Source of the DNA: Cloacibacterium caeni
GTDB lineage: Bacteria; Bacteroidota; Bacteroidia; Flavobacteriales; Weeksellaceae
Assembly (NCBI RefSeq): GCF_907163105.1
Contig: NZ_OU015321.1
Location: 1 to 64,000, forward strand
DNA length: 64,000 bases
Direction: 5' to 3'
Shown: one piece after another, positions 1 through 64,000 of the stretch
Position numbering within the stretch: position 1 is the first letter of the stretch
Layout: every line of letters begins with the position of its first letter
Position numbers and translations under genes: made by a program
The notes under the pieces: generated by a model
Database searches by the model: none
What the model was told of the DNA's origin: nothing
The model's input: the letters and a program-made list of their open reading frames with translations, nothing else

Positions 1-517
1 CTTCTGCTGCGAGTTCGTTGAAGTTTTTAGCATATTTATTTAAACTTTGATAAGTTTCTTCTGAACTTGCCGAAGTTGCTTTGCTTCCTTTTCTCAGTTC
101 TTTGATGGCTGCTTCTAATGAATTTTTAGTCACTCCAAAATCTTTTAAAATTTTAGAAACTTCAGAATTTACCTCTAAAAGTGAAAGCCAAAGATGTTCT
201 ATAGTTACATATTCATCGCCCATTTTTTTGGCAATATTCGGTGCGTCTAAAAGAATTTTATTTGCTGATTGAGAAAGATAAATGTTTCCACCTTCTACTT
301 TTGGAAGTTTTTCTAAGGTTTCACGGTTTTTTTCTCTAATAAGGTTGAGGTCTGCTTCTGATTTTTTCATTAAGAATGCAGAAATATTTTCATCTACCTG
401 AAGAATACCTTCTAATAGATGTTGAGGCTCAATGCTTTGATGGCCAAAATCCAGCGCAATTTGTTGTGCTTTTTGAATGGCTTCTTGTGATTTTGTGGTA
501 TATTGGTTTAAGTTCAT
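1..517 (-). CDS. clpB: ATP-dependent chaperone ClpB, N-terminal part (cut by window edge)
   Basis: Translating the minus strand from the ATG at 517 gives MNLNQYTTKSQEAIQKAQ, the typical Clp N-domain start, followed by the H-Q-S-I-E-P-Q-H-L-L and V-T-I-E-H-L-W-L repeat motifs of the ClpB N-terminal domain. About 172 residues are visible; both AAA+ modules lie outside the window. ClpB is the cytosolic disaggregase that works with DnaK. The gene diverges from the phenylacetate cluster across a 262-bp AT-rich gap in which no clear sigma32-like or CIRCE element was seen. Confidence 0.93.
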   Translation of the reverse strand, partial: MNLNQYTTKSQEAIQKAQQIALDFGHQSIEPQHLLEGILQVDENISAFLMKKSEADLNLIREKNRETLEKLPKVEGGNIYLSQSANKILLDAPNIAKKMGDEYVTIEHLWLSLLEVNSEVSKILKDFGVTKNSLEAAIKELRKGSKATSASSEETYQSLNKYAKNFNELAAE

Positions 518-753
518 ATTAATGGTTTTGATTGGTATGCTTCAAAATGTATTCTAAAGTAATTTTTAGGTCAAAATTTCCTGATTTTTGTAATTGCTTA
601 GATTTTTTAAAGACAAAATTTCTGAATTTTATATATTATTGAGTTTGGATGTTGACATTGTTTCTGGTTTATGGTTAGGTGTTTGATAAATAAATTTCAT
701 AATTTTTATTTGTTTTATTATATAATGTTAATTTTTTTAGAAAATTTATATTG

Positions 754-761
754 TATATTTG
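754..761 (+). promoter_or_regulatory. Bacteroidota promoter -7 element (TAnnTTTG) of the TetR gene
   Basis: TATATTTG matches the TAnnTTTG -7 consensus of Bacteroidota sigma factors. No good -33 TTTG is placed upstream. The element overlaps a possible upstream ATG at 759, which argues for the internal start at 780. Confidence 0.6.
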
Positions 762-779
762 TGGAAAACACACACATCG

Positions 780-1367
780 ATGAAAAATCTCACTTCGAGA
801 CAACAAGAAATACTTACTGTAGCTCTTGATTTGTTTTATAAAAAAGGATTTGCAGATACCTCTATGAGAGATATTGCGGAAGTGATGAATGTAAAAGCAG
901 CATCACTTTATGCACACATTAAGTCTAAAGAAGAAATTATGGAGTGGATTAGTGATGATGTTTCTAACAGATTTATGAAGAGATATAATGACCTTAAAAA
1001 TCCCAACCTATCTCCTTTAGAAAAAGTAAAAATTTTGGTTGTTAATCATCTTACAGCAATGTATAATAATGTAAAGATGTTTGATGTTTTTTTTACCAAT
1101 ATTTATAGATTAAAAGTTGATTTTAAAGAGCAGCATATATATTTAGATAGAATTAATTTCTATAAAGATCTTGCAGAAGAAGTCATCAGAGAATATTTAC
1201 TTTCTTTGGGCTTAAAAGATGATGAAAATTTAATGTTGACGACCAAGTTCTCCCTCAATGTCCTGAATAACGTTTACCGATACATTCCCGAAGAAAATTT
1301 TGATTTAGAAAAGCATATTCGTTTTCTTCAAAATGTTTTACTCTATGGCGTGATTGGGAAAAAATAA
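780..1367 (+). CDS. TetR/AcrR family regulator, probable phenylacetate operon repressor
   Basis: A 195-residue protein with a TetR helix-turn-helix at about residues 5-55, containing F-A-D-T-S-M-R-D-I-A and A-A-S-L-Y-A-H-I-K-S-K-E-E-I, followed by an all-helical ligand domain. The ATG at 780 is preferred because the frame's upstream ATG (759) falls inside the TAnnTTTG element. It lies 72 bp upstream of paaE in the same direction. TetR-type PaaR repressors that release DNA on binding phenylacetyl-CoA control paa genes in several phyla. The same role is inferred here from position only; no operator palindrome was identified. Confidence 0.85.
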   Translation: MKNLTSRQQEILTVALDLFYKKGFADTSMRDIAEVMNVKAASLYAHIKSKEEIMEWISDDVSNRFMKRYNDLKNPNLSPLEKVKILVVNHLTAMYNNVKMFDVFFTNIYRLKVDFKEQHIYLDRINFYKDLAEEVIREYLLSLGLKDDENLMLTTKFSLNVLNNVYRYIPEENFDLEKHIRFLQNVLLYGVIGKK

Positions 1368-1396
1368 ATTTATCTTTTATTTTTCGCATAAAATAT

Positions 1397-1404
1397 TATA
1401 TTTG
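1397..1404 (+). promoter_or_regulatory. Promoter -7 element (TAnnTTTG) in front of paaE
   Basis: TATATTTG lies 36 bp before the paaE ATG. No TAnnTTTG site was noted in the later paa gaps, so this is probably the main promoter for the cluster and the place where the upstream TetR protein acts. Confidence 0.6.
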
Positions 1405-1439
1405 TTGACATCGGGTTACTTCCGAAGAAATGAATTGAT

Positions 1440-2525
1440 ATGAACCATTTTTATACATTAAAAGTAGCTAAAATTCAGAAGGTTACAGATGAAGCAGTGA
1501 AAATCACCTTCGAAATACCTTCTTCTATACAAGATAAATTTAAATTTAAACAGGGGCAATATCTTAACCTCAAGTTTAATTTCGGTGAAGAAGAGTTTCG
1601 CCGTTCGTATTCTATCATAGATGCTCCTTCAGAAAATTCTCAAACGCTTTCCATTTTAGTTAAACAGATGGAAAACGGTACTATTTCTACCTATCTTAAC
1701 CAAAATCTTAAAGAAAATGATGAGGTAGAAGTGCAACAACCTATGGGAAATTTCTGTACCAATTATCACGCATCTAATCATAAAAATTATGTAGGAATAG
1801 CAGCAGGAAGCGGGATTTCGCCGGTTTTGTCTAATCTCAAAGAAGCATTGTTTCAAGAGCCAAATGCTAAAGTTTTATTGTTTTTTGGCAATAAAAATTC
1901 TCAAAATATTTTACTCAAAGAAGAATTAGATGCCTTGAAAGAGAGATTCCCAGAGCGATTTCAAGTGACGCATATTTTGAGTAGAGAGCCCCAAGAAGAT
2001 GCTCTTTTTGAAGGAAGAATCACTACTGAAAAGTTAGGTCAACTTTTAGATAAAAATTCCGAAATAAAACCAGAAGATTCTACGTTTTTCATTTGTGGAC
2101 CCACCGAAATGATTAAGTCGACTTCGGATTTTTTGAAAAAAGAAAGAAAAGTTCCGGCATTGCAGGTTTTATATGAATATTTCTCTGCTCCAGATGATGA
2201 AGATAATGCAGAAATGAGCGAGGAATTCAAGAAAATACCCAACTTAGAAAGTTTTGTAACGTTAATTATAGATGATGATGAGTATTCTATTCATCTCAAT
2301 TCTAAAAAAGAAAGTATTTTAGATAAAGCATTGAAAGAAAACTTACCAGTTCCGTTTGCTTGTAAAGGCGGTGTTTGTTGCACCTGCAAAGCTCAAGTGA
2401 TGGAAGGTGAGGTTTTTATGGAAAAAAACTTTGCACTTACAGAAGACGAAGTCGCAAGAGGTTTTGTATTAACTTGTCAGTGTCATCCTACTACCAATAT
2501 TGTGATGCTGAACTATGATGTATAA
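1440..2525 (+). CDS. paaE: Phenylacetyl-CoA epoxidase reductase subunit PaaE
   Basis: A 361-residue ferredoxin-NADP reductase-type protein that passes electrons from NADPH to the PaaA diiron centre. The N-terminal FAD domain holds the flavin motif RRSYS (residues 54-58) and a nucleotide-binding AAGSGISP (121-128). The C-terminal plant-type 2Fe-2S domain has the ligand cysteines C308, C313, C316 and, downstream, C346. Length and domain order match E. coli PaaE. It is the first structural gene here, whereas in E. coli it follows paaABCD. Confidence 0.95.
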   Translation: MNHFYTLKVAKIQKVTDEAVKITFEIPSSIQDKFKFKQGQYLNLKFNFGEEEFRRSYSIIDAPSENSQTLSILVKQMENGTISTYLNQNLKENDEVEVQQPMGNFCTNYHASNHKNYVGIAAGSGISPVLSNLKEALFQEPNAKVLLFFGNKNSQNILLKEELDALKERFPERFQVTHILSREPQEDALFEGRITTEKLGQLLDKNSEIKPEDSTFFICGPTEMIKSTSDFLKKERKVPALQVLYEYFSAPDDEDNAEMSEEFKKIPNLESFVTLIIDDDEYSIHLNSKKESILDKALKENLPVPFACKGGVCCTCKAQVMEGEVFMEKNFALTEDEVARGFVLTCQCHPTTNIVMLNYDV

Positions 2526-2547
2526 TTCATTCTAAAAAATTAAAAAA

Positions 2548-2805
2548 ATGGTCAATTGGAAATTCGCAAAAGCCGTCGATGAAAACGAAGAGTTTAAAAT
2601 AAATGGCACAAATATTTGGAACCATTATTGGCATTGTGTCAACAAAAAAGTAGAAGTAAAAGGACCTTATGAAGGGCAAGTTTACTTTTTCAAAGAGTAT
2701 GAAATTACCAACGGAGACCAAAAAATAAACTTCGTGGCAGGAGAATTTGTAAATTCTAAAGTGGGAATTTATATAAAAGACGATTTAAGCGACGGAAAAT
2801 TATGA
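2548..2805 (+). CDS. Small protein of unknown function inside the paa operon
   Basis: An 85-residue soluble protein starting 22 bp after paaE. It has no signal peptide or membrane segment, is rich in Lys, Glu, Asn and aromatic residues, and is predicted mostly beta (W-N-H-Y-W-H-C-V, G-Q-V-Y-F-F-K-E-Y). No family was recognised. It is not part of known phenylacetate pathways. Its tight spacing after paaE suggests co-transcription. Confidence 0.75.
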   Translation: MVNWKFAKAVDENEEFKINGTNIWNHYWHCVNKKVEVKGPYEGQVYFFKEYEITNGDQKINFVAGEFVNSKVGIYIKDDLSDGKL

Positions 2806-2812
2806 TTTGGCT

Positions 2813-2924
2813 TATCGCTGTCTGCTTTCTGCAATCAGCTGAAAAGAGCTCATAATAAAAAAATATTGTATTAAAAAATTTAAAAAATGCTGAAAGCAGA
2901 TTGCCGAAAGCTGAAAGCAAAAAT
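2813..2924 (+). repeat. Degenerate word repeat in the paaA leader
   Basis: Words of the type GCTGAAAGC and GCCGAAAGC are repeated at 2890-2920, directly before the paaA ATG at 2925. The opposite-strand version (GCTTTCTGCAATCAGC) stands at about 2824-2840, so the two could pair. The same word family recurs before paaC at 4874-4955. Confidence 0.7.
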
Positions 2925-3854
2925 ATGGATACAGAAAAATTTTTACAATACGTTCAAGCCGAAAATAAGGTAGAACCCAAAGATATGATGCCAGAAGATT
3001 ACAGAAAACTTCTGGTAAGACAGATTTCGCAACATGCTCATTCTGAAGTAGTGGGAATGTTACCAGAAGCCAATTGGATTACCAGAGCGCCAAGTTTGAG
3101 AAGAAAAATGGCACTTTTGGCAAAAATTCAAGACGAAGCAGGTCACGGTTTGTATTTATATGCCGCTACAGAAACGCTGAACAACGGAGAAATAGCCGCA
3201 GACAGAGATTCTACCTATAATGATATGCTTTCTGGAAAAGCCAAATATTCTAGTATTTTTAATTATCCAGCATTAAGTTGGGCAGATATTGGAGCGATTG
3301 GCTGGTTAGTAGATGGTGCTGCTATTATGAATCAAGTAATGTTGATGGGAAATTCTTACGGCCCTTATTCCAGAGCGATGCTCAGAATTTGTAAAGAAGA
3401 ATCTTTTCACCAAAGACAAGGCTACGAAATCCTGATGACGCTTTGCCGTGGAACCAAAGAACAGAAACAATTGGCTCAAGATGCATTAGATAGATTTTGG
3501 TGGCCAGCTTTGATGATGTTTGGTCCGAATGATGACGCTTCTCCTAATTCTCAAAAATCAATGAATTACCGAGTGAAAAGAGAAAGTAACGATTCACTCC
3601 GACAAAGATTTGTAGATGTTACCGTTCCTCAAGCAGAATTTTTAGGGCTGAAAGTTCCAGATAAAAATTTAAAATGGAATGAAGAAACGGGACATTATGA
3701 TTTTGGCAATTTACCTTGGGATGAATTTAATGAAATCCTAAAAGGAAACGGACCGTGCAATAAAAAACGCCTCGAAACCAAAAGAAAAGCACAAGCAGAA
3801 AACGCTTGGGTAAAAGAAGCTGCAATTGCGTATGCTGCAAAAGTAAATTCTTAA
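2925..3854 (+). CDS. paaA: Phenylacetyl-CoA 1,2-epoxidase catalytic subunit PaaA
   Basis: A 309-residue diiron oxygenase subunit that inserts oxygen into the aromatic ring of phenylacetyl-CoA. Two ExxH metal motifs of the ferritin-like fold are visible: E71-A-G-H74 and E159-S-F-H162, with a further likely ligand at E41. The ATG at 2925 is chosen because the frame upstream of it, back to a TTG at 2901, is encoded by the leader word repeat. paaB is separated from paaA by an unrelated gene, which is unusual because PaaA, B, C and E form one complex. Confidence 0.96.
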
Positions 3855-3856
3855 GA

Positions 3857-4561
3857 ATGGAAGTAAGTAATCATAATTATATTACAGGTCTAAAAATTTT
3901 AATTCAAAGTATTCCATATTTAGGAACACCATTAAATGAATTTTTATTTGAACATAGAGGAAGAATCAAACAAGAAAGATTAAATAAATTTATTCAAAAT
4001 CTTATAGATTATTTTGAAACAGCTTCAGAATTTAAGATTGAAAATAATTATATAACAAGTGAGGAATTCGGTGATATATTTGAAAGTGTGTTAGAAAAAG
4101 TTACTAAAACTGATAATGTAGAAAAATTAGTGAGATTTAGAAATATTTTAAAAAATCAAATTGTTGAGCCTCAAAAAGTAGAATACATTGAAACTTTTAT
4201 TGATTTGATTCCAAAAATAAGTGAAAAACAATTTGAAATTCTTTATAGTCATTTGTTATATGATGAAAAATTTTTTAAAATTCTTTCAAAAATATCAGGT
4301 ATTGGGAATTTTGATGAAACGGAAGAAGAAAGCGAGAATAAATTAAATGATGAAAATGAATTTAATTATCTAAGCTCAAAATTTTTATTACCAGAATCAT
4401 TTAATTTAGAAAAAACTGAATATGATTACTTGATTCAAGATTTGATTTCAAAGTCATTACTATTGGACAATGGAATAGGAAGGATTGAAATTGAACCTCT
4501 TGAATTTGTAAAAATTACAAGTTTTGGTAAAGCTTTTATTAAATATGTATCCGAAAATTAA
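3857..4561 (+). CDS. Unknown helical protein inserted between paaA and paaB
   Basis: A 234-residue protein whose ATG lies just after the paaA stop. It is Lys/Glu/Ile-rich and mostly helical, with no signal peptide. The start (I-P-Y-L-G-T-P-L-N-E-F-L-F-E-H-R-G-R) resembles the opening of DUF4393/Abi-alpha-like proteins, but this is a weak resemblance from memory. The gene looks more AT-rich than its paa neighbours. Its place between two epoxidase subunits suggests cargo captured by the operon. Function unknown. Confidence 0.75.
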   Translation: MEVSNHNYITGLKILIQSIPYLGTPLNEFLFEHRGRIKQERLNKFIQNLIDYFETASEFKIENNYITSEEFGDIFESVLEKVTKTDNVEKLVRFRNILKNQIVEPQKVEYIETFIDLIPKISEKQFEILYSHLLYDEKFFKILSKISGIGNFDETEEESENKLNDENEFNYLSSKFLLPESFNLEKTEYDYLIQDLISKSLLLDNGIGRIEIEPLEFVKITSFGKAFIKYVSEN

Positions 4562-4591
4562 TTTAAAATCTAAAATTTATAATTTAAAATA
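4562..4591 (+). repeat. Degenerate word repeat in the paaB leader
   Basis: An AT-rich array of words such as TTTAAAATC, TAAAATTTA and TAATTTAAAATA runs directly into the paaB ATG at 4592. It is related to the AAAATCT arrays before aspS and lpxB. Confidence 0.5.
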
Positions 4592-4873
4592 ATGAATAAC
4601 CTTGATATGTGGGAAGTTTTTATCCAAACCAAACCTGGACTTTCTCATAAACACGCAGGTACGGTTCAAGCGCCAACTGCAGAACTGGCACTTCAAAACG
4701 CTCGAGACGTTTATACAAGACGCGGAGAAGGAACTTCTATTTGGGTAGTTCCCAGCAAATATGTGGTAACAAGCGAAGGAATAGACAAGGAAGCATTCTT
4801 TGATCCTGCAGATGATAAACTCTATCGTCATCCTACTTTTTACCAAATTCCTAATGATGTGAAAAACATGTAA
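4592..4873 (+). CDS. paaB: Phenylacetyl-CoA epoxidase subunit PaaB
   Basis: A 93-residue protein with the family hallmarks W-E-V-F-I-Q-T-K-P-G, H-A-G-T-V-Q-A, A-L-Q-N-A-R-D-V-Y-T-R-R-G-E-G and W-V-V-P-S. PaaB is the small structural subunit that bridges PaaA/PaaC heterodimers; it has no catalytic centre. Length matches the family (about 95). Confidence 0.95.
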   Translation: MNNLDMWEVFIQTKPGLSHKHAGTVQAPTAELALQNARDVYTRRGEGTSIWVVPSKYVVTSEGIDKEAFFDPADDKLYRHPTFYQIPNDVKNM

Positions 4874-4955
4874 GAAAGCTTTCAGCAATCAGCAATCGGC
4901 AATCAGCAATTTTTGGCTGCCGAAAGCAGATAGCCGAAAGCAGATAGCCAAAATT
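4874..4955 (+). repeat. Degenerate word repeat in the paaC leader
   Basis: The left part repeats the 7-mer AATCAGC/AATCGGC three times. The right part is a 14-mer (GCCGAAAGCAGATA) present twice, ending six bases before the paaC ATG. The two halves are roughly inverse complements (CTTTCAGC against GCCGAAAGC), so a loose hairpin is possible. Confidence 0.75.
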
Positions 4956-5696
4956 ATGAAAAACTACCTCCTAAAACTCGCAGATGATTCCCTGATTATG
5001 GGGCAGAGATTGGCAGAATGGTGCGGAAAAGGTCCGTACTTGGAAGAAGATATTGCAATAATTAACATCGCTCTTGATCAATTGGGTCAAGCCAATAATT
5101 TCTACAATTTAGCGGCAAATTTATTTAATGATGGCAGAACTGCAGATGATTTTGCCATGTTAAGAGTAGAGAAAGAATACCTCAATGCACAATTGGTAGA
5201 ATTACCAAACGGAGATTATGCTAATACTATTATGAAGGCTTATTTCTTTGCGGTTTACCAAAATTTATTGTACGAAAATTTAAGCAATTCTGCAGATGAA
5301 GAACTGAGAGCCATTGCTCAAAAATCTCTGAAAGAAGTAAAATATCACTATACTCATACCGAAACTTGGATGCGTATTTTTGCTCAAGGAACTGATGAAA
5401 GCCGAAAAAGAATAGAAGCGGCTCTCGAAAATCTTTGGGAATACACAGGCGGACTTTTTGATGAAGTAGAAGAAGAGGAAAATTTGGTGGCACTGAATTT
5501 AATTCTTTCTTCCAAACAACTTCATGAAGAATGGAAAGCTAAAATCGCAGAAGATTTTGCTAAGTTTGGTTTAGAAGTTCCAACTGCTGAATTTATGCAA
5601 AAAGGCAGCAGAAAAGGAATTCACACCGAATATTTTGGATATATTTTGTGTGAATTACAGTATATGCAAAGAACGTATCCAAATTGTGTTTGGTAG
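4956..5696 (+). CDS. paaC: Phenylacetyl-CoA epoxidase structural subunit PaaC
   Basis: A 246-residue ferritin-like protein with family motifs L-A-D-D-S-L-I-M-G-Q-R-L-A-E-W-C-G and Y-H-Y-T-H-T-E-T-W. PaaC pairs with PaaA but does not carry the working diiron site. The C-terminus (E-Y-F-G-Y-I-L-C-E-L-Q-Y-M-Q-R) also fits. Confidence 0.95.
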   Translation: MKNYLLKLADDSLIMGQRLAEWCGKGPYLEEDIAIINIALDQLGQANNFYNLAANLFNDGRTADDFAMLRVEKEYLNAQLVELPNGDYANTIMKAYFFAVYQNLLYENLSNSADEELRAIAQKSLKEVKYHYTHTETWMRIFAQGTDESRKRIEAALENLWEYTGGLFDEVEEEENLVALNLILSSKQLHEEWKAKIAEDFAKFGLEVPTAEFMQKGSRKGIHTEYFGYILCELQYMQRTYPNCVW

Positions 5697-5734
5697 AAAG
5701 TTTGAAGTCAGAAGCTGGAAGTTTTCTAACATGC

Positions 5735-5770
5735 TGTCATTCTGAATGAAACGAAGTGAAATGGAAAATC
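5735..5770 (+). repeat. Half copy of a TGTCATTCTGA extragenic repeat
   Basis: TGTCATTCTGAATGAAACG followed by AAGTGAAATGG matches the left half of the full hairpin repeat at 16594-16673. No complementary right half follows. Just before it (about 5699-5726) is another short word array of GAAG-rich units. Confidence 0.55.
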
Positions 5771-5792
5771 TATTTTCGATAAAATAAAATAA

Positions 5793-5820
5793 ATCTTTGC
5801 GCTCTTTGCGTTAAAAAACA
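5793..5820 (+). repeat. Degenerate word repeat in the paaD leader
   Basis: Two 9-bp words (CTTTGCGCT, CTTTGCGTT) followed by an A-run end immediately at the paaD ATG (5821). Confidence 0.6.
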
Positions 5821-6285
5821 ATGCAGAATCTTTTAGAAATACTCGCTCAGATTCCAGACCCCGAAATTCCAGTGATTAACATCGTGGAACTCGGGATTGT
5901 TCGTGATGCAAAAATGATTTCTGAAACAGAAGCAGAAATCATCATTACGCCTACTTATTCTGCGTGTCCTGCTATGTTTAATATCGAAGAAGATATTATC
6001 AAACTATTTAAAGAAAAAGGAATTTCTGCAAAAGTAGTTACCAAAATGTTTCCGATTTGGACTACAGATTGGATGACTGATGAAGCCAGAGAAAAACTGA
6101 AAGCTTACGGAATTGTTCCACCAGAAAAAGGTGCAGACGAAAATCATCTTCAAATTCCCAAAAAATGTCCGAGATGTGGCAGCGAAAACACTACGCAAAT
6201 CAGCAGATTTGGTTCCACACTTTGCAAAGCCAGTTATCAGTGCCAAGATTGTTTAGAACCTTTTGATTATTTTAAATATCATTAA
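5821..6285 (+). CDS. paaD: PaaD, iron-sulfur/diiron maturation factor for the epoxidase
   Basis: A 154-residue MIP18/DUF59-family protein. The N-terminal domain has D-P-E-I-P-V-I-N-I-V-E-L-G-I-V and the conserved cysteine in Y-S-A-C49-P. The C-terminal zinc ribbon has C116-x2-C119 and C141-x2-C144. PaaD is needed for active epoxidase, probably in cofactor assembly, and is not a subunit of the final enzyme. Confidence 0.94.
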   Translation: MQNLLEILAQIPDPEIPVINIVELGIVRDAKMISETEAEIIITPTYSACPAMFNIEEDIIKLFKEKGISAKVVTKMFPIWTTDWMTDEAREKLKAYGIVPPEKGADENHLQIPKKCPRCGSENTTQISRFGSTLCKASYQCQDCLEPFDYFKYH

Positions 6286-6400
6286 CGTAAAATTGTAGAA
6301 CTGTAAAGTTGCAAAATCGCAGAACCAAAAAAAATCACATAAAAACATTAGATTTGTAAAAACGACTTTACGATTTTACAAATTAACAATTCTAAAGAAA
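6286..6400 (+). repeat. Degenerate word repeat in the paaG leader
   Basis: The part next to paaG consists of 8-bp words (CTTTACGA, TTTTACAA, ATTAACAA). The part next to paaD carries the opposite-strand words (GTAAAATTG, CTGTAAAG). The word is the same as in the paaI leader at 9130-9186. Confidence 0.7.
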
Positions 6401-7198
6401 ATGTACACTCAGATAGAAATAGAAACTCATTTCGAGGGTAAGTTGAAAATCGCTTATCTCAATCAGCCCGAAACCTATAATTCACTCAATAAAGTTTTAC
6501 TCCAAGAGTTGAAAAATTTTATTGTAGCATGTAATGAAGATGAAAATGTGCGTTGTGTAGCACTTTCTGGCAGAGGAAAAGCTTTTTGTTCGGGGCAAAA
6601 TTTGAAAGAAGCACTTTCACTCGGAAATGTAGAAGAAGAAAGAGTGATTCAGAAAATGGTGGTAGATTATTACAATCCTTTGGTGGAAGAAATAGCACAT
6701 TGCAGAAAGCCAGTCGTTTCTTTGGTGAATGGTCCTGCAGTTGGAGCTGGAGCAATGTTGGCGCTGATTTGTGATATTTGTTTGACTACAGAAAATTCCT
6801 ATTTCTCTCAAGCTTTTGTAAATATTGGTTTAATTCCAGATACAGGCGGAACGTATTGGTTGCCTAAATTATTAGGACGTCAACAAGCGAATTATCTTGC
6901 TTTTACAGGAAAAAAACTCACGGCAAATGATGCTTTGAAACTGGGTTTAATTGCAGATGTTTTCGGTGATGCAGAATTTTCTACAAAATCTATGGAAGTT
7001 CTGGAAACGCTTTCTAACTTGCCTACAAAAGCGATTGCGTTAACCAAAAAAGCATTCAATCATTCTTATGAAAACGATTTAAAAGAGCAATTGGAGTTAG
7101 AAGGAATTTATCAACAAGACGCAGCAGAAACCCAAGATTTCAAAGAAGGAGTTACTGCATTTTTAGAAAAAAGAAAACCCAATTATACAGGAAAATAA
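6401..7198 (+). CDS. paaG: Enoyl-CoA hydratase/isomerase, ring-epoxide isomerase PaaG
   Basis: A 265-residue crotonase-fold protein. The oxyanion-hole segments are A-F-C-S-G-Q-N-L and N-G-P-A-V-G-A-G-A. The active-site region reads V-N-I-G-L-I-P-D147-T-G-G-T-Y-W-L-P; the Asp in P-D-x-G-G-T is the PaaG-type catalytic residue (Asp136 in Thermus and E. coli-type enzymes), and the two hydratase glutamates are missing. It converts 1,2-epoxyphenylacetyl-CoA to oxepin-CoA and isomerises double bonds later in the pathway. Confidence 0.9.
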   Translation: MYTQIEIETHFEGKLKIAYLNQPETYNSLNKVLLQELKNFIVACNEDENVRCVALSGRGKAFCSGQNLKEALSLGNVEEERVIQKMVVDYYNPLVEEIAHCRKPVVSLVNGPAVGAGAMLALICDICLTTENSYFSQAFVNIGLIPDTGGTYWLPKLLGRQQANYLAFTGKKLTANDALKLGLIADVFGDAEFSTKSMEVLETLSNLPTKAIALTKKAFNHSYENDLKEQLELEGIYQQDAAETQDFKEGVTAFLEKRKPNYTGK

Positions 7199-7262
7199 TA
7201 ATGATGTGATGATGTGTTGATTTGCAGATTATCACATCGTCACATCATCACATCATCATATT
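7199..7262 (+). repeat. Inverted word repeat (16-bp perfect stem) in the paaH leader
   Basis: ATGATGTGATGATGTG at 7201-7216 is the exact inverse complement of 7241-7256. The right arm is an array of 8-bp words (CACATCGT, CACATCAT, CACATCAT) ending just before the paaH ATG at 7263. A 24-nt loop separates the arms. There is no U-tract, so it is not a standard terminator. Confidence 0.85.
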
Positions 7263-8414
7263 ATGAAGAAAGTAGGAATCATCGGCTCAGGGACTATGGG
7301 AATTGGCATTGCGCAAGTAGCAGCTACTGCACATTGCGAGGTTTTTTTATACGATGCCAACTTCTCACAAACCGAAAAATCTCTAAAAAATTTAAAAACC
7401 ACATTAAATAAATTAGCGGAAAAAGGAAAAATTTCTACTGAAAAATCTTTAGAAATCTTCAACCAAATTACGCCTTGCCAAGAAATCAAGGAATTGAAAG
7501 ATTGTGATTTGGTAATTGAGGCTATCATAGAAAATAAAGAAATCAAAGTAGAAGTTTTCAAAAATTTAGAACATTTGGTTTCTAAAGATTGCATTTTGGC
7601 TAGTAATACCTCGTCTATTTCCATTACTTCGCTTCAGGCAGAACTTAAAAATCCTGAACGTTTTATCGGGATTCATTTTTTCAATCCAGCGCCATTAATG
7701 CATTTGGTGGAGGTGATTCCAGGGTTATTGACTGAAAATAATTTGGCTCAAGAAATCGTAGATTTAATGAAATCTTGGGGCAAATCTCCTATCATTGCTA
7801 AAGATGTTCCTGGTTTTATTGTTAACCGAATTGCAAGACCTTTTTACGGTGAAGCTTTGAGAATTGTAGAAGAAAATTTGGCAACACCAGAGCAAGTAGA
7901 TGATGCGATGAAATCTTTGGGGAATTTTAAAATGGGACCATTTGAATTGATGGATTTAATAGGAATTGATGTGAATTTTTCGGTAACGAAAACCGTTTAT
8001 CATGATTATTTTTTCGATCCCAAATATAAACCTTCCTTGCTTCAGCAAAGAATGAGTGAAGCTAAATTACTTGGTAGAAAAACAGGTAAAGGTTTCTATG
8101 ATTATTCTGAACAGAACCAAGAATCAAGAACCAAGAATCAAGAAATTGTAAAAGATGAAAGTCTGTATGAAATGATTTTCATGAGAATTATTTCTATGCT
8201 CATCAATGAAGCTGTAGAAGCAAAAAGATTAGGAATTGCCAATGATGAAGACATAGAAACAGCGATGCAAAAAGGCGTAAATTATCCGAAAGGATTATTG
8301 AATTGGGGAAAGGAAATTGGATATCCAAAAATTTCTGAAGTTTTACAAAATCTCTACGAAGAATACCAAGAAGAACGCTACAGACAAAGTCCGTTGCTTA
8401 GAAAATTAAATTAA
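7263..8414 (+). CDS. paaH: 3-hydroxyacyl-CoA dehydrogenase PaaH
   Basis: A 383-residue NAD-dependent dehydrogenase for the 3-hydroxyadipyl-CoA step. The Rossmann motif G-S-G-T-M-G-I-G lies near residue 8. H-F-F-N-P-A-P-L-M, D-V-P-G-F-I-V-N-R and G-R-K-T-G-K-G-F-Y-D-Y mark the first C-terminal domain, and a second, shorter 3HCDH repeat follows (from about 300). The linker between them is encoded by a word repeat (8114-8141). E. coli PaaH is longer (475). Confidence 0.9.
   Translation: MKKVGIIGSGTMGIGIAQVAATAHCEVFLYDANFSQTEKSLKNLKTTLNKLAEKGKISTEKSLEIFNQITPCQEIKELKDCDLVIEAIIENKEIKVEVFKNLEHLVSKDCILASNTSSISITSLQAELKNPERFIGIHFFNPAPLMHLVEVIPGLLTENNLAQEIVDLMKSWGKSPIIAKDVPGFIVNRIARPFYGEALRIVEENLATPEQVDDAMKSLGNFKMGPFELMDLIGIDVNFSVTKTVYHDYFFDPKYKPSLLQQRMSEAKLLGRKTGKGFYDYSEQNQESRTKNQEIVKDESLYEMIFMRIISMLINEAVEAKRLGIANDEDIETAMQKGVNYPKGLLNWGKEIGYPKISEVLQNLYEEYQEERYRQSPLLRKLN
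8114..8141 (+). repeat. Four tandem 7-mers inside paaH
   Basis: The 14-mer GAACCAAGAATCAA occurs twice without mismatch, which equals four 7-mers (GAACCAA/GAATCAA). It is read in frame as Asn/Gln/Glu/Ser/Arg-rich linker residues between the two C-terminal domains of PaaH. Confidence 0.85.
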
Positions 8415-8417
8415 AAA

Positions 8418-8684
8418 ATGGAACATGTTTTTTCCTCAAATCATATTAATCTCTTTAAGCAAAATGACTTCTTAGAGTTGATAATTGATGATTACGAACT
8501 TTTTGATTATATAGATGATTTATTGCATGAATTTGATTTGAGTGAGGAAGACCAAGAATATTCTTTTGAAGAAGATAATCATATTATTTTTAAAGAAATT
8601 CAAAATCAAGAAAAAATCATTTCATTTTTAAAAGATTTGAATTCTGATGAAATCGAAAGAATTTACAAACTGAATAATAAATAA
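8418..8684 (+). CDS. Small acidic protein of unknown function
   Basis: An 88-residue, very acidic soluble protein (E-L-I-I-D-D-Y-E-L-F-D-Y-I-D-D-L-L-H-E-F-D) starting 3 bp after paaH. Its stop shares one base with the next ATG. No family was recognised. With the next two genes it forms a translationally coupled three-gene insert between paaH and paaI. Confidence 0.7.
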   Translation: MEHVFSSNHINLFKQNDFLELIIDDYELFDYIDDLLHEFDLSEEDQEYSFEEDNHIIFKEIQNQEKIISFLKDLNSDEIERIYKLNNK

Positions 8685-8926
8685 TGATGAAAAAAGCATT
8701 GATAAAAAGCATAATCCAATCCGTAACCTTTGTTTTAATTTATTTTGTTCTGGGATTTTTTTTCAATAAAATTGATGTCTCAATAATAGAATATTTTAAA
8801 AACGAATTAAATAAAAACTTGTTTATTTTAGGGCTTATGTTTGTGCTTTTTTTCATAGGAAATTACATCAATAGAAATAAAGAAATCACTTGGGAAACTA
8901 TATTTAAAAAACAAAAAAGAGAATGA
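8684..8926 (+). CDS. Small two-span membrane protein (first of a pair)
   Basis: An 80-residue protein with two hydrophobic segments (about residues 10-27 and 46-62) and a basic C-terminus. The ATG overlaps the previous stop by one base; a second ATG follows at 8687. It resembles the next protein in layout (I-I-x-x-I-x-x-F-V near the start, F-F-x-N-K, then F-x-L-x-F). Function unknown. Confidence 0.65.
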   Translation: MMKKALIKSIIQSVTFVLIYFVLGFFFNKIDVSIIEYFKNELNKNLFILGLMFVLFFIGNYINRNKEITWETIFKKQKRE

Positions 8927-9129
8927 ATCCAAAACTAATTATTGCAATCATAAACGCTATTGTATCTTTCGTCATTATTGTTCCGATGAGTTTTTTCATG
9001 AATAAATTCATCAACAATTCTGAGGATACTTTTTTACAGTTTTTCCAAGATAAATGGTTGATTTTAACAGTATTTGTTTTAATTTTCACCATATACAATA
9101 GCTTTTTAAAAGGCAGAAAACTTAAATAA
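8923..9129 (+). CDS. Small two-span membrane protein (second of a pair)
   Basis: A 68-residue protein with two hydrophobic segments (about 4-25 and 44-58) and a lysine-rich tail. It overlaps the previous gene by 4 bp (ATGA), a classic coupling arrangement. It is probably a distant paralogue of its neighbour. Function unknown. Confidence 0.65.
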   Translation: MNPKLIIAIINAIVSFVIIVPMSFFMNKFINNSEDTFLQFFQDKWLILTVFVLIFTIYNSFLKGRKLK

Positions 9130-9186
9130 ATCAACTACACAATTTTACAAATTAACGACTTTACAATTTTACAACTTTACAAAAAA
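9130..9186 (+). repeat. Degenerate word repeat in the paaI leader
   Basis: Five 8-bp words can be read in a row (TTTACAAA, TTAACGAC, TTTACAAT, TTTACAAC, TTTACAAA), followed by AAA and the paaI ATG at 9187. This is the same word as in the paaG leader. Confidence 0.8.
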
Positions 9187-9600
9187 ATGACACCACTAGA
9201 AATCGCACAATATATGCTCAATCAAGATTTTTTCTCACAATGGATGGAGATAAAACTGGTTGAGGTTCGCGAACATCACTGTTTGATTGAAATGCCCATC
9301 AAAAAAGAGATGATTAATGGCTTAAAAACGGTTCATGGCGGAGTAACTTTTGCTTTTGCGGATTCTGCATTGGCGTTTTCTTCTAACAATATGGGAGATG
9401 CAGCAGTTGCGCTCAATTGTATGATTAATTTTACCAAAGCGGTACGTTTTGGAGACACCCTTTTTGCCGAGAGTATTCTCATGGCAGATACCAGAAAAAC
9501 AGCAGTTTATGATATTACGATTACCAATCAGCATAAAGAGGTGGTCGCAAGTTTCAGAGGAACTGTTTATAAAATTGATAAAAAAGTAGTTGATTTATAA
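9187..9600 (+). CDS. paaI: Hydroxyphenylacetyl-CoA thioesterase PaaI
   Basis: A 137-residue hotdog-fold thioesterase. The family motif V-H50-G-G-V-T-F-A-F-A-D59-S-A-L-A-F contains the catalytic Asp. PaaI hydrolyses dead-end ring-hydroxylated phenylacetyl-CoA esters and frees CoA. Length matches E. coli PaaI (140). Confidence 0.92.
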   Translation: MTPLEIAQYMLNQDFFSQWMEIKLVEVREHHCLIEMPIKKEMINGLKTVHGGVTFAFADSALAFSSNNMGDAAVALNCMINFTKAVRFGDTLFAESILMADTRKTAVYDITITNQHKEVVASFRGTVYKIDKKVVDL

Positions 9601-9614
9601 TTTCGAAATCAGAT

Positions 9615-10823
9615 ATGAAACAAGTATACATCATAGATTACATCAGAACACCGATTGCTAAATTTCAAGGAGGTTTATTGGAAGTAAGAGCAGATGATTT
9701 GGCAGCCATTGTTTTGAAGGAAATTGTAAAAAGAAATCCACAAATTCCCGCCGAAGAAATAGAAGACGTGATTTTAGGTTGTGCCAATCAAGCTGGCGAA
9801 GATAACCGAAATGTCGCAAGAATGGCTTCACTTTTGGCAGAACTTCCTATAAAAATTGGCGGAGAAACTGTGAATAGATTATGCGCTTCTGGAATGGCAG
9901 CAATTGCCAATGCGTACAGAGCGATTGCAATTGGCGAAGGCGAAATTTATTTAGCAGGAGGAGTTGAACAGATGACTAGGGCGCCTTATGTTTTGAGTAA
10001 ATCTGCTCAACCTTTTGGCAGAGATGTTCAGTTGTTTGATAGCAGTTTTGGATGGAGGTTTGTTAATCCTAAAATGAAAGAACTCTACGGAGTTGACGGA
10101 ATGGGAGAAACCGCTGAAAATCTAGCCGAAATCTATAAAATTTCCAGAGAAGCGCAAGATGAATTCGCTTTACATTCTCAACAAAAAGCTACTTCTGCTC
10201 AAAATTCAGGAAGATTAGCCCAAGAAATTGTAAACGTAGAAATTCCACAAAAAAAAGGAGAACCGAAAATCTTTTCACAAGACGAATTTGTAAAACCAGA
10301 TACTACTTTAGACAAATTAGCGAAGCTAAGACCTGCTTTCAAAAAAGAAGGTGGAAGTGTTACTGCGGGAAATTCTTCGGGCTTAAATGACGGAGCTGCT
10401 GCCATGATTTTGGCAAGTGAAGACGCCGTAAAAAAATATAATTTGAAGCCATTGGCAAAAATTATTTCAAGCGCAGTGGTTGGTGTAGAACCTAGAATTA
10501 TGGGAATAGGTCCAGTAGAAGCGACCAAAAAAGCGCTTTCTAGAGCCAATCTTTCGTTGGAAGATATGGATATTATTGAACTCAATGAAGCTTTTGCAGC
10601 ACAAGCATTATCAGTTTTACAGGAATTAGGAATTGATGCTAAAGATGAACGATTAAATCCAAATGGTGGCGCGATTGCTTTAGGTCATCCTCTCGGAATG
10701 TCAGGAACCAGAATTGTAGGAACTGCCGCTTTAGAATTACAGAAAAAAAATAAAAAATATGCACTTTGTACGCTCTGCATCGGAGTTGGACAAGGATACG
10801 CAATGATCATTGAAAAAATTTAA
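9615..10823 (+). CDS. paaJ: 3-oxoadipyl-CoA/3-oxo-5,6-dehydrosuberyl-CoA thiolase PaaJ
   Basis: A 402-residue thiolase. Nucleophile C90 lies in N-R-L-C-A-S-G-M, H358 in G-G-A-I-A-L-G-H-P-L-G-M-S-G-T-R, and the second catalytic C388 in C-I-G-V-G-Q-G. N-E-A-F-A-A-Q is also present. It cleaves 3-oxoadipyl-CoA to acetyl-CoA and succinyl-CoA. It starts 14 bp after paaI and is one of the few genes here without a repeat leader. Confidence 0.93.
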   Translation: MKQVYIIDYIRTPIAKFQGGLLEVRADDLAAIVLKEIVKRNPQIPAEEIEDVILGCANQAGEDNRNVARMASLLAELPIKIGGETVNRLCASGMAAIANAYRAIAIGEGEIYLAGGVEQMTRAPYVLSKSAQPFGRDVQLFDSSFGWRFVNPKMKELYGVDGMGETAENLAEIYKISREAQDEFALHSQQKATSAQNSGRLAQEIVNVEIPQKKGEPKIFSQDEFVKPDTTLDKLAKLRPAFKKEGGSVTAGNSSGLNDGAAAMILASEDAVKKYNLKPLAKIISSAVVGVEPRIMGIGPVEATKKALSRANLSLEDMDIIELNEAFAAQALSVLQELGIDAKDERLNPNGGAIALGHPLGMSGTRIVGTAALELQKKNKKYALCTLCIGVGQGYAMIIEKI

Positions 10824-10841
10824 AAGCTTTTTTCTTTTATT

Positions 10842-11054
10842 TGACATTGAATTGGAGGCGTTAAAAAATTTTGAAATTGATTCGTTAATAAACCATTTAT
10901 GGTTCGCCGAGACCAAAAAAAAAATAAAAATAATGAGGCAAATTCCTGCTGTTTGAGCGAAGCGAGTTTCAGGGATTTTAGAATTAATGAAAAATTTTAG
11001 CCGAGAATTCACAGTCTTGAACTTTTGGTTCTTTTGTTTCAAGACAAAAGAACA
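10842..11054 (+). repeat. Dispersed repeat, copy 1 (between paaJ and paaY)
   Basis: About 210 bp shared with 58023-58230. The common blocks, in order, are GACATTGAATTGGAGGCG, an AAATTTTGAAAT/ATTCGTTAA block, AAATTCCTGCTGTTTGAGC, GAGTTTCAGGGATTTTAGAAT, TTTTAGCCGAGAATTC and a final perfect hairpin GTTCTTTTGT/ACAAAAGAAC. The hairpin ends about 13 bp before the paaY ATG. No ORF is supported inside. Confidence 0.85.
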
Positions 11055-11067
11055 TAAATAAAAATAT

Positions 11068-11658
11068 ATGGCAAATATTTATTCATACCACGGTATAAAA
11101 CCCATCATTAGAAAATCAGCATACATCCATCCTCAAGCGGTAATTATAGGAAATGTAGAAATAGGGGAAGAAGTATACATCGGTCCCAATGCAGTTTTGA
11201 GGGGAGATTGGGGAAAAATCATTATCAAAGACGGCGCAAACGTTCAAGAAAACTGTACGCTTCACGTTTTTCCAGGAATTCCTACTGTTTTAGAAGAATC
11301 GGCGCATATTGGTCATGGTGCGATTATTCATTCGGCGCACATTGGCAAAAATTGTTTGGTTGGGATGAACGCTGTAGTGATGGACAATGCCAAAATTGGA
11401 GACGAATGCATTATTGGTGCGTTGAGTTTTGTTCCCACTGGTTTTATTTCGGAAAATAGAAAATTGATAGTTGGCAGTCCTGCGAAAATTATTCGCGAAG
11501 TTTCAGACGAAATGATTGCTTGGAAAACCAAAGGAACCGCTATTTATCAAGAATTAGCTCGTGAAGGAAAAACCGCCATTCAACCGTGCGAACCGTACAC
11601 AGAATTTGTAGAACAAACGCCCACCAAAATTGTAGATTACTCTGTTTGGACGAAGTAA
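11068..11658 (+). CDS. paaY: PaaY, gamma-carbonic-anhydrase-like hexapeptide thioesterase
   Basis: A 196-residue left-handed beta-helix protein with repeated hexapeptides (I-G-N-V-E-I, V-Y-I-G-P-N-A-V-L-R-G-D) and metal-binding histidines in H-I-G-H-G-A-I-I-H-S-A-H-I-G. PaaY is linked to removal of inhibitory CoA by-products. Length equals E. coli PaaY (196). Confidence 0.92.
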   Translation: MANIYSYHGIKPIIRKSAYIHPQAVIIGNVEIGEEVYIGPNAVLRGDWGKIIIKDGANVQENCTLHVFPGIPTVLEESAHIGHGAIIHSAHIGKNCLVGMNAVVMDNAKIGDECIIGALSFVPTGFISENRKLIVGSPAKIIREVSDEMIAWKTKGTAIYQELAREGKTAIQPCEPYTEFVEQTPTKIVDYSVWTK

Positions 11659-11780
11659 TGGCGCCAAATTTCCAGCTTTCCACTACAATCTTTTATTTTT
11701 CCACTTCTGTCAGTCTGAGCGGAGTCGAAGACAAAGAAAAATAAAAGGATTTCCGTTGCAATCTGGGGCGCAATTTCGTT
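11659..11780 (+). repeat. Composite hairpin repeat downstream of paaY
   Basis: A long imperfect hairpin with outer arms from CCAGCTTTCC (11672) to GCAATCTGG (11766) and inner arms TTTTATTTTTC/GAAAAATAAAA. The loop holds a smaller repeat beginning TGTCAGTCTGAGCGGAGTCG. A second word-like stretch (CATCACCAAACATCAAACACC) leads into paaZ. Confidence 0.75.
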
Positions 11781-11870
11781 GCAATTTCACCATTTTTCCA
11801 AAATTTAAAATTTGAGTATTTTTAGAAACAATAAAACATCCATCACCAAACATCAAACACCCCACATAAA

Positions 11871-14363
11871 ATGAAACTTAAAAACTACATATCAGGACAA
11901 TGGATTGAAGGAAACGGACACGAAATTCCGCTTTACAATGCTGTAAACGGAGAATTGGTTGCCATTTCAGATACTTCGGGACTAGATTTTGAAGAAGCAT
12001 TGCATTACGGAAGAACCATAGGTTACAAAAACTTGTCTTCTATGACTTTTTACGACCGCGGAGAGATGCTCAAAAAAATCGCATTGTATCTTTTAGAAAG
12101 AAAGAAAAAATACTACGAACTTTCTTACAAAACAGGAGCCACTCATATTGATTCTTGGGTAGATATAGAAGGAGGTTTCGGTACTTTTTTCACCTATTCA
12201 GGTTTGGCGAAAAGAATGCTTCCCAATACACCATTTTGGGTAGATGGAGAAACTCAGAAAATTTCTGCAAACGGAACGCATCTCGGAACCCATATTCTCA
12301 CACCAAGTGAAGGGGTTTCTGTACAAATCAATGCGTATAATTTTCCAGTTTGGGGAATGTTAGAAAAATTGTCTACATCACTTTTGGCAGGAGTTCCGGC
12401 AATTGTGAAACCTTCACCGTATAGTTCTTATCTTACGAATGAAGTTTTCAAAGATATGATAGAAAGTGGTTATCTTCCAGAAGGTGCGGTTCAGTTGGTT
12501 TGTGGCGAACCAGGCAATATTTTAGATTTTGTAAAAGATGGAGATTCTGTAGTTTTCACAGGTTCCGCAAATACAGGTAGAAAACTGAAAGCGCTTCCAT
12601 CAATTTCGGGAAATGCAGTTCGTTTTAATATGGAAGCAGATTCATTAAACTGTTCTATTCTTGGGTTAGATGCCAAACCGGGAACTCCAGAATTTGATTT
12701 GTTCATCAAAGAAGTTAAAAATGAAATGACCACCAAAGCTGGACAAAAATGTACAGCAATTCGTAGAATTATTGTTCCTGAAAATTTAGTTGGTGATGTT
12801 CAAAATGCGTTATCAAAAGCTCTTGACCAAACAAAAATTGGAAATCCATTAAGCAGAGAAACCAAAATGGGCTCTATTGTTGGAAAAGAACAAATGCAGA
12901 TTTTAGAAGAAAAAGTAAATCTCTTAAAAGCTGAAACAGAACTCATCTACGATGGAAAGCATGATTTGGTAGAAGCAAATTATGAAAACGGAGCTTTCTT
13001 TACTCCAAAAGTTTTCTATAATGATAAACCTTTTGAAAAAAAAATATCTCACGAACTCGAAGCTTTTGGTCCAGTTTCTACCATTATGCCATACAAAGAT
13101 GCTGAAGAAGCTGCTGCTTTAGCAAAACGAGGAAAAGGAAGTTTGGTAGGTTCTATTGTTTCTCACGATGAAAAATTTGTTGCAGAAACTTCTTGGAAAA
13201 TGGCGAGTTCTCATGGAAGAATTTTTGTTTTGAATAGAGATAATGCCAAAGAAAGCACAGGTCACGGTTCTCCGTTGCCAACTTTAATGCATGGTGGTCC
13301 TGGTAGAGCTGGTGGTGGCGAAGAAATGGGTGGTTTAAACGGACTCCATTTCTTTTTACAAAAAACTGCGATTCAAGGTTCACCAGATGTTTTGACGGCG
13401 ATTACTAAAGTTTACACTCAAGGTGCAGAAAAGAAATTCAGTGATAAGCATCCTTTCCAGAAATATTTTGAAGAAGTGGAAGTTGGAGATTCTCTAGAAA
13501 CCGCAGGTAGAACTGTTACGGAAGCAGATATTGTGAATTTTTCTAATGTTTCTTGGGATCATTTTTATGCACATACAGATGCAACAAGTTTAAACGGAAC
13601 TATTTTTGACAAGACCGTTGCTCATGGATATTTTATCCTTTCTGCAGCGGCAGGTTTATTCGTTTCAGGAAAAAAAGGGCCAGTTATTGCGAATTATGGC
13701 CTGGAAAATGCAAGTTTCTTTAAGCCAGTTTATGCTGGTGATACCATTACCGTTTATTTGACGGCGAAAGAAAAAATCAACAGAGGAGTAAAAGGCAGAA
13801 ATATTCCAAGTGGAGTGGTAAAATGGTTGGTTGAGGTAGTCAATCAAAGAGAAGAAGTGGTTTGTGTCGCTACCATTTTGACTTTGGTGGCAAAAAAATC
13901 TCCTTTCATTGAACTAAATAGAAGAAATATTCAAAAATTATTGAATGGTTTAACTGAAAATACGAAGCCGAATTGGGGTAAAATGACTGCTCAGCAAATG
14001 CTGGAACATCTAGAAACAACTATACTGTATAGCATGGGTGAACTAGAAGCTGAGAAATGCTTCACACCAGAAGAGCATTTAGAAAAGTATCAAGATTCTC
14101 TATACAATCACCGAAAAATGCCAAAAGATTTTCCTGCGCCGTTCCTTCCAGAAGATGGAACTTTACCAGTGTTGAAGTATAAAAATCTGGAGCAAGCCAA
14201 AGAGAAATTTTTAGAAAATCTTCAGAAATATCAGATTTATTATAGAGAAAATCCAGAAGCGGAGCATATGCATTTTGTCTTTGGAAAACTCAATAAAGAA
14301 ATGATGGAGTTGATGCACAGAAAACATTTTACACATCATTTTGAACAATTTGGATTGGTGTAA
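11871..14363 (+). CDS. paaZ: PaaZ ring-opening hydrolase/aldehyde dehydrogenase fused to a DinB-like domain
   Basis: An 830-residue protein. Residues 1-520 are an aldehyde dehydrogenase (E255, C294 in G-Q-K-C) that oxidises the ring-opened semialdehyde. Residues 530-675 are a MaoC-type hydratase that opens oxepin-CoA, with D563 and H568 in S-W-D-H-F-Y-A-H-T-D. E. coli PaaZ (681) ends here. Residues 677-830 are an extra DUF1569/DinB-like helical domain (W-G-K-M-T-A-Q-Q-M-L-E-H-L) of unknown role. The reading frame is continuous across the junction. Confidence 0.93.
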   Translation: MKLKNYISGQWIEGNGHEIPLYNAVNGELVAISDTSGLDFEEALHYGRTIGYKNLSSMTFYDRGEMLKKIALYLLERKKKYYELSYKTGATHIDSWVDIEGGFGTFFTYSGLAKRMLPNTPFWVDGETQKISANGTHLGTHILTPSEGVSVQINAYNFPVWGMLEKLSTSLLAGVPAIVKPSPYSSYLTNEVFKDMIESGYLPEGAVQLVCGEPGNILDFVKDGDSVVFTGSANTGRKLKALPSISGNAVRFNMEADSLNCSILGLDAKPGTPEFDLFIKEVKNEMTTKAGQKCTAIRRIIVPENLVGDVQNALSKALDQTKIGNPLSRETKMGSIVGKEQMQILEEKVNLLKAETELIYDGKHDLVEANYENGAFFTPKVFYNDKPFEKKISHELEAFGPVSTIMPYKDAEEAAALAKRGKGSLVGSIVSHDEKFVAETSWKMASSHGRIFVLNRDNAKESTGHGSPLPTLMHGGPGRAGGGEEMGGLNGLHFFLQKTAIQGSPDVLTAITKVYTQGAEKKFSDKHPFQKYFEEVEVGDSLETAGRTVTEADIVNFSNVSWDHFYAHTDATSLNGTIFDKTVAHGYFILSAAAGLFVSGKKGPVIANYGLENASFFKPVYAGDTITVYLTAKEKINRGVKGRNIPSGVVKWLVEVVNQREEVVCVATILTLVAKKSPFIELNRRNIQKLLNGLTENTKPNWGKMTAQQMLEHLETTILYSMGELEAEKCFTPEEHLEKYQDSLYNHRKMPKDFPAPFLPEDGTLPVLKYKNLEQAKEKFLENLQKYQIYYRENPEAEHMHFVFGKLNKEMMELMHRKHFTHHFEQFGLV

Positions 14364-14412
14364 AACTGATAAAATTTAGCTGAAAATATAAATAGCGAAA
14401 GCCACAGTAATG

Positions 14413-14420
14413 TAAATTTG
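14413..14420 (+). promoter_or_regulatory. Promoter -7 element (TAnnTTTG) of the GH5 gene
   Basis: TAAATTTG lies 16 bp before the ATG, so the GH5 locus appears to have its own promoter rather than belonging to the paa transcript. Confidence 0.55.
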
Positions 14421-14436
14421 CTTAAAATTTTAAAAA

Positions 14437-15678
14437 ATGAAAAGAATAACAAAAATTTTCTTGGTGTTTTTAACTTTGGTTAGCTTATCGATGTTTTCTC
14501 AAGCTAAAAAAACTAAGTTTGTATACATAGATGGTCCGAATCTGTATACGCCAAGCCATGAAAAATTCTTGATCAAAGGAACTAATCTTGGAAATTGGCT
14601 TAATCCAGAAGGCTATATGTTTTTCTTCGAAGGAAATGCATCTAGTTATAGATTGATCAATCAGGCTTTTTGCGAAATGGTGGGAGAAGATTTTACAGCA
14701 AAATTTTGGAAGGAGTTTAAGAAAAATTACATCACCAAAGAAGATATTTTCTATATAAAATCTACCGGAATGAATACTTTAAGAATTCCGTTCCATTATA
14801 AATTATTTACCGATGAAGATTTTATGGGAGAAACCAAAAATCAAAATGGTTTTGAAATTTTAGATGAGGTCATCGGTTGGTGTAAAGAAGCTGGGATTTA
14901 CGTAATTCTGGATATGCACGATGCTCCTGGTGGACAAACTGGGGACAATATAGATGACAGTTACGCGTATCCTTGGTTAATGGAAAATGCTGAAAATCAG
15001 AAACAATTTATAGAAATTTGGACTAGAATTGCTAAAAAATATGCAAATAACACCACTGTTTTAGGTTACGATTTGCTTAACGAACCGATTGCGCATTATT
15101 TCAAAGATGATTTGCCAAGACTCAATAAAAATTTAGAAAAACTGTACAAAGAATGTACTTTGGCAATTAGAAAAGTAGATAAAAATCACATTATTATGTT
15201 AGGTGGAGCGCAATGGAACGGTAATTTTTCCTTTTTTACGGATTGGAAATATGATGACAAAATGATGTTTACTTGCCACCGTTATTGGAGCGGAACAGAC
15301 AAACAAAGTATTCAGGATTTTATAGATTTCAGAGACAAGGTAAACCTACCAATGTATATGGGTGAAACAGGTGAAAACACCGATGAATGGGTAGAAAAAT
15401 TTAGAATTACTTTAGAAGAAAACAACATTGGTTGAACGTATTGGCCATACAAAAAAATGGTTCAAAAAAGCGGAATGATGTATATTCCAAAACCTGAAAA
15501 TTGGGATTTAATTGTAGAATACACCAAAAAAGATAGAAGTGATTTAGGAAAAGTGCGAGATGCAAGACCTAATCAAGAATTGGTAAAAAAAGCGATGCTT
15601 GATTTACTTGAAAATATGAAATTTAAAAACTGTGTAAAAATTGAAGGCTATACCAAAGCTTTGGGAATGAAACCTTAA
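14437..15678 (+). pseudogene. Secreted glycoside hydrolase family 5 (glucanase/cellulase-like) with in-frame TGA
   Basis: The frame encodes 413 residues but codon 333 (15433-15435) is TGA. The flanking residues N-N-I-G-*-T-Y-W-P-Y-K-K-M match GH5 proteins that have Trp here, so a single TGG-to-TGA change explains it. The N-terminal signal peptide is intact, as are the acid/base E216 in L-N-E-P and the nucleophile E310 in G-E-T-G-E; both lie before the stop. A 332-residue product would lack the active-site Trp and the last two barrel elements. A sequencing error or a very recent mutation is possible, because nothing downstream has decayed. Confidence 0.85.
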
Positions 15679-15711
15679 TTTTTTACAGAAAATTTGAAAT
15701 TTTGTAAAATT

Positions 15712-15799
15712 GCAGCCCGGCTTGAGCGGAAATCCTTTTTTTGCATTGGGAAAAGATTGGGCAAAAAAAGATTGGGAGCGGAAGACGGAAATGTCTGCC
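15712..15799 (+). repeat. Extragenic hairpin repeat before the paaF-like gene
   Basis: Begins GCAGCCCGGCTTGAGCGG and ends GACGGAAATGTCTGCC. The inner arms AATCCTTTTTTTGC and GCAAAAAAAGATT can pair. Similar blocks (AGCCCGGCTTGAGCGGAAAT) are known to me as frequent extragenic repeats in Chryseobacterium-type genomes. It ends 13 bp before the next ATG. Confidence 0.7.
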
Positions 15800-15812
15800 A
15801 AAATAAATAAAT

Positions 15813-16580
15813 ATGGAAAAAGGATTTGTAACATCAGAAATAAAAAACAATGTTTCCGAAATCACTTTCGGGACGCCAAAAAGCAACTCATTACCCGGCG
15901 AAATTTTAGAAAAATTAGCGCAAACCATTTTAGACGAAGCGGCTAAAGAAGAAGCGAAAGCCATTTTACTAAAATCTGAAGGCGAAAAAGCGTTTTGTGC
16001 AGGAGCAAGTTTTGATGAATTGTTAGCAATCAACGATTTAGAAACATCAAAAACTTTCTTTGGAGGTTTTGCTAAAGTGCTTAATGCCATGAGAACTTGC
16101 CGAAAAATTGTAGTGGTAAGAGTTCAAGGAAAAACAACTGGAGGTGGAGTAGGAATTGCTTGTGCTGCAGATTATTGTTTTGCGACAGAGAATGCAAGTT
16201 TAGCACTTACCGAAATTAATTTAGGAATTGGACCATTTGTGATTGGACCTTACGTAGAAAGAAAAATTGGTAAATCACAATTTACTTCTATGGCAATAGA
16301 TGCCGATTTCCGAAGCGCAAATTGGGCAGAACAGCATAATATTTACCATTCGGTTTCTCCAACGATTGCAGAAATGGATGCTGAAGTTGCACAATTTTTA
16401 GAAAAATTGGCGAGTAGAAGTTCAGATGCTTTAGCTTTAATCAAAAAAGTTTCTTGGGAAGGAACAGAGCACTTTACAGAGCTTTCTCCAGAAAGAATTC
16501 ATATGAGCGCAAGTCTTATTCTAGAAGATACAGCCAAGAAAAATATTGAAAAAATTAAAGAAAATCTTAGAGCTAAATAA
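15813..16580 (+). CDS. paaF: Enoyl-CoA hydratase/isomerase, probable 2,3-dehydroadipyl-CoA hydratase
   Basis: A 255-residue crotonase-fold protein with oxyanion-hole segments F-C-A-G-A-S-F and T-T-G-G-G-V-G-I-A. The first hydratase glutamate is present (L-T-E-I-N-L-G-I-G), but the usual second glutamate position reads S-Q-F-T-S-M. The pathway needs PaaF besides PaaG, and this is the only other candidate here, so the symbol rests on context. Other crotonase activities are possible. Confidence 0.7.
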   Translation: MEKGFVTSEIKNNVSEITFGTPKSNSLPGEILEKLAQTILDEAAKEEAKAILLKSEGEKAFCAGASFDELLAINDLETSKTFFGGFAKVLNAMRTCRKIVVVRVQGKTTGGGVGIACAADYCFATENASLALTEINLGIGPFVIGPYVERKIGKSQFTSMAIDADFRSANWAEQHNIYHSVSPTIAEMDAEVAQFLEKLASRSSDALALIKKVSWEGTEHFTELSPERIHMSASLILEDTAKKNIEKIKENLRAK

Positions 16581-16593
16581 TATTTGATTCATT

Positions 16594-16673
16594 TGTCATT
16601 CTGAACGAAATGAAATGTAGTGAAGAATCCTTTTTAGATTCTTCATTTCGCTTCGCTACAATCAGAATGACAA
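16594..16673 (+). repeat. Complete TGTCATTCTGA hairpin repeat
   Basis: Outer arms TTTGTCATTCTGA and TCAGAATGACAAA close an 80-bp element; inner arms GAAGAATC and GATTCTTC (16622-16644) form the tip. Parts or relatives of this element occur at 5735, inside 11659-11780 and at 18303. Confidence 0.8.
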
Positions 16674-16715
16674 AAAGAATAATAAAAATTAATTTTGCAG
16701 TTTCAAAATAAATAT

Positions 16716-16734
16716 TAACTTTGTATTTCAAAGT
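16716..16734 (+). promoter_or_regulatory. Promoter -7 overlapping a palindromic operator, copy 1
   Basis: TAACTTTG (16716-16723) is a -7 element, with TTTG at 16694-16697 as a likely -33. ACTTTG-TATTT-CAAAGT (16718-16734) is a perfect inverted repeat covering it. The identical site is found at 18407-18423, upstream of the second transcript. A repressor bound here would block the promoter; the winged-helix protein at 18002 is the best candidate. Confidence 0.75.
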
Positions 16735-16743
16735 GCTTTATTT

Positions 16744-17361
16744 ATGGAAAATAGAAACTACCAAGAAGACTTGCAGCACATCAGAAAAATGATGGAAAAA
16801 AGCTCTCGATTTATTTCTTTGAGCGGAATTTCAGGCGTTTTTGCAGGATTATTTGCTTTAGCTGGTGCTATTTATGTTTATTTCTTTTTCAAAAAAAATG
16901 AAGTAGATTATTTTGAGGGGACTGTAAAATATTATGAAAAAGATATCATTACTCATTTGGTCATCGTGGCGATGATTATCATGGTTTTAGCGATTTCTTC
17001 GGGAGCATATTTTACCATTAAAAAAAGCAAAGCCCATCATCTCCAAATTTGGGATGCTACCACCAAAAAATTGTTGAATAACTTTGCCATTCCATTGGGA
17101 ATTGGAGGTTTATTTTGCGCAGGATTATTGTATCACGGTTTACATGGTTTACTTTCTCCAGCCACTTTAATTTTCTATGGATTAGCGCTATTTAATGCAG
17201 GAAATTACACTTTTTCTGACATAAAATATTTAGGATTGTGCGAAATGGCATTAGGAATTGTATCACTGTTCTTTTTAGGATATGGTTTATTTTTCTGGAC
17301 GATAGGTTTTGGGATTTTGCATATTGTATATGGAATTGTGATGCATAAGAAGTATAAGTAA
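16744..17361 (+). CDS. Multi-pass membrane protein of unknown function
   Basis: A 205-residue protein with about six hydrophobic segments (from residues 25, 72, 114, 138, 165 and 182) and a soluble N-terminus. The ATG lies 10 bp after the operator/promoter. The gene leads an operon that ends with a winged-helix regulator. No domain was recognised. Confidence 0.75.
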   Translation: MENRNYQEDLQHIRKMMEKSSRFISLSGISGVFAGLFALAGAIYVYFFFKKNEVDYFEGTVKYYEKDIITHLVIVAMIIMVLAISSGAYFTIKKSKAHHLQIWDATTKKLLNNFAIPLGIGGLFCAGLLYHGLHGLLSPATLIFYGLALFNAGNYTFSDIKYLGLCEMALGIVSLFFLGYGLFFWTIGFGILHIVYGIVMHKKYK

Positions 17362-17373
17362 AAATAATTAAAA

Positions 17374-17979
17374 GTGAAGAAGTTTTCCGAAATATTGATC
17401 TTTATTCTCATGATTTTATCGGGATTATATTATTTATATTTCACTTATGTTAATGCAAATGAATTCTTTATTTTTGATGGGTTTGTGTATTTTGTATTAA
17501 TTCTAGTTTTTTTTATTTTTTTTGGATTTACTTTAAAGAATAATCTAATTCGATACCATAAAGATAAAAGCATGAAGAACTTTATTCCCACTTTCATTGG
17601 CGGTTTTATAATTTTTGGAGTCTTAGTCGTAAATTTTTATTTGTGGTATAGAGACAGTTCGGAAGTTATATTGCAAGCTAATTATGATGGAGATATTAAT
17701 GGTTATTCATTTGAATTTAGAAAAGATGGTTCTTATTTATTTGAGAATGGCTCAGTATTAGGACGTTCTCAATTTCGAGGTAAATATAAAATTAAAGATA
17801 GTCTGATTTTTTTAGACAAAAATGAAATTGATAATGTTGTGAAAACTAATCAATTGGCAATTAGATATATAAGTGAGAATATTAATGGTAAAAATAAAGT
17901 AATTGTTCAAATTGATAAAAAGCATAATCGAATAGAAGACAAATATTTTGATTTTGTAATTAATATTGATAAAAGGTAG
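17374..17979 (+). CDS. Membrane-anchored protein of unknown function (GTG start)
   Basis: A 201-residue protein with three hydrophobic helices in residues 5-95 and a hydrophilic, beta-rich C-terminal half (S-F-E-F-R-K-D-G-S-Y-L-F-E-N-G) probably outside the membrane. It is 12 bp after the previous gene. The GTG at 17374 gives the expected (M)KKFSEI start. It is more AT-rich than its neighbours and separates two genes that look functionally linked, so it may be an insertion. Confidence 0.65.
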   Translation: MKKFSEILIFILMILSGLYYLYFTYVNANEFFIFDGFVYFVLILVFFIFFGFTLKNNLIRYHKDKSMKNFIPTFIGGFIIFGVLVVNFYLWYRDSSEVILQANYDGDINGYSFEFRKDGSYLFENGSVLGRSQFRGKYKIKDSLIFLDKNEIDNVVKTNQLAIRYISENINGKNKVIVQIDKKHNRIEDKYFDFVINIDKR

Positions 17980-18001
17980 TTTATAAATTGAATTAAAAAT
18001 T

Positions 18002-18286
18002 ATGATTTCTCAACTCAACAAAGAATTTGAAAGCCGTGTCAGATTGGGTATTATGTCCGTTCTGATGGTTAACGATTGGGTTGATTTTAATGAAATGAAG
18101 CAACTTTTAGAAGTAACAGACGGAAATTTAGCAAGCCACAGTTCTGCATTAGAAAAATATAATTACATAGAAATCAAGAAGGAATTTGTAGGCAAAAAAC
18201 CAAAAACATCTTACCGAGTTACACAAACTGGAAGAAAAGCTTTCGAAGAACATTTATCTGCGCTGGAAAGATTACTTGGAAAGTAG
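18002..18286 (+). CDS. Winged-helix transcriptional regulator
   Basis: A 94-residue single-domain winged-helix protein (HTH_34/MarR-like). R-L-G-I-M-S-V-L-M-V, then D-F-N-E-M-K-Q-L-L-E-V-T-D-G-N-L-A-S-H, and the wing K-T-S-Y-R-V-T-Q-T-G-R-K-A-F are typical. It is probably a dimeric repressor acting on the ACTTTG-N5-CAAAGT sites that flank its operon, and therefore self-regulated. Confidence 0.88.
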   Translation: MISQLNKEFESRVRLGIMSVLMVNDWVDFNEMKQLLEVTDGNLASHSSALEKYNYIEIKKEFVGKKPKTSYRVTQTGRKAFEEHLSALERLLGK

Positions 18287-18302
18287 AAAACTATACATTC
18301 AG

Positions 18303-18353
18303 TTTGTCATGCTGAAAGCATCTAAATTATTTAGATTCCTACGGAATGACAAA
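18303..18353 (+). repeat. Short extragenic hairpin repeat
   Basis: TTTGTCAT at 18303 pairs with ATGACAAA ending at 18353; the inner arms ATCTAA/TTAGAT form the tip. It belongs to the same class as the repeat at 16594 but is shorter. It follows the regulator gene. Confidence 0.65.
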
Positions 18354-18404
18354 TAGACTGCAAAAATTTAAAAAGGAGATAACTTCCTTTAATTTTTTAG
18401 AAAT

Positions 18405-18423
18405 TAACTTTGTATTTCAAAGT
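18405..18423 (+). promoter_or_regulatory. Promoter -7 overlapping a palindromic operator, copy 2
   Basis: TAACTTTG (18405-18412) and the perfect inverted repeat ACTTTG-TATTT-CAAAGT (18407-18423) repeat the arrangement at 16716-16734, including the flanking ATTAACTTTGTATTTCAAAG. It lies about 28 bp before the next gene. Confidence 0.75.
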
Positions 18424-18451
18424 ACTTTAAATAAAATTTAAATTAAGAATT

Positions 18452-18742
18452 ATGAAAACAAACAAACAAAGAAGCTTCGCAATTTATGGAATCGCGGCTT
18501 TATTATTAGTCATTCCGTTTATTGGGATGCAGTTTACTAAAGAAATTAATTGGTCTGGTTTTGACTTTTTAATCGCTGGAATTCTCCTTTTTGGAACCGC
18601 ATTTTGCGTAGATATGGTTCTAAAAATGGAGAAAAAGAATGCGAAAAGAATGTTTTACATCGTAATAATTCTGTTAGCATTATTTCTGATTTGGGCAGAA
18701 TTAGCGGTAGGAATTTTCGGAAGTCCAGTTGCGGGAAGTTAA
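18452..18742 (+). CDS. Small membrane protein of unknown function
   Basis: A 96-residue protein with three hydrophobic segments (about 10-27, 34-55, 67-88). It is preceded by the operator/promoter and followed after 17 bp by a large membrane protein, so the two are probably one transcript under the winged-helix regulator. Confidence 0.75.
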   Translation: MKTNKQRSFAIYGIAALLLVIPFIGMQFTKEINWSGFDFLIAGILLFGTAFCVDMVLKMEKKNAKRMFYIVIILLALFLIWAELAVGIFGSPVAGS

Positions 18743-18759
18743 TTTTATAAAAAAATCTT

Positions 18760-20136
18760 ATGAAAACACATCATTTAATCTTTTTAGTTACAGCAATGTT
18801 TGTTGTACTGTTTTATGACCAAGAATCTGGATTAAATATCGGAATTTTAGGAATTTTGGTAGCGGTTCTTACTTATTTTAATACCGAAAAAAGATTCAAA
18901 ACCCGAACTTTTTATTCAGTTTTGGCGACCAGCATTTTAAGCAGTATGGCTTTTGCTTGGTATGGTGATTTTGCCTCTTTTTTGGCAATTTTCACTTCGC
19001 TTTTTTTATTGGGTTTCACTTCCAAAAACAAAGAACTTAAATCTATTCTCGTCATTCCTGTTTTTGCGATTAATTTTGTGACTTTTATTTACCGTGTTTT
19101 TCAGTTGGAACAATGGTTGCCACAAAGAAAAACCGAAAGTTTTTGGCAAAAAATTTTAGCGGTGGTTTTAATCCCAGCTTTTCTTTTGTTGATTTTCTTT
19201 GCGATTTATACACACGGAAGTTCACATTTTGCTTCGCTTTTTTCTGATTATGAATTAGATATTAATCTTTGGCAAGTGATTGCGTTAAGTATTTTAGGGT
19301 TTTTCTTGGCTTTTAATTATTTCAATTTTTCGATTTATGAATTTTTTATCAAGAACAATCATTATTTGAAAAACGATTTTTTGAATGAAGACAAGAAATT
19401 GAAACCTACTTACGATTTTCTAGACCTTCCTTTTGAAAGATTAAGCGGTGTAGTTTCCTTTTTAGCATTGAATATTTTATTGTTATTCTTCATCATCACG
19501 TTTAATTATGAGCAGTTTGTAGAATTGCCAAAAGCTACTGCTAATCAACTTGCCGAAGAAACGCACGAAAGAGTAGGAGCGGTAATTGCGAGTATTGTGA
19601 TGGCAATCGGTGTGATTATGTTCTATTTTAAAGGCAGTTTCAATTTTGATAATCAAGCGAAATCTTTGAAAATTTTAGCTAAAATTTGGGTATTTCTGAA
19701 TGCCGTTTTAGTGATTTCGGCTTTTGCGAAAAATTCTGAATACGTATTGAATTTAGGCTTAACCTACAAAAGATTAGGTGTTTATGCATTTTTAATTTTA
19801 GCCATTATTGGATTGATTTTTACTTTCATTAAAATTCATCAGCAAAAAACCAATGCTTATCTTTTTAACCAAATGGTTTGGTATTTCTACGGAACGATTT
19901 TAGTGTGTAGTTTTATCAATTGGGGAGGAATCATTACCTCTCATAATCTTACTAGAAATGATTTTGCGGCTAATTATCACTACAATTCTGTAGATTTTAA
20001 CGATAATCAACTGTTAGAATATTATCAAAAAACCAATAATACAGAGATGCAAAAAATACTTAAACATAGAGCTGATTCTTTCCAAAAAAGAACTTTTTTA
20101 TCAAAAATTCTTTACTACGAAACTTTAGATTTTTAG
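18760..20136 (+). CDS. DUF4153/DUF4173-type multi-pass membrane protein
   Basis: A 458-residue integral membrane protein with about 12 hydrophobic segments and a soluble C-terminal stretch of about 60 residues. The segment E-E-T-H-E-R-V-G-A-V-I-A-S-I-V resembles DUF4153/DUF4173 proteins, which often lie beside small winged-helix regulators in Bacteroidota. Function unknown. Confidence 0.7.
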   Translation: MKTHHLIFLVTAMFVVLFYDQESGLNIGILGILVAVLTYFNTEKRFKTRTFYSVLATSILSSMAFAWYGDFASFLAIFTSLFLLGFTSKNKELKSILVIPVFAINFVTFIYRVFQLEQWLPQRKTESFWQKILAVVLIPAFLLLIFFAIYTHGSSHFASLFSDYELDINLWQVIALSILGFFLAFNYFNFSIYEFFIKNNHYLKNDFLNEDKKLKPTYDFLDLPFERLSGVVSFLALNILLLFFIITFNYEQFVELPKATANQLAEETHERVGAVIASIVMAIGVIMFYFKGSFNFDNQAKSLKILAKIWVFLNAVLVISAFAKNSEYVLNLGLTYKRLGVYAFLILAIIGLIFTFIKIHQQKTNAYLFNQMVWYFYGTILVCSFINWGGIITSHNLTRNDFAANYHYNSVDFNDNQLLEYYQKTNNTEMQKILKHRADSFQKRTFLSKILYYETLDF

Positions 20137-20194
20137 AATTCTAACGAATTGTTATAACATTTACATTAAGCTGAATATTCTACAATTTATTGAG

Positions 20195-20202
20195 TAACTT
20201 TG
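20195..20202 (+). promoter_or_regulatory. Promoter -7 element (TAnnTTTG) of the lipoprotein pair
   Basis: TAACTTTG lies 38 bp upstream of the preferred ATG at 20240. A further ATG at 20222 is close to the expected transcription start. Confidence 0.55.
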
Positions 20203-20239
20203 GTATAATATTAGCTCGCTAATGATAAACCTGATTTTT

Positions 20240-20728
20240 ATGAAAATTTTAATTAATGTTTTGTGGAGTTCTATTTTGGGAGTGAGTTGTTGTACAAACA
20301 ACGGAATTTCTCAAAATGCAAATACAACTACCACTAAAACAGGAATCATGGAAAATAATTCTTCTCAACCATCACAAGGAAGACGAGGTGCAATGAGAAC
20401 GGTAGAAGGTAATAAAATCATCAGAACTGTAGATGCTTCTCAACTTCCATTTACCATTGGTGAAGAGTTTACAGATGAGAACCAACAGTTTATTCTGGTG
20501 ATTAAAAATTTTAATAAGCCCACTCTTTCTGCTAAAATCAATACCGTAGAGAAAGGTAGAAATCTCAGAATCAATCGAATTATTTTACCAGATGGTTCTG
20601 CGGATGGTCCTTTTTCGAGAGAAATGAAATATGCTAAAAAACAAAGCGGAACCTATAAGATTGTTTTTGGCAAAAATTTGATGGCAGAAGGAAAACTGAC
20701 GGGAAATATCTCCGTGACAGTAGAATAA
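20240..20728 (+). CDS. Putative lipoprotein of unknown function
   Basis: A 162-residue protein from the ATG at 20240 (an in-frame ATG at 20222 would add six residues). The N-terminus is a hydrophobic stretch ending S-I-L-G-V-S-C-C, a lipobox-like site. A Thr/Ser/Asn-rich linker leads into a small beta-rich domain. No family was recognised. Confidence 0.65.
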   Translation: MKILINVLWSSILGVSCCTNNGISQNANTTTTKTGIMENNSSQPSQGRRGAMRTVEGNKIIRTVDASQLPFTIGEEFTDENQQFILVIKNFNKPTLSAKINTVEKGRNLRINRIILPDGSADGPFSREMKYAKKQSGTYKIVFGKNLMAEGKLTGNISVTVE

Positions 20729-20742
20729 AAAAAAATGTAAAT

Positions 20743-21264
20743 ATGAAAAATTTAATTTTATCAGCTTTTGTAATTGCAGCTACCACAGTGAGTTGTGGTA
20801 CAGTGCAAAGCATCGTGCAGAATACCGTTCCTTATACTACTAATGTTTTGGTTTCTTCGGGAGTGCCAGGAAATCAAGAAATTTCTGTAACGTCTTCTGC
20901 TACAAGTTTCGCTCAATATGTAGGAGCAGGAACCAGCATGGTTCAAGATATTAGAATTTCTAGTGCTAAAGCAACTGCTACCAACTTGAGTACGAATGGC
21001 GAATTGGGAATTTTTAAATCCATTAAAGTTTATCTTTCTGGAAATAATACTAGTGAAATTTTAGTGGCTCAAAGAACAGATATTGGCTCTAATATTGGGA
21101 ATACGCTCAATTTAGATCCAGATACTTCTAAAATTTTAGACCAAATTGTAAAAAGCGGTTCTGTAAAAGCTAGAGTAGCTTATGTATTGAAAAATACGGC
21201 TACTAATGATACTAATCTCACTATTAGTATGAGATTTTCAAGTATTCCTGCGCCAAATCAATAG
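20743..21264 (+). CDS. Putative lipoprotein of unknown function
   Basis: A 173-residue protein with lipobox A-T-T-V-S-C near residue 18. The mature part is rich in Ser, Thr, Val and Ile, typical of an extracytoplasmic beta domain. It lies 14 bp after the previous lipoprotein gene and ends in a strong terminator. Confidence 0.7.
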   Translation: MKNLILSAFVIAATTVSCGTVQSIVQNTVPYTTNVLVSSGVPGNQEISVTSSATSFAQYVGAGTSMVQDIRISSAKATATNLSTNGELGIFKSIKVYLSGNNTSEILVAQRTDIGSNIGNTLNLDPDTSKILDQIVKSGSVKARVAYVLKNTATNDTNLTISMRFSSIPAPNQ

Positions 21265-21310
21265 AAAATAATCCAAGAATTTGGATCAAAAGAATTATTT
21301 AAAAATATAA

Positions 21311-21338
21311 AAGCATCCTAAAAAAGGATGCTTTTTTT
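21311..21338 (+). terminator. Terminator after the lipoprotein pair
   Basis: AAGCATCC, a 7-base loop, GGATGCTT and a T-tract. Before the IS insertion it would also have served the converging DUF3276 gene. Confidence 0.85.
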
Positions 21339-21386
21339 AATTTTATTGACCCGTCCTAAAATAAGTTTACACCCAATAGACTTATT

Positions 21387-21776
21387 ATGGAAAATCGAGA
21401 GAAGACAGTAGAAAAGCGTACACAACAAGATTACACAATGGCTTTTAAATTAGGTATTGTAAGCCGTGTAGAAAAGGGCGAATTCACTTACAAACAGGCA
21501 CAACAACATTACGGTATCCAAGGTAGAAGCACCGTTTTGGTTTGGCTCAGAAAATATGGTAATTTAGATTGGAGCAAACCCACCATTCATACCATGTTAC
21601 AATCCAAAGAAACACCCGCCGAAAAGATTAAAAGATTAGAGAAAGAATTAGCTGATGAGAAACTGAAAACCAAAGTTCTCAATATGATGATTGATATCTC
21701 CGACAAGCAATACGGCACACAGATCCGAAAAAAGTTTACGCCCAAACAGTCAGACAACTCCAAGAAAAAGGATTGA
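21387..21776 (+). CDS. IS3-family transposase OrfA (helix-turn-helix)
   Basis: A 129-residue protein with a helix-turn-helix (Y-K-Q-A-Q-Q-H-Y-G-I-Q-G-R-S-T-V-L-V-W-L) that binds the element ends, and a C-terminal leucine-rich coiled segment. The stop overlaps orfB in the -1 frame. The G-AAA-AAG motif just before it could allow -1 frameshifting to an OrfAB fusion. Confidence 0.9.
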   Translation: MENREKTVEKRTQQDYTMAFKLGIVSRVEKGEFTYKQAQQHYGIQGRSTVLVWLRKYGNLDWSKPTIHTMLQSKETPAEKIKRLEKELADEKLKTKVLNMMIDISDKQYGTQIRKKFTPKQSDNSKKKD

Positions 21777-22618
21777 GTTTATCCAAAATCTGCAGATTGT
21801 TTGGGATAAGCAGACAAGCCATTTACCAGCAGCGCCAAAGATTATGTGTTCGGGAAAAAGAATTGGAGAAAGTTAAACAATTCGTTGAGGAGATTCGTTT
21901 AGAACAGCCCAGAATAGGAACAAGAAAACTTTATTATTTGCTTAAAAATAAGTTCAAGCTTGAAAAGATAAAAATAGGCAGAGATGCGCTGTTCAATTAT
22001 TTACGAAGAGAAAACCTGCTTATTTATCCTAAGAAAAGATATACAAGAACAACTTTCTCCAAACACTGGCTCAGAAAACACCCCAACCTTTTGAAAACGA
22101 CTTGCCTAAAAAGAAAAGAACAGGTATTTGTAAGCGATATCACTTATATAAAAACCAAAACGAATGTCTGTTATTTATCTTTGGTTACGGATGCTTACAG
22201 CAGAAAAATAATGGGTTACGAATTAAGTGAAAATATGAATGCTGAAAATGTAGTCAAAGCTCTGAAAATGGCCGTTAAAAACAGAACAACACATCTTCCG
22301 CTTATTCATCACTCAGACAGGGGATTGCAATATTGCTCAGAAGTGTATCAGAAAGTACTTGTTGAAAACAAAATAAAACCCTCAATGACAGATGGCTATG
22401 ATTGTTATCAAAATGCTTTGGCAGAAAGAATAAACGGAATATTGAAGCAGGAATTTTTAATTTATAAATGCAAAAACATTCAGGATTTAAAACAAATGGT
22501 TAAAGAAAGTATTTATATTTACAACAACAAAAGACCACATCTTAGTCTGAAGATGAAAACCCCGGAAACAATCCACAAAAAATCCGGAAAATCAATATCT
22601 TCCGGATTGGTATTTTAA
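21773..22618 (+). CDS. IS3-family transposase OrfB (DDE catalytic part)
   Basis: 281 residues in the -1 frame relative to OrfA, with a TTG as the first possible start. The DDE triad of the rve domain is visible in V-S-D-I-T-Y-I-K-T, H-H-S-D-R-G-L-Q-Y and N-A-L-A-E-R-I-N-G. The N-terminal HTH_21 segment (E-Q-P-R-I-G-T-R-K-L) is present. The protein appears intact and may be made alone by coupling or as a fusion. Confidence 0.92.
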   Translation: MSLSKICRLFGISRQAIYQQRQRLCVREKELEKVKQFVEEIRLEQPRIGTRKLYYLLKNKFKLEKIKIGRDALFNYLRRENLLIYPKKRYTRTTFSKHWLRKHPNLLKTTCLKRKEQVFVSDITYIKTKTNVCYLSLVTDAYSRKIMGYELSENMNAENVVKALKMAVKNRTTHLPLIHHSDRGLQYCSEVYQKVLVENKIKPSMTDGYDCYQNALAERINGILKQEFLIYKCKNIQDLKQMVKESIYIYNNKRPHLSLKMKTPETIHKKSGKSISSGLVF

Positions 22619-22645
22619 TGTAAAACTTGTAAACCTATTTTAGGA

Positions 22646-22987
22646 TTAGTCATATACTTCGTCGTCAGATTCGATTGTGAAAGATCTAGACTTAAAGTCT
22701 TTGTCATGTTTTTCAGAAATTACGTCCTCACCTTTTTGAGCGATGATAAAATCTGTAGATTCATTAAACATTTCTCTGAAACTTGCAAAATCTTCTTTGT
22801 ATAAATAGATTTTATGCTTCTCGAAAGTTGCTTCTCCATTCTCACCAAAATTCTTTTTACTTTCTGTAATGGTAAGATAATAGTCTCCTGCTTTTGTTTC
22901 GCGCACATCAAAGAAATAAGTTCTTCTACCTGCCTTCAACACCTTTGTGAAAATTTCATTTTCGTTTCTCTCCTTGTAATCACTCAT
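22646..22987 (-). CDS. DUF3276 (PUR-alpha-like) nucleic-acid-binding protein, 3' end altered by the IS
   Basis: A 113-residue conserved Bacteroidota protein (T-K-V-L-K-A-G-R-R-T-Y-F-F-D-V-R; Y-Y-L-T-I-T-E-S-K-K) related to PUR-alpha single-strand nucleic acid binders. The last Asp codon and the stop lie within the IS end. Removing the IS and one TAT restores ...D-D-E-V followed directly by TAA, so the insertion added only Tyr-Asp. It also separates the gene from its terminator. Confidence 0.9.
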   Translation of the reverse strand: MSDYKERNENEIFTKVLKAGRRTYFFDVRETKAGDYYLTITESKKNFGENGEATFEKHKIYLYKEDFASFREMFNESTDFIIAQKGEDVISEKHDKDFKSRSFTIESDDEVYD

Positions 22988-23015
22988 TGTTACTTATTTT
23001 AGAAATCCTATAGAA

Positions 23016-23023
23016 CAAATATA
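23016..23023 (-). promoter_or_regulatory. Promoter -7 element of the DUF3276 gene
   Basis: On the minus strand the sequence is TATATTTG, 29 bp before the ATG at 22987. Confidence 0.6.
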
Positions 23024-23036
23024 AAAGATTTCTTTT

Positions 23037-23069
23037 AATCTCAAAATAAATTTTAAAGAAATTGAGATT
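23037..23069 (-). terminator. Weak terminator after the ABC transporter gene
   Basis: AATCTCAA and TTGAGATT can pair around a 17-nt AT-rich loop, and T-rich sequence follows on the minus strand. The long loop makes this uncertain. Confidence 0.4.
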
Positions 23070-23092
23070 TTAGCGTAATTTTTAAGTTTTTA

Positions 23093-24769
23093 CTAAGTTT
23101 CCGTAGTATCTAAATCATTAAGATTTAATATGAAGTCTGCTCTTTTTGCGCTTGATTCTCTGTGAGTTATGATGATAGAAGTGCAAGATTTAATATCTTT
23201 TTCTATGTTTTGAAGGATGTTTTCTTCGGTTTCTGTATCGAGTGCAGAAAGCGAATCATCAAAGATGAGAATTTCTGGTTTTTTGATGAGTGCTCTTGCG
23301 ATACAAATACGCTGTTTTTGCCCTCCAGAAAGCATTACACCACGTTCGCCAACCATAGTTTTATATTGGTCTTTGAATTCTACAATATTCTTATGCACAT
23401 CTGCTTTTTTTGCAAATTCTTCTACCAAATCATGCGTAGGTTGGTCTATTGCAAAGCCAATGTTATTCTCAATCGTATCCGAGAATAAGTAACTTTCCTG
23501 AGGAATATAGCCAATGTGTTTTCTGTATAATTCTAGATTATGGTCTTTAAGATTTTTCCCATCAATTAAAATTTCTCCTTCATCGGGATCAATTAACCTG
23601 CATAGTAACAATGCGATAGTAGATTTTCCGCTGCCCGTTTTTCCCATAATTGCCATAGATTTCCCAGCTTCTAGTTTGAAACTTAGATTTTCTAAAGCTT
23701 TAATTCCTGTATTTGGATAAGTGTATGATACATTTCTGAATTCTATATCGCCTTTAATTTCATATTGGTCGAAATTTTTGTTGACGATTTCAGATTTTAT
23801 GTCCAAAAATTCATTCACTCTGGTCATAGAAGCAGCAGCTCTTTGATTAACAGATGAAACCCAACCTACCATAGAAAATGGCCAAATCAGAATGTTAATA
23901 TACATGAAGAAATCTGCAATGGTTCCTACCGTAAGTTTTCCTTCAAAATAATTTTTACCACCGATGTATAAAATTGCAACGTTTAATAAACCGATAACAA
24001 ATAAAATAATGGTAAAGAAATACGCTTCTGTTTTGGCTAAATCTAATGCTTTGTCTTGATAATATTTTACTTTTTCGCCGTAATTTTTTTCGATGTACTT
24101 TTCTTTGTTGAAAAATTTCACCACTCTAATTCCCGAAAAACTATCTTGTACAAATGTAGAAATCGCACTTTGGCTTTTCTGCATAATTTTAGATTTTCGA
24201 TTGATAATAGAACTTACTTTGTAAATTAGAAAAGACAAAATAGGAAGAGGAATAAGTGTCCAAAGTGTCATCTCTACATTAGTCATGAGCATGTAAATAC
24301 TCGTGATGACTAATAAAATCACCAAATTCACTACATACATCACACCAGGACCAAGGTACATTCTAATTGCCACTACATCTTCAGAAAGTCTGTTCAGTAA
24401 ATCACCAATTGTGGTTTTTTTATAAGTAGTAAGCGAAAGCTCTTGATAATGTCTGTAAATTTTATTTTTGAGTTCGTATTCTATTCTTCTAGAAGCTACA
24501 ATAATGGTTTGTCTCATCATAAATCTGAAAACTCCAGACAAAACTGAAGTTCCTACGATAATGGCGCCATTAATCAATAAAGTATTGAATAATAATTCTT
24601 TATCTACACTTTTTTTATCTAAAACACTTTTGATAACATCTACACTCTGCCCTACAAACTGTACTTGATAAATAGCAAAAAAGTTAGATGCTATGATAAA
24701 TAGCAAGCCCCAAAATAGCAGAACTCTGTGTTTCCAAAAGTAAGGATTAAGCGTTTTAAGTGAATTCAT
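23093..24769 (-). CDS. ABC transporter, fused membrane and ATPase domains (MsbA/exporter type)
   Basis: A 558-residue half-transporter. Six hydrophobic segments lie in residues 1-310. The ATPase domain has Walker A G-K-T-G-S-G-K-S-T, the signature L-S-G-G-Q-K-Q-R, and Walker B I-L-I-F-D-D-S, with Asp where Walker B normally has the catalytic Glu. The ATG at 24769 is chosen because the -7 element lies just upstream of it. Substrate unknown; lipid or drug export is typical. Confidence 0.9.
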   Translation of the reverse strand: MNSLKTLNPYFWKHRVLLFWGLLFIIASNFFAIYQVQFVGQSVDVIKSVLDKKSVDKELLFNTLLINGAIIVGTSVLSGVFRFMMRQTIIVASRRIEYELKNKIYRHYQELSLTTYKKTTIGDLLNRLSEDVVAIRMYLGPGVMYVVNLVILLVITSIYMLMTNVEMTLWTLIPLPILSFLIYKVSSIINRKSKIMQKSQSAISTFVQDSFSGIRVVKFFNKEKYIEKNYGEKVKYYQDKALDLAKTEAYFFTIILFVIGLLNVAILYIGGKNYFEGKLTVGTIADFFMYINILIWPFSMVGWVSSVNQRAAASMTRVNEFLDIKSEIVNKNFDQYEIKGDIEFRNVSYTYPNTGIKALENLSFKLEAGKSMAIMGKTGSGKSTIALLLCRLIDPDEGEILIDGKNLKDHNLELYRKHIGYIPQESYLFSDTIENNIGFAIDQPTHDLVEEFAKKADVHKNIVEFKDQYKTMVGERGVMLSGGQKQRICIARALIKKPEILIFDDSLSALDTETEENILQNIEKDIKSCTSIIITHRESSAKRADFILNLNDLDTTET

Positions 24770-24774
24770 AGTTG

Positions 24775-24782
24775 CAAAAATA
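24775..24782 (-). promoter_or_regulatory. Promoter -7 element of the ABC transporter gene
   Basis: TATTTTTG on the minus strand ends 6 bases before the ATG at 24769, so the transcript would have almost no leader. Confidence 0.5.
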
Positions 24783-24855
24783 CAGAAAATATAAGTTTGA
24801 AAAAGAAGCAAAAATAACTTCTGACTTCATGTTTCTTACTTCCAGCATTTTTTTC

Positions 24856-24863
24856 TATCTTTG
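24856..24863 (+). promoter_or_regulatory. Promoter -7 element of nusB
   Basis: TATCTTTG overlaps the frame's first possible start (24861), which supports the nusB start at 24891. Confidence 0.6.
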
Positions 24864-24890
24864 CACCATCTTATTAAAAGCTCTTTGAAA

Positions 24891-25796
24891 ATGTTAGGAA
24901 GAAGACAAATCCGCGAAAAAGTAGTGCAGACACTATATTCTTATCATCAGAATCCTATAAAAACTGATGTTTTAGAGAAAAATATGTTTACAGAGATTGA
25001 AAAAATCTATTATCTCTATATTTATCAACTCAACTTCTTGGTTGCATTAAAAGATCTTGCCGAAAGACAAATTGAAATCGGTAAAAATAAATTTATTAAG
25101 ACTGAAGAAGACCTTAATCCTAACATGAAATTCGTGAATAATCAAGTTTTTTTACAACTTGATCAAAACGAAGAAAGACTTTCCTTTAACTCAAAACACA
25201 AAAAATATCAGTGGGATTTACACGATGAATTGTTGGTGAAAACATTTCAGAGAATCGTTGCGAGCAAGCGTTACCACGAATATATGGCCGAAGAAAGCCT
25301 AAGTTTTGAAGAAGACCAAAAGTTTGTTGGGAAATTATTTCTAAAATATGTTGCCGAAAATGAAGATTTTCATGAGCGTTTAGAAGAATTAGAATTGTCT
25401 TGGGCAGATGATTTTCATATCTCGAATTCTATGATTCAGAAGACTATTGGTTTTATGAAACAAAATCAGCCGAGTCATACTTTAATCAAAATGCTTAAAG
25501 ATGAAGAAGATAGACATTTTGCTAAAAAATTATTACTACAAAGCATTTCTCACTGGGAAAATTCTGAGAAAAAAATCAAAGAAAGACTAGAAAATTGGGA
25601 TTTAGAAAGAATTTCTTTAATGGATAGATTGATTTTAATTACAGCTATTACAGAGATAGATAATTTCCCTCTCACTCCAGCAAAAGTGATTATCAACGAA
25701 TATATAGAGGTTTCTAAAGTTTTTGCTACCGATAGAAGTCAGATTTTTGTGAACGGAATCTTAGATAAATACACGAAAGATATTTCTAGAGCATAA
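24891..25796 (+). CDS. nusB: Transcription antitermination factor NusB
   Basis: A 301-residue protein. M-L-G-R-R-Q-I-R-E-K-V-V-Q-T-L-Y is the NusB start, and the C-terminal part (L-M-D-R-L-I-L-I-T-A-I-T-E-I, V-I-I-N-E-Y-I-E-V-S-K-V-F-A-T) is the RNA-binding helical domain. NusB with NusE/S10 promotes rRNA antitermination. It is about twice the usual length (about 140) because of a central extension, which is normal for Bacteroidota. Confidence 0.93.
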   Translation: MLGRRQIREKVVQTLYSYHQNPIKTDVLEKNMFTEIEKIYYLYIYQLNFLVALKDLAERQIEIGKNKFIKTEEDLNPNMKFVNNQVFLQLDQNEERLSFNSKHKKYQWDLHDELLVKTFQRIVASKRYHEYMAEESLSFEEDQKFVGKLFLKYVAENEDFHERLEELELSWADDFHISNSMIQKTIGFMKQNQPSHTLIKMLKDEEDRHFAKKLLLQSISHWENSEKKIKERLENWDLERISLMDRLILITAITEIDNFPLTPAKVIINEYIEVSKVFATDRSQIFVNGILDKYTKDISRA

Positions 25797-25837
25797 ATTT
25801 TGATTAAATTTGAGGAAATTTTAAAAAATCAGAATCA

Positions 25838-26323
25838 ATGAAAAGAATATTAGGTTTAAGCTTACTAGCTGTTTTGACTTTAGCTTCTTGTAAAAAAAAT
25901 GAAGCAACAGAAACATCAACTGCTACTACTACAACAGAGCAGAAAGATCCTTTTGCAGATGATAGAGTAGTAAAGCAAAGTGATTTAGTAAGCGAAGCAA
26001 AAAATCATGCAGAAACTACATTAGCACTTTCTGAACCAGATTTTAATTTCGGAAAAATCAAAAAAGGAGATGTGGTAGAACACGTTTACGAAGTAACCAA
26101 CACAGGTAAAAATCCTTTGATTATTTCTGCGGTAAAGCCAGGTTGCGGATGTACAGCTCCAGATTATACTAAAGAACCCATTATGCCTGGTCAAAAAGGT
26201 CAAATTACGCTAAAATTTGATTCTACAAATTTTGATGGTGTAGTGTATAAATCAGCAGAAGTGTATGCAAACGTAGCACAAGTTCCTATCGAAATTAGAT
26301 TCTCAGCAGATATTCAACCCTAA
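25838..26323 (+). CDS. DUF1573 lipoprotein
   Basis: A 161-residue lipoprotein with lipobox T-L-A-S-C and a Thr/Lys/Glu-rich linker. The DUF1573 domain has F-N-F-G-K-I-K-K-G-D, V-T-N-T-G-K-N-P-L-I-I and V-K-P-G-C-G-C-T-A-P. The fold is immunoglobulin-like. It lies between nusB and yajC, a common arrangement in the phylum. Function unknown. Confidence 0.9.
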   Translation: MKRILGLSLLAVLTLASCKKNEATETSTATTTTEQKDPFADDRVVKQSDLVSEAKNHAETTLALSEPDFNFGKIKKGDVVEHVYEVTNTGKNPLIISAVKPGCGCTAPDYTKEPIMPGQKGQITLKFDSTNFDGVVYKSAEVYANVAQVPIEIRFSADIQP

Positions 26324-26334
26324 AAAATAAAAAA

Positions 26335-26655
26335 ATGTTTACAACAATATTTCTACAAGCACAAGGTGGAGGTGATTTCTTCTCAATGATTTTACCATTT
26401 GTCTTAATGATTGTAATTTTCTACTTCTTAATCTTGAGACCACAGACTACGAAGCAAAAGAAAGAAAGACAATTTCAAGATTCTCTTAAACCAGGCGCTA
26501 GAGTAGTAACCACTTCTGGAATGCATGCTAAAATTGTACAAGTAGTAGAAGATGGCGTGATTTTAGAAACCATGAGCGGTAAATTAAAATTTGAAAAAGC
26601 TGCTATTTCTAGAGAATTTACAGAAGCTAGATTCCCAGAAACAGTAGGAAAATAA
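26335..26655 (+). CDS. yajC: Preprotein translocase accessory subunit YajC
   Basis: A 106-residue protein with one membrane helix (residues 15-35) followed by the signature F-Y-F-L-I-L-R-P-Q and K-K-E-R-Q-F-Q-D-S-L-K-P-G. YajC associates with SecDF-YidC. It starts 11 bp after the DUF1573 gene. Confidence 0.93.
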   Translation: MFTTIFLQAQGGGDFFSMILPFVLMIVIFYFLILRPQTTKQKKERQFQDSLKPGARVVTTSGMHAKIVQVVEDGVILETMSGKLKFEKAAISREFTEARFPETVGK

Positions 26656-26680
26656 TTCTAAAAATTAGAAATTTTAAATA

Positions 26681-26716
26681 AAAAAATTCCATCAAATTAT
26701 TGATGGAATTTTTTAT
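26681..26716 (+). terminator. Terminator after yajC (bidirectional)
   Basis: AAAAAATTCCATCAA and TTGATGGAATTTTTT pair around a 4-nt loop. It lies between converging genes and can serve both. Confidence 0.85.
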
Positions 26717-26734
26717 TGGATTTAAGATTAATTT

Positions 26735-28423
26735 TTAAGTCAATAGCAAGATTAATAAACTCGCGGTAAAAATTCTGGCAATGGTAACCAAAGGATAAAC
26801 TTGTGCGTAGCTTTGGATTGGAATGTCAGAATCTAAATAGTTGGTACTAAATGATAATGCAGCTGGGTCTGTATAGCTTCCGCTCATAATTCCTACCAAT
26901 TGTAAATAATTGATTTTTAAGAAAAATCTTCCTACAATCACCATCAAGATTAAAGGAATGAAAGTTACTGCAGAACCATATAAAATCCATAGCCAACCGT
27001 TATATTTGATGAAATTTTCATAAAATCCTTCTCCTGCATGAATACCTACTGCTGCAAAGAATAAGCAAATTCCTAAATCTTTCATGAAATAAGTCGCTCC
27101 GTTATTGATATAAGAGTGAATGAAAGAAATACCACCATATCTAGAAATAAGTAATGCTACAATAAGTGGTCCTGCTGCAAATCCCAGTTTTAAAGGAATT
27201 GGTAAACCAGGAATCACTAACGGAATAGAACCTACGATAATTCCTATTAATAAACCTCCGAAAAGTGATAAGAAATCTGGTTCTATTAATTTTTTTTCTT
27301 GATTACCAATGATTTTTTCTGCTTCTTTAATACCTTGGTCAGTACCGATAACTCTCAAAATATCTCCGTAGAAAAGTTCTAAACTTGGTCTAGGAATCAT
27401 TTCTTTACCTGCTCTGAAAACTCTAGTTACTTTTACATCATACGCATTGTACAAATCTAAATCTGAGAGTGTTTTGTGAACGGCAGAAGGTTTGGTTACG
27501 AAAATATTTTTCTTGTTAATATCAGAATCAGATTCTATGAAAGAGTCAGTAGAAGGTCTTCCTACTTTTTTGATGAAGTCTTCTAAATCCGCATCTTTTC
27601 CTACAATCATAAGTACGTCTCTGTCTTGAAGTTCTGTGTCTAATTTTGGCGAAAAAACAGAAACCTCGCCACTGTGTTTTAATCTAGAAACTACAATATC
27701 ATATCCTATGTTGCTAATTACTTCACCTAATGGAATTCCAAAATATTGTGGATTCGTAACTCTTAGTTTTTTGTGAACTAATGGTTCTTCGCGATTAATT
27801 TTGTTCATCCTGAATTTTCTCATTTCTACATCAGGATGAATTTTTAGAAGAACTTTAGATAAAATAATGACACCAATGATTCCAAAAACACCTAAAGGAT
27901 AAGTGATGGCGTAACCAATAGTTGGGTCGTCAAATGTTTTATCTGGAAACTGATTTTTTAATTCTACAATGGTATTTTTAGCAGCTCCTAAACCTGGTGT
28001 ATTGGTTACAGCGCCACTCATAATTCCCACTAAATTTTCTATGCTCACTCCTGTGAATTTAAAGAGTAGAAAAGTGATGAATCCGCCGAATAAAACTGTA
28101 GAAACAGCAAGAATATTAAATTTTAAACCTTCATTTCTAAAAGAAGAGAAGAATGATGGTCCTACTTGTAATCCGATACCATAAACAAACAAAATCAAAC
28201 CGAAATCTCTAATGAAATCGAATATTTCTTCATTCATTCTATAGCCAAAATGCCCCAAGATTAATCCAGTAAACATTACTGCAGAAACACCGAAGGTAAT
28301 TTTGCCCATTTTCAATCTTCCAAAGAAAACTCCAGTACCTATTGCAAGCATTATGGTAACTAATGATTGAATTACACTTGGGTCTTCAGTTGGGAAAAGT
28401 AAGGTTTTAAGCCACTCGAACAT
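26735..28423 (-). CDS. AspT/YidE-family putative transporter with RCK-C domains
   Basis: A 562-residue membrane protein. Two blocks of hydrophobic helices (about 12-190 and 385-562) flank two TrkA-C/RCK-C regulatory domains (about 215-380). Family motifs F-V-Y-G-I-G-L-Q-V-G-P and G-A-V-T-N-T-P-G-L-G-A are present, repeated as G-S-Y-T-D-P-A in the second half. AspT-type aspartate:alanine exchangers share this layout, but the substrate cannot be told. Confidence 0.88.
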   Translation of the reverse strand: MFEWLKTLLFPTEDPSVIQSLVTIMLAIGTGVFFGRLKMGKITFGVSAVMFTGLILGHFGYRMNEEIFDFIRDFGLILFVYGIGLQVGPSFFSSFRNEGLKFNILAVSTVLFGGFITFLLFKFTGVSIENLVGIMSGAVTNTPGLGAAKNTIVELKNQFPDKTFDDPTIGYAITYPLGVFGIIGVIILSKVLLKIHPDVEMRKFRMNKINREEPLVHKKLRVTNPQYFGIPLGEVISNIGYDIVVSRLKHSGEVSVFSPKLDTELQDRDVLMIVGKDADLEDFIKKVGRPSTDSFIESDSDINKKNIFVTKPSAVHKTLSDLDLYNAYDVKVTRVFRAGKEMIPRPSLELFYGDILRVIGTDQGIKEAEKIIGNQEKKLIEPDFLSLFGGLLIGIIVGSIPLVIPGLPIPLKLGFAAGPLIVALLISRYGGISFIHSYINNGATYFMKDLGICLFFAAVGIHAGEGFYENFIKYNGWLWILYGSAVTFIPLILMVIVGRFFLKINYLQLVGIMSGSYTDPAALSFSTNYLDSDIPIQSYAQVYPLVTIARIFTASLLILLLT

Positions 28424-28444
28424 AATAATAGTTTTTTAGTAGTG

Positions 28445-28452
28445 CAAAGTTA
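28445..28452 (-). promoter_or_regulatory. Promoter -7 element of the AspT-like transporter
   Basis: TAACTTTG on the minus strand, 22 bp before the ATG at 28423. Confidence 0.55.
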
Positions 28453-28523
28453 CGCTATTGCTATTGCGTGAATAATATTTTTAAACTGAAATATATCAGA
28501 AATCAAATAATCGTTTAATTTCC

Positions 28524-28561
28524 AAAAAAAGCGAGGGAAAAGCCTCGCTCTAATTTATAAA
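28524..28561. repeat. 38-bp terminator repeat, copy 1 (after the Fic gene)
   Basis: Contains GCGAGG-gaaaag-CCTCGC with T-tracts on the minus strand and is 37/38 identical to 30116-30153. It ends the Fic transcript. Together the two copies bracket the Fic gene and its upstream neighbour. Confidence 0.9.
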
Positions 28562-28563
28562 AA

Positions 28564-29523
28564 TCAATTTAATTTTCTTTTTCTTTCTCGCTTTTCTATG
28601 TAATCTAGAACAGCTTCTTTGGTTGTAAGCCAGTTTCTACCTTCCTTGAAAGCGTCTATTTTTCCCTTTCTAGCCAATAAACTTACGTATTCTTGTCCAT
28701 AAGGGAGCCTTTCTTCTTCTACAATATTAGAAATCGGGCGATAATTATCATACGTATTATTGAGAGAACTTAAATAAATGTCTAAACTTCTCTCCAAAGC
28801 TTGAAGAACTAATAATAAAATTTTAGAATAATCTCCATTATTTGCCAAGTTTAAAGCATCATAATATTTTTTTCTATCATTTTTAAGGATAATTGCAGGA
28901 GGAAAACCTTCTCTCATCAATAAAAGATTGAAAATCAAACGTACAGTTCTACCATTTCCATCGAAAAACGGATGAATCCAAACAAATCTGTGATGAAAGA
29001 TTGCCGCTTTTATAATAATATTAATATCAGAAGAATTTGTCCAGTCGATTAATTCTGTTACCAATTCATCTACTTTAAAAGCATTTGGTGGAGTGAAATT
29101 AGCACCAGAAATTCTAACTCCAGAAGTTCTGAACATTCCAGCAAAATCTTTTTCAATTTTTTGTAAAACCAAATAATGAACTCTCATAATATCGGTTTTA
29201 TTTAAATTATCTTTATCCGATATTAAAGACTCTACAAATTCTATTGCTTCCTGATGATTTATGGCTTCGAAATGTTCTCTCAAAGATTTTCCTTTGATGG
29301 TGAAACCTTCTTCAATCACCATTTTTGTTTCGTGAAGTGTCAAAGTATTTCCTTCGATGCTATTAGAATTATACGTCCATTCTAGCATTAAACTTTCTTT
29401 AATACTTTTCACAGCATAACTAGGAATTGGGCGTAATTTATCTAATTCTGCTTTTTTTTGCAGAATTCTTTCGAGGTGTTTTTCTAAACCTTCAAAGTGA
29501 TAAGGATAATTTTGCCAATTCAT
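28564..29523 (-). CDS. Fic family protein (AMP transferase) with C-terminal DNA-binding domain
   Basis: A 319-residue protein. The Fic motif HPFFDGNGRTVR (184-195) is intact. The inhibitory motif S53-N-S-I-E57-G58 lies N-terminal, so this is a class II, self-inhibited Fic protein that transfers AMP to proteins. The C-terminal segment (from about 278, S-L-L-A-R-K-G-K-I-D-A-F then G-R-N-W-L-T-T) resembles an excisionase-type helix-turn-helix, which suggests autoregulation. The promoter element ends 5 bases before the ATG, so the mRNA is probably leaderless. Confidence 0.9.
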   Translation of the reverse strand: MNWQNYPYHFEGLEKHLERILQKKAELDKLRPIPSYAVKSIKESLMLEWTYNSNSIEGNTLTLHETKMVIEEGFTIKGKSLREHFEAINHQEAIEFVESLISDKDNLNKTDIMRVHYLVLQKIEKDFAGMFRTSGVRISGANFTPPNAFKVDELVTELIDWTNSSDINIIIKAAIFHHRFVWIHPFFDGNGRTVRLIFNLLLMREGFPPAIILKNDRKKYYDALNLANNGDYSKILLLVLQALERSLDIYLSSLNNTYDNYRPISNIVEEERLPYGQEYVSLLARKGKIDAFKEGRNWLTTKEAVLDYIEKRERKRKLN

Positions 29524-29527
29524 TTAA

Positions 29528-29535
29528 CAAAGGTA
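29528..29535 (-). promoter_or_regulatory. Promoter -7 element of the Fic gene
   Basis: TACCTTTG on the minus strand; its G lies five bases before the ATG at 29523. Transcription would start at or next to the start codon. Confidence 0.6.
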
Positions 29536-29551
29536 AGAAATTTTTCTTAAT

Positions 29552-29582
29552 ATCGGATATATTTAATTTAATTTTATCCGAT
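29552..29582. promoter_or_regulatory. Inverted repeat upstream of the Fic promoter, possible operator
   Basis: ATCGGATA and TATCCGAT are perfect inverse complements 15 bp apart and cover the region where the -33 element of the Fic promoter would lie. A terminator role for the upstream gene is possible but there is no T-tract. Confidence 0.55.
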
Positions 29583-29583
29583 G

Positions 29584-30114
29584 TTATTTTCTTATATATA
29601 TAAATATAAATATGAAAGTAAAAATTAATAATATAATAAAGTAAAAACTTATATTTATAAATATTAAATCATATTTATCCAAAATAGTCCAAATCATTGA
29701 TCCCAAACCAAAAACTAATCCTGAAATAGAAGTGTATGGTAAAAATTTTTGATTTTTTAAGGTTTTTTCTTTTAATTCTATATCAATATCTTGGATTTTC
29801 TTTTCTTTCAATTTTTTATTATGAATGCTTTCTTCAAAATCCTCCCAATTTTGAAAATTCAAAACACTTTCTCCTTTTTCAGAAATACTTGTTATTTTAA
29901 TTCCTGTATTTGTGTCTATAGTGTTTAAATATGCATTATCTCTTAAATATGTAACGGCCTTATTAAAAAGATTAACATAGTCTTTTGGGTAATTTGGAAT
30001 ATAATGAATAATGTTTTGTTCTAGTTGAGTAGTATTTAAACTTCCTAGTTTTTTTACAACTTTTAGTATTGTAAATCTTAATTGATTCTCATTTTCCATG
30101 GATAAAAATTTCAT
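29584..30114 (-). CDS. Winged-helix-like protein with two C-terminal membrane helices, unknown function
   Basis: A 176-residue protein (an ATG at 30099 would shorten it by five residues). The N-terminal 80 residues look like a winged helix (R-F-T-I-L-K-V-V-K-K-L-G-S-L-N-T-T-Q-L-E). A charged coil (about 90-120) follows, then two hydrophobic helices (about 125-170). It is very AT-rich. Its start codon lies 2 bp from terminator repeat copy 2. It is the probable partner of the Fic gene in one cassette. Confidence 0.7.
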   Translation of the reverse strand: MKFLSMENENQLRFTILKVVKKLGSLNTTQLEQNIIHYIPNYPKDYVNLFNKAVTYLRDNAYLNTIDTNTGIKITSISEKGESVLNFQNWEDFEESIHNKKLKEKKIQDIDIELKEKTLKNQKFLPYTSISGLVFGLGSMIWTILDKYDLIFINISFYFIILLIFTFIFIFIYIRK

Positions 30115-30115
30115 T

Positions 30116-30153
30116 AAAAAAAGCGAGGGAAAAACCTCGCTCTAATTTATAAA
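30116..30153. repeat. 38-bp terminator repeat, copy 2 (after aspS)
   Basis: GCGAGG-gaaaaa-CCTCGC with flanks identical to copy 1 at 28524-28561 (one mismatch). It ends the aspS transcript on the minus strand. Confidence 0.9.
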
Positions 30154-30205
30154 TTATTTTTTTAAATCCTTAAAGGTTTCTAAAACCTTTAAGGATTGTA
30201 TATTT

Positions 30206-31954
30206 CTACAAATTCACTTTCAATGCCAATTCATTAAGTTGTTCGTCGTGAATTGGTGAAGGCGCATCAATCATCACATCTCGTCCAGAATTATTTTTCG
30301 GGAAAGCAATGTAATCTCTAATTACTTCGTTTCCGTCTAGAATGGCAACCAATCTGTCAAAACCGAAAGCCAATCCAGCGTGAGGTGGCGCTCCGAATTT
30401 GAAAGCATTCATCAAGAATCCAAATTGCGCTTCTGCTTCTTCCTTAGAAAAACCTAATAAATCAAACATTTTTGACTGCAATTCTTTATTGAAAATCCTT
30501 ACGGAACCACCGCCAATTTCGTTACCGTTCAAAACCATATCATAAGCGTTTGCTCTTGCTTTTCCTGGTTCGGTTTCTAATAAATATACATCTTCAGGTT
30601 TTGGCGAAGTAAAAGGATGGTGCATTGCGTGATATCTTCCTGTTTCTTCGTCCCATTCTAAAAGTGGGAAATCTATGACCCAAAGTGGAGCAAATTCATC
30701 ACCTTTTCTTAAACCTAATCTGTTCCCCAATTCCATTCTTAAAGCGGAAAGTTGAGTTCTCACTTTATTGGCGTTTCCGCTCATTAATAAAATTAAATCT
30801 CCTTCTTTTGCGCCGAATTTTTCTACAATTTTCTTTAGGTCTTCTTCAGAGTAGAATTTATTTACCGATGAAGTAACAACTCCATCATTTTGGAATTTAA
30901 TCCAAACCATTCCAGAAGCGCCAATCTGTGGGCGTTTTACCCAATCGATGAGTTCATCGATTTGTTTTCTGGTATAATCTGCACAACCTTCTACATTAAT
31001 CCCAACTACCAATTCTGCTTCGTCGAAAATTTTGAAATCTTTTCCTTTTACCAAATCATCTACTTCCACGAATTTCATTCCGAAACGGATGTCTGGTTTG
31101 TCGTTTCCGTAAGTTCTCATCGCTTCATCGAAAGTCATTCTTGGGAATTTCCCGAATTCTTTTCCAGTGATGTCTTTCAATAAATGCGCCGTCATTCCTT
31201 CGAAAATTTCTAGAACATCTTCTTGTTCTACGAATGCCATTTCGCAGTCTATTTGGGTAAATTCTGGCTGTCTGTCTGCACGCAAATCTTCGTCGCGGAA
31301 ACATTTCACAATTTGGAAATATCTGTCCATTCCACCAACCATCAATAATTGTTTGAAGGTTTGTGGAGATTGTGGCAATGCATAAAATTGCCCTTGATTC
31401 ATTCTACTTGGAACCACGAAATCTCTTGCACCTTCTGGAGTTGATTTTATCAAAACAGGAGTTTCCACTTCGATGAAGCCTTTATCTGAAAGATAATTTC
31501 TTACTTTTTGCGCCATTTTGTGACGAAAAATCAGTTTATCTTTCACAGGATTTCTTCTAATGTCGAGATATCTGTATTTCATTCTCAATTCTTCGCCGCC
31601 ATCTGTTTCATCTTCTATGGTAAAAGGTGGCAATTCTGCGCTATTGAGAATCGTAAGTTTTTCAACTAAAATTTCAATTTCACCAGTTGGAATTTTCGGG
31701 TTTTTAGAAGCACGTTCTATTACTGTTCCTTCCGCTTGAATTACAAATTCACGACCTAATTTTTTGGCTTGTTCCAAAATTTCAGCCGAAGTTCTTTCTG
31801 CATCAAAAACCAATTGTGTAATTCCGTAACGGTCTCGTAAATCTATCCAAACCATAAAACCTTTGTCTCGGTTGGTTTGTACCCAACCTGCCAATGTAAC
31901 TTTTTCATTAAGATTTTTGAGAGATAATTCTCCGTTAGTGTGCGTTCTGAACAT
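30206..31954 (-). CDS. aspS: Aspartyl-tRNA synthetase
   Basis: A 582-residue class II synthetase. It has an OB-fold anticodon domain at the N-terminus ([17 protein letters not shown]), motif 2 ([15 protein letters not shown]), the bacterial GAD insertion and motif 3 (G-L-A-F-G-F-D-R-L). Length is typical of bacterial AspRS. The start codon abuts an AAAATCT word array. Confidence 0.97.
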
Positions 31955-31996
31955 TTTTTTAGATTTTAGATTTTAGATTTCAGATTTTAGATTTTT
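31955..31996 (-). repeat. AAAATCT word array in the aspS leader
   Basis: Read on the minus strand, 7-mers AAAATCT, GAAATCT, AAAATCT run up to the aspS ATG. The same word in the same orientation stands before lpxB at 35950-35986. Confidence 0.8.
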
Positions 31997-32064
31997 TTAA
32001 TTTTTAAAATTAAATTTCAAATTTTGAAAAAATCTAATCTCATAATTTCAAAAAAATTAGGCTG

Positions 32065-32072
32065 CAAAGATA
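32065..32072 (-). promoter_or_regulatory. Promoter -7 element of aspS
   Basis: TATCTTTG on the minus strand, about 110 bp before the aspS ATG. The word array lies in the transcribed leader. Confidence 0.6.
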
Positions 32073-32141
32073 AGATTTTAGGACGGAAGATGGAAGTTTT
32101 TGATAATATTAAGTTGTATTTGGGTTCATTATGAAAATAAA

Positions 32142-32175
32142 AAAACCTTTCCATAGTAAAATAAAGAAAGGTTTT
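32142..32175 (-). terminator. Terminator of the DUF2975/XRE/ankyrin operon
   Basis: AAAACCTTTC and GAAAGGTTTT pair around a 14-nt loop, with a T-tract on the minus strand. Confidence 0.75.
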
Positions 32176-32198
32176 ATTGATGGTTATGATTTAAAAAT

Positions 32199-32627
32199 CT
32201 AATCTAGAATTTTAATCAATTCTTTTTGGTCATATTTTTTAGCATAATCTAGTGCAGTATTTCCTTTATTGGAAATTGCTTTTTTATTAGCTCCATTTTC
32301 AAGAAGTAGTTTTGCGAAATCAAGGTTTCCGTATTTTACTGTGTACATTAGTGGAGTTTTATCATCGCAAATTAAATCTAAATTTGCTTTTTCATTGATT
32401 AATTTTTTAAAAACATTAGGTTTGTTCATTTTGATGGAAAGTGCTAAAAGTGAGTATGAAAACTCTTCAATTAGATAGCATTTGTTGATATTTTCTTTAT
32501 TTATGATTTTATCAAAATTAGAAATGTCATCATTCTTGAACATTATTTTGATTTCTGGAGTAATTTGTTGTGCGTAAGAAGCTAATGAGAAAAGTAGCAT
32601 AAAAGCTGAAAAGATAAGTTTATTCAT
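32199..32627 (-). CDS. Secreted ankyrin-repeat protein
   Basis: A 142-residue protein with a signal peptide (residues 1-19, cut after S-Y-A). Ankyrin repeats follow: D-D-K-T-P-L-M-Y-T-V-K-Y-G-N-L-D-F-A-K-L-L-L-E and N-K-G-N-T-A-L-D-Y-A. Ankyrin repeats bind proteins; the partner is unknown. It starts 10 bp after the XRE gene, at the end of the operon. Confidence 0.85.
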   Translation of the reverse strand: MNKLIFSAFMLLFSLASYAQQITPEIKIMFKNDDISNFDKIINKENINKCYLIEEFSYSLLALSIKMNKPNVFKKLINEKANLDLICDDKTPLMYTVKYGNLDFAKLLLENGANKKAISNKGNTALDYAKKYDQKELIKILD

Positions 32628-32637
32628 TTTATAAAAT

Positions 32638-32841
32638 TTAAGGTTTATATTCTAATAAATCTGCTGGTGTACAATCTAAAGCTTTACAAATGGCTTCTAA
32701 AGTCGAAAGTTTTATTGCTTTTGCTTTACCAGTTTTTAAAATGGAAAGATTGGCTTGTGTAATGCCAATTTTCTCTGCGAGTTCTTGCGATTGCATTTTG
32801 CGTTTGGCAAGCATTACGTCTATATTGATGATGATTGGCAT
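32638..32841 (-). CDS. XRE family helix-turn-helix regulator (YozG-like)
   Basis: A 67-residue Cro/C1-type protein: V-M-L-A-K-R-K-M-Q-S-Q-E-L-A-E-K-I-G-I-T-Q-A-N-L-S then L-E-A-I-C-K-A-L-D-C-T-P-A-D-L-L. Small XRE proteins of this type are usually encoded directly after DUF2975 membrane proteins, as here (4-bp gap). Confidence 0.92.
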   Translation of the reverse strand: MPIIINIDVMLAKRKMQSQELAEKIGITQANLSILKTGKAKAIKLSTLEAICKALDCTPADLLEYKP

Positions 32842-32845
32842 AATT

Positions 32846-33430
32846 CTAAATTGTTAAATCGTTTTCTTCTTGGATTTTTCTAGCTTTCACAAAAATTTCT
32901 TTAATGAAAATTAATATTAATCCCGAAAGTACGTAAAAGAAAGGAGGCGTTAAATCATAAGATTTGTAATGGTAGGAAAAACCATCTGTAATATCAATAA
33001 GCAGCGTAGAAATTCCAAATACGATTAATCCATAGCCTAAAAATTTCAGATTTTTTATGATTTCTGTCGTAAATATTTCTTCTTTAGAAAGATTTGAAAT
33101 TATTTTAAATATATAAAAAAGTAAAAAGCAAATAGACGCTAATCCAATAAAGGCGAGGAGAATCCCTTCTGTAGAGTTTTCTGTAGCCAAGCACATTTTT
33201 GAAAAGGGATATTTAAATTGTATCATTTCAATTTTTGTGATGGGTTGCTCATCATCATATTGAAATCCATTAATTGTTGCTTTAGTAATAAATGTATTGA
33301 TATTATCGGTGATACTAAAATAAGCCATTAGTCCAAAGATCCAAAAGGAACTTATGATAAATCCAGCGATATAAATAGCATAAGGGAATTTTAACCAGTA
33401 TAAGAGCGAGTTTTTACCTAAAATTTTCAT
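32846..33430 (-). CDS. DUF2975 membrane protein (second of a tandem pair)
   Basis: A 194-residue protein with four hydrophobic segments. It shares its start pattern (M-K-x-x-G-K-N-S) and end (E-N-D-L-T-I) with the next upstream gene, so the two are probably tandem paralogues. DUF2975 proteins pair with small XRE regulators; their role is not known. Confidence 0.8.
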   Translation of the reverse strand: MKILGKNSLLYWLKFPYAIYIAGFIISSFWIFGLMAYFSITDNINTFITKATINGFQYDDEQPITKIEMIQFKYPFSKMCLATENSTEGILLAFIGLASICFLLFYIFKIISNLSKEEIFTTEIIKNLKFLGYGLIVFGISTLLIDITDGFSYHYKSYDLTPPFFYVLSGLILIFIKEIFVKARKIQEENDLTI

Positions 33431-33441
33431 AATTATTTGTT

Positions 33442-34044
33442 TTAAATTGTTAAATCGTTTTCTGATTGAAGTTCGTAGCCTTTTTTGAAGAAAGCAATAA
33501 TGAAAAATATAGCGATTCCTAAACTTAAAAATATAAAACTAGTGTACAATAAGCTATCACTCATTTTTAAATTAAGGTTGTAAAACCAGTTGATTATTTC
33601 AATCGGGACATAAATGATACTTAGCCATGCTAATTTTTTGAACCAACTAATAGTTTTTATGTTGAAAATATAATCTTTACCTAAAGCTTCGGTAATTTTA
33701 TAGCATACAAAACTGAAAATTGTAAAAAAGCTAGAGCTTATTAAGCTGTTGATAATGAAACTTTTAGTATAAATTCCAGTTAATAGATTTTGTTCTGTAA
33801 ATGGATAATAAATTTTAAATTTCAGAACATCTTTTATTGGATTGGTGTATTCATTTTTTGACCAACCTACATCATTTCCTAGAAGAAAGTATTCTGATAA
33901 AATATTGCTTCCTGTTTTATACTTATAATAAAGGACAGAAAAACCAATGATTTCATAAATAAAATGAAAAGCAATAAATAAGAAAAGGACTAAAAAAAAG
34001 TAACTGAAATACTTAGAGACAGAGTTTTTGCCGATTAGTTTCAT
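33442..34044 (-). CDS. DUF2975 membrane protein (first of a tandem pair)
   Basis: A 200-residue protein with four hydrophobic segments and the same terminal motifs as its neighbour. It is the first gene of the operon; the promoter is at 34070-34077. The leaders of the two paralogues also share TAATTATTTGTTTTAAA, so the duplication included upstream DNA. Confidence 0.78.
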   Translation of the reverse strand: MKLIGKNSVSKYFSYFFLVLFLFIAFHFIYEIIGFSVLYYKYKTGSNILSEYFLLGNDVGWSKNEYTNPIKDVLKFKIYYPFTEQNLLTGIYTKSFIINSLISSSFFTIFSFVCYKITEALGKDYIFNIKTISWFKKLAWLSIIYVPIEIINWFYNLNLKMSDSLLYTSFIFLSLGIAIFFIIAFFKKGYELQSENDLTI

Positions 34045-34069
34045 AATTATTTGTTTTAAAATTATATTT

Positions 34070-34077
34070 CAAATGTA
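34070..34077 (-). promoter_or_regulatory. Promoter -7 element of the DUF2975 operon
   Basis: TACATTTG on the minus strand, 26 bp before the ATG at 34044. Confidence 0.5.
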
Positions 34078-34150
34078 TAAATAATTATTGTAAAACAATA
34101 AAAAATATTTAAATTTCGATAAAATTTATATTTTTGTACATTAAGTTTTT

Positions 34151-34281
34151 GCGTGAGGGCGTAACCGGAAATCCCGCAGTAAGCGCTGGCAAAAGCTTTG
34201 GAACGAGGAATTGTAGGTGAAGACCGACTTTTTGTTTTTTTTGGAAAGGAATGAAGTGGCTAAAAACAAAAAGGCACGCCC
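34151..34281 (+). repeat. Extragenic repeat with AAAAACAAAAAG stem
   Basis: Fills most of the 330-bp gap between the DUF2975 operon and the THX gene. It starts GCGTGAGGGCGTAACCGG and contains CTTTTTGTTTTT (34228-34239) paired with AAAAACAAAAAG (34262-34273). The block CCGGAAATCCCGCAG resembles common Chryseobacterium-type repeats. No gene is supported here. Confidence 0.65.
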
Positions 34282-34337
34282 AAAAAATATACATTTTTAA
34301 GATGATAAAATGCATTTGTGTACTATTTTAATTTTTT

Positions 34338-34345
34338 TAACTTTG
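34338..34345 (+). promoter_or_regulatory. Promoter -7 element of the THX gene
   Basis: TAACTTTG, 30 bp before the ATG at 34375. Confidence 0.6.
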
Positions 34346-34374
34346 TAAGAACCAATCATTTAAAACTAATTTTT

Positions 34375-34581
34375 ATGGGAAAAGGCGATAAAAAAACAAG
34401 AAGAGGAAAAGTAACCGCAGGAAGCTACGGGAAAACAAGACCAAGAAAATCTGGAACTGTAAAAGTGACTGCTCCAAAAGTGGAAGCAAAAGCTGAAAAA
34501 CCAAAAAAAGCAGCGAAACCAAAAGAAGAAGTAGCTGAAGAAAAGCCAAAAACTACTAGAAAGAAAAAAACCGAAGAATAA
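34375..34581 (+). CDS. 30S ribosomal protein THX
   Basis: A 68-residue highly basic protein. The start M-G-K-G-D-K-K-T-R-R-G-K-V and G-S-Y-G-K-T-R-P-R-K is the THX signature; the rest is a Lys/Glu/Pro/Ala-rich tail. THX binds at the top of the 30S head. Its stop codon lies in the loop of its terminator hairpin. Confidence 0.9.
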   Translation: MGKGDKKTRRGKVTAGSYGKTRPRKSGTVKVTAPKVEAKAEKPKKAAKPKEEVAEEKPKTTRKKKTEE

Positions 34582-34594
34582 TCTTCGGTTTTTT
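34567..34594 (+). terminator. Terminator overlapping the THX stop codon
   Basis: CCGAAGA and TCTTCGG pair around the loop ATAA, which contains the stop; a T-tract follows. Confidence 0.85.
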
Positions 34595-34612
34595 ATGTGA
34601 AATTTTTTAAAA

Positions 34613-35254
34613 TTATTTTCCTCCAAGAATTCCTCCAAGAAGATCTCCTAATCCGCCGCTTTGTTTTTGGTTTCCGCCACCAAGAACGCTTCCTAGGATA
34701 TCTCCAAGTCCACCACCAGATTGTTGACCGCCTAAAACACTTCCTAAAATATCATTTAGAGGATTTGCGGGTTCGGCTTGAGCTTGTTGCTGAGCTCCAC
34801 CCAAAATTCCGCCTAATAAATCACCTAATCCACCTGCATTTACACTGTTTGCTTGTTTTTCTTTACCGATGTAACCCATAATAATAGGAGCTAACATGGC
34901 AAGAATTGGCCCGATTTTATCCATAGAAATTCCTGTATTTTGAGAAAGTTGGTTTTCTACGGTAGCTTTTTGTCCGCCGAAAATGTGGTCTAAAATAGAA
35001 CCACCTTCTTGTTCTCTTTCTAGAGCAGATGATGGATTGTTTAGGATAGAACCATCATGGTCTCTATCTAAAGCGTTATTAAGCGCTTCTGCTTCGTTGG
35101 CATCTTGAGATTTATTTCTAAGATACGAAATAATAAGAGGAGCAGCTACTGCAGCGAGTGCAATCATTTGAGATTTAGAAATCCCGAATTTGTTTTCAGC
35201 TTCTGTAGCAACTTGATTTCCTACGTTTCCTGTGATAAGGTCTAATAAACTCAT
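34613..35254 (-). CDS. DUF937 protein with Gly-rich C-terminus
   Basis: A 213-residue protein. The DUF937 domain (residues 1-150) has M-S-L-L-D-L-I-T-G-N and S-Q-M-I-A-L-A-A-V-A-A-P-L-I. The C-terminal 70 residues repeat the unit G-L-G-D-[IL]-L-G-[GS]-[IV]-L-G-G at least four times. This YidB-like family is widespread and of unknown function. Confidence 0.85.
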   Translation of the reverse strand: MSLLDLITGNVGNQVATEAENKFGISKSQMIALAAVAAPLIISYLRNKSQDANEAEALNNALDRDHDGSILNNPSSALEREQEGGSILDHIFGGQKATVENQLSQNTGISMDKIGPILAMLAPIIMGYIGKEKQANSVNAGGLGDLLGGILGGAQQQAQAEPANPLNDILGSVLGGQQSGGGLGDILGSVLGGGNQKQSGGLGDLLGGILGGK

Positions 35255-35366
35255 AGTTTTAGTATTTAATGTTTAAAATTTTTTATAAAGATGTATAAAG
35301 TTAGCAAATTTTATACCTAATACGTTATAAAGAATCTAAAATTTGAAAAATAGATCTAAATCACTG

Positions 35367-35885
35367 TTAATCAAGATTTTTTTTAAAAATAGGAACATTA
35401 CTACAAGCTTCGCCGAACATGAGCGATTTTACAATTGGTTTTAGTTTTTCTACCAATTCTATGTAAGCATTTTCGGGAATGTCTTCTTCGCTGCAACCTT
35501 TTACGAGGACGCGTTTTGCTTCTAAATCAGCGAAATTATAATGAGAAATGGCTTCGTGCATTAAAACTACTTCTAAATCTTTTTTGGTTCCGTAAACTAT
35601 TTTTTTTGCCACTCCTGTAAGTTTGGAAGTAATTAAAAAATAAGCCCAAATCGGAACAATAGCGTCTACAGAACAATAAACGTAAACATAAGCGTCACGG
35701 TAGATTTCAGAATCTATTTCTGTAACTTTTTCGCGGAAATCTTTTTCTTTCAAAATCATTTCCATGAAAAGAAAATCTTTCAAATCTATTCCAATTCTTT
35801 TGCCTTTAGGAGAAAGTTCTGATAAATCAAAATTCACCAAACCGCTTTCTGCTACTTTATTTTTTATTTCGAAATCTTCTGACAT
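35367..35885 (-). CDS. DUF2480 family protein
   Basis: A 172-residue conserved Bacteroidota protein (N-K-V-A-E-S-G-L-V, D-L-K-D-F-L-F-M-E-M-I-L-K-E-K-D-F-R, Y-C-S-V-D-A-I-V-P). It has no signal peptide. Function unknown. It diverges from lpxB. Confidence 0.85.
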   Translation of the reverse strand: MSEDFEIKNKVAESGLVNFDLSELSPKGKRIGIDLKDFLFMEMILKEKDFREKVTEIDSEIYRDAYVYVYCSVDAIVPIWAYFLITSKLTGVAKKIVYGTKKDLEVVLMHEAISHYNFADLEAKRVLVKGCSEEDIPENAYIELVEKLKPIVKSLMFGEACSNVPIFKKNLD

Positions 35886-35895
35886 TTTTTATTAT

Positions 35896-35903
35896 TATCT
35901 TTG
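35896..35903 (+). promoter_or_regulatory. Promoter -7 element of lpxB
   Basis: TATCTTTG, about 83 bp upstream of the lpxB start; the AAAATCT array lies in the transcribed leader. Confidence 0.55.
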
Positions 35904-35949
35904 AGCAAAATTAAGTCAAATTTTTAGAATAAAAATTTTTAGTCCATCT

Positions 35950-35986
35950 GAAAATCTAAAATCTAAAATCTAAAAAATCTAAAATC
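35950..35986 (+). repeat. AAAATCT word array in the lpxB leader
   Basis: Five near-identical 7-9 bp words (AAAATCT, with one AAAAAATCT) end directly at the TTG start codon of lpxB. Same word and orientation as before aspS. Confidence 0.85.
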
Positions 35987-37093
35987 TTGAAATACTATAT
36001 CATCGCAGGAGAAGCATCGGGAGATTTACACGCTTCTAATTTAATGAAAGCCATTTTACAGAAAGACCAAAATGCAGAATTCAGATTTTGGGGAGGAGAT
36101 TTAATGGCGAAAGTTGCGGGAGAAAAACCTGTAAAACACTATAAAGAATTGGCTTTTATGGGCTTCTTGGAAGTAGCGATGAACCTTAGGACGATTTTGA
36201 AAAATATAAAACTTTGCAAGGAAGATGTTAAGAATTATCAACCAGATGTTTTGGTTTTGGTAGATTATCCAGGTTTTAATTTGAGGATTGCAGAGTTTGC
36301 CAAAAATCTTGGAATAAAGGTAGTTTACTATATTTCTCCACAATTATGGGCTTGGAAAGAAGGCAGAGTAGAAACCATCAAAAAATATGTAGACGAAATG
36401 CTGGTGATTCTTCCATTTGAGAAAGATTTTTATAAAAAACATCAAGTAGATGCTCATTTCGTAGGTCATCCTTTATTAGATGCGATTTCTGATTTGCCAG
36501 AAATTTCTGCTGAAAATTTCAAAAAGGAAAATGGTTTAAATGAAAAAGAAATCATCGCACTTTTACCCGGTTCCCGAGAGCAGGAAGTAGAAAAAATGCT
36601 CACTTTGATGCTTTCTGTGCGAGATTCTTTTAAAAATTATCAGTTTGTAATCGCTGGTGCGCCAAGTTTACCCAAAGAATTTTACCAAAAATTTGTAGAT
36701 GATGATGTGCATTTTGTTTCCAATAAAACTTATGATTTATTGAGATGTTCTAGAGCAGCTTTGGTAACTTCGGGAACGGCAACTCTAGAAACGGCGTTGC
36801 TGAATGTTCCAGAAATTGTGTGTTACCGAACCAGTAAAATTTCTTACGAAATCGGGAAACGTGTGGTGAAAAATATCAAATTTATTTCTCTGGTGAATTT
36901 GATTATGGACAAAGAAGTGGTGAAGGAATTGGTTCAAAATCAACTCAATACAGAAAATTTAGTTGATGAGCTTCAAAAAATTTTGGATGGGCCAAAACGT
37001 GACAAAATGCTTCAGGATTATGAACTTCTCAGAGAAAAATTAGGTGGAAAAGGAGCAAGTAATCACGCCGCAGAAATTATTGTTAATCTATGA
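35987..37093 (+). CDS. lpxB: Lipid-A-disaccharide synthase LpxB (TTG start)
   Basis: A 368-residue GT19 glycosyltransferase joining UDP-diacylglucosamine to lipid X. Seen: Y-I-I-A-G-E-A-S-G-D-L-H-A, V-D-Y-P-G-F-N-L-R, Y-Y-I-S-P-Q-L-W-A-W, L-L-P-G-S-R-E-Q-E and T-S-G-T-A-T-L-E-T-A. No ATG precedes the conserved start, so TTG at 35987 is used. The word array reaches exactly to that codon, as if an ATG had been replaced. Confidence 0.95.
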   Translation: MKYYIIAGEASGDLHASNLMKAILQKDQNAEFRFWGGDLMAKVAGEKPVKHYKELAFMGFLEVAMNLRTILKNIKLCKEDVKNYQPDVLVLVDYPGFNLRIAEFAKNLGIKVVYYISPQLWAWKEGRVETIKKYVDEMLVILPFEKDFYKKHQVDAHFVGHPLLDAISDLPEISAENFKKENGLNEKEIIALLPGSREQEVEKMLTLMLSVRDSFKNYQFVIAGAPSLPKEFYQKFVDDDVHFVSNKTYDLLRCSRAALVTSGTATLETALLNVPEIVCYRTSKISYEIGKRVVKNIKFISLVNLIMDKEVVKELVQNQLNTENLVDELQKILDGPKRDKMLQDYELLREKLGGKGASNHAAEIIVNL

Positions 37094-37557
37094 TAAAAAA
37101 AATAATTGTACAACTCGCAGAAATAGAAAATTTAAAACCATTTTCCCATAAAAATGCTCCTGAAATTTCAGAAGCGAGTATTGGTTGGCATTTAGAACAC
37201 TCGCTTTTGGTGATTTCTAGAATTTTGGAAGGTTTGCCTACTTCTCATCCAGAAAAATATCAACCTAAATTTTCTTTGGCTAAATTTATGGTCATGACTT
37301 CGGGATATATACCTAGAAAAAAAGGAAAAGCTCCGAAATTCACTATTCCTACAAGTGAAAACTTTCTAGAAAATATAGATAATTATCTAAATTCCGTTAG
37401 AGAAAATTTGCAAATGATTAAGAATCTCCCTTCTCAATCTTATATAGAACATCCTTATTTCGGACATTTAGATGTAAAACAAACTTTAAAATTTTTAAAA
37501 ATTCATACTCAGCATCATCTTAAAATTGCAAAAGACATACTGGCTAAATCTCATTAG
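37090..37557 (+). CDS. DUF1569/DinB-like protein
   Basis: A 155-residue helical protein, 4-bp overlap (ATGA) with lpxB, so translationally coupled. Features: I-G-W-H-L-E-H-S-L-L-V-I near the start, Y-I-E-H-P-Y-F-G-H-L in the middle and I-H-T-Q-H-H-L-K-I-A near the end; the spaced His residues fit a DinB-type metal site. Function unknown; related in fold to the tail of PaaZ in this window. Confidence 0.8.
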   Translation: MIKKIIVQLAEIENLKPFSHKNAPEISEASIGWHLEHSLLVISRILEGLPTSHPEKYQPKFSLAKFMVMTSGYIPRKKGKAPKFTIPTSENFLENIDNYLNSVRENLQMIKNLPSQSYIEHPYFGHLDVKQTLKFLKIHTQHHLKIAKDILAKSH

Positions 37558-37587
37558 AGAATTTTTAATGAAGAATAAATGACAAAT

Positions 37588-37619
37588 AAAAGAGTAACAA
37601 GAGGTTGCTCTTTTTTTTT
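37588..37619 (+). terminator. Terminator after the lpxB operon
   Basis: AAAGAG-T-AAC and G-GTTGCTCTTT pair around a short loop, followed by nine or more T. Confidence 0.8.
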
Positions 37620-37677
37620 GTTTTAGGGAGTGAGAAGTTTCATTGTCTATACTTATGTATTAATCAATTTCATTGCG

Positions 37678-37685
37678 TAAATTTG
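37678..37685 (+). promoter_or_regulatory. Promoter -7 element of ppc
   Basis: TAAATTTG, 17 bp before the ppc ATG. Confidence 0.55.
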
Positions 37686-37701
37686 TTAAAAATTAAGAAT
37701 T

Positions 37702-40407
37702 ATGGCTTTTAACGAAAAGGATTATCAGAAAATTTCTACGGACCGTACATTCATCATTGATTGCTATACAGAAATGTTGTCTAGAATTAATGAAAAGGAA
37801 CTAGTAGATTTAATCAACAATACAGAAGAAGGGAAAAAGTTCGGAGAAAATGAATTGTCTAGTGAGAAAATTATACAATCATTAAGTATCTATTTTCAAT
37901 TGATGACATTGGTAGAAGAAAACGGAGCTACACAATATAGAAGAAGATTAGAAGACCAAGAAAAAATTACCGCAATTCGTGGTTCTTGGGGAGAAGCATT
38001 CCATTTTTGGAAAAATTCTAATGTGACAGAAGAAGATATGCTGAATGCGGTTTCTGCTACACATGTTATTCCTGTTCTTACTGCGCATCCTACTGAAGCA
38101 AAAAGAGTTACGGTTATAGAATTGCATAGAGAATTGTACTTGCTTTTGGTAAAAAAAGAAAATACTTCTCTCAGTAAATTAGAGCAAAATGAAATTAAAG
38201 AAAAAATTATTCAGCTTCTAGAAAGATGGTGGAGAACAGGCGAAATTTACCTGGAAAAGCCAGATATTAAAGACGAGAGAGCAAATGTTTTATATTATCT
38301 TACCAAGATTTTCCCCAACGTTTTGGTGAAAAGTGACCAAGAAATCATCAATTCTTGGATTGAGTTAGGGCTTAATCCTCAGAAAATTAAAAATCCAGAT
38401 TATTTTCCGAAAATTAATTTTGGAAGTTGGGTTGGTGGTGACAGAGATGGTCATCCTTTTGTAACACCTGCAGTGACTAAGGAAACGCTTTTGCTTCATC
38501 GAAAAGCCGCATTAACATTGATTAAAGAAGATTTAATTCATTTGGCTAAGAAAATTTCTATTTCGGCGGTGTCTAATCCTGTTCCTTTTCAGCTTTCTGA
38601 AATGATTCAGGAGAAAGTTTCTGCACTAGGTGAAATGGGCAAAAAAGCAGTAGAAAGAAATCATTATGAACCGTGGAGACAATTCGTAAATCTTATGATT
38701 TGTCAATTAGAAAATACCATTACAGAAAATTTTGAAGATTCTAAAACCTATTATAAATCTAGCAAAGCGCTTCAAGAAGATTTAAAAAATCTGAGAGAAG
38801 TTTTGGTACAAAATGGTTTCCAAAGCATTGCCGAAGATTTATTATTCTCGGTAGAAAGAGCGGTTCAATGTTTCGGATTTCATTTGGCGAAGCTAGATAT
38901 TAGACAAAACAGTGCTTTCCATGATAAAGCTATTTCGCAGATTCTTAAAGCCAGTGGTGAAACAGATTATGATTTCGAAAATTGGGAAGAAGAAAAAAGA
39001 GTAAATTACCTGAACCAAGTCTTGAGCAACAATGCTTTTATTACAGATGTTACCATTTCTTACGGTCCAGAAGCAGATAATGTTTTAGATTGTTATAGAG
39101 TCATTCGTCAACATATCAGTCAGTACGGAGCAGAAGGAATAGGTTCTTTTATTGTAAGTATGACCAGAAATTTAAGTGATTTATTGGTGGTTTATCTATT
39201 AATGAGAGAAACTCAACTTCTTAACACCAAAATAAGAGTAGTTCCACTTTTGGAAACTATCGAAGATTTACAAAATGGTTCAGAAATTTTAGAAAAATTC
39301 TTGCAACATCCTATCACAATTAGCAGAGCTAAAAATTTAGATGGAAAACAAGAAGTGATGTTAGGTTATAGTGACAGCAATAAAGATGGCGGAACCATTG
39401 CAAGTAAGTGGAATCTTCATAAAGCAGAAATTGCCTTATCAGAAATCGGCAAAAAACATAATACCGAAATTTATTTCTTCCACGGAACTGGAGGAACCAT
39501 CAGTAGAGGTGGTGGTAAATATCATCGTTTTCTAGAAAGTATGCCAGAACAAACCGTTTTTGGAACCGTGAAAATCACCGTTCAAGGTGAATCTGTAGCG
39601 CAACTTTTCGGAAATCCTATGACGGCGAAATATAATCTCAATGCACTTTCTTCTGGAACAGCAAGACATATTATTCAAAATAAATACAAAACCGAAAAAC
39701 CACAATATCCATTTGAATCTATGGAATTTCTGGCTCAAAAATCCTTTGAACATTATAGAAATTTAATAGAAACACCAGGATTTATCAATTTTTATGGAAA
39801 AGCAACGTGCATAGATGTTTTAGAGAAAAGCAAAATAGGTTCTAGACCAGCCAGAAGAACGGGAACCAGAACATTGCAGGATTTACGCGCTATTCCTTGG
39901 GTTTTCAGCTGGAATCTTTCTCGTATTGCACTCACAGGTTGGTACGGTTTAGGTGAAGCGCTCAAAATTTTGAAATCAGAAAAACCGCAAGAATATCAAA
40001 AGTTAAAAGAAGCGGCTCAAAATTGGAATTTCTTCAAATTTTTAATGATTCAGACCGAGACCAATCTTATTTTGTCTAATCTAGAAATTATGAAAAAATA
40101 TGCAGAATTAGACCCAAATGAAGAAGAGAGAAACCTATTGATGGATAAATTTCTTACCGACCATCAAAATGGAGTTCAGCTGATAGAAGAATTGTTCGGT
40201 GAAGCTGCTCTGGAAAGAAGAAGCGGACAATATGATAACTTGAAATGGAGAAACCAAAAATTAGAAATATTGCACCAATTGCATATTAAATATCTACAAC
40301 AATGGAGAAATTTAGATGACGAAAATAAACTAGAAAAAGACAAAATTCTCAATAAATTATTAAGTTTAATCAATGCCATTTCAAGTGGTTTGAAAAATAC
40401 TGGATAA
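37702..40407 (+). CDS. ppc: Phosphoenolpyruvate carboxylase
   Basis: A 901-residue anaplerotic enzyme making oxaloacetate from PEP and bicarbonate. Catalytic motifs: T-A-H-P-T-E-A-K-R, G-S-W-V-G-G-D-R-D-G-H-P, L-G-Y-S-D-S-N-K-D-G-G, F-H-G-T-G-G-T-I-S-R-G-G-G and G-S-R-P-A-R-R. Length fits the bacterial family (880-930). It is monocistronic with its own promoter and terminator. Confidence 0.97.
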   Translation: MAFNEKDYQKISTDRTFIIDCYTEMLSRINEKELVDLINNTEEGKKFGENELSSEKIIQSLSIYFQLMTLVEENGATQYRRRLEDQEKITAIRGSWGEAFHFWKNSNVTEEDMLNAVSATHVIPVLTAHPTEAKRVTVIELHRELYLLLVKKENTSLSKLEQNEIKEKIIQLLERWWRTGEIYLEKPDIKDERANVLYYLTKIFPNVLVKSDQEIINSWIELGLNPQKIKNPDYFPKINFGSWVGGDRDGHPFVTPAVTKETLLLHRKAALTLIKEDLIHLAKKISISAVSNPVPFQLSEMIQEKVSALGEMGKKAVERNHYEPWRQFVNLMICQLENTITENFEDSKTYYKSSKALQEDLKNLREVLVQNGFQSIAEDLLFSVERAVQCFGFHLAKLDIRQNSAFHDKAISQILKASGETDYDFENWEEEKRVNYLNQVLSNNAFITDVTISYGPEADNVLDCYRVIRQHISQYGAEGIGSFIVSMTRNLSDLLVVYLLMRETQLLNTKIRVVPLLETIEDLQNGSEILEKFLQHPITISRAKNLDGKQEVMLGYSDSNKDGGTIASKWNLHKAEIALSEIGKKHNTEIYFFHGTGGTISRGGGKYHRFLESMPEQTVFGTVKITVQGESVAQLFGNPMTAKYNLNALSSGTARHIIQNKYKTEKPQYPFESMEFLAQKSFEHYRNLIETPGFINFYGKATCIDVLEKSKIGSRPARRTGTRTLQDLRAIPWVFSWNLSRIALTGWYGLGEALKILKSEKPQEYQKLKEAAQNWNFFKFLMIQTETNLILSNLEIMKKYAELDPNEEERNLLMDKFLTDHQNGVQLIEELFGEAALERRSGQYDNLKWRNQKLEILHQLHIKYLQQWRNLDDENKLEKDKILNKLLSLINAISSGLKNTG

Positions 40408-40413
40408 GAGTAT

Positions 40414-40450
40414 AAAATTCCTTAAATGTAACGTTTAAGGAATTTTTTTT
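40414..40450 (+). terminator. Terminator after ppc
   Basis: AAAATTCCTTAAA and TTTAAGGAATTTT pair around a 6-7 nt loop; T-tract. Confidence 0.88.
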
Positions 40451-40493
40451 GTTTAAAAATGGAGAAAAAGAACTTACAAGTTCAATAAATTTT

Positions 40494-40501
40494 TATATTT
40501 G
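40494..40501 (+). promoter_or_regulatory. Promoter -7 element of the ComEC-like gene
   Basis: TATATTTG, 22 bp before the ATG at 40524. Confidence 0.55.
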
Positions 40502-40523
40502 GTTAAACTAATAACAAAATTGC

Positions 40524-42302
40524 ATGAACAAGCAACCACTTTTGATTTTGTGGCTTTGTTTTATTTTCGGGATTCTTATTTCCGAAAAGTTGAGCTTGTC
40601 AACTGCTTTAGTCCATTTATTTCTGAGCTTTAGCTTCCTATTTTTAGTTTTTAGCCTTTTAAAAAATCATTTTTTCTTCAAAATCAAAGATTTTGTATTG
40701 GCAATTTTCTTTTTCGGATTAGGTGTTTTCGCACATGAACTCCATAATAAAGAACAAGTTCTTCCAAATTTTCCTAGTTCTTCGGAAGTGATTTTTACTT
40801 TGGATAAAAAACTGAATTCCAACGAGAAAAATAAACGTTACGAAGTCAAAATTTTGAAAGTTAACGACGAAATAAACCATTTAGGTTTGGTGTTGTCGGT
40901 TCCAAAAGAAGAAAATGAACTGGATTTCAAACATTTTTATAAAGCCGAAATTTATCTCAACAAAGTAAAAGCGAATGCGCAGGATTTTGGATTTGATTAT
41001 CAAAAATATTTGGCCAGAAAGCAGATTTATTTTCAAGGATATGCTCCTAATTCTTTTCAAGTTGCGGAAAAAGAAAACCTTACTTTTTCCGAAAAAATAA
41101 ACCAAAAACGCTTAGAAGTTTTGCGAAATATTGACCAAGCTAAGCTTTCTGAAAAATCTAAAGAATTTACCAAAGGAATTATTCTGGCAGACCGAACAGA
41201 AATGGACCGAGAAACGGTAGAAGATTTTAGCAAATCTGGATTGGTGCATATTTTGGCGATTTCAGGTTCGCACATGGCGATTATTTTTTGGCTGATTTTA
41301 CTGCTTTTGAAACCAATTTTCCCTGCAAATTTTAGAAATGTTCCGATTGTTATTTCTTTGATATTCATTTGGTTATTTGCAGTTTTTATAGATTTTGGAA
41401 GTTCTGTGATTCGTTCGTGTATTATGATTACAGCATATTATTTCTATGTTTTATTGCAACGGAAACCAGATTTGTTACATGCAATGGCGATTTCTGGTTT
41501 AGCGATTTTGATTTTTGATACAAACCAACTTTTTGATGTGGGATTTCAATTGAGTTTTATTGCGGTTTTCGGAATTTTTTGGCTCAATGAACCGATTTTA
41601 AAATATTTGCCAAAGCCTAAAAATACTGTTCAGAATTTTTTGGTGAATGTAATTTCGATTAGTATTGCTGCACAAGTGGCGACTTTACCATTGGTTATTT
41701 ATTATTTTCATCAATATTCTCTGATTTCGATTGTTGCTAATTTAGTGGTGATTCCTTTTTCTGAAGTAATTATCATTTTTGCTTTATTGATGACCATTTT
41801 GTTGGGTTTTGGCTTTGATATTTCTTGGTTAAATGCTCTTTACGATTCTGGAGTTCAACTGGTTTTGAAAGTGATTCATTTTTTCGCAAGCCTTGATGTT
41901 TTCTTCTTTAAAAATATACCAATGCATTGGTCAGAAGTCATCGTTCTTTTTAGTATGATTTATTTTTTGAGGAGATTTTTAACACGTCATCATTTAAAAT
42001 CACTCATCAAAGTAGGATTTTTGGTCATTTTATTTTTAATGCTTAGAATAGGATTTAACTACTATGAAAATGCTCAATCCGAAATCTTAATACACGAATT
42101 TTTTAAAGAAAAAATAATTTCTGTTAAAGAAAAAGATAAAGTAGTCTTTTTTGTGAAAAATTCTAAAAATTTAGAAAAACAGAAAAAGTACATCATAGAG
42201 CCTTATTTGGTTGCTAGAAGAGTGAATGATTTTAAGATAGTCTTTGTTCCTCAAAACGTACAATTTTTAGTTATTAATGAAAAAAAATATAGTGTTGAAT
42301 AA
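40524..42302 (+). CDS. ComEC/Rec2-family membrane protein without MBL domain
   Basis: A 592-residue protein with a soluble N-terminal OB-like domain between early membrane helices and a Competence domain starting L-V-H-I-L-A-I-S-G-S-H-M-A-I, then about ten membrane segments. Full ComEC proteins, which carry DNA across the inner membrane, end in a metallo-beta-lactamase domain. Here only about 70 soluble residues follow and no HxHxDH motif is present. The short form appears common in Flavobacteriia, so it may still act in DNA uptake. Confidence 0.85.
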   Translation: MNKQPLLILWLCFIFGILISEKLSLSTALVHLFLSFSFLFLVFSLLKNHFFFKIKDFVLAIFFFGLGVFAHELHNKEQVLPNFPSSSEVIFTLDKKLNSNEKNKRYEVKILKVNDEINHLGLVLSVPKEENELDFKHFYKAEIYLNKVKANAQDFGFDYQKYLARKQIYFQGYAPNSFQVAEKENLTFSEKINQKRLEVLRNIDQAKLSEKSKEFTKGIILADRTEMDRETVEDFSKSGLVHILAISGSHMAIIFWLILLLLKPIFPANFRNVPIVISLIFIWLFAVFIDFGSSVIRSCIMITAYYFYVLLQRKPDLLHAMAISGLAILIFDTNQLFDVGFQLSFIAVFGIFWLNEPILKYLPKPKNTVQNFLVNVISISIAAQVATLPLVIYYFHQYSLISIVANLVVIPFSEVIIIFALLMTILLGFGFDISWLNALYDSGVQLVLKVIHFFASLDVFFFKNIPMHWSEVIVLFSMIYFLRRFLTRHHLKSLIKVGFLVILFLMLRIGFNYYENAQSEILIHEFFKEKIISVKEKDKVVFFVKNSKNLEKQKKYIIEPYLVARRVNDFKIVFVPQNVQFLVINEKKYSVE

Positions 42303-42324
42303 TTTATTTAGAATAGTTATAAAC

Positions 42325-42345
42325 TGACAAATATGACATTTGTCA
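42325..42345. promoter_or_regulatory. Inverted repeat upstream of sdhC, possible operator
   Basis: TGACAAAT-atgac-ATTTGTCA is a perfect 8-bp inverted repeat ending 25 bp before the sdhC -7 element. Symmetry and spacing resemble CRP/FNR-family sites, but no regulator can be named. Confidence 0.55.
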
Positions 42346-42369
42346 TAGTTTCAAACGTTAACAAATTCT

Positions 42370-42377
42370 TAATTTTG
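42370..42377 (+). promoter_or_regulatory. Promoter -7 element of sdhCAB
   Basis: TAATTTTG, 26 bp before the sdhC ATG. Confidence 0.55.
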
Positions 42378-42403
42378 TGAAAATTCAAAAAAATAAATAA
42401 ACA

Positions 42404-43066
42404 ATGGCAGGATTAACTCAATCTACAATTGGTAGAAAGTTTTTAATGGCGCTTTCAGCAATGTTTTTGCTTGTCTTTTTGTTGATTCACTTGTCGGTAA
42501 ATTTACTATCGATATTTAGTGAAGATGCATTTAACACAGCGTCTCATTTTATGGGATACAATCCTTTAATACAATTTGTGATGCAGCCGGTTTTAGTAGC
42601 GGGTGTAATTTTTCACTTTGTAATGGGCTTCGTTTTAGAAATGAAAAACAAAAACGCAAGACCAGTAAAGTATGCTGTAGCAAATAACAGCGGAAATTCT
42701 AGTTGGTCTTCTAGAAATATGATTATTTCTGGAGCAGTAATTTTAGCTTTCTTAGGACTGCATATGTATGATTTCTGGATGCATGAGATGAATTATAAGT
42801 ATGTAGAAGCTCTATCAATCAATGAAACAAGATATTGGGAAGAGTTACATGCTAAGTTTGCAGATTTATGGAGAGTGATTTTTTATGCAGTTTCTTTTGT
42901 TTTATTAGGATTGCACTTATCACACGGTTTCCAATCATCATTCCAATCGATTGGAGCGAGACATCCTAAGTATTTAAAATGTGTAAACACATTAGGAACT
43001 TGGTATTCTATTTTAATTCCGCTAGGATTTATCGTAGTAGCTGTATTTCATTTCGTAACTCAATAA
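42404..43066 (+). CDS. sdhC: Succinate dehydrogenase cytochrome b subunit SdhC
   Basis: A 220-residue membrane protein of the Bacteroidota/epsilon SdhC (cytochrome b558) type with five hydrophobic segments. Candidate heme-ligand histidines are in [17 protein letters not shown] and L-G-L-H-L-S-H-G. One long subunit replaces the SdhC/SdhD pair. First gene of sdhCAB. Confidence 0.93.
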
Positions 43067-43079
43067 TTTACATAATATT

Positions 43080-45092
43080 ATGAGCAAATTAGATTCAAAA
43101 ATTCCAGCAGGTCCTTTAGCAGACAAATGGAAAAATCATAAAGCACACATGAATTTGGTTGCACCAAATAACCGTGATAAAATAGATATTATTGTAGTAG
43201 GAACTGGTTTAGCTGGTGGTTCTGCTGCGGCAACTCTTGCAGAGCAAGGATATAATGTAAAAGCTTTTTGCTACCAAGATTCACCAAGAAGAGCACACTC
43301 TATTGCAGCTCAAGGTGGTATTAATGCAGCTAAAAATTATCAAAATGATGGTGATTCTGTTTACAGATTATTCTATGACACCATCAAAGGTGGAGATTAT
43401 AGAGCAAGAGAAGCTAACGTACACAGATTAGCAGAAGTTTCTGCAAATATCATTGACCAATGTGTAGCACAAGGTGTTCCTTTCGGTAGAGAATACGGCG
43501 GTCAGTTAGATAACCGTTCTTTCGGTGGAACTCAGGTGAAGAGAACTTTCTATGCAAAAGGTCAAACTGGTCAGCAATTACTATTAGGTGCATATTCTGC
43601 AATGAGCCGTCAAATCGGTAAAGGTAGAATTAAGATGTACAACCGTCACGAAATGATGGACTTAGTAATGGTAGATGGTAAAGCTAGAGGTATTATCGCA
43701 AGAAACTTAGTAACAGGAGAAATCGAAAGACATTCTGCTCACGCTGTAGTAATTGCTTCTGGTGGTTACGGAAACGTATATTTCCTTTCTACTAACGCGA
43801 TGGGTTCTAATGTTTCTGCAGCTTGGAAAATTCACAAAAAAGGAGCGTATTTCGCAAACCCATGTTTCGTACAGATTCACCCAACTTGTATTCCAGTCCA
43901 CGGAACACAACAGTCTAAATTGACTTTGATGTCTGAATCTCTTAGAAACTCTGGTAGAATTTGGGTTCCTAAAAAATTAGAAGATGCTCAAGCAATCAGA
44001 GAAGGAAAACTTAGACCAGAAAATGTTAAAGAAGAAGACAGAGATTACTACTTAGAAAGAAGATATCCTGCATTCGGTAACTTAGTGCCTAGAGACGTAG
44101 CTTCTAGAGCCGCTAAAGAAAGATGTGATGCTGGTTTCGGAATCGAAAATAATGATACTAAAGAAGGTGTATTCTTAGATTTCTCTACAGAAATTATGAA
44201 AAAAGGTAGAGAAGCTGCCACTGAGAAAAATATTCACAATCCTTCTGAAAAACAAATCTACGATTTGGGTAAAAAATGGGTGGAAGAAAAATACGGAAAC
44301 CTATTCCAAATGTATGAGAAAATTACAGCAGACGATCCATACGTAACTCCTATGAAAATTTATCCTGCAGTTCACTATACCATGGGAGGAGTTTGGGTAG
44401 ATTATAACTTAATGAGTACTATTCCTGGTTGTTTCGTAATAGGTGAGGCTAATTTCTCAGACCACGGTGCAAACAGATTAGGTGCATCTGCTTTAATGCA
44501 AGGTTTAGCAGACGGATATTTCGTATTGCCTTACACGATTGCAGATTATCTTTCTGCAGACATCAGAACAGGACAAATTCCTACCAATTCTTCAGAATTT
44601 GAAGCTGCTGAAAAAGAAATTAAAGATAAAGTAAACTTCTTCTTAACTAATAAAGGAACTCACTCTGTAGATTACTTCCACAAAAAACTAGGAAATGTAA
44701 TGTGGAACAAAGTAGGTATGGGTAGAACTCCAGAAGGTTTAGCAGAAGCGATTAAAGAAATAGAAGAAATCAGAAACGATTTCTGGAAAAATGTAAAAGT
44801 TCCAGGAGAAGCAAACGGAATGAATACAGAGCTTGAAAAAGCATTCAGAGTGGCAGATTTCTTAGAACTAGGTCAATTAATGGCGAAAGATGCTCTTGAA
44901 AGAAAAGAATCTTGTGGAGGTCACTTCCGTTGGGATCACGCTACTCCAGAAGGTGAAGCAGAAAGAGATGACGAGAACTACAAATATGTAGCAGCTTGGG
45001 AATACAAAGGTGATGATATCAACGCCGAAGTATTGCACAAAGAAGAATTGGTGTACGAGAATATTGAAGTGAAAACGAGAAGTTATAAATAA
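43080..45092 (+). CDS. sdhA: Succinate dehydrogenase flavoprotein subunit SdhA
   Basis: A 670-residue FAD subunit. Seen: [13 protein letters not shown] nucleotide-binding loop, [13 protein letters not shown] with the FAD-linking His, P-T-C-I-P in the active site and [10 protein letters not shown]. Oxidises succinate to fumarate. Long form typical of this complex type. 13 bp after sdhC. Confidence 0.96.
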
Positions 45093-45114
45093 TCTCCATA
45101 AAATAATTTAAAAA

Positions 45115-45885
45115 ATGAGTGCAAAAAAAGGATTAAACCTGACTCTAAAAATTTGGAGACAGAAAAATAATAAATCAAAAGGTCAGTTCGAGACCTATAA
45201 AATATCAGATGTTTCTACGGATTCTTCTTTCCTTGAAATGCTAGATATGCTAAACGAACAATTGGTAAATAACGGAAGCGAACCAGTGGCATTCGACCAC
45301 GATTGTAGAGAAGGAATCTGCGGTATGTGTTCTTTGTACATTAATGGTAGAGCTCACGGTCCAGATACAGGAATTACAACTTGCCAATTGCACATGAGAA
45401 TGTTCAAAGATGGCGAAACCATCACTATTGAACCTTGGAGAAGTGCTGCGTTCCCAGTAATTAAAGACTTGGTAGTAGACAGAAGCGCATTTGACAGAAT
45501 TATGGCTGCAGGTGGTTTCGTTTCTGTAAATACTTCAGGAAATACACTTGATGCAAACGCAATCCCAGTTCCAAAAGAAGATGCAGATAAAGCTATGGAT
45601 GCTGCAGCTTGTATTGGTTGTGGAGCTTGTGTAGCAACTTGTAAAAATGGTTCTGCTATGCTATTTGTTGGTGCTAAAGTTTCTCAGTTTGCTCTTTTAC
45701 CACAAGGTAGAGTAGAAGCAAATAGAAGAGTGCTGAACATGGTAAAACAAATGGACGAAGAAGGCTTCGGAAACTGCTCTAACACAGGTGCTTGCGAAGT
45801 AGAATGTCCTAAAGGAATTTCTCTAGAAAACATCGCTAGAATGAACAGAGAATTTCTTGCGGCTAAATTTACTACAGTAGATTAA
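45115..45885 (+). CDS. sdhB: Succinate dehydrogenase iron-sulfur subunit SdhB
   Basis: A 256-residue protein. The 2Fe-2S ligands are C64, C69, C72 and C90 (C-R-E-G-I-C-G-M-C). [11 protein letters not shown] and [12 protein letters not shown] hold the 4Fe-4S and 3Fe-4S clusters. Passes electrons to menaquinone through SdhC. 22 bp after sdhA. Confidence 0.96.
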
Positions 45886-45906
45886 CCTTATAAATGAAAT
45901 AATTTA

Positions 45907-45936
45907 AAAATCACCTCTTTCTTTGAGGTGATTTTT
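45907..45936 (+). terminator. Terminator after sdhCAB
   Basis: AAATCACCTC and GAGGTGATTT pair around a 7-nt loop; T-tract. Confidence 0.88.
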
Positions 45937-45990
45937 CGTTAAAACTTTCCCAAAACACAAAGTTTTTTTCTGCAAATAAAACTAAAAGTA

Positions 45991-45998
45991 TATTTTTG
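45991..45998 (+). promoter_or_regulatory. Promoter -7 element of the thioredoxin-fold lipoprotein gene
   Basis: TATTTTTG, 34 bp before the preferred ATG at 46033. An upstream GTG at 46000 would be next to the promoter and is rejected. Confidence 0.55.
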
Positions 45999-46032
45999 CG
46001 TGATTAAAAACAAAAACAACTTTTTTAAAGAA

Positions 46033-47535
46033 ATGAAAAAATATTTTTTATTATTCTTATTCTCCATTTTATTGCTATCATGTTCTAAAGGTGGCAAAGT
46101 AACCATAAATGGTAAAGTGACTAATGGCTCACCATTAGAAAGATTAGAAATTATAGATGCTTCAGGAATTGCAACTTTACCGCTTGCTAATTTTGGTGTA
46201 GATGCCAAAGGAAATTTCTCAGAAACCATAGAAATTCCTAGAGATGGAGTTTATGTAATTACTTACGCAGGAAACACAGGTTTTCTTTATCTAAAAGGTG
46301 GCGACAAAGTAAATCTTGACTTTGAAGCGATGCTTTTCCCTCAAGGAATGAAAATTACTGGTGATGCTAAAGGAAACACAGAATACTTAATGGAATCTCA
46401 GCAATTCATTAACCAATATATGTCTAAATTAGACCAATCTGTTATTTCTAAAAAAGAAGAAGATTTCCTAAAAGAATTAGAAAAATATAAAGGTGATATT
46501 ACCAAAAAAATGGATGAAATCGCTAAGGTTAAAAAACCAGACAGCGATGTAGAAAAATTCAATAAAAGAGAACTAGATGTAACTTTATTGATGATTTCTT
46601 CTCAGTACGAAAGTATGCATGGTCCAGCTACTAATGACCCAAAATACAAAGCAGGAGCTAAATTATTAGATTTCCAAAAAAGTCTAGAAAACGAAAGTTA
46701 TGTAGAAGATATGCCTAATTACAGAAACTACGTTATCAGTAAATTAAGTGCATCTTTCCAAAAGTTCTTCGAAGGACAAAAGAATGCTGCTCCTACTTCT
46801 AATGTGCAAATGTTCTCTAAATTCTTAGACACCCAAAAAGATGTTTCAGATAAAACTAAAGAATATCTTCTTGCTGCTGTAGCTGCTCAATATGATTTAA
46901 GAGAGCCTGCTAATCCTAAATTACAAGAAGTTTTCAAATTTTTAGATACTAAAATCAAAAATTCTGCAATCAAATCAGAGTTGAAAAATTTAAAAGAAGC
47001 AATTTACGGACTTGAGCAAGGAACAGATGTTTCTGGTTTAAGTTTAGTAAAGCAAGATGGCAGTAAAATAACTTTAGCAGATCTTAAAGGAAAACCTACA
47101 GCATTAGTGTTCTACGCTTCTTGGAATCCTTACATCACAGAAAGCACATTGCCTGTTCTTAAAGAAATGGTGAAATTCTATGGTTCAAAAATGAATTTTG
47201 CTTTCATTAACTTAGATGATACTCAAGACCAATTCGTGAAAACTTCTAAAGCGATGTTTACAGGAATTCAAGGAAATAATTATTATGCAACGGGTGGTAT
47301 GAAATCTGAAATTGCTAAGAAATTTGCAGTATACGGATTTAAAATGCCAAGTTTCATCATCATTGATAAAGACGGTAAAATTTCTAGTAAAACTTACCTA
47401 AATATCGCAGACCCAGCTTTGGTAGATGGATTGAACAAAGCTTCTGGTTTACAAGCTCCAACTGGAATTCCTCAAACTCCAGAAATGATGGCTCCACCAA
47501 CTGAGCATTCTGCAAATGATGGTCACGGTCACTAA
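46033..47535 (+). CDS. Lipoprotein with DUF4369 and thioredoxin-like domains lacking CxxC
   Basis: A 500-residue lipoprotein (lipobox I-L-L-L-S-C). A DUF4369-type beta domain (about 25-120) is followed by helical linkers and a TlpA-like thioredoxin fold from about 335 (K-I-T-L-A-D-L-K-G-K-P-T-A-L-V-F-Y-A-S-W). The redox motif expected after A-S-W is N-P-Y-I-T-E-S, with no cysteine. The tail ends D-G-H-G-H. Probably periplasmic and not a disulfide reductase. Confidence 0.82.
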   Translation: MKKYFLLFLFSILLLSCSKGGKVTINGKVTNGSPLERLEIIDASGIATLPLANFGVDAKGNFSETIEIPRDGVYVITYAGNTGFLYLKGGDKVNLDFEAMLFPQGMKITGDAKGNTEYLMESQQFINQYMSKLDQSVISKKEEDFLKELEKYKGDITKKMDEIAKVKKPDSDVEKFNKRELDVTLLMISSQYESMHGPATNDPKYKAGAKLLDFQKSLENESYVEDMPNYRNYVISKLSASFQKFFEGQKNAAPTSNVQMFSKFLDTQKDVSDKTKEYLLAAVAAQYDLREPANPKLQEVFKFLDTKIKNSAIKSELKNLKEAIYGLEQGTDVSGLSLVKQDGSKITLADLKGKPTALVFYASWNPYITESTLPVLKEMVKFYGSKMNFAFINLDDTQDQFVKTSKAMFTGIQGNNYYATGGMKSEIAKKFAVYGFKMPSFIIIDKDGKISSKTYLNIADPALVDGLNKASGLQAPTGIPQTPEMMAPPTEHSANDGHGH

Positions 47536-47556
47536 AAAAGATAAAAATATCATATC

Positions 47557-47584
47557 AAAAAGCGGACTTTAGTCCGCTTTTTAT
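47557..47584 (+). terminator. Terminator after the thioredoxin-fold lipoprotein gene
   Basis: AAAAGCGGACT and AGTCCGCTTTT pair with almost no loop; T-tract. Confidence 0.88.
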
Positions 47585-47638
47585 TTTTTCAGAATTTATG
47601 AAAATCAACAAACACACTGAAAATTAGTTTTAAAACAT

Positions 47639-47646
47639 TAATTTTG
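47639..47646 (+). promoter_or_regulatory. Promoter -7 element of rlmD
   Basis: TAATTTTG, 7 bp before the ATG at 47654, so the leader is very short. Confidence 0.5.
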
Positions 47647-47653
47647 CATCGTT

Positions 47654-49063
47654 ATGAGTAAGAAAAAGAAAAACATTATTTTAGAAAATATTAAATTAAT
47701 TACTGCTGGTGCAAAAGGTGTAGCCGTAGGAAAAACTGAGGAAGGAAAAGCGGTTTTAGTTTCTGGTGCGGTTCCAGGTGATGTAGTAAATGCCAGAGTG
47801 AAAAAATCTAAATCTAAATACTTCGAAGCAGAAGCAGTAGAAATTTTAGAAAAATCACCGTACAGAGTTGAGCCAAAATGCATTCATTTTGGAGTTTGTG
47901 GTGGTTGCAAATGGCAGAACCTTTCTTACCAAAAACAACTCGATTTCAAGCAAGAAGAAGTTTATAACAATATCAAACGAATCGGTGGAATCGAAAATTT
48001 TGAAACATTGCCTATACTCGGTTCAGAGCAAGAATATTTCTACAGAAATAAAATGGAGTTTTCTTTTTCTAATGCTCGTTGGCTTACTCAATACGAAATC
48101 AGTTCCGAAGAAAATTTTGGGAATAAAGATGCTTTAGGATTCCATATTCCAGGAATGTGGAGCAAAATTTTAGATTTACAAGAATGTTTCCTTCAAGAAG
48201 CCCCATCTAATGATTTAAGATTAGCTGTAAGGAATTATGCCATCAATAAAGGGTTAGATTTTTTTGATGTAAGAAATCAAGAAGGTTTTTTGAGAACTTT
48301 AATGCTTCGTCAAAACTCTCAAGGAGAATGGATGGTTCTATTCCAATTGTACAGAGAAGAGAAGGAGAACAGAGAACAATTATTCGATTATATTTTAGAG
48401 AAATTCCCACAGATTAAAACTTTGGTTTATGCCATCAATCCGAAACAGAATGATTCTATTTATGATTTAGATGTACAGACTTATTTCGGCGAAGGTTTCA
48501 TTTATGAAGAAATGGATGGGCTGAAATTTAAAATAGGACCAAAATCTTTCTTCCAAACCAATTATAAACAAGCGCTGAATTTGTATAGAAAAACACTAGA
48601 ATTCGCAGAAATTTCTGAAAATGATGTGGTGTACGATTTATACACAGGAACAGGAACAATTGCACAATATATTGCCAAAAAAGCAAAATACGTAATCGGG
48701 ATAGAATCGGTTCAAGAAGCGATAGATGCTGCAAAAGAACATGCTAAGCTCAATGGTTTGGATAATTGCGAGTTTTATTGTGGCGATATGAAAGACGTTT
48801 TCACCGAAGAGTTTTTAGCCAATCATCCAAAACCAAATGTTTTGGTTACCGATCCGCCTAGAGACGGAATGCACCAAAAAGTGGTAGAACAAATTCTGAA
48901 ATTAGCACCGCCTAAAATTGTCTATGTTAGCTGTAATTCTGCTACTCAAGCTAGAGATTTAGCACTGATGAAGGAACATTATGATGTGGTGAAGATTTTG
49001 CCAGTAGATATGTTTCCGCAGACACATCATGTAGAAAATATAGCGCTATTAATAAAAAAATAA
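47654..49063 (+). CDS. rlmD: 23S rRNA (uracil-5-)-methyltransferase RlmD
   Basis: A 469-residue TrmA/RlmD-family enzyme. TRAM domain at 10-65, 4Fe-4S cysteines C76, C82 and C85 (C-x5-C-x2-C), the SAM site L-Y-T-G-T-G-T-I-A-Q-Y and the catalytic region D-P-P-R-D-G-M then V-S-C-N-S-A-T. Methylates U1939-type positions. In related genomes it neighbours DUF6452/DUF6048; here a metalloprotease gene separates them. Confidence 0.92.
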   Translation: MSKKKKNIILENIKLITAGAKGVAVGKTEEGKAVLVSGAVPGDVVNARVKKSKSKYFEAEAVEILEKSPYRVEPKCIHFGVCGGCKWQNLSYQKQLDFKQEEVYNNIKRIGGIENFETLPILGSEQEYFYRNKMEFSFSNARWLTQYEISSEENFGNKDALGFHIPGMWSKILDLQECFLQEAPSNDLRLAVRNYAINKGLDFFDVRNQEGFLRTLMLRQNSQGEWMVLFQLYREEKENREQLFDYILEKFPQIKTLVYAINPKQNDSIYDLDVQTYFGEGFIYEEMDGLKFKIGPKSFFQTNYKQALNLYRKTLEFAEISENDVVYDLYTGTGTIAQYIAKKAKYVIGIESVQEAIDAAKEHAKLNGLDNCEFYCGDMKDVFTEEFLANHPKPNVLVTDPPRDGMHQKVVEQILKLAPPKIVYVSCNSATQARDLALMKEHYDVVKILPVDMFPQTHHVENIALLIKK

Positions 49064-49065
49064 CT

Positions 49066-49101
49066 AAATTGGGGGTTCGAAACAGAATCCTCAATTTTTT
49101 T
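49066..49101 (+). terminator. Terminator after rlmD
   Basis: Imperfect arms AATTGGGGGTTC and GAATCCTCAATT around GAAACA, then a T-tract. Confidence 0.7.
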
Positions 49102-49148
49102 ATCTTATAGTTGAGGTATTTTAACCAAATAAAAAATTAAAATATCGA

Positions 49149-51668
49149 ATGAAAAATGTACTGAATTTGTTTTGCGCATTGTCATTAATGATGTCAGCGA
49201 GCGCATTTTCTCAACAGAAAGACAGTGTAAAAGTAGATGTAAAAGCTAAAAAAGACACCGTAAACACTGCAAAACCAAAAGACAAAAAACCAGAAAAAAT
49301 TCAACCTTTCGAGAAAGTAATTACCAACAAAGCAGTTAGCGATGAAGGAATTATTACCGTTCACAAGGTAGAAGACAAATACTATTTCGAAATTCCTGAT
49401 AAAGCACTGAAAAAAGAATTTTTGGTAGTCACCAGATTGACCAAAGCCGGTGCCGAAATGAGAATGGGAACAGTAGGTTATGCGGGAGATCAAATCAGTC
49501 AAAACGTCATCAGTTTCGAAAAAGGACCAAATGATAAGGTGTTTTTACGCTCTATTTCTTATGTAGATTATGCTAAAGATTCTACCTCTGCAATGTATAA
49601 AACAGTGATGAGAAATAACGTAAATTCTATTGAACAAGCTTTTGACATTAAAGCTTTCGGTAAAGAAAAAAACTCTACCGTGATAGATGTTACAGATTTT
49701 ATCAATGCAGATAATGATGTGGTTTCTTTTGATACTCGTTTCAAGAAAGGATTTAGAGTGGGCGCTTTTCAAAAAGATAAATCTTTTGTCAATTTCGTGA
49801 AATCTTTCCCTACCAATATTGAAATTAACACTACTAAAACCTACAACAGAAGTGCAGGAGAAGCTTCGCCAATTCCAGGTGCTCCAAAACCTGAAGTGAG
49901 CGGAAATTATACGGTAGAAGTTAATTCTTCAATTATTCTTTTGCCAGAAAATAAAATGCAGGCCAGATATTTCGATCCTAGAGTAGGTTATTTTACAGTA
50001 GGTTATACAGATTTTGATGAAAATCCTCAAGGCGTAGAAAGAGTTTCTCTAGTAAAAAGATGGAGACTTGAACCCAAAGCGAAAGATTTAGAAAAATATA
50101 AAAGAGGAGAATTGGTAGAGCCAGAAAAACCAATAGTTTTTTACATTGATCCTTTAACTCCGAAAAAATGGATTCCTTATTTAATTCAAGGAGTGAATGA
50201 TTGGCAAAAAGCTTTCGAAAAAGCAGGTTTTAAAAATGCGATTTATGCAAAAGTTCCGAATGCAAAAGAAGATCCAGAATGGAGTTTAGAAGATGCAAGA
50301 TTCTCGGCTATCGTTTATAAACCTTCAGATGTTCCTAATGCTTCTGGCCCTTCAATTGCAGACCCTAGAACTGGTGAGATTTTAGAAAGTCACATCAATT
50401 GGTATCACAATGTAATGAAATTGTTGAACGATTGGTATTTCGTACAAGCTTCACCTAATGATCCTAGAGCTAGAAAAGTAGATTTTGATGATGAATTAAT
50501 GGGGCAGTTAATCAGATTTGTTTCTTCACACGAAGTGGGACATACTCTTGGTTTGAGACATAATTTCGGGTCTAGTTCTACGGTTCCTGTAGAAAATCTT
50601 AGAAATAAATCTTGGTTAAAAGCCAATGGTCATACTCCTTCAATTATGGATTATGCGAGATTTAACTACGTAGCACAGCCAGAAGATAATGTAGGTGAAG
50701 CTGGATTAATGCCAAGAATTGGTGACTATGATGATTGGGCAATAGAATGGGGTTACAGAAGATTTTATAATTATAATTCACCAGAAAAAGAAAAAGCTCA
50801 TCTTAATAAATGGGTGATGGAAAAATTACAAAATCCTAGACTTTGGTTCGGTTCAGAAACCAATCCTTATGATCCGCGTTCTCAAAGCGAACAAGTAGGA
50901 GATAATCCTATGCTTGCAGGAAAATATGGAGTGAAAAACCTTCAGAGAATCATGGAAAACATAGAAGCATGGAGTACAAAACCAAATGAAGATTACAGCA
51001 GTCTTAATAATAGATTTACTCAAGTTTCTGGTCAGTTTGCTAGATATTTAGGTCACGTTTCTAAATACATTGGTGGCGTAAAAGAAACGCCGAAAATGGT
51101 AGAACAAAAAGGAGCTATTTATGAATTGGTTTCTAAATCAGAACAAAAAGAAGCTTTGAAATTTTTATCAGAAAATGTATTTACCACTCCAAATTGGTTG
51201 TTAAAAACTTCTGTTTTAACTAAAATAGATAAATCGCCAGTAGAAGTGGTAGAAAATCTTCAAAAAACAGTGCTCAATAGAGTTTTAAGCGAAGGTGTTT
51301 TGAATAAATTATACGAAGGAGAATCTTTAGATGCTAATGCTTACGCTGTGTATAATTATCTTCAAGATATTAAAAACAGTGTATTTTCTGAGTTGAAATC
51401 TTCTTCTAAAATTGATATTTACAGAAGAAATTTACAGAAAAATTTTGTAGAAACTTTAATTGCGAGAACTCAAGCAAGTAAACCAAGCACTGGCAGAAAT
51501 GCAGAGACGATTTCTGATAATTCTGATGTGAAATCATTAACCAGAGGAGTTTTAAGAGAAATAAAAGCAGATGCTTCTAAAAATGCACAAAATGCACAAG
51601 ACGCAGTGACCAAATATCATTTAGAAGATTTGGTTTATAGGATAGATAAAGCTTTAGAAGTAAAATAA
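49149..51668 (+). CDS. Secreted zinc metalloprotease (DUF5117/DUF5118 type)
   Basis: An 839-residue protein with a signal peptide (residues 1-21). The zinc site is S-S-H-E-V-G-H-T-L-G-L-R-H (HExxHxxGxxH, metzincin-like) and the Met-turn is probably P-S-I-M-D-Y-A. The N-terminal DUF5118/DUF5117 region starts near K-P-E-K-I-Q-P-F. No C-terminal type IX signal is seen, so it may be periplasmic or outer-membrane-associated. Confidence 0.9.
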   Translation: MKNVLNLFCALSLMMSASAFSQQKDSVKVDVKAKKDTVNTAKPKDKKPEKIQPFEKVITNKAVSDEGIITVHKVEDKYYFEIPDKALKKEFLVVTRLTKAGAEMRMGTVGYAGDQISQNVISFEKGPNDKVFLRSISYVDYAKDSTSAMYKTVMRNNVNSIEQAFDIKAFGKEKNSTVIDVTDFINADNDVVSFDTRFKKGFRVGAFQKDKSFVNFVKSFPTNIEINTTKTYNRSAGEASPIPGAPKPEVSGNYTVEVNSSIILLPENKMQARYFDPRVGYFTVGYTDFDENPQGVERVSLVKRWRLEPKAKDLEKYKRGELVEPEKPIVFYIDPLTPKKWIPYLIQGVNDWQKAFEKAGFKNAIYAKVPNAKEDPEWSLEDARFSAIVYKPSDVPNASGPSIADPRTGEILESHINWYHNVMKLLNDWYFVQASPNDPRARKVDFDDELMGQLIRFVSSHEVGHTLGLRHNFGSSSTVPVENLRNKSWLKANGHTPSIMDYARFNYVAQPEDNVGEAGLMPRIGDYDDWAIEWGYRRFYNYNSPEKEKAHLNKWVMEKLQNPRLWFGSETNPYDPRSQSEQVGDNPMLAGKYGVKNLQRIMENIEAWSTKPNEDYSSLNNRFTQVSGQFARYLGHVSKYIGGVKETPKMVEQKGAIYELVSKSEQKEALKFLSENVFTTPNWLLKTSVLTKIDKSPVEVVENLQKTVLNRVLSEGVLNKLYEGESLDANAYAVYNYLQDIKNSVFSELKSSSKIDIYRRNLQKNFVETLIARTQASKPSTGRNAETISDNSDVKSLTRGVLREIKADASKNAQNAQDAVTKYHLEDLVYRIDKALEVK

Positions 51669-51677
51669 TTGAAAAAT

Positions 51678-51716
51678 AAAGTTCATCATTTCCAGAAAAT
51701 GGTGAACTTTGTTTTA
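51678..51716 (+). terminator. Terminator after the DUF5117 protease
   Basis: AAAGTTCA-T-CATTT and AAATG-G-TGAACTTT pair around a short loop; GTTTT follows. Confidence 0.8.
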
Positions 51717-51832
51717 TAAAAGAGATTTTTCTAGAAATTTAAAATAAGAAAAATCAAAATAGTAAGTTAAATATCTGAAACCGACTTTGAAGTTGAATAG
51801 GCGTTTTCAGAATATTATTTCCTCGTTAAAAA

Positions 51833-52306
51833 ATGAAAAAATTAATCTTTCCCTTTTTGATATTGGGTTTTTTCCTCACTTCTTGCGAAAACGATGACGA
51901 TGTTTGCGTAAGCGGAGAAGCTACACCTCGACTAAAAATTAAATTTAAAAGTGCAGATAATAAAGTGCTGACTTTAGACTCGCTTTATTTAGATGTAGAT
52001 TATGGTAATAATAATATTTTAACGGTAGTAAAAGCCGCTAAAGTAGATTCTGCATTGATTCCAATTCGGGTAGATGATGCAGGTTTTACAGAATTATACG
52101 TGAGAAAAACTAAAAAAGGCAGTGTTTCTAAAATAAAACTGAATTATAATACCACTTCTGAATATGTTTCGCCAGCTTGTGGTTTCAAAAGACTTTATCA
52201 AAACCTTTCTGGAACTCTTGAAACTGCAAATCCAGTCACTAAAGTAGAACTCAATCAAAATCAGATTATCAATGAAAACAAAGCTCATCTTTATCTTGTT
52301 TTTTAG
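51833..52306 (+). CDS. DUF6452 lipoprotein
   Basis: A 157-residue protein with lipobox F-L-T-S-C followed by E-N-D-D-D-V-C. Predicted beta-sandwich (C-V-S-G-E-A-T-P-R-L-K-I-K-F). Its last 35 bp overlap the next gene. In related genomes it is linked with DUF6048 and rlmD; probably part of an outer-membrane pair. Confidence 0.8.
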   Translation: MKKLIFPFLILGFFLTSCENDDDVCVSGEATPRLKIKFKSADNKVLTLDSLYLDVDYGNNNILTVVKAAKVDSALIPIRVDDAGFTELYVRKTKKGSVSKIKLNYNTTSEYVSPACGFKRLYQNLSGTLETANPVTKVELNQNQIINENKAHLYLVF

Positions 52307-52922
52307 TTTTTGTTTGGGTTTTTCTCAAGAGAAAGATTCAGTAAAAACCAAATATCAATATAAACCCAATTTTACAGTAGGAGTAGATGTACTGAATGCT
52401 GCGTTGTCTACTTTTAGCGATAGAAAATTATTTCAAGGATATGTTTCTTCTGAGATTAAGAAAAATCTTCACGCAGTTGTAGATGTAGGTTTTGAAAAAA
52501 ATATTTATCAGAAAAATGGTTATGACGCTACTGCAAACGGATTTTTCGGAAAATTAGGAGGATATTACATGCTTTCTATGGATACCGAAAATCCTGATAA
52601 TGGTTTTTATGCGGGAGCAAAAATGGTCGCAAGTTTTTACAGTCAAGAATACAAAAAAGTTCCCATTCGTGGTTTTGGTGGCAGCGACCAATATCTTGCC
52701 TTTCCATCAGTGAATCAATCTGCCTATTGGTTAGAAGGTTTTGCTGGAGCAAGAGTTCAGTTGTTCAAATCAAATTTATATGTAGATGTAAATGCGCAAC
52801 CAAGATTTTTATTTTATTCTACCAAACAAGAAGGGATGACTCCTATGATTGTGCCTGGTTTTGGCAAAAGCTCTACTAAATTTAATGTGGGCTTTAGCTG
52901 GAATTTAGCGTATCAATTTTAG
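52272..52922 (+). CDS. DUF6048 outer-membrane beta-barrel-like protein
   Basis: A 216-residue protein with a signal peptide ending F-S-Q-E and alternating amphipathic strands ending in an aromatic residue (S-W-N-L-A-Y-Q-F), typical of an outer-membrane barrel. It overlaps the DUF6452 gene by 35 bp, so the two are co-translated. Confidence 0.82.
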   Translation: MKTKLIFILFFSFCLGFSQEKDSVKTKYQYKPNFTVGVDVLNAALSTFSDRKLFQGYVSSEIKKNLHAVVDVGFEKNIYQKNGYDATANGFFGKLGGYYMLSMDTENPDNGFYAGAKMVASFYSQEYKKVPIRGFGGSDQYLAFPSVNQSAYWLEGFAGARVQLFKSNLYVDVNAQPRFLFYSTKQEGMTPMIVPGFGKSSTKFNVGFSWNLAYQF

Positions 52923-53050
52923 CAAGTTTTTATTGAGATTGTAAAAATGTTACTTTTTTTTTAAAAAATGTAATTTATTTTAAATAATTGAATAAAAGTG
53001 TATAACTTTAATACCCTTTAAATTTAAAAAAATAATTAAAATTTATGTAG

Positions 53051-55027
53051 ATGAAGAAAATTCTATTCTTTCTAATGGCTGGATTATTATCAATAAATAT
53101 CTCGGCTCAGACAAAAAAAACAGTAAGTAAATCACCGAATGGATATATAAGATGTTATTCTACTGAATACGAAAAAAATCTTCAGAAAAAAAATAGCAGA
53201 AGAGCTAATACTGATGGTTTTGAAAATTGGATTTCAGATAAAATTAACAGGAAAAAATTTTTTAATAACAGAATTTCTGCTATAAAAACTATACCAGTAG
53301 TTGTGCACGTAATTAATAAAGGGGAAGCGGTAGGGATAGGAACTAATATTAGCGACGCACAAGTAATTTCTCAGATTACTACGCTTAATAATGATTATAG
53401 AAAAAAAACAGGAACTAAAGGATATAACACTAATCCAGTTGGTGCAGATGCTAATATAGAATTTGCACTTGCGGTAAGAGATCCTAATGGAAATCCTACA
53501 AATGGAATTGATAGAATTTCTTTTAATGTTAATTCATGGACAGATACACAAATAGAAGCTGTTTTAAAACCTAGTACAATTTGGGATCCTACAAAATATT
53601 TAAATATTTGGGTTACACCTGATGTAATTACAGATATTGGTGAAGTTCTAGGGTATGCTCAGTTTCCTGAAGCAAGTACATTAGATGGATTAAATTATCC
53701 GCCTTTTACAGCAAATACAGATGGAGTAGTCATTGGACATCAATTTTTTGGAAATTTGGATTATGATGATGGTAGTTTTAATTTAGATCCTACATACGGT
53801 TATGGTAGAACAACAACTCATGAAATAGGACATTGGTTAGGTTTACGTCATATTTGGGGAGATGAAAATTGCGGAACAGATTACGTAGCAGATACTCCAA
53901 TTCATAAGACTGAGAACTATGGATGTTTTACACATCCTAAAACAAATACTTGCTTACCTCCTACAGCAGACGAAATGTTCGAAAATTACATGGATTATAC
54001 AAGTGATACATGTATGAATATTTTCACAATTAACCAAGTTGATAGATTTAATGCCGTTTTAGCTAATTCACCAAGAAGAAAAGAATTATTAACTTCTAAT
54101 GCACTTACTCCAGTAACCTTGGTAAGTAATGATGCAGAAGTTAAAGTGCAGTTTATTTATAATACAGATTGTTCTTTCCCTCAGAAAGCTCAAATTAGAT
54201 TAATAAATAGAGGAAATAATGCTCTAACTTCTGCTGTTATTTCTGTAAATGATGGAGGGGTGATTTACAATCAAAGTTGGACTGGTAATTTAGCCACTAA
54301 TGCAGAAGCGCAAATTCCTATTAGTTTAAATGGAACTGCTCTTAGCAATAATAACATTTCGGTTACAATAAATACAGTAAATTCTGCATTAGACAGTAGA
54401 GTTTCTAATAATACCAATACTCTAATTTATGATTCTACGCCTAGCTTCACTACAACTCAAGTTAATTTAGAACTCCAATTAGATGCTTACGGTTCAGAAA
54501 CGTATTGGGAAGTAGTAGATGGAGCAGGGAATACTTTATATTCAAGTGCAAGTGAAACATATACAGATGAAGAAACAGGAATGCCAGCAGTGAAAAATTA
54601 CATATTTAATTTAACTAATAATAAATGTTATATTTTCAAAATTTATGATAGTTGGGGTGATGGATTCTGCTGTGATTACGGAAGTGGTTATTATAAGTTG
54701 ACAACAAGTACAGGAACAGTTATGGTAAATACTACATTTAGTACTGACGAAGCTTCATACGCCTTCGTTTTAGGAAGTATGTTAGGAACTAAAGAAGCAA
54801 ATAAATTGGGAACAGAAATTTTCCCTAATCCTGTAAACGATGTTTTAAATATTACCAAAGTATCTAACAATGCTACTTTTGCCATCTATAACGTTGCAGG
54901 TCAGTTTATTTCAAAAGGAAAAGTGACCAATAATAAAGTCAATGTAGCTACTCTTGCAAAAGGAGTCTATTTCATCGAAGTTTCTGAAAAAGGAGCAACT
55001 TCTAAAATGAAATTTATCAAAAAATAA
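53051..55027 (+). CDS. Secreted M43-family metalloprotease with type IX secretion tail
   Basis: A 658-residue protein. Signal peptide 1-19 (cut near I-S-A-Q), propeptide, then a pappalysin-type catalytic domain with T-T-H-E-I-G-H-W-L-G-L-R-H and paired cysteines. CARDB-like and carbohydrate-binding-like beta domains follow. The last 75 residues are a T9SS type A sorting domain (E-I-F-P-N-P-V-N-D-V-L then G-V-Y-F-I-E-V). Exported across the outer membrane, probably to digest proteins. Confidence 0.93.
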   Translation: MKKILFFLMAGLLSINISAQTKKTVSKSPNGYIRCYSTEYEKNLQKKNSRRANTDGFENWISDKINRKKFFNNRISAIKTIPVVVHVINKGEAVGIGTNISDAQVISQITTLNNDYRKKTGTKGYNTNPVGADANIEFALAVRDPNGNPTNGIDRISFNVNSWTDTQIEAVLKPSTIWDPTKYLNIWVTPDVITDIGEVLGYAQFPEASTLDGLNYPPFTANTDGVVIGHQFFGNLDYDDGSFNLDPTYGYGRTTTHEIGHWLGLRHIWGDENCGTDYVADTPIHKTENYGCFTHPKTNTCLPPTADEMFENYMDYTSDTCMNIFTINQVDRFNAVLANSPRRKELLTSNALTPVTLVSNDAEVKVQFIYNTDCSFPQKAQIRLINRGNNALTSAVISVNDGGVIYNQSWTGNLATNAEAQIPISLNGTALSNNNISVTINTVNSALDSRVSNNTNTLIYDSTPSFTTTQVNLELQLDAYGSETYWEVVDGAGNTLYSSASETYTDEETGMPAVKNYIFNLTNNKCYIFKIYDSWGDGFCCDYGSGYYKLTTSTGTVMVNTTFSTDEASYAFVLGSMLGTKEANKLGTEIFPNPVNDVLNITKVSNNATFAIYNVAGQFISKGKVTNNKVNVATLAKGVYFIEVSEKGATSKMKFIKK

Positions 55028-55047
55028 TCTTAGATGATATAAAAAAG

Positions 55048-55077
55048 AAAACCTTGAGTTCGTCTCAAGGTTTTTTT
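55048..55077. terminator. Bidirectional terminator between the M43 protease and coaE
   Basis: AAAACCTTGAG and CTCAAGGTTTT pair around a 5-nt loop, with A- and T-tracts on both sides. Confidence 0.85.
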
Positions 55078-55096
55078 ATTTTTAGAAAATTAGAAT

Positions 55097-55717
55097 TTAC
55101 AAATCCATTCGTTGTAACTCGTCTATAACTTGATGAGTAAATTCCTTTAAAGACTCTAAATCAGTATTATTTTGAATCACAAAATCCGCTAATTTCACTT
55201 TGTCCGCTTCAGGCATTTGTTTATCGATGATTTCTTTTACTTCTCGGTATGTTCTGCCATCTCTATCCATCACTCTTTTTATTCTGATGTTTTCATCAGC
55301 AGTAACTAAAATAGATTGATAGCAACTTTCATTCAGTTTTAATTCAAAAAGCAAAGCCGTTTCTTTAAAAACAAATTCAGCGTTTTGAGCATTTACCCAA
55401 TTCTCAAAATGTATTTTCACCGCAGGGTGAATAATTTGATTCAGTTTTAAAAGCAATTCTTGATTTTCGAAAACCTTTTCTGCAACAAATTTCCGGTTGT
55501 ATTTTCCGTTTTCATCATAAGATTCTTCGCCAAGAAGTTCGATAACTCTAGATTTTAGATTTTCGTCTATATTCACTAATTCTTTTGCCCAAAAATCAGA
55601 ATCATATACAGGAAATCCCAACTCTTCTATAAATTTAGAAACCGTAGATTTTCCACTTCCTATTCCGCCTGTAATTCCGATGATTTTTTTTCCAGTATGT
55701 AAACTTCCAACTTCCAT
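55097..55717 (-). CDS. coaE: Dephospho-CoA kinase
   Basis: A 206-residue P-loop kinase for the last step of CoA synthesis. Seen: I-G-I-T-G-G-I-G-S-G-K-S-T, V-Y-D-S-D and R-V-M-D-R-D. The first conserved residues begin at about position 11; the codons before them are written by a GGAAGTT word array that also supplies the ATG. No later start precedes the P-loop, so this start is the only one available. Confidence 0.94.
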   Translation of the reverse strand: MEVGSLHTGKKIIGITGGIGSGKSTVSKFIEELGFPVYDSDFWAKELVNIDENLKSRVIELLGEESYDENGKYNRKFVAEKVFENQELLLKLNQIIHPAVKIHFENWVNAQNAEFVFKETALLFELKLNESCYQSILVTADENIRIKRVMDRDGRTYREVKEIIDKQMPEADKVKLADFVIQNNTDLESLKEFTHQVIDELQRMDL

Positions 55718-55735
55718 CTTCTAACTTCCCGCAAA
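55707..55735 (-). repeat. GGAAGTT word array covering the coaE start
   Basis: On the minus strand, 7-mers GGAAGTT, AGAAGAT, GGAAGTT and GGAAGTT run through the coaE start codon. It lies directly after the MBL gene stop (55736). Confidence 0.75.
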
Positions 55736-56602
55736 TTAATACCCAAAAACTTCGTTAAAACTGAACGTTTCGTCTAGCTTCACGCCTTTTTCAGTCATTT
55801 TTAGACTGGCCAATTCATGATGAGCATCGTGTTCGAAAAACAGTAAGTATTCATTCTCTACACATTGTTTCAGAAATTTTCCTTTTTCTTCCATGGTAAG
55901 AAGCGGTCTCGTGTCATATCCCATCACGTAAACTTGTGGGATGTGTCCAGCTGTTGGAATTAAATCTGCTGCAAAAACAATCGTTTTTTCTTGATATTGA
56001 ATCACAGGAAGCATTTGTTTTTCGGTGTGTCCGTCTACAAAGATCACATCCATTTTCAAATCAGGTGCAAAACCATAATTTCCCGTTTTTGGAGTAGGCA
56101 AAAATTGCAACTGTCCGCTTTCTTGCATTGGCAAAATGTTTTCCTTCAAGAAACTTGCTTTTTCTCTTGGATTGGGTTCAGTTGCCCATTGCCAATGATT
56201 TTCGTTGGTCCAGAATTGTGCGTTTTTAAAAGCAGGTCTGTAACCTGATTTGTCATCATTCCATTCGATTGCGCCACCACAATGGTCGAAGTGAAGGTGT
56301 GTCAAGAAAACATCGGTAATATCTTCTCTTACAAACCCGAATTTTTTTAAATTTTTGTCTAAAGATTCGTCTCCATAAAGCGAATAATGCCCGAAAAACT
56401 TCTCATCTTGCTTATTTCCTAAACCACAATCAATTAAGATGAGTTTTTTGCCATCTTCCACCAAAAGAGAACGAGTCCCAAGTTCAATTAAATTTTTAGA
56501 ATCTGCAGGATTAGTACGTTCCCAAAGAGATTTCGGGACGACACCAAACATAGCACCGCCGTCTAATTTAAAATTTCCGCATTGTATAGGGTAAAGTTTC
56601 AT
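55736..56602 (-). CDS. MBL-fold metallo-hydrolase
   Basis: A 288-residue metallo-beta-lactamase-fold protein. The metal motif L-T-H-L-H-F-D-H-C-G-G-A is complete; F-V-D-G-H-T and F-A-A-D-L supply further ligands. No signal peptide. AHL-lactonase-like or glyoxalase-like chemistry is possible; the substrate cannot be told. Confidence 0.88.
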   Translation of the reverse strand: MKLYPIQCGNFKLDGGAMFGVVPKSLWERTNPADSKNLIELGTRSLLVEDGKKLILIDCGLGNKQDEKFFGHYSLYGDESLDKNLKKFGFVREDITDVFLTHLHFDHCGGAIEWNDDKSGYRPAFKNAQFWTNENHWQWATEPNPREKASFLKENILPMQESGQLQFLPTPKTGNYGFAPDLKMDVIFVDGHTEKQMLPVIQYQEKTIVFAADLIPTAGHIPQVYVMGYDTRPLLTMEEKGKFLKQCVENEYLLFFEHDAHHELASLKMTEKGVKLDETFSFNEVFGY

Positions 56603-56629
56603 AAAAAGTGTGATTTTGTGCTAAATTAA

Positions 56630-56935
56630 TTAATTTTCTGATAGTTTATAATTTTCGATAAATTCTTTCGCTTCATATATATTTTCAGGAATTTTTAAAT
56701 ATTTTTCATTTTCAAAATCATAAAAATGTTCATATTCAAATCCATTTTCAAAGAGATATTCTACAACTTTCCACTTTTTTAAGTCTTCTTTTTTGGGAGG
56801 TCTGAAACGATGAGGTAACCTTTTCATCTCAGAATTACATTTAGTACAAATATTATTAATAGACTCTGATTTATCAAAATTAGAGTCTAAATTTTTTACT
56901 TTTCTACAATTGAAACAAACTAATTTATGTCCCAT
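56630..56935 (-). CDS. Small zinc-ribbon protein of unknown function
   Basis: A 101-residue protein with two CxxC pairs: L-V-C-F-N-C-R-K and N-N-I-C-T-K-C-N-S, forming a likely zinc ribbon, then K-R-L-P-H-R-F-R-P-P and an acidic aromatic tail. It resembles zinc-knuckle regions of HNH-type proteins but no HNH is present. AT-rich; inserted between ruvB and the MBL gene. Confidence 0.7.
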   Translation of the reverse strand: MGHKLVCFNCRKVKNLDSNFDKSESINNICTKCNSEMKRLPHRFRPPKKEDLKKWKVVEYLFENGFEYEHFYDFENEKYLKIPENIYEAKEFIENYKLSEN

Positions 56936-56953
56936 TCTTAATTCTTTAATTGA

Positions 56954-57976
56954 TTAAAAAAGTTCCCCTGGATTTTTCGGCCTCGAAATTCCCAAATGTT
57001 TGTAGGCTTTCTCTGTAACTTCTCTTCCTCTTGGAGTTCTGATGATAAAACCTTCCTGAATCAAAAACGGTTCGTAAACCTCTTCCAAAGTCTCAGGGTT
57101 TTCGCCAATAGAAGTGGCCAATGCAGAAATCCCAACTGGTTTCCCTTTGAAATTTTCTATCATCACACGCATAATTTTATTGTCCATATCATCCAATCCA
57201 TATTCATCTACATTCAGAGAATTAAGTGCGAATTTGGTAATCTCAATTTCAATTTTGCCGTTTCCTTTAATTTCTGCAAAATCTCGAACTCTGCGTAACA
57301 ATGCATTGGCAATTCTCGGAGTTCCACGGCTTCGTCTTGCGATTTCCAACGCTGCATCTTCATAAATAGGAACGCCCAAAACTCTTGCACTTCTCTCGAT
57401 AATCATTCCCAAAAGTTCTATCGTGTAATATTCTAATCTGCTTTGAATCCCAAATCTTGCTAACATCGGCTTCGTGAGCATTCCAGAACGAGTAGTGGCA
57501 CCAACTAAAGTAAAAGGATTTAAGCCAATTTGTACAGAACGTGCATTAGGACCTGTTTCCAGCATAATGTCGATTTTATAATCTTCCATGGCAGAATACA
57601 AATATTCTTCCACAACAGGCGAAAGTCTGTGAATTTCATCAATGAAAAGCACATCGTTTTCTTCCAAATTCGTTAAAAGCCCAGCCAAACTTCCAGGCTT
57701 ATCTAAAACTGGCCCCGAAGTAATTTTACAATTTACCCCCAGTTCATTGGCAATAATATGTGCCAAAGTAGTTTTTCCCAAACCTGGAGGTCCGTGTAAA
57801 AGTACGTGGTCTAAAGCGCCACCTCTATTTTTAGCAGCCGCCACGAAAACCTCTAAATTATCCAACGTTTTTCTTTGTCCCGCAAAATCCTTAAAACTTT
57901 GTGGACGAATCTGTTCTTCCTGCATTAATTCCTCATCAGAGAAATTTTCTTTATCTGCGTGTAAAAAATCTGGCAT
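56954..57976 (-). CDS. ruvB: Holliday junction branch migration helicase RuvB
   Basis: A 340-residue AAA+ ATPase. Walker [11 protein letters not shown], Walker B F-I-D-E-I-H-R, sensor G-A-T-T-R-S-G and the C-terminal winged helix (R-T-P-R-G-R-E-V-T). Works with RuvA and RuvC. Length typical. Confidence 0.97.
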
Positions 57977-58022
57977 CAGTGAAAATTATATCTTCAAATT
58001 TATTCTTTTTTACTCAATTTTC

Positions 58023-58230
58023 GACATAGAATTCGGAGGGGTTAAGAAAATTTTGAAATAATTCGTTAAAAAATTCCTGCTGTTTGAGCATTGTTGGGAT
58101 TGTGGTGGAGCGAGTTTCAGGGATTTTAGAATAATTTTGAAATTTTTAGCCGAGAATTCAAGTCTTGAAATAGTATTCGCCGACATAAAGGAGGCAATTT
58201 TTGGTTCTTTTGTATCAAGACAAAAGAACA
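58023..58230 (+). repeat. Dispersed repeat, copy 2 (before hutI)
   Basis: Shares ordered blocks with 10842-11054 and ends in a similar hairpin (GTTCTTTTGT/ACAAAAGAAC) about 20 bp before hutI. One block (TTCGCCGA...GAGGCAA-type) lies at the right end here but in the middle of copy 1, so the copies differ by rearrangement as well as by point changes. Confidence 0.85.
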
Positions 58231-58250
58231 AATTGTTTATTTTTACAATT

Positions 58251-59486
58251 ATGAAACTAATCGGTCCTTTCAAACAAATTCTTACACTCAATAATCTTCC
58301 ACTTCGAGGAAAAATCTCTGACGAACAATTAGAAATTATCGAAAACGGCGGAATTTTAATTAACAACGAAAATTTAATTGAAGCAATTGGTGATTTTGAA
58401 AAATTGAAATCTGACTTCCCAAACGCTGAACTCGTACCTCGAACCTCGAACCTCGAACCTCAAATCGTTCTTCCCGCATTCATAGATTGTCACACCCATA
58501 TTTGTTTTGGAGGAAACAGAGCCAATGATTTTGCGATGCGCAATGCAGGGAAAACTTATCTAGAAATTGCAGAAAAAGGCGGTGGAATTTGGAGCAGCGT
58601 TCAGCATACTAGAAATGCTTCTGAAAAAGAACTTTTAGAAACGCTTTTAGAAAGAATAAATCGATTAATTTCATTGGGAATTACCACCATCGAAATTAAA
58701 TCTGGCTACGGATTGAATGTAGAAAGTGAACTGAAAATGCTTCGTGTGATTCAACAAGCACAAACTAAAACCAAAGTAACTTTAGTCCCAACTTGTCTTT
58801 CTGCGCATTTAAAACCAAGAGATTTTGAAGGGAATAATGAAGAATACTTACAATATATTGTTGATGAAATTTTACCAAAAGTTAAAGAAGAAAATTTAGC
58901 GAAAAGAGTAGATATTTTCATCGAAAAATCTGCATTTCAACCAGAAGAAAGCCGAAAATTTTTAGAAAAAGCAAAAGAATTAGGTTTTAAAATTACGGTT
59001 CACGCAGACCAATTTACCGCAGGAAGTTCCAGAATTGCAGTGGAAGTTGGTGCAGTTTCAGCAGACCATTTAGAAGCGACAATAGATGAAGATATAGAAT
59101 TTTTGGCAAAATCAGAAACCGTTGCAGTTGCACTTCCAGGCGCAAGTTTAGGTTTAGGAGAACCTTTTACCCCAGCGAGAAAAATTTTAGATAAAAACGG
59201 AATTCTCGCTATTGCAAGCGATTGGAATCCGGGTTCTGCGCCTATGGGAAATCTCATTGCCCAAGCTTCCATTTTAGCCACTTTTCAGAAGTTAAGTACT
59301 GCCGAAGTTTTGGCAGGAATTACCTTCCGTGCTGCTAAAGCACTCAATCTAACCGATAGAGGAGTTCTGAAAAAAGGAATGAAGGCAGATTTTGTGGTTT
59401 TTGAAACCAATAATTTCCAAAATATTTTATACAATCAAGGAAGTTTGATGGCGAGTGAAGTGTATATTGATGGAGAAAAAATTTAA
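58251..59486 (+). CDS. hutI: Imidazolonepropionase HutI
   Basis: A 411-residue amidohydrolase of histidine breakdown (imidazolonepropionate to formiminoglutamate). Metal site F-I-D-C-H-T-H, then F-G-G-N-R-A-N-D-F, H-A-D-Q-F and A-S-D-W-N-P-G-S. The ATG at 58251 follows the dispersed repeat; the longer frame to 58137 is repeat sequence. A four-copy 7-mer array lies in the frame just before the metal motif. Confidence 0.93.
   Translation: MKLIGPFKQILTLNNLPLRGKISDEQLEIIENGGILINNENLIEAIGDFEKLKSDFPNAELVPRTSNLEPQIVLPAFIDCHTHICFGGNRANDFAMRNAGKTYLEIAEKGGGIWSSVQHTRNASEKELLETLLERINRLISLGITTIEIKSGYGLNVESELKMLRVIQQAQTKTKVTLVPTCLSAHLKPRDFEGNNEEYLQYIVDEILPKVKEENLAKRVDIFIEKSAFQPEESRKFLEKAKELGFKITVHADQFTAGSSRIAVEVGAVSADHLEATIDEDIEFLAKSETVAVALPGASLGLGEPFTPARKILDKNGILAIASDWNPGSAPMGNLIAQASILATFQKLSTAEVLAGITFRAAKALNLTDRGVLKKGMKADFVVFETNNFQNILYNQGSLMASEVYIDGEKI
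58433..58460 (+). repeat. Four tandem 7-mers inside hutI
   Basis: CGTACCT followed by three perfect CGAACCT units, 28 bp in all, translated as V-P-R-T-S-N-L-E-P just before I-V-L-P-A-F-I-D-C-H-T-H. It looks like an insertion into a surface loop that keeps the frame. Confidence 0.85.
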
Positions 59487-59492
59487 TTAAAC

Positions 59493-60416
59493 ATGGACAA
59501 CATTTGGCAAGGACGTAACGATGGTGATTCACCGCTTCATCACAGAATATTCCAACGAGTAGAAATAGCGGAGAACTACGAAAATATTTTACCGAATAAT
59601 TTCGTTTTGCATGGTTTTGCGGTAGATGAAGGCGTTAGAAGAAACAAAGGAAGAATTGGCGCTGCCAAAGCTCCAGACATTATCCGAAAAAATATGAACA
59701 ACTTTCCTGTAGTTTCTCCAGATTTTCAATTACTAGATTTTGGAAATATCACTTGCGAAGACCAAAATTTAGAAAAATCACAAGAAGATTTAGCCGAAAA
59801 AGTTTCTAAAATTCTGCAAAAAAATGGAAAATCAATTGTTTTAGGAGGCGGTCATGAAGTGACTTTTGCGCATTATTCTGGTATCAAAAAAGCATTTCCC
59901 AACCAAAAAATTGGTATCATTAATCTCGATGCTCATTTTGATAACCGTGAACCCGAAAATGGAGTAGGAGCAAGCTCTGGAACGGGTTTTTGGCAAATCG
60001 CCCAAGAAGGAGAAATTCATTCATTGCACATTGGTATTCAGAAAAATTCTAATACATTGAAGTTGTTCGATACTGCCCATCAATTCGGAATGAAATACAT
60101 TTTGGCAGACGAAATTTTCTTCGAAAATCTTCCTAAAATCTATCAGCAAATAGATGAACTAATTCTTTCGGTAGACCAATTGTATCTCACCATTTGTATG
60201 GATGTTTTCAACGTGGCAATTGCGCCCGGAGTTTCGGCTGCTGCGTACAACGGAATCTTTGCAGATGCTACTTTTCTGCATTTTTACAGACATATTTTGA
60301 AGTCAGAAAAATTGGTTGCGCTGGATGTTGCAGAGGTAAATCCAGAGTTTGATATTGACGAGAGAACCGCCAGATTGGCTGCCAGTTTGGTAAATGAGTG
60401 GTTTATGATTTCGTAG
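59493..60416 (+). CDS. hutG: Formimidoylglutamase HutG
   Basis: A 307-residue ureohydrolase hydrolysing formiminoglutamate to glutamate and formamide. Mn-ligand motifs G-G-G-H-E-V-T-F, N-L-D-A-H-F-D and C-M-D-V-F (here the usual S-x-D-x-D-x-x-D is shifted) are present. It starts 6 bp after hutI. hutH and hutU are not in the window. Confidence 0.9.
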   Translation: MDNIWQGRNDGDSPLHHRIFQRVEIAENYENILPNNFVLHGFAVDEGVRRNKGRIGAAKAPDIIRKNMNNFPVVSPDFQLLDFGNITCEDQNLEKSQEDLAEKVSKILQKNGKSIVLGGGHEVTFAHYSGIKKAFPNQKIGIINLDAHFDNREPENGVGASSGTGFWQIAQEGEIHSLHIGIQKNSNTLKLFDTAHQFGMKYILADEIFFENLPKIYQQIDELILSVDQLYLTICMDVFNVAIAPGVSAAAYNGIFADATFLHFYRHILKSEKLVALDVAEVNPEFDIDERTARLAASLVNEWFMIS

Positions 60417-60452
60417 TGACAAATCGTGATTTGTCCAATAATTAAAATTTTT

Positions 60453-60592
60453 AGGAGCAACACGTTTTCTGTTTTCTTTCACTTTCAGTCCTGCTTTCGC
60501 TACTCGCTTTTTTGTTTTTTTTGTCATATGAGCGAAGTCGAAATATCTAAAAAAAACAAAAAGAGCTCAAACATGTCGCTCAATCAGGGCTA
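60453..60592 (+). repeat. Composite extragenic repeat between hutG and the aldehyde dehydrogenase
   Basis: Starts AGGAGCAACACGTTTTCTG and ends GCTCAATCAGGGCTA. The arms CTTTTTTGTTTTTT and AAAAAAAACAAAAAG enclose a small element, GTCATATGAGCGAAGTCG, similar to the one in the loop of the repeat at 11659-11780. It fills half of the 297-bp gap; two promoter elements fill the rest. Confidence 0.7.
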
Positions 60593-60647
60593 GAAATTGG
60601 TTTCGGTTTTATTTTCACTTTTTTAAATGATAAGCATTTAAAATTTT

Positions 60648-60655
60648 TATCTTTG
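60648..60655 (+). promoter_or_regulatory. Upstream promoter -7 element of the aldehyde dehydrogenase gene
   Basis: TATCTTTG, the first of two identical elements in front of this gene. Confidence 0.5.
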
Positions 60656-60683
60656 GCAAAACCACGTTTAGGCTTTAGTACAG

Positions 60684-60691
60684 TATCTTTG
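60684..60691 (+). promoter_or_regulatory. Proximal promoter -7 element of the aldehyde dehydrogenase gene
   Basis: TATCTTTG, 22 bp before the ATG at 60714. Confidence 0.55.
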
Positions 60692-60713
60692 TGCACTTTT
60701 TTAATCAAAAATT

Positions 60714-62009
60714 ATGGAACAATTCCTTCAAAATACCTTACAAAATTCTCAAGACGCTTTCCAAAAATGGAAAAAAATTCCATTTGAAGAAAGACAAAAA
60801 TATTTTACTCAACTATCTGAAATTCTGAATAATAGAAAACAAGAGTTTGCGGCAATCATTACCCAAGAAATGAATAAACCCATTTCGCAATCGGTTTCCG
60901 AAATAGAAAAATGTGCAGCGTTATGTGATTATTATGCTACCGAAAAAAATATACTGAAAACGGAGCAAGTAGAAACAGAATTTCAAATTTCAGAAATCCA
61001 TCACGAACCTTTGGGCGTTATTTTGGGCGTTATGCCATGGAATTTTCCTTTTTGGCAAGCGATAAGATTTGCAGTTCCTACCATTTTAGCAGGAAATGTA
61101 ATCGTGCTAAAACATGCTTCTATTTGTGAAAAATCAGGTGAAACCATGCAAAAAATTTTCGAGAAAGCAGGTTTTCCAAAAGGCGTTTTTACCTTTTTAA
61201 AAGTTTCTCACACAGAAGTTGAAGAAATGATTGCTCATCCTATTATTAGAGGCGTTTCTCTTACTGGTAGTGAAGCTGCTGGTAGAAAAATTGCCGAAGC
61301 TGCAGGTAAAAATTTAAAAAAATGTGTTTTGGAATTAGGCGGGAGTGATGCTTTTATCGTTTGTGAAGATGCAGATCTAGAAAAAGCAGCAATTGATGGT
61401 GCACAAGCAAGATTGCAAAATAACGGACAAACATGTGTAGCTGGAAAAAGATTTGTCATTCACGAGAAAATATATCAAGTTTTTGTAGAAAAATTCACAG
61501 AAGAGTATCAAAAATATCAACCTGAAAATCCTATGAATGAAGAAACGAAGTTAGGATTAATGGCGAGAGAAGATTTGGCTTCAGATTTAGAAAAACAATA
61601 TCAAAAAGCGCTTAACAACGGAGCGAAAACTATTTTAGAGTTAGAATCTGTAGGGAATATGGCTTTTAAACCTGGTATTTTAGAAATGAATCTCGAAAAT
61701 TCTATTGCTCAGGAAGAATTATTTGGTCCATTGGCAATGGTTTTTAAAGTGAAAAATGATGAAGAAGCTTTACAAATTGCCAATAATACCATGTTTGGAT
61801 TAGGAAACGCCGTTTTCACCTCAAATAAAGAACGAGCTTTGTTTTTTGCAGAGAATTTAGAAAGCGGAAGTGTGGCAATTAATCAAATTTTTCGTTCAGA
61901 TGTAAGATTGCCTTTTGGTGGAAGAAAGAATTCTGGATATGGAGTAGAATTGTCTCTGTATGCACTCAAAGAATTTACCGCTCCCAAAACCATTATCGGC
62001 AAATTTTAG
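60714..62009 (+). CDS. NAD(P)-dependent aldehyde dehydrogenase (succinate-semialdehyde type)
   Basis: A 431-residue enzyme, slightly shorter than usual (450-460). Cofactor and active-site motifs: M-P-W-N-F-P-F-W, F-T-x-x at V-S-L-T-G-S-E-A-A-G, the base in L-E-L-G-G-S-D and the nucleophile in N-N-G-Q-T-C-V-A. Resembles GabD/Sad-type succinate-semialdehyde dehydrogenases; the exact substrate is uncertain. Confidence 0.87.
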   Translation: MEQFLQNTLQNSQDAFQKWKKIPFEERQKYFTQLSEILNNRKQEFAAIITQEMNKPISQSVSEIEKCAALCDYYATEKNILKTEQVETEFQISEIHHEPLGVILGVMPWNFPFWQAIRFAVPTILAGNVIVLKHASICEKSGETMQKIFEKAGFPKGVFTFLKVSHTEVEEMIAHPIIRGVSLTGSEAAGRKIAEAAGKNLKKCVLELGGSDAFIVCEDADLEKAAIDGAQARLQNNGQTCVAGKRFVIHEKIYQVFVEKFTEEYQKYQPENPMNEETKLGLMAREDLASDLEKQYQKALNNGAKTILELESVGNMAFKPGILEMNLENSIAQEELFGPLAMVFKVKNDEEALQIANNTMFGLGNAVFTSNKERALFFAENLESGSVAINQIFRSDVRLPFGGRKNSGYGVELSLYALKEFTAPKTIIGKF

Positions 62010-62027
62010 AAATTTTAAAAAATAAAA

Positions 62028-62052
62028 AAGCTCCAATTTTTGGAGCTTTCAT
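62028..62052. terminator. Bidirectional terminator between the aldehyde dehydrogenase and pyk
   Basis: AAAGCTCCA and TGGAGCTTT pair around a 4-nt T-rich loop, with A-rich and T-rich flanks. Confidence 0.8.
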
Positions 62053-62053
62053 T

Positions 62054-63490
62054 TTATATATTGGTTAATCTGAGTGTATTTGTTTTTCCACCTTCATAAA
62101 CTGGCATTGCATTGAGATTTACTACGAAATCTCCTTTTTCTACATAACCGTAATGATGAGTCAACATGTTCACTTGGATTACCGTCTCGTCAGTAGATTT
62201 GTTCATGTCATAGTAGAACGCTCTTACTCCCCATAAAAGGTTCAGCATGGTAAGAACTCTTCTGTTTGAACTGTATACAATAATTCTAGAAGTAGGTCTG
62301 TGTGCAGAAATTTGGAAAGCAGTGTAACCAGAGTGAGTCAGCGTAATAATGGCTGCTGCACCAGTAGTTTCTGCAATTTTAACTGCGTTTAGACAAACCA
62401 TATCTGTTACGAAACGATCGTCTACACAAGTTATTTTTTCTATAATATCATTTTTCTTTTCGTAAAGATTGGTAGATTCTATATTCTTAATAATCTTTGT
62501 AATGTTTTTAACTACATCTACTGGATATTTTCCTACAGAAGTTTCACCAGAAAGCATTACTGCATCAGCCCCGTCTAACACGTTGTTTGCCACGTCATTT
62601 ACCTCGGCTCTAGTTGGAGTAAGGCTACTAATCATGGTTTCCATCATTTGCGTAGCGATAATTACTGGTTTAGAGTAATATCTGGCTTTGTCTACTAATT
62701 TTTTCTGAATGACAGGAACTTCTTCCATTGGAACTTCTACTCCTAAATCTCCACGTGCAACCATTAATCCGTCACATTCTAGAAGAATTTCGTCAATATT
62801 TTTTACACCTTCTGGTTTTTCAATTTTTGCTATAATTGGAATTTTGAAATCAGAATGCGCTTCAATTAATTTCTTTAAATCAATAATGTCTTGAGCATGA
62901 CGAACGAATGAAAGTGCAATCCAGTCAAATTCATTTTCAATCATGAATTTAGCATCTTCGATGTCTTTTTCTGTCAAAGCAGGAAGAGAAACATTGGTGT
63001 TCGGTAAATTCACTCCTTTTTTAGAGCTTAATGGCCCACCTTGAATCGTTTTTGCTTTTACCGTATCTTTTTGATTGGTTTCGATGACTTCGAAAACTAA
63101 TTTTCCATCGTCAATAAGGATTCTTTCACCAACTTTTACGTCTTGTGGGAATTTTTCGTACGTCATGAATACTTTGGTTGAATCTCCTTCGCAAGGCTCA
63201 TTGGTAAAGGTAAGTACGTCTCCTGGATTAAGGAAAGAACCTTCTTTTACCACACCTACTCTTAATTTAGGACCTTGTAAATCTCCTAAAATAGAGATGT
63301 TATAACCGTATTCTTGATTGATTTCTCTAATAATGTCTACATTTCTCTTAACCAGTTCGTAATCGGCATGAGAAAAATTTATTCTAAAAACATCGGCTCC
63401 AGCTTTTACCAGTTCTAGCATGATTTCTTTCGTAGAAGAAGCAGGTCCTAATGTTGCGATTACTTTGGTTTTTTTCGCTCTCTTATTCAT
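62054..63490 (-). CDS. pyk: Pyruvate kinase
   Basis: A 478-residue enzyme making pyruvate and ATP from PEP and ADP. Seen: A-T-L-G-P-A-S near the start, F-R-I-N-F-S-H, D-L-Q-G-P-K-L-R-V-G, I-A-K-I-E-K-P-E-G, M-V-A-R-G-D-L-G-V-E and the C-terminal regulatory domain. Overlaps the IPExxxVDY gene by 8 bp; the two form an operon with rnc. Confidence 0.97.
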   Translation of the reverse strand: MNKRAKKTKVIATLGPASSTKEIMLELVKAGADVFRINFSHADYELVKRNVDIIREINQEYGYNISILGDLQGPKLRVGVVKEGSFLNPGDVLTFTNEPCEGDSTKVFMTYEKFPQDVKVGERILIDDGKLVFEVIETNQKDTVKAKTIQGGPLSSKKGVNLPNTNVSLPALTEKDIEDAKFMIENEFDWIALSFVRHAQDIIDLKKLIEAHSDFKIPIIAKIEKPEGVKNIDEILLECDGLMVARGDLGVEVPMEEVPVIQKKLVDKARYYSKPVIIATQMMETMISSLTPTRAEVNDVANNVLDGADAVMLSGETSVGKYPVDVVKNITKIIKNIESTNLYEKKNDIIEKITCVDDRFVTDMVCLNAVKIAETTGAAAIITLTHSGYTAFQISAHRPTSRIIVYSSNRRVLTMLNLLWGVRAFYYDMNKSTDETVIQVNMLTHHYGYVEKGDFVVNLNAMPVYEGGKTNTLRLTNI

Positions 63491-63941
63491 AATAATTTAT
63501 TAGCTTGTATAGTTCGCTATTGGGTAGTAAAGAAAAATCTTGTATTTGAAACATGATGTTTTCTGGCAGCAAAATTAGTGAAAAATCTTTAAAACTATCC
63601 TTTGCATAAATAATGTAGTCTACATCTTTATTTTTAGGCATCAGAAATTTTATTTCTTCAGTCTGGGCAAAGAGTTCGTTATCTGTTTTTTTTCGTAATG
63701 GTGCTGATTTGTTAGATACTATAGAATAGCAATTTTTGGTTTCTTTGTGATATCCTTCGAATTTTGTAAAACAAAACTGTTTTATTTTTAAGTCGTCTGT
63801 TCTTACGAATTGGAAGGGATTTATTTTGTTAATTTCGAAAAATATTTCGTGATCGGGTAATTTTTTAACCAATCTTAGTAAACCAATGTCCATTGGTTCA
63901 TCATCTTCTAAGTCAAGAAATATTTTTTTGCTTTTCAACAA
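63483..63941 (-). CDS. IPExxxVDY family protein
   Basis: A 152-residue conserved Bacteroidota protein; the hallmark region reads M-P-K-N-K-D-V-D-Y. Function unknown; it is regularly found between rnc and pyk. The start is a TTG (63941 or 63938), and the gene overlaps the rnc end by 29 bp. Confidence 0.85.
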   Translation of the reverse strand: MLKSKKIFLDLEDDEPMDIGLLRLVKKLPDHEIFFEINKINPFQFVRTDDLKIKQFCFTKFEGYHKETKNCYSIVSNKSAPLRKKTDNELFAQTEEIKFLMPKNKDVDYIIYAKDSFKDFSLILLPENIMFQIQDFSLLPNSELYKLINYYE

Positions 63942-64000
63942 TGTGTTCTTTTTTATTTAAGGAGTAAAACGCTCTTTGTGCTGCTTTTTCTTCTGCTTTT
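63913..64000 (-). CDS. rnc: Ribonuclease III, C-terminal end (cut by window edge)
   Basis: The minus-strand frame reads K-A-E-E-K-A-A-Q-R-A-F-Y-S-L-N-K-K and stops at 63913. This matches the last helix of the double-stranded RNA-binding domain of RNase III. Only about 28 codons are visible. Confidence 0.75.
   Translation of the reverse strand, partial: KAEEKAAQRAFYSLNKKEHIVEKQKNIS

Follow-up and report, generated by a model that had tools for sequence, protein, structure and literature searches.

The intervening sequences (IVSs) of rRNA genes have complementary ends that form a stem around a loop with or without an open reading frame (ORF), and some of them encode an S23/IVP protein. RNase III cuts IVSs out of the transcript. 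They are described as sporadic, varying between strains and gene copies, and as placing a long stem-loop where a small loop can be replaced without harm (PMC4990558, PMC2672173). No function is known for the S23/IVP proteins, and the role of IVSs is little understood (PMC4990558). Repeated words near start codons have been described in Beggiatoaceae, Cyanobacteria and some Bacteroidetes, where the excerpted source reports patchily distributed direct repeats of the heptamer TAACTGA, often lying a few nt ahead of a start and with little Shine-Dalgarno (SD) character (PMC4679880). Intrinsic terminators are inverted repeats located in gaps. Copies of REP/BIME elements moved by RAYT have a common conserved palindromic core. 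REP/BIME and other intergenic palindromes (see also PMC2817692) are dispersed.

The DNA analyzed here is a window of 64,000 nt from Cloacibacterium caeni (positions 1 to 64,000 of contig NZ_OU015321.1), in which genes of a paa operon are preceded by arrays of short degenerate words. As in rRNA IVSs, a stem surrounds the insert, the insert holds an IVP/S23 ORF or no ORF, and presence is sporadic. Unlike rRNA IVSs, the elements lie between protein genes and not within a 16S/23S rRNA gene, their arms are word arrays, and several families alternate at one gap. The TAACTGA repeats likewise place heptamers near starts, but one fixed word is used there and many are used here; a stop-side reverse-complement arm, a palindrome and IVP cargo go beyond the excerpted description (PMC4679880). 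Tandem TAACTGA was absent by eye from the listed arrays. REP/BIME sequences share the intergenic, dispersed location, whereas the elements here run edge to edge in the gap and alternate between families, and no common core was seen in the gap comparisons. Unlike intrinsic terminators, they sit inside operons and have long degenerate word arms; where a terminator has a short GC-rich stem and then a T run, the right arms of the window's paa gaps were seen by eye to run into A-rich pre-start sequence.

Word Arrays at Both Edges of Intergenic Gaps

The window's genome was sampled over 864 kb (the window and 40 further 20-kb stretches, together about 32% of a 2.72-Mb genome), and 400 kb of C. indologenes served as a comparison. 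Genes were called with a simple hexamer caller, so some starts will be wrong. In the window's genome, arrays of degenerate 7-8 bp words were found flush with both edges of same-strand gaps. At a score of at least 13, arrays occurred in 40/400 same-strand gaps (1.0 in shuffles), 3/81 divergent gaps (1.3) and 3/73 convergent gaps (0.0). Few reached this score in C. indologenes (same-strand 2/149, divergent 1/40, convergent 3/42). Of the 84 arrays scoring at least 11, 33 had a period of 7 and 16 had a period of 14. Among the 64 arrays of that score in same-strand gaps of at least 60 nt, 22 ended within 15 nt of the start and 20 began within 15 nt of the stop, each against 11.3 expected under random placement in the same gaps. 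G-rich words mostly follow the stop and C-rich words precede the next start. Stop-side and start-side arrays are often reverse complements of each other, which makes the gap a stop-to-start palindrome.

Starts in divergent gaps were poorer in arrays than those in same-strand gaps, with 1/162 vs 19/346 edges at a score of at least 13 (Fisher p 0.006) and 3/162 vs 24/346 at a score of at least 11 (p 0.018). Stop edges were alike (same-strand 16/346, convergent 4/124, p 0.61). Convergent gaps contain no starts; in 4/4 of their informative edge arrays, G-words lay at the 5' edge and C-words at the 3' edge, and this polarity was kept in 2/3 informative arrays of divergent gaps. C-richness before starts is partly general, as array-free gaps also had more C (1258) than G (878) over their final 40 nt. 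Since the arrays are flush with both edges and scarce only where promoters are expected, they track gap edges and not start codons.

Elements in the Window

An earlier, sequence-only reading of the window had described these arrays as lying directly before start codons, and words do end 0-12 nt before the ATG of paaA, paaB, paaC, paaD, paaG, paaH, paaI and paaZ. The arrays it described are real, but they are only half of a two-edged element. Each leader (60 nt before the start) was scored against 500 dinucleotide shuffles. PaaG, PaaH, PaaI, PaaD, PaaZ and two genes of the PaaA/PaaC family were named by family search; aspS, lpxB, coaE, paaJ and paaY are names taken from the earlier reading, and paaE, paaB and orf1 are labels assigned here. 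The features below are on the + strand unless stated otherwise.

The gap before paaA (2806..2924) is a palindrome with a duplex of -30.1 kcal/mol, the best of 191 gaps, with its left arm at ~2809-2839 (GCTTATCGCTGTCTGCTTTCTGCAATCAGC) and its right arm at ~2889-2918 (GCTGAAAGCAGATTGCCGAAAGC...). As a tandem array the paaA leader was not significant (85/500 shuffles), although as half of a palindrome it is clear. Its arms consist of the same words as the arms of an IVP element before adenylate kinase in the same genome, L231 (z 6.5 and 6.7, 0/200 shuffles each), which shares words of both the paaA and paaC leaders. Three IVP elements of this genome were compared with paa gaps, and L231 alone gave a match. 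Between paaA and paaB lies a cargo ORF of 234 aa without a family match (3857..4561), followed by an array of period 7 (AAAATCTAAAATTTATAATTTAAAAT, 4562..4591; 6/500 shuffles); other genomes of the genus have a different sequence here, or a 16-nt gap. The stop-to-start palindrome of paaB>paaC (4874..4955; duplex -27.7 kcal/mol, array score reached by 0/500 shuffles) has a left arm of TCAGCAA words at ~4881-4910 and a right arm of GCCGAAAGCAGATA words at ~4919-4951, and two other palindromes occupy the same site in the genus. The paaC>paaD gap (5697..5820) holds G-words after the stop (~5702-5722) and CTTTGCG words before paaD (5795-5810), with a score of 22 and no clear palindrome. The paaD leader was matched by 13/500 shuffles, but there the top score belongs to a different stretch, which ends 27 nt upstream of the ATG. 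Two genomes of the genus have a gap of 2 nt between paaC and paaD.

Further along the operon, the palindrome of paaD>paaG (6286..6400; duplex -20.0 kcal/mol, 4/500 shuffles for the paaG array) has TTGTAGAACTGTAAAGTTG words after the stop and CGACTTTACGATTTTACAAATTAAC before the start. That of paaG>paaH (7199..7262; duplex -28.8 kcal/mol, 0/500 shuffles) has a left arm at ~7201-7216 (ATGATGTGATGATGTG) and a right arm of ATCACATCGTCACATCATCACATC words at 7231-7258; the gap is 5 nt in another locus (L220). A cargo ORF of 88 aa without a family match lies between paaH and paaI (8418..8684). Further small ORFs were seen by eye in this gap up to ~9128, and the gap differs in the genus's other genomes. 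Arrays precede paaI (ACAATTTTACAA words, period 8, 9139..9183) and paaZ (AAACATCAAACACC, period 7/14, 11834..11861). Outside the operon, AAAATCT occurs five times before aspS (31955..31995, - strand), and the same word is found before lpxB (35946..35986), where a divergent gap carries the C-rich side only. The scores of these four arrays were reached by 0/500 shuffles each. The array proposed before coaE did not hold up (150/500 shuffles), and its G-rich word straddles the ATG as called in this analysis. The comparison leaders of paaJ and paaY gave 107/500 and 25/500, their highest-scoring stretches lying 31 and 27 nt upstream of the start.

Palindromes in paa and Other Operons

The palindromes were followed across 44 paa loci, comprising the window and 43 of 80 retrieved loci (L065 and L066 were read but excluded, and the other 35 were unused). 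Among their 241 gaps of 40-250 nt, 178 were palindromic at a score of at least 36 (31.0 shuffled) and 114 at a score of at least 50 (3.0 shuffled). By gap medians, arms lay 0-5 nt away from the stop and 3-16 nt away from the start. In the set of 191 gaps that includes the one before paaA, arms paired at -15 kcal/mol or better in 24/191 gaps, against 6.0 when re-paired between gaps and 10.9 for shuffled arms, and at -20 kcal/mol in 10/191, against 0.4 and 1.7. Edge-to-edge palindromes of at least 50 were found in 103/291 Chryseobacterium paa gaps vs 3/47 flanking same-strand gaps and 3/93 gaps of the C. indologenes sample, and in the window's genome in 1/7 paa gaps vs 3/278 others.

Words are not confined to paa genes. 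The gaps of the nuo operon, chosen unseen, also hold them, and pairing is often absent there (palindromic at a score of at least 36 in 7/29 nuoH>I gaps, with 3 in shuffles, and in 11/28 nuoG>H gaps, with 2). By eye, words were clear in the nuo and trp gaps of both genomes and in his gaps only in the window's genome, and about a third of 30 family-level nuoH loci had them, the others having short or wordless gaps. Edge-to-edge palindromes of at least 50 also occurred in convergent gaps (14/47 in the window's genome, 7/22 in C. indologenes). Judged by eye, nearly all of these belong to a different class, with short stems that pair perfectly and runs of A and T.

IVP and GxxExxY Genes and Their Flanking Repeats

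Fourteen longer paa gaps have a gene for the 23S rRNA-intervening-sequence protein (IVP, PF05635) between their arms; a 70-aa piece matched TIGR02436 at 1.1e-13 and PF05635 at 8.4e-12. With flanks of less than 12 nt scored as failures, the arms exceeded all 100 shuffles in 13/14 of these gaps vs 4/73 gaps with other cargo. For 14/14, the same genome holds ORF-less gaps with matching arms. A survey of eight genomes gave 62 IVP matches, of which 30 loci were retrieved and 23 were readable (7 unreadable). Paired arms with z>2 surrounded 15/23 IVP genes vs 15/175 control small genes (z distributions, p 2e-8), so the stem is not present in every copy. One of the 15 control genes is itself an IVP. 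The upstream gene was on the same strand for 23/23 IVP genes vs 122/175 controls, and the downstream gene as called was on the same strand for 12/23, opposite for 3 and unread for 8. Downstream neighbors identified by family search, from one partial sequence each, were GroEL, adenylate kinase (Adk), CarB, PurF and NadD; GroES, hpt, PurC, TrpG, CarA, RecJ and SufC/D were recognized by eye.

An Rfam scan of 14 IVP loci and the window found no rRNA, so it is the protein family and the plan that link these elements to rRNA IVSs. At the level of the order, 28 further IVP loci were retrieved and 12 were readable (3 from the window's family), with G/C polarity in 1/12. The nuclease-like GxxExxY genes had direct repeats in 10/21 and inverted repeats in 10/21 loci (30 sampled, 9 unreadable).

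Variation Between Relatives

Two species with 96.5% identical paa genes (L057 and L059) carry unrelated words at the same gap. Within the window's own genus, the same paa gap may be filled or empty (2-16 nt). The sequence-only reading had called the leaders portable, with a conserved place and varied sequence, and these comparisons support this more strongly than that reading could. Similar words also occur at non-orthologous gaps of one genome, where 20.2% of 704 pairs scored at least 50 and the highest of 4000 shuffled control scores was 48.5. At eight gaps, mapping the families onto the tree of paa genes required 83 changes; label shuffles did as well in 51 to 410 of 500 trials at 5/8 gaps and in 4 to 30 of 500 at 3/8. 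Average linkage of the 241 gaps separates families, while single linkage at a score of 60 joins 157; the families are not cleanly separate.

Import of a gap together with its flanking genes was considered and rejected, as the flanking gene ends of different-family (111) and same-family (70) pairs had mean identities no more than 2.3 points apart in any 45-nt bin. There are single exceptions, such as the paaA>paaB gap of L057/L059, where the final 45 nt of paaA are 76% identical. No target-site duplication was found at the gaps compared, and no movement was observed. The filled paaI>paaJ allele keeps 0 of the empty allele's 14 nt, a case of replacement and not of simple insertion. Across 644 allele pairs, which are not independent, indel lengths between similar alleles rose at 8 nt (167, with 91 at 7 nt and 60 at 9 nt) and 16 nt (44, neighbors 26 and 18) and had no peak at 7. 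These lengths lend weak support to slippage by whole words. Words change stepwise along the nuoH>I array of L212 (array score 42).

Origin of the Elements

The arrays are probably the 3' arms of intergenic palindromic elements, relatives of IVSs that are mostly ORF-less and replace one another between cistrons. The observations that carry this reading are the anatomy, the position at both edges, the occurrence of several families and of empty sites at a single gap, and the IVP genes within matching arms. An element would lodge in an intergenic gap, in most cases one flanked by same-strand genes. A complete one would consist of G-rich 7-8 bp words after the stop, a loop or small gene, and complementary C-rich words before the start; the small gene would be an IVP or, with other words, a nuclease-like GxxExxY protein. 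Most copies at paa loci, those of the window included, are short and ORF-less. The plan is that of the intervening sequences of rRNA genes, sited between mRNA cistrons. Elements would spread among gaps and species, displacing each other, possibly with help from the IVP, and whole-word slippage would degenerate and lengthen the arms. They may be tolerated in gaps because nothing is encoded there and because stop and next start stay close if the arms pair; the folded mRNA might also be cut. It is conceivable, though doubtful, that rRNA IVSs are an outlying branch of a much wider class of elements between the cistrons of protein operons, in which hairpin RNA copies itself into new gaps in sense orientation with the help of the IVP (and, in parallel, of GxxExxY), with ORF-less hairpins dependent on it and the array words as arms.

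A purely mutational origin, in which 7-8 bp replication slippage and hairpin template switching build palindromes in free sequence and IVP and GxxExxY genes are passengers, appears unlikely. It would account for the prevalence of periods 7 and 14, the indels at 8 and 16 nt (from non-independent pairs), the stepwise words of L212 and the arm mispairs (A/C 344 vs G/T 267), as expected of a process at the level of DNA. Against it stand the recurrence of similar words at other gaps and in other genera, the family change between species with 96.5% identical genes, and arms that pair far more often around IVP than around other cargo. A selected RNA device, whose stop-to-start hairpin couples translation or sets mRNA stability whatever its sequence, is quite unlikely. 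The concentration of palindromes in the paa operon (Chryseobacterium 103/291, window's genome 1/7), folding at z < -2 in 29/38 gap-by-family sequences, and arms close to stop and start would fit such a device. However, close relatives have empty gaps of 2-16 nt, G/T pairs are not favored over A/C in the arms, and sense folding was better than antisense in 75 and worse in 102 of 178 gaps (15 vs 23 of 38; 10 vs 10 of 20 in the window's genome). The sense/antisense comparison is itself a weak one, since other same-strand palindromes of that genome, many of them terminator-like, also gave 43 vs 47 of 90. Covariation on family alignments was dropped as a test because alifold picks structures allowing G-U pairs.

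It is very unlikely that the elements are REP/BIME-like palindromes with a REP-associated (Y1) transposase as their mover: Y1_Tnp genes occur in 5/6 genomes searched and one type of paaY>paaZ cargo looks Y1-like by eye, but its 70-aa piece has no family match, G002 has no Y1_Tnp match, and no core common to all families was seen in the gap comparisons. Least credible, and close to negligible in probability, is the original proposal of portable 5' translation leaders taking the place of an SD site, or of a process acting at translation starts. The arrays do sit before starts, and in the excerpted source Bacteroidetes are without SD sequences (PMC6847099), so the pre-start place is free. The scan of the 864-kb sample against shuffled controls upheld enrichment in same-strand gaps but not specificity to start codons. 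Stop edges are equally flush, the G/C polarity is the same in the few convergent gaps, and starts in divergent gaps are poor in arrays; on these grounds the translation leader was rejected.

Significance

Members of the IVP family are found here with matching hairpin arms on either side, in the groES/groEL, carA/carB, purC/purF and paa operons. The elements also explain puzzling intergenic words in these genomes, and caution against calling such words leaders or regulatory sites. The filled, empty and swapped gaps of close relatives provide natural replicates for the study of insertion sites, orientation and arm changes.

Word arrays at the edges of intergenic gaps

The source genome is a single contig of 2.72 Mb, of which the window is one end. 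Its PaaA has its best named relatives in Kaistella, Chryseobacterium, Halpernia and Elizabethkingia. The sequence-only reading had described arrays of degenerate 7-9 bp words as leaders directly before the starts of the paa genes, aspS, lpxB and coaE. Such words are present before eight paa starts, but only some exceed chance as tandem arrays. In a shuffle test, the tandem-array score was above chance for paaB, paaC, paaG, paaH, paaI, paaZ, aspS and lpxB; the leaders of paaA and coaE did not exceed chance, and for paaD the test selected a stretch other than the words of that reading.

Arrays were then counted in an 864-kb sample of the same genome (the window and 40 further stretches). At a score of at least 13, arrays occurred in 40 of 400 same-strand gaps (shuffles gave 1.0), in 3 of 81 gaps between divergent genes and in 3 of 73 between convergent ones. 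C. indologenes had few arrays at this score in any class of gap (same-strand 2/149, divergent 1/40, convergent 3/42). Of 64 arrays in same-strand gaps of the window's genome, 20 lay within 15 nt of a stop and 22 within 15 nt of a start, with 11.3 expected for each. Start-side arrays occurred at 19 of 346 edges of same-strand gaps versus 1 of 162 of divergent gaps (p 0.006), and stop-side arrays showed no difference between same-strand and convergent gaps (16/346 and 4/124). The proposal that the arrays are leaders at starts was thus not borne out, since they adjoin stops as much as starts and are scarce at the starts of divergent gaps.

The edge arrays are polar. In same-strand gaps, 15 of 17 at the 5' edge were G-rich and 19 of 20 at the 3' edge C-rich, and the 21 that were central or reached both edges were mixed (12 and 9). 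The polarity was mostly the same in the few edge arrays elsewhere (convergent 4/4, divergent 2/3). The C excess before starts is partly general (C 1258 vs G 878 in array-free gaps), whereas after stops these gaps show no excess of G (G 1156 vs C 1224).

Other repeats and RNA matches were noted in the sampled sequence. Window 5732-5770, within the gap between paaC and paaD (written paaC>paaD), resembles by eye the TGTCATTCTGA..GAAG..ATCT repeat of many Chryseobacterium palindrome loops. Flavo-1 RNA (RF01705) matches lie at window 11665-11773 (-), in paaY>paaZ, at window 15710-15795 (+), and at 2510-2595 of L231, a fetched locus of about 3.3 kb discussed below. An identical 86-nt gap occurs four times in a 464-kb sample (window 21777-21862; fetched loci L007 17177-17262, L009 4822-4907 and L017 5271-5356) and is probably the interior of a repeated two-ORF insertion sequence.

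Palindromes from stop to start

The stop-side and start-side arrays of a gap are frequently reverse complements of each other. At a duplex energy of -20 kcal/mol or better there were 10 of 191 gaps, versus 0.4 with arms re-paired between gaps and 1.7 with shuffled arms, and within the 464 kb covered the top three duplexes all belong to the window's paa gaps. Among 241 paa gaps of 40-250 nt from 44 loci, the window included, 178 were palindromic at a score of at least 36 (31.0 shuffled) and 114 at a score of at least 50 (3.0 shuffled). By gap medians in these 44 loci, 0-5 nt separate the stop from the first arm and 3-16 nt separate the second arm from the start. Tests for selection on an RNA hairpin, which were weak, were negative.

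Edge-to-edge palindromes of at least 50 occupy 103 of 291 gaps of Chryseobacterium paa clusters, 3 of 47 same-strand gaps flanking these clusters and 3 of 93 same-strand gaps of a C. indologenes sample. Convergent gaps likewise scored high, with stems that are terminator-like by eye. In the nuo, his and trp operons, picked before their gaps were inspected, words were seen by eye in nuo and trp gaps of both genomes and in his gaps only of the window's genome. Most gaps around nuoH in relatives have words, G-rich then C-rich. Palindromes, however, were counted in no more than 11 of 28 and 7 of 29 of these gaps (shuffles 2 and 3), which makes each arm partly independent of the other. Across 30 family-wide loci, about a third showed words by eye. 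The nuoH>I gap of locus L212 holds a heptad array (score 42) whose word morphs stepwise from GTGAATG through TTGAATC to TTGAAAC.

Different palindromes at one gap in relatives

Average-linkage clustering of the paa gaps gave recurrent families; single linkage at score 60 chained 157 of the 241. For paaB>paaC there were 9 families among 29 species. On the paa gene tree, 83 family changes are required over eight gaps together, and for five of the eight the changes were not clearly fewer than in label shuffles. Loci L057 and L059 share seven paa genes at 96.5% identity and have unrelated paaB>paaC palindromes, with the adjoining 45 nt of paaB 98% and of paaC 100% identical.

The window's genus is represented by 7 genomes including its own, and gaps were compared in the 5 with a close paaH. 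Four have a filled paaG>paaH gap and the fifth a gap of 5 nt; paaI>paaJ measures 14 nt in three and 73 nt in two, the 14-nt sequence being wholly absent from the 73-nt gaps; and paaC>paaD is 2 nt in two genomes. Three different palindromes occupy paaB>paaC, and before paaA one palindrome is common to four genomes and another is in the fifth. In paaA>paaB and paaH>paaI the sequence differs between genomes, partly with small genes.

Genes carried within the gaps

Of 104 ORFs inside paa gaps, 103 share the strand of the operon. The sole exception, L217 2155-3327 (-) in paaA>paaB, is by eye an insertion-sequence transposase. Large genes (560-968 aa) on the operon's strand were seen in paaD>paaG of L037 and L050 and in paaC>paaD of L049. 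Fourteen paa gaps carry a 23S rRNA-intervening-sequence protein (IVP; S23, PF05635), six in paaG>paaH and eight in paaI>paaJ. The IVP flanks are palindrome arms beyond 100 shuffles in 13 of 14, versus 4 of 73 gaps with other ORFs, and in 14 of 14 the match between the arms and ORF-less gaps of that genome exceeds 30 shuffles.

Elsewhere, eight genomes had 62 IVP matches (4 to 13 each), and 14 control genomes had none. Thirty of these loci were fetched and 23 genes were readable. Paired arms (z>2) flanked 15 of the 23, versus 15 of 175 small genes used as controls, among which one is itself an IVP. All 23 have an upstream gene on their own strand; the downstream gene as called shares the strand in 12, is opposite in 3 and was unread in 8. 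GroEL lies downstream in four species (three by protein, one by DNA start), and other downstream neighbours include adenylate kinase, CarB, PurF and NadD. One of the three IVP elements of the window's genome, L231, before adenylate kinase, matches when compared with six window paa gaps: its arms contain the paaA and paaC leader words (z 4.6-6.8 in four comparisons, each reached by 0 or 1 of 200 shuffles). Across the order, IVP was found in 20 of 40 genomes, the window's included. Of 28 newly fetched loci 12 were readable, 9 of them outside the window's family; arms were paired in 7 of 12 (5/9 outside the family), the upstream gene was on the same strand in 12 of 12, and G/C polarity was seen in only 1 of 12.

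Genes for GxxExxY, a nuclease-like protein, gave 10 matches in the window's genome. Their words differ from IVP words, direct repeats are as frequent as inverted ones, and the upstream gene is on the same strand in 21 of 21. In orf1>paaA of L044 (9399-10000), a GxxExxY gene stands between nearly identical 29-nt direct repeats, one directly after the stop and the other directly before the start.

Relation to rRNA intervening sequences

Intervening sequences (IVS) of rRNA are described in PMC4990558 as parasitic inserts bounded by a stem, some with an S23 ORF, that occur sporadically from strain to strain and are excised by RNase III. The gap elements share this plan, and their anatomy and distribution are alike. 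The site differs, being rRNA genes for IVS and gaps between protein genes here, and therefore the gap elements are not IVS by definition. Among the open-access matches listed, no title or abstract opening described protein operons that hold IVP elements or word palindromes. In F. columnare, a table of phage elements in PMC5524665 has an entry for a four helix bundle gene, which lies between the genes for guanylate kinase and nicotinic acid mononucleotide adenylyltransferase.

We infer that the gap elements spread and take one another's place, and that the gaps are sites where such elements do no harm. A paired stem would also hold the stop and start near each other.
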